From Chloroflexota bacterium (GTDB lineage Bacteria > Chloroflexota > Anaerolineae > Caldilineales > Caldilineaceae), in assembly GCA_003577005.1 (NCBI GenBank), contig QEUW01000497.1, positions 1 to 5,204 on the forward strand: a stretch of DNA of 5,204 bases, given 5' to 3'. Of the stretch, positions 1-5,204 are shown piece after piece. Position 1 is the first letter of the stretch; each line of letters begins with the position of its first letter. A program made the translations under genes and the position numbers. Below the pieces are notes generated by a model. The model did no database searches and was not told where the DNA came from. It saw nothing but the letters and a program-made list of their open reading frames with translations.

Positions 1-573
1 GCCAACCTGGTCTACAACCCGCCCAACCGCTGGGGGGAACTGCCCTTTGCCGGCCGCAGCTTTGACCTTACCTGGTGTTGGGCCGCGCTCTGGTACATCC
101 AGGATCCGGCCGGTCTGTTGGCCGAACTGGCCCGCACCAGCCGCAAGTTGGTCTTTGTCGCCATGCCCAACAATTTTCAGGTCGGTTACTGGCTGCGCAA
201 GCTGGTCATCGACCGCGAGTTCTTTGCTCACCACGACGAAAGCTGGACCGACATCGGCCGCATTCGCCGCATTTTGGAGGCCAACGGCGTCCAGATCATC
301 GACCAGGGCGTGCTCGATGTCCCGCCTTGGCCCGATACCGTCATGCCGGCCAACGAGGTGCTCAAGCGGCTGGGCATCCGCAGCAAACAACTGGAGGAGC
401 AGTTCACCGGCGACGGCTGGCGTTGGAGCACCATGGCCTACTACCTGGGTCAAGAGCCGGATCTCTACGAGCGCGTGATGAAGTACGCCTGGCTCGACCG
501 CGCCCCATTGCCGTGGCAGGTCAAGGCGATCTGGGCGCATCATCGCTATCTTTTGGGCCGGGTGCGGGAGTAG
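1..573 (+). CDS. Class I SAM-dependent methyltransferase, C-terminal part (start outside window)
   Basis: The frame is open from base 1 to the TAG at 571-573, giving 190 visible residues, so the N-terminus with the glycine-rich SAM-binding loop is missing. The visible part opens with LPFAGRSFDLTWCWAALWYI (visible residues 14-33) followed by QDP. This matches the Methyltransf_11/25 pattern in which an acidic residue ending strand 4 (FDL, D22) is followed by a helix and an 'alxyixdp' stretch, then a helix like LLAELARTSR and a strand like KLVFVAMP. The rest (about residues 60-190) is a Trp- and Arg-rich C-terminal region that I cannot assign, probably a substrate-binding cap. The likely role is cytosolic methyl transfer from S-adenosylmethionine; the acceptor is unknown. 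It converges on the DUF1294 gene with only 8 bases between the stop codons. Family-level confidence is good; specificity is not determinable. Confidence 0.8.
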   Translation, partial: ANLVYNPPNRWGELPFAGRSFDLTWCWAALWYIQDPAGLLAELARTSRKLVFVAMPNNFQVGYWLRKLVIDREFFAHHDESWTDIGRIRRILEANGVQIIDQGVLDVPPWPDTVMPANEVLKRLGIRSKQLEEQFTGDGWRWSTMAYYLGQEPDLYERVMKYAWLDRAPLPWQVKAIWAHHRYLLGRVRE

Positions 574-581
574 GTTGGTAA

Positions 582-932
582 TTAGTTCAACGCGACCAGC
601 TCCAGGTTGATCAGCCACAGGTGCAACAATGTAGCGAGCACCAATAACACCTTGAACCAAAAGTGTTGCGTCTTGTGGCGGAACCAAAACATGCCTGCCC
701 AGCCACCGATAAAGCCACCCGCAAACGCCAGCCCGTGGAGCCACAATTCGGGCACGCGCCAGCCCTTGCGTTGTGCTTGAAATTTGTCAAACCAGTAGTA
801 CCCAAAAGTGACAACTGTCAGCGCCAACAGCCACGCCTGGTACCAGGCCAGGTTTGCGCCAAACAAGATCCAGAGACCTACGCCAATCATCAACACGGTG
901 AAGAACAGATGGAGGCCACAGCCGCCGCGCAT
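582..932 (-). CDS. DUF1294 family small integral membrane protein
   Basis: This 116-residue protein has four hydrophobic segments, at about residues 7-25, 30-48, 63-83 and 91-111. The family signature is visible: YYWFDKFQAQRKGWRVPE (45-62), a Gly-rich segment AFAGGFIGGWAGMFWF (69-84), and RHKTQHFWFK (85-94). These match the DUF1294 layout of 'DK..A..G.wRipE', 'GG..Ga..gm..frHKt....F'. The role of the family is unknown; it sits in the cytoplasmic membrane, and some members carry an extra nucleic-acid-binding cold-shock domain that is absent here. ATG at 932 is the earliest possible start, because an in-frame stop lies about 30 bases upstream with no ATG, GTG or TTG between. A GAGGG stretch about 9 bases before the ATG could be the ribosome binding site. 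It lies downstream of the RraA-like gene on the same strand, but a strong hairpin separates them, so co-transcription is uncertain. Confidence 0.82.
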   Translation of the reverse strand: MRGGCGLHLFFTVLMIGVGLWILFGANLAWYQAWLLALTVVTFGYYWFDKFQAQRKGWRVPELWLHGLAFAGGFIGGWAGMFWFRHKTQHFWFKVLLVLATLLHLWLINLELVALN

Positions 933-999
933 GATGGTTCGCCCTCGCTTTTTGATGGCCTAAAGATGGGATGAATTGGATTCTGAAGCGCGCTCATCT

Positions 1000-1034
1000 C
1001 AGGTGCGACGCACTTTGGAAGTGCGTCGCACCTG
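1000..1034. repeat. Perfect 16-bp inverted repeat (intergenic hairpin)
   Basis: The arms CAGGTGCGACGCACTT (1000-1015) and AAGTGCGTCGCACCTG (1019-1034) are exact reverse complements around a TGG loop (1016-1018). It lies in the 115-base gap between the RraA-like gene (stop at 1048) and the DUF1294 gene (start at 932), about 13 bases past the RraA-like stop. No T-run follows it on either strand, so it is not a classic intrinsic terminator. It could still block 3' exonucleases, reduce read-through into the DUF1294 gene, or be one copy of a dispersed palindromic element. Nothing else is evident in this gap apart from the weak ribosome binding site of the DUF1294 gene. Confidence 0.9.
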
Positions 1035-1047
1035 GCTGGCGCATCAG

Positions 1048-1794
1048 TTAGGTTTGAGAACTTTGCTTTTTCGCCGCCCGATATTCTTCCCACATGGCCG
1101 GAGTGGGCGGATAATACTTGCCTGGTGCCACGCCCTCGGCCTGGATCTTTTCCTTGATGTATGCCTCAACCCCTTCATGGTCTTCGCAGATCGCCACACA
1201 TTCTTCGGCAAACCACGACGGCACCACGACCACACCATCGCCGTCGCCCACCAGCACATCGCCGGGCCGCACCAGCGCACCGCCGCACTGGATGTCCACA
1301 TTCTCTTCGGCTGGGATGCCCCACGGCGCCGAGGCGTAGGGTGTGCGCGCCTGGGCGTAGATGATCAACCCGTAGCCCTCGTCTTCCATCACATCCAGGT
1401 CGCGGATGGCGCCGTCGGTGACGATGCCATCGGCGCGGTTCATCTTGAGTTGCAGCGCCTTGACATCGCCAAAGATACACGAACGGGCATTGCCCATGAT
1501 GTCGGCTACGAGCACATCGCCGGGGCCGCAGCGGGCCATGGCGCGATATTCGGGTGCGTCGGCGCCAAGCTGCGTTTCCGCCAGCAGATCGGGGCGTGGC
1601 GGTAGAAAACGCAACGTGCGGGCGCGGGCAGCCAGCCGCTTGCCGGGCGTCCACAGATGGACGTTTTCCATAAAAGGCAGCGGCACGCCCGCGTCCTTGA
1701 CCACGTGGTTCCAGATAGTGGCGACGGGCAGTTTCTTGAAGCGATCCAGAATCTCCTGCGGCACATGGACGGGGGCGTACGAGCGGTCGGGCAT
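1048..1794 (-). CDS. RraA-like / HMG-CHA aldolase family protein (Methyltransf_6 fold)
   Basis: The 248-residue protein carries the core motifs of the RraA-like family (PF03737), often mislabelled as demethylmenaquinone methyltransferase: GPGDVLVAD (90-98), a variant FGD (108-110), VTDGAIRD (125-132), and a late [17 protein letters not shown] (176-192). In the characterised Pseudomonas 4-hydroxy-4-methyl-2-oxoglutarate aldolase, the Arg-Asp pair in this motif binds substrate and divalent metal; here these are R131 and D132. The family includes pyruvate aldolases/oxaloacetate decarboxylases and the E. coli RNase E inhibitor RraA. The intact R-D pair and the extra N- and C-terminal segments (about 248 against about 160 residues for E. 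coli RraA) make an enzyme more likely than an RNase regulator. AGGAGA at 1801-1806, 6 bases from the ATG, fixes the start. It begins 30 bases after the protease stop and probably shares that transcript. The protein should be cytosolic; its substrate is unknown. Confidence 0.86.
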
Positions 1795-1824
1795 AGTTAT
1801 TCTCCTGCGTGATTGGGTTGGGTG

Positions 1825-2196
1825 TTAACTGACTTCTGTTGTACCGGCGATGCCATCTAGCGTCAAGATCAACTGGTTTAGAACATCGCGCCCCAGGATC
1901 GCTTCCGCTCCTGGCTTTGCGGCCACTGCCCGGATCCCCGGCATCCGATGAGGGCCGATCTGCACCTCAAGCAAGTAGAGATTTACGGATAAGGTGTGAC
2001 CTGTGATGCCATATAGTTGGCGCGTCTCCAGATAAACGGCTCCAATTTCCATCAAAATATCGATAGGCAGGATACATGCATCTGCACCGGTATCGATTAG
2101 AGCGGTCAAAAGCATCTCGCTCCGCCGCCGAATGGTGACTTCAACGACAGGCGCGCCAGGTTGGTAATTGCTGTCGTAAGAGAAAGAGATGCTCAT
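1825..2196 (-). CDS. Retropepsin-like (clan AA) aspartic protease
   Basis: This 123-residue protein has the single-lobe architecture of retroviral proteases. It shows the catalytic triad in ALIDTGADACILP (32-44, catalytic D35), a glycine-containing flap-like turn YGITGH (62-67), and the second conserved motif ILGRDVLNQ (100-108), close to the ILGRD-type helix motif of retropepsins. With only one DTG it must homodimerise to form an active site. There is no signal peptide or membrane segment, so it should be cytosolic. The start ATG overlaps the TGA of the upstream DUF5678 gene as ATGA (2193-2196). There is no good Shine-Dalgarno before it (only AAAGAA), so translation is probably coupled to that gene. 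The target is unknown. Sampled bases here are clearly AT-richer than the ABC genes. An alternative is a domesticated retroelement protease, but no reverse transcriptase or integrase lies nearby. Confidence 0.85.
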   Translation of the reverse strand: MSISFSYDSNYQPGAPVVEVTIRRRSEMLLTALIDTGADACILPIDILMEIGAVYLETRQLYGITGHTLSVNLYLLEVQIGPHRMPGIRAVAAKPGAEAILGRDVLNQLILTLDGIAGTTEVS

Positions 2197-2603
2197 TGTG
2201 TTCTTTGCACCAGGCGTGGAGAGCGAAAGTAGAGTGGTGGCGGCAATACTGGTTGCACTTGTCGAATCAGTACGATCTCGTCTGGGTAGTTCATTTGAAT
2301 ACGTTCGACGAGTCGAACCTCATCTGGATCGCAATCAACGACCTGGCCTTGGTAGATGGCAACGTATTCGCCCAAATGCTTGGTGACCAGTTTGCCATGC
2401 ATTTTACCAAAGGCCTCTTCTTCCTTTTGCATCAGGGGCTGTCGTGGGTCCTGGTAAAAAGGCGACGCTGCCTCTTCAACTTTTTGCTCCCCCCCGTTAG
2501 CATCATGGACCTGCAACGAGCGGACAAAATCCAGTGAAGAGAGCAATTCCGCCAACAGGCCGGCCTTCTGGTCGTCTGCCACCTCGATGATGATCTGTCG
2601 CAA
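2193..2603 (-). CDS. DUF5678-domain protein, partner of the adjacent retropepsin-like protease (TTG start)
   Basis: The predicted product is 136 residues from the TTG at 2603. The N-terminus RQIIIEVADDQKAGLLAEL (2-20) followed by LSSLDFV (21-27) resembles the beta-strand plus helix 'fl..LdfV' start seen in many short antitoxin-like proteins. A polar linker follows (about 30-65). The C-terminal part, GKLVTKHLGEYVAIYQGQVV (70-89), a 'DPDEVRLVERI' helix and NYPDEIVLIRQV (105-116), matches the DUF5678 pattern of 'l.k.hpGkyVAi.dg.vv', helix, 'yP...v.i..V'. A proline-rich tail of about 20 residues ends the protein. Its role is unknown; an adaptor, substrate or inhibitor of the protease is inference from the ATGA overlap. 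The start was chosen because an ideal AGGAGG precedes the TTG. The upstream in-frame TTG (2645) and ATG (2633) lie at or before the predicted transcription start. No membrane segments are visible. Confidence 0.78.
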   Translation of the reverse strand: MRQIIIEVADDQKAGLLAELLSSLDFVRSLQVHDANGGEQKVEEAASPFYQDPRQPLMQKEEEAFGKMHGKLVTKHLGEYVAIYQGQVVDCDPDEVRLVERIQMNYPDEIVLIRQVQPVLPPPLYFRSPRLVQRTQ

Positions 2604-2608
2604 GGATG

Positions 2609-2616
2609 CACCTCCT
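2609..2616 (-). promoter_or_regulatory. Strong Shine-Dalgarno that decides the TTG start of the DUF5678 gene
   Basis: On the - strand this reads AGGAGGTG, a full anti-16S complement, followed by CATCC and then TTG at 2603-2601. It lies inside the open frame that could start at the ATG at 2633, but nothing like it precedes that ATG. This makes the TTG the best-supported start. Confidence 0.8.
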
Positions 2617-2645
2617 GAAACTCCATCTTCCATGGATACTGCCAA

Positions 2646-2654
2646 ATTATACCA
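2646..2654 (-). promoter_or_regulatory. Extended -10 promoter for the DUF5678-protease(-RraA-like) operon
   Basis: On the - strand the sequence TGGTATAAT contains a perfect TATAAT (2651-2646) with the TG of an extended -10 element one base upstream. No good -35 is found at 16-18 bases (TGGGAT at 17), as is usual for extended -10 promoters. Transcription would start near 2639, giving a leader of about 36 bases with the Shine-Dalgarno at 2616-2609. Confidence 0.72.
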
Positions 2655-2662
2655 CGTTGGCC

Positions 2663-2682
2663 GGGATCATCCCATCAGATGG
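2663..2682. promoter_or_regulatory. Two overlapping 11-bp palindromes, candidate operator
   Basis: GGGATCATCCC (2663-2673) and CCATCAGATGG (2672-2682) are each perfect inverted repeats with 5-bp arms and a one-base centre, sharing two bases. They cover the place where a -35 box for the DUF5678 promoter would be. This suggests a repressor or activator site, but short palindromes also arise by chance. Confidence 0.35.
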
Positions 2683-2684
2683 AA

Positions 2685-2742
2685 CATGTAGGGTGCGTCC
2701 AGGATTGGGTGCAGTGGGCAAGATGGCATCTTGCCCTACATG
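2685..2742. repeat. Nested inverted repeat in the divergent intergenic region
   Basis: The outer arms are CATGTAGGG (2685-2693) and CCCTACATG (2734-2742), a perfect 9-bp pair. Inside is a near-continuous palindrome with arms GGGCAAGATG (2716-2725) and CATCTTGCCC (2727-2736) around a single G. The two share bases 2734-2736, so they cannot both be fully paired. A direct repeat GGGTGC occurs at 2691-2696 and 2707-2712. No T-run follows on either strand. It resembles a small REP/MITE-like palindromic element sitting between divergent promoters. Confidence 0.8.
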
Positions 2743-2761
2743 CTTTCGCCCGCGCAGAGGC

Positions 2762-2790
2762 TGGACAGATACCACTTTTGATGCAAAAAT
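2762..2790 (+). promoter_or_regulatory. Candidate promoter for the ABC exporter operon
   Basis: TGGACA (2762-2767, 5 of 6 to the -35 consensus) lies 17 bases before AAAAAT (2785-2790, 4 of 6 to the -10 consensus). A TG at 2782-2783 forms an extended -10. Transcription would begin near 2797, giving a very short leader that includes the GGGGAGG ribosome binding site (2797-2803). The short leader is a reason for caution. Confidence 0.45.
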
Positions 2791-2810
2791 AAAAAAGGGG
2801 AGGATTCATC

Positions 2811-4568
2811 ATGCAACACAGCGGGCTACGTTTTCTACTGCCATACATGCGACCCTACCGCGGATTGCTGGCGTTGGGCACCCTCTACGCCATGATCGGC
2901 GCTGGCGCACAGGCCTTTAGCCCCACCTGGCTCGGTTGGGGCATCGATGCGCTGACGAGGGGCGTCACCGGGCGCACATTGCTGGTCTACGCCCTGGGTT
3001 TGATCGGGCTTTCCATGATCCTGGCGGTCTTTCGCTATCTTTTGCGGATGCTCACCGGCGAGATTGCCGCCGGCGTCTCCTATCAGATGAGCCAGGACCT
3101 TTTTCACCGGCTCCTGCTCTTCGACCGTGAGACGCGCCAGCAATATGGCACCGGTGATCTGCTTTCGCGCGCCACCAGCGATTTTACCTACATCTGGCGT
3201 TTTTATTCAGCCGGTTTCCAGATGTCGATCCATGCCCTCTTTTTGCTGCTCATCGGCTGTGGGCTCATGGCGCTCACCAGCCCGTCGTTGGCGGGCCTGG
3301 TCATCGTGGCGTTGAGCATCAGCGTGGTCGCCCAGGTGCGGCTGGGCTCGATCCTCGAACGTTCGTTTGCTGTGGTGCAACAGGAGATGGCGCGGCTCTC
3401 TGGCTTTGTCCAGGAGCATCTCAACGCGGCGCGGATGTTGAGCGCCTATGCACAGGAGACAGCTGTGGGCGCCGCCTTTCGTGACGCCAACCGCACCTAT
3501 GTACAGCGCAACCTGACCTTTGTCTTACAGTCGGGCGCCATCTCGCCCATCCCCAGCATTGTCGTGCGGTTGACGGCGGCGGCGGTCATCTTTATCGGCG
3601 GCATGATGATCATCGGCAACCAGTTGACCGTCGGGCAGTATGTGCAATTTATCGTCTATCTGGGTCTGCTCAACAGCGCCACCCGGCAGATCACCGGCGC
3701 TTTTGAGCGGCTGCAACAGGGGAGTGCGGCGGCGGCGCGCATCGGCGAGGTGCTTCACCGCTGGCCCAAGATCGCAGACAGCGCCGCTGCCGTTGACATC
3801 AACTTCAAGGGAGATATTCACTTTGAAAATGTAGGCGTCTGGGCCGATGACCAGGACCGCTGGGTGTTGCGCCACATCGACCTGGACATCCCCGTGGGCA
3901 CGACCCTGGGCATCGTCGGGCCGACCGGTTCGGGTAAGAGCATGTTGATCAGCCTGTTGGGGCGTATCCACGACCCTGACGAGGGGCGCATCACCATCGA
4001 TGGACACGATCTGCGCCAGGTCAAATTGTCAGCGTTGCGCCACGCTGTGGTCTATGTGCCGCAAGAGTCGCTGCTCTTTAGTATGCCCTTGCGCGGCAAT
4101 ATTGCGCTGGGGCAGCCCGACACGTCCGACCCGCAGATCCACCGGGCGATGGAGCAGGCGCGGCTGAGCAAGGACCTGCCCCAACTTCCTAAAGGGCTGG
4201 AGAGCGTGGTGGGCGAGCGCGGCGCCACCCTCTCCGGCGGGCAGAAGCAGCGGGCGTCGCTGGCGCGGGCGCTGGTGCGCGAGCCCAAGGTGCTGATCCT
4301 CGATGATGCGCTGGCAAGTGTGGATATGAAGACCGCCGCCGAAATCATCAATGCGCTGCGCGCCGAAGCCGAGCGTCGCACCTGCATCATCGTCAGCCAA
4401 CGGATGAGCGCGGTCGAGCACGCCGACCAAATCATCGTGCTCGATGAAGGCCAGATCGTCGAACAGGGGAACCACGCCGAACTGATGACGTTGGACGGTC
4501 GCTACGCCGAAATGTATCACCGGGAAGTCCAACAGGCCGCGGAGGTATTGACCGATGGCGCAGAGTAA
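2811..4568 (+). CDS. ABC exporter half-transporter with degenerate catalytic site (TM287/BmrC-like subunit)
   Basis: This 585-residue protein has the exporter order TMD-NBD. The N-terminal half (about 1-310) holds six membrane helices with the coupling-region motif QYGTGDLLSRATSD (about 111-124). The nucleotide-binding domain has Walker A GPTGSGKS (370-377), Q-loop Q418, signature LSGGQKQR (474-481), Walker B VLILD (494-498) and D-loop ASVD (502-505). Two catalytic residues deviate: D499 stands where the catalytic Glu is expected, and the H-loop reads VSQR with Q530 in place of His. That pattern marks the subunit whose Walker motifs form the non-hydrolytic site in heterodimeric exporters. GGGGAGG 7 bases before the ATG fixes the start. 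The next gene overlaps by 14 bases and should encode the partner. It probably exports drugs, lipids or peptides across the cytoplasmic membrane; the substrate cannot be inferred. Confidence 0.93.
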   Translation: MQHSGLRFLLPYMRPYRGLLALGTLYAMIGAGAQAFSPTWLGWGIDALTRGVTGRTLLVYALGLIGLSMILAVFRYLLRMLTGEIAAGVSYQMSQDLFHRLLLFDRETRQQYGTGDLLSRATSDFTYIWRFYSAGFQMSIHALFLLLIGCGLMALTSPSLAGLVIVALSISVVAQVRLGSILERSFAVVQQEMARLSGFVQEHLNAARMLSAYAQETAVGAAFRDANRTYVQRNLTFVLQSGAISPIPSIVVRLTAAAVIFIGGMMIIGNQLTVGQYVQFIVYLGLLNSATRQITGAFERLQQGSAAAARIGEVLHRWPKIADSAAAVDINFKGDIHFENVGVWADDQDRWVLRHIDLDIPVGTTLGIVGPTGSGKSMLISLLGRIHDPDEGRITIDGHDLRQVKLSALRHAVVYVPQESLLFSMPLRGNIALGQPDTSDPQIHRAMEQARLSKDLPQLPKGLESVVGERGATLSGGQKQRASLARALVREPKVLILDDALASVDMKTAAEIINALRAEAERRTCIIVSQRMSAVEHADQIIVLDEGQIVEQGNHAELMTLDGRYAEMYHREVQQAAEVLTDGAE

Positions 4569-5204
4569 AGCCTTGCCTAAACAAAGTGAAGCCTCTGCCC
4601 AAGAGCGGACGAACGAGCCCGCTGGCGGGACAGCCACTGCAGCGAGCGCCGAGGAATTGAACCAGGATAGGGCGCTCTTCATCCTGCTGGGGCGGGCGCT
4701 GGCGCCCTACTGGCGCTGGACGGCGCTGGCGCTGGTGCTCATGCTGGGCGTAGCGGCGACTAACGTCGTGCCACCCTATCTGCTCCAACAGGCCATCGAC
4801 GGTCCCATCCGCCAGGGCAATATCGGCGCGCTCTGGTGGATCACACTGCTCTACGGCACCACTGCCGTCGCCAGCATCATCTTGACTTTTGCCTTTACCT
4901 ATTTTCTCCAGAAGGGGGCGCAACAGGCGCTGGCCGACATCCGCACGCGGCTCTTTGACCATATCCTCAAGCAGGACCACGGTTTTCTCACCCGCACGCC
5001 CACCGGGGAACTGGTGGCGCGGCTGACCAGCGATATCGACAGCCTCAATGCTGTGCTCTCCAACAGCATCGTCGTCATTTTGGTGGAAGGGGTGACACTC
5101 ATCGTCATTGTGGTGGTGATGTTCGCCACCAACTGGCGGTTGGCGCTGATTGCGCTGGTGGTGCTGCCGGTCGTCGCCATCGTCACCCGCTACTTTCGCC
5201 AGCG
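4555..5204 (+). CDS. ABC exporter half-transporter, N-terminal TMD part (TM288/BmrD-like partner, cut by window end)
   Basis: The ATG at 4555 lies inside the end of the previous gene in another frame, 8 bases after GGAGGT (4541-4546), and the frame stays open to the window end (216 complete residues). The first 40 or so residues are a polar, Ala/Glu/Lys-rich extension. An elbow helix and TM1 follow (LAPYWRWTALALVLMLGVAA, 49-68), with the PPYLLQQAIDGPI motif (73-85) typical of exporter TM1 ends. TM2 is at about 93-117. The intracellular helix with IRTRLFDHIL (129-138) and TPTGELVARLTSDIDSL (148-164) is the classic ABC_membrane coupling segment. TM3 and TM4 are at about 170-191 and 194-212. The nucleotide-binding domain lies outside the window. 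The close overlap indicates translational coupling and equal amounts of the two subunits. Confidence 0.92.
   Translation, partial: MAQSKALPKQSEASAQERTNEPAGGTATAASAEELNQDRALFILLGRALAPYWRWTALALVLMLGVAATNVVPPYLLQQAIDGPIRQGNIGALWWITLLYGTTAVASIILTFAFTYFLQKGAQQALADIRTRLFDHILKQDHGFLTRTPTGELVARLTSDIDSLNAVLSNSIVVILVEGVTLIVIVVVMFATNWRLALIALVVLPVVAIVTRYFRQ

Follow-up and report, generated by a model that had tools for sequence, protein, structure and literature searches.

A DUF5678 protein and a retropepsin-like aspartic protease form a recurrent gene pair laid out like a type II toxin-antitoxin module

The 5,204-nucleotide Caldilineaceae (Chloroflexota) contig analysed here, which we refer to as the window, carries on its minus strand a gene for a DUF5678 protein overlapping a gene for a single-domain retropepsin-like aspartic protease. 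We found that the adjacency of these two families is not due to chance, that it follows the type of the protease, and that in one family the two proteins are fused into one chain. A joint function of the two proteins, of whatever kind, is very probable, and we consider the chances evenly balanced that the partner restrains the protease in a toxin-antitoxin-like way, its layout being that of a type II antitoxin. The features on which the analysis rests are as follows.

1825..2196, minus strand: single-domain retropepsin-like aspartic protease, 123 amino acids, above the Pfam cut-offs of RVP, gag-asp_proteas and Asp_protease_2
1885..1899, minus strand: I-L-G-R-D motif of the protease, residues 100-104; G102, R103 and D104 invariant in 44 sequences
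2083..2094, minus strand: catalytic motif D35-T-G-A38 of the protease; D35 and G37 invariant in 44 aligned sequences
2193..2196, minus strand: ATGA overlap of protease start and partner stop; the -4 spacing recurs in 39 of 78 measured pairs
2193..2603, minus strand: partner gene, 136 amino acids, TTG start; N-terminal stretch, DUF5678 and flexible tail
2214..2228, minus strand: FRSPR tail motif of the partner, residues 126-130; F126, R127, S128 and P129 each in at least 90% of 62 sequences
2256..2393, minus strand: DUF5678 domain (PF18929) of the partner, residues 71-116; Pfam 27.9 bits, gathering cut-off 23.2
2508..2597, minus strand: N-terminal stretch of the partner, residues 3-32; 15 of 30 positions identical to the VapC-associated protein P0247
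2611..2616, minus strand: ribosome binding site AGGAGG, 7 nt before TTG 2603; GGAGGTGCA conserved in L001
2646..2654, minus strand: extended -10 TGG-TATAAT of the two-gene operon; sequence identical in L001

The partner is read from its TTG at 2603 to the stop at 2193 and the protease from its ATG at 2196 to the stop at 1825, with the partner upstream and the protease ATG lying within the partner stop. Both the coordinates and the Pfam matches agree with an earlier note on this DNA, which had described a DUF5678 gene and a single-lobe retropepsin gene joined by an ATGA overlap. The note had also assigned the pair an extended -10 promoter of its own, and here the outcome was mixed: TGG-TATAAT is present, ends 43 nt before TTG 2603 and is identical in L001, the nearest genome found, and it is because of this sequence and its conservation that we speak of the operon's own promoter, although a consensus promoter scan did not list the element. 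TGGTATAAT, GGAGGTGCA and the partner TTG are all conserved in L001. Comparison with L001 further indicated purifying selection on both genes, dN/dS being 0.14 for the protease and 0.15 for the partner by NG86 and 0.23 for each by YN00. The protease ATG of L001 is out of frame with the protease by one base, a shift that may be an assembly fault (L001 coverage is about 6).

The window protease belongs to clan AA, as indicated by its D-T/S-G catalytic motif and by Pfam scores above cut-off for RVP (35.8 bits, cut-off 20.7), gag-asp_proteas (33.3, cut-off 28.2) and Asp_protease_2 (29.2, cut-off 24.3), and it has the one-lobe retropepsin fold. Two NCBIfam models matched under their curated cut-offs (TIGR03698, 28.9 against 57.35 bits; TIGR02281, 19.5 against 57.95), and Pfam and NCBIfam together gave clan AA proteases only and no recognised toxin family. 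The DTGA and ILGRD motifs were located at the residues that the earlier note had given, and no signal peptide was seen by eye. I-L-G-R-D marks the partner-bearing, or G-R-x, type of protease as opposed to the LGxxxLE type.

The identity of the partner as a DUF5678 protein was likewise confirmed by the PF18929 score; the profile matches 61 of 62 aligned partners at E 0.1, and two relatives of the same length of 136 amino acids are 99% (P0063) and 86% (P0064) identical to the window protein. AlphaFold2 modelled a helix-strand-strand-helix-strand core at residues 55-115, with block pLDDT values of 95-98 at residues 61-120, and left the C-terminal tail unstructured, with block pLDDT falling to 78 and then 58. 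F-R-S-P within this tail is nevertheless among the best-conserved parts of the partner across the 62 sequences. A tail that is conserved yet unstructured is the usual sign of a docking peptide, and we infer that it docks on the protease, the obvious candidate. As to the N-terminus, which had been called antitoxin-like, the description stood in part: no antitoxin family in Pfam or NCBIfam matched it, but residues 3-32 resemble P0247, which is encoded on the Nostoc plasmid NZ_CP040300.1 directly before an annotated VapC toxin, with a 4-base overlap; at an E limit of 10 the database search gave two matches, of which this one, with E 0.08, is the better.

When 84,980 bacterial and archaeal species genomes were scanned with the protease alone as seed, the best 80 of 109 relatives were kept, corresponding to 79 loci, of which, by record title, 78 lie in Chloroflexota groups and one in Deltaproteobacteria. 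By profile, 77 of these 79 loci, which include paralogs and related species and are not independent, have a DUF5678 gene upstream in the same orientation. As for the two others, L070 lies at a contig edge, and at L079 the partner is not a DUF5678 protein but has the C-terminal tail in common with the rest. The genes are tightly spaced, 75 of 78 measured pairs lying within 20 nt, 39 of them with the -4 overlap, and 3 lying more than 100 nt apart (of 81 pair rows, 3 were without a start). The pair's own two families were present at 78 and 76 of 80 loci, and the next commonest family occurred at 7. Recurrent adjacency in this order, a check that the earlier note had named beforehand, is thus established. 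Tandem arrays of whole partner-protease pairs were also seen (L017, L029, L261-L263).

In the reverse direction, we inspected all 58 PF18929 matches of 12 genomes that had been chosen as protease holders. A protease adjoins 45 of them by profile and one more (L128) by eye, the divergent retropepsin of L128 having no Pfam match at E 0.01; among the rest, 4 are in multi-domain proteins, 1 is at a contig edge and 7 are solitary, that is, 7 of 53 testable stand-alone copies in these protease-holding genomes. Three solitary partners (L095, L111, L112) keep the R-S-P-R tail, which is lost, cut or changed in the others. The 12 genomes hold between 1 and 9 PF18929 copies each. The module is patchy, with a PF18929 match in 12 of 91 Chloroflexota genomes drawn evenly; the 16 matches of this draw comprise 6 that precede a retropepsin-like gene (broken in L158), 7 in long frames of 553-594 amino acids of the nucleotidyltransferase kind, 2 solitary copies (L151, and L157, a locus identical with L134) and 1 frame-broken fusion (L160).

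Within the phylum to which the one non-Chloroflexota genome belongs, 3 of 95 genomes have a PF18929 match, and a retropepsin-like gene follows directly in all three (L144, L145, and L143, the last being the L066 locus again), its Pfam match being above cut-off in L145 and sub-threshold in L144. A second retropepsin type of that phylum (L161/L211, L178/L187, L212, L213 and L215, all from one genome and several of them fragmentary) has upstream a divergent DUF5678-like protein recognised by eye only, the one copy examined lacking a Pfam match. In the 12-Mb genome concerned (G013), one retropepsin type matches 15 times, often as a fragment only (L161, L178, L183, L187, L209-L216), and the DUF5678-like gene lies upstream in all five readable places, a picture of a family in expansion and decay.

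Pairing proved to depend on the type of the protease. A census with PF13975 in 251 Chloroflexota genomes gave 131 matches in 73 genomes, which were classed by the motif after the catalytic loop; the tally covers 103 of them, 27 with frames longer than 215 amino acids having been left out and L259 not having been located. Among G-R-x retropepsins, 31 of 38 have a DUF5678 partner and 4 more a partner with an S-P-R-L/F-type tail, that is, 35 of 38 by automatic calls with a profile to which 15 of the tallied loci had contributed, so that their match is given by construction; inclusion of frames read by eye (L314, L219) raises this to 37, leaving L329 alone. Not one of the 39 LGxxxLE-type retropepsins has a DUF5678 partner. 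A match of the tail expression at L320, in the LGxxxLE class, was rejected as a short chance frame. A middle class with GLDFL, GADVL or GMDVI motifs was paired automatically in 9 of 14 cases and by eye in three more (L243, the first copy of L262, L283), with L316 and L325 unpaired, and cut or other protease types were paired in 3 of 12. Since the LGxxxLE class gave 0 of 39 where the G-R-x class gave 35 of 38, the pairing tracks protease type and is not a product of the method. Consistent with this, partner labels need 7 changes on a tree of 80 rows against a shuffled mean of 30, the tree having few columns and many long branches and its labels including L262, L283 and L314 as paired by eye and L319 and L331 as unpaired though the census tally gives them DUF5678; 15 further Chloroflexota rows are outside it, and of the census rows it takes in L261-L331 and L217-L219. 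One 1.3-Mb genome of the Chloroflexota draw (G322) has 14 PF13975 matches, several in tandem and none with a DUF5678 partner (L247, L265, L266, L271, L277, L297, L299, L311, L315, L320, L330).

The partners differ at their N-termini. Among 62 DUF5678 partners, RHH-type families matched at E 0.1 in 9 (RHH_1), 8 (PSK_trans_fac) and 8 (Antitox_RHH) sequences, sets that may overlap, with best E-values from 3.5e-6 to 0.0056. More telling are G-R-x retropepsins whose partner lacks DUF5678 and yet ends in the tail motif. The partner of L222 has no DUF5678; it is a member of the TIGR01552/PF02604 family, in which VVSPRLVNPADAIAFRMQF comes after a Phd/YefM domain that scores 46.4 bits with TIGR01552 (cut-off 20.8), ends in an SPRLV tail and is the only Phd/YefM case. 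The split retropepsin frame of L222 was identified through its relationship to the L079 type and not by the G-R-x motif. Five further partners without DUF5678 (L079, L217, L218, L219, L221) carry the tail, for example ILSPRLVRREDATRFKMTV, and are AF2212-like by weakly supported matches below cut-off, while the partners of L282 and L295, which lack DUF5678 too, have a sub-threshold RHH-like head and the tails LPSPRLI or MPSPTII. In other subfamilies the tail differs, ending LPASVLYHPVNADS (L310) or DLLIL (L149), and the 85-amino-acid partner of L145 has no recognisable DNA-binding domain. Although several of these assignments are weak, the sequences suggest that partners swap an N-terminal antitoxin-type domain (RHH, Phd/YefM, VapB-like or AF2212-like) and keep the S-P-R-L/F tail. 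Swapping of DNA-binding heads on an effector-binding part is known among type II antitoxins.

The two proteins also occur as one chain. With P0062 as query, 1808 proteins matched at E 0.001, at least 120 of them, P0062 included, being fusions among the matches listed; these are 214-228 amino acids long with 99-100% query coverage, the other 119 are 77-83% identical to P0062, and all four organisms named among the matches listed are Planctomycetota. The domains of a modelled natural fusion fold well individually; a pTM of 0.61 does not define their packing against each other. Those members of the family (P0062, P0128-P0246, about 215 amino acids) that carry a name are mostly annotated as hypothetical proteins, and the frame-broken copy L160 comes from a genome of the phylum of G001.

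DUF5678 is found in other contexts as well. In L139 (1488-3125) it lies, below cut-off, at the N-terminus of a protein that Pfam identifies as of the poly(A)-polymerase/tRNA-nucleotidyltransferase type, and seven more long Chloroflexota frames of 553-594 amino acids have a DUF5678 match (L146, L147, L148, L150, L153, L155, L156). In L087 (1009-2241, the same place as L105), L114 and L118, all three from genome G002, DUF5678 comes after a response regulator receiver domain (by Pfam for L087); the C-terminal part looks TOPRIM-like by eye, and an apparent histidine kinase adjoins L087 and L114.

A protease controlled by its partner would, in the layout of a type II toxin-antitoxin module, operate as follows. 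The partner would be made first and, through translational coupling, in a fixed ratio with the protease; its N-terminal antitoxin-type domain, VapB-like here, may bind the operon's own promoter and bring about self-repression; the DUF5678 core and the flexible FRSPRL tail may hold the cytosolic retropepsin inactive or on target; and loss, cleavage or titration of the partner would set free a protease dimer, whose targets would be one or a few proteins of the cell. Physical binding, binding via the tail, DNA binding by the window partner, inhibition rather than activation, and harm from the free protease are all steps that we infer. Partner control, at even probability, accords with the DUF5678 gene being upstream and tightly spaced, with the protease found beside the partner in the reverse survey, with type-specific pairing, with the fusion family, with a tail conserved though unstructured, and with an antitoxin layout that includes the Phd/YefM partner, RHH-type heads in up to 9 of 62 partners and five AF2212-like partners that likewise bear the tail. 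The partner occurs on its own in 7 of 53 copies, the G-R-x protease hardly ever (1 of 38), which fits a harmful enzyme and its guard. Against it stand the unrecognised N-terminus in the window, the weakness of the antitoxin-domain matches other than Phd/YefM, a partner-protease covariation that, at 1.61 for 93 pairs, does not exceed the values of up to 1.63 obtained after shuffling, and the occurrence of DUF5678 in protease-free proteins such as the nucleotidyltransferase-type enzymes and response regulators described above.

Mobility is a further point on which partner control has to be weighed. With the protease, the partner and the fusion as queries, and with two other protease types, no match was obtained in 72,556 plasmid records at E limits from 1e-4 to 0.1, and viral contigs gave no confirmed protease relative, unlike what holds for many toxin-antitoxin modules. 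L001, a Caldilineaceae metagenome genome, has the same neighbours as the window, three aligned pieces showing 79, 86 and 69% DNA identity, and together with the high identity of the fusions this looks like a settled cell function. The absence of plasmid and viral matches, the neighbourhood conserved in this one comparison and the highly conserved fusions thus argue against a classical addiction module.

A different reading, which we regard as rather unlikely but serious, is that the partner is an adaptor, specificity subunit or activator, needed for activity, which presents substrates or stabilises the protease dimer while its tail docks. A permanent one-chain fusion would suit such a standing subunit better than a removable inhibitor, G-R-x proteases are almost never alone, and DUF5678 is a small extra domain of unrelated enzymes too; the antitoxin-type domains of several partners, however, have no obvious place in a pure adaptor, and solitary DUF5678 proteins exist. 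Improbable is that the partner is at once repressor and substrate, the retropepsin cutting its tail or linker on a signal and so relieving repression. The linkage of DNA-binding-type N-domains to a conserved unstructured tail would be in keeping with this, but some forms lack a recognisable DNA-binding domain (the L145 partner and the 215-amino-acid fusions) and the tail differs between subfamilies. ImmA/IrrE-type proteases are metalloproteases; the window protease is a clan AA aspartic enzyme and not of the ImmA/IrrE type, and its enzyme class, which we take to differ from that of ImmA, counts against such a switch. Protease-repressor pairs are a known design, nevertheless, in that ImmA cuts ImmR, and both ImmA/ImmR and RosmerTA resemble our pair in encoding a protease with a small DNA-binding partner, although in RosmerTA the protease-domain protein is the antitoxin (PMC10440598, in excerpt). 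That the genes are operon neighbours without contact, kept together merely by a shared pathway, is very improbable, for despite the missing interface and covariation signals no other gene is widely recurrent beside the pair, fusions exist, and overlap and strict order hold across divergent subfamilies.

Returning to control of the protease by its partner, the resemblance to toxin-antitoxin modules that the earlier note had pointed out gains from one true Phd/YefM partner and, by weaker matches, from RHH-like or AF2212-like domains that stand before DUF5678 or replace it. Like type II modules, the pair consists of two small, adjacent, co-directional and overlapping genes with the partner first; it combines a putative antitoxin-type N-domain with a flexible conserved tail, places different N-domains on one tail and is present in several copies in some genomes. 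It differs in that the second gene encodes a retropepsin, outside the known toxin families, in that no plasmid copies were found and in that one family is fused. Tentatively, the pairs might represent a new toxin-antitoxin or stress-response class in which an HIV-protease-like enzyme is held in check by swappable antitoxin heads, a DUF5678 core that can be absent and an S-P-R-L/F tail that stays the same, the tail being the protease-recognition element and the released enzyme cutting a cellular target.

Other bacterial retropepsin-like proteases are RimB and RloA of Pseudomonas and APRc of Rickettsia; RimB has as operon partners the phosphodiesterase RimA and the ATP-grasp enzyme RimK, RloA is secreted, and the excerpted text of PMC12239564 mentions no DUF5678 or antitoxin-type partner. 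The PADLOC models PDC-M08B (28.8 bits, E 2.4e-7) and PDC-M52B (E 2.2e-4) weakly match the window protease, and at E 1 PADLOC had no matching model for the window partner, for the fusion or for any of four divergent partners. PDC-M08 and PDC-M52 are candidate defence systems, defence being only a candidate role; since PADLOC lists related retropepsins as B components, others have glimpsed such proteases in two-gene systems. The module is undescribed in the full-text literature searched, whose scope leaves out most subscription papers and all preprints, and in which 'DUF5678' occurs, by the excerpts, only in an Arabidopsis clubroot paper. Within this scope we likewise found no account of pairing by protease type, of the fusions or of varied heads joined to a common tail, both protein families being known by sequence. 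Single-domain retropepsins are scattered through bacteria with few roles known, and a near-obligate, subfamily-specific partner, sometimes fused and often antitoxin-headed, offers a handle on the control of a large group of them and gives DUF5678 a testable role. With the protease as effector, the toxin activities would come to include regulated cleavage by an aspartic protease; with the partner as activator, the pair would be a new kind of two-part protease.

In the window the pair sits between an RraA-like gene (1048-1794, minus strand) and a divergent ABC transporter. Beyond the former lie a DUF1294 protein gene (582-932, minus strand) and the end of a methyltransferase-like gene (1-573, plus strand), and the two overlapping transporter genes (2811-4568 and 4555-5204, plus strand) look like a heterodimeric exporter, the assignment of the first alone being Pfam-based. 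Between the divergent promoters, at 2716-2736, lies a 10-bp perfect inverted repeat, GGGCAAGATG / CATCTTGCCC, with a 1-nt gap; it is altered in L001 and is possibly an old repeat element or an operator.
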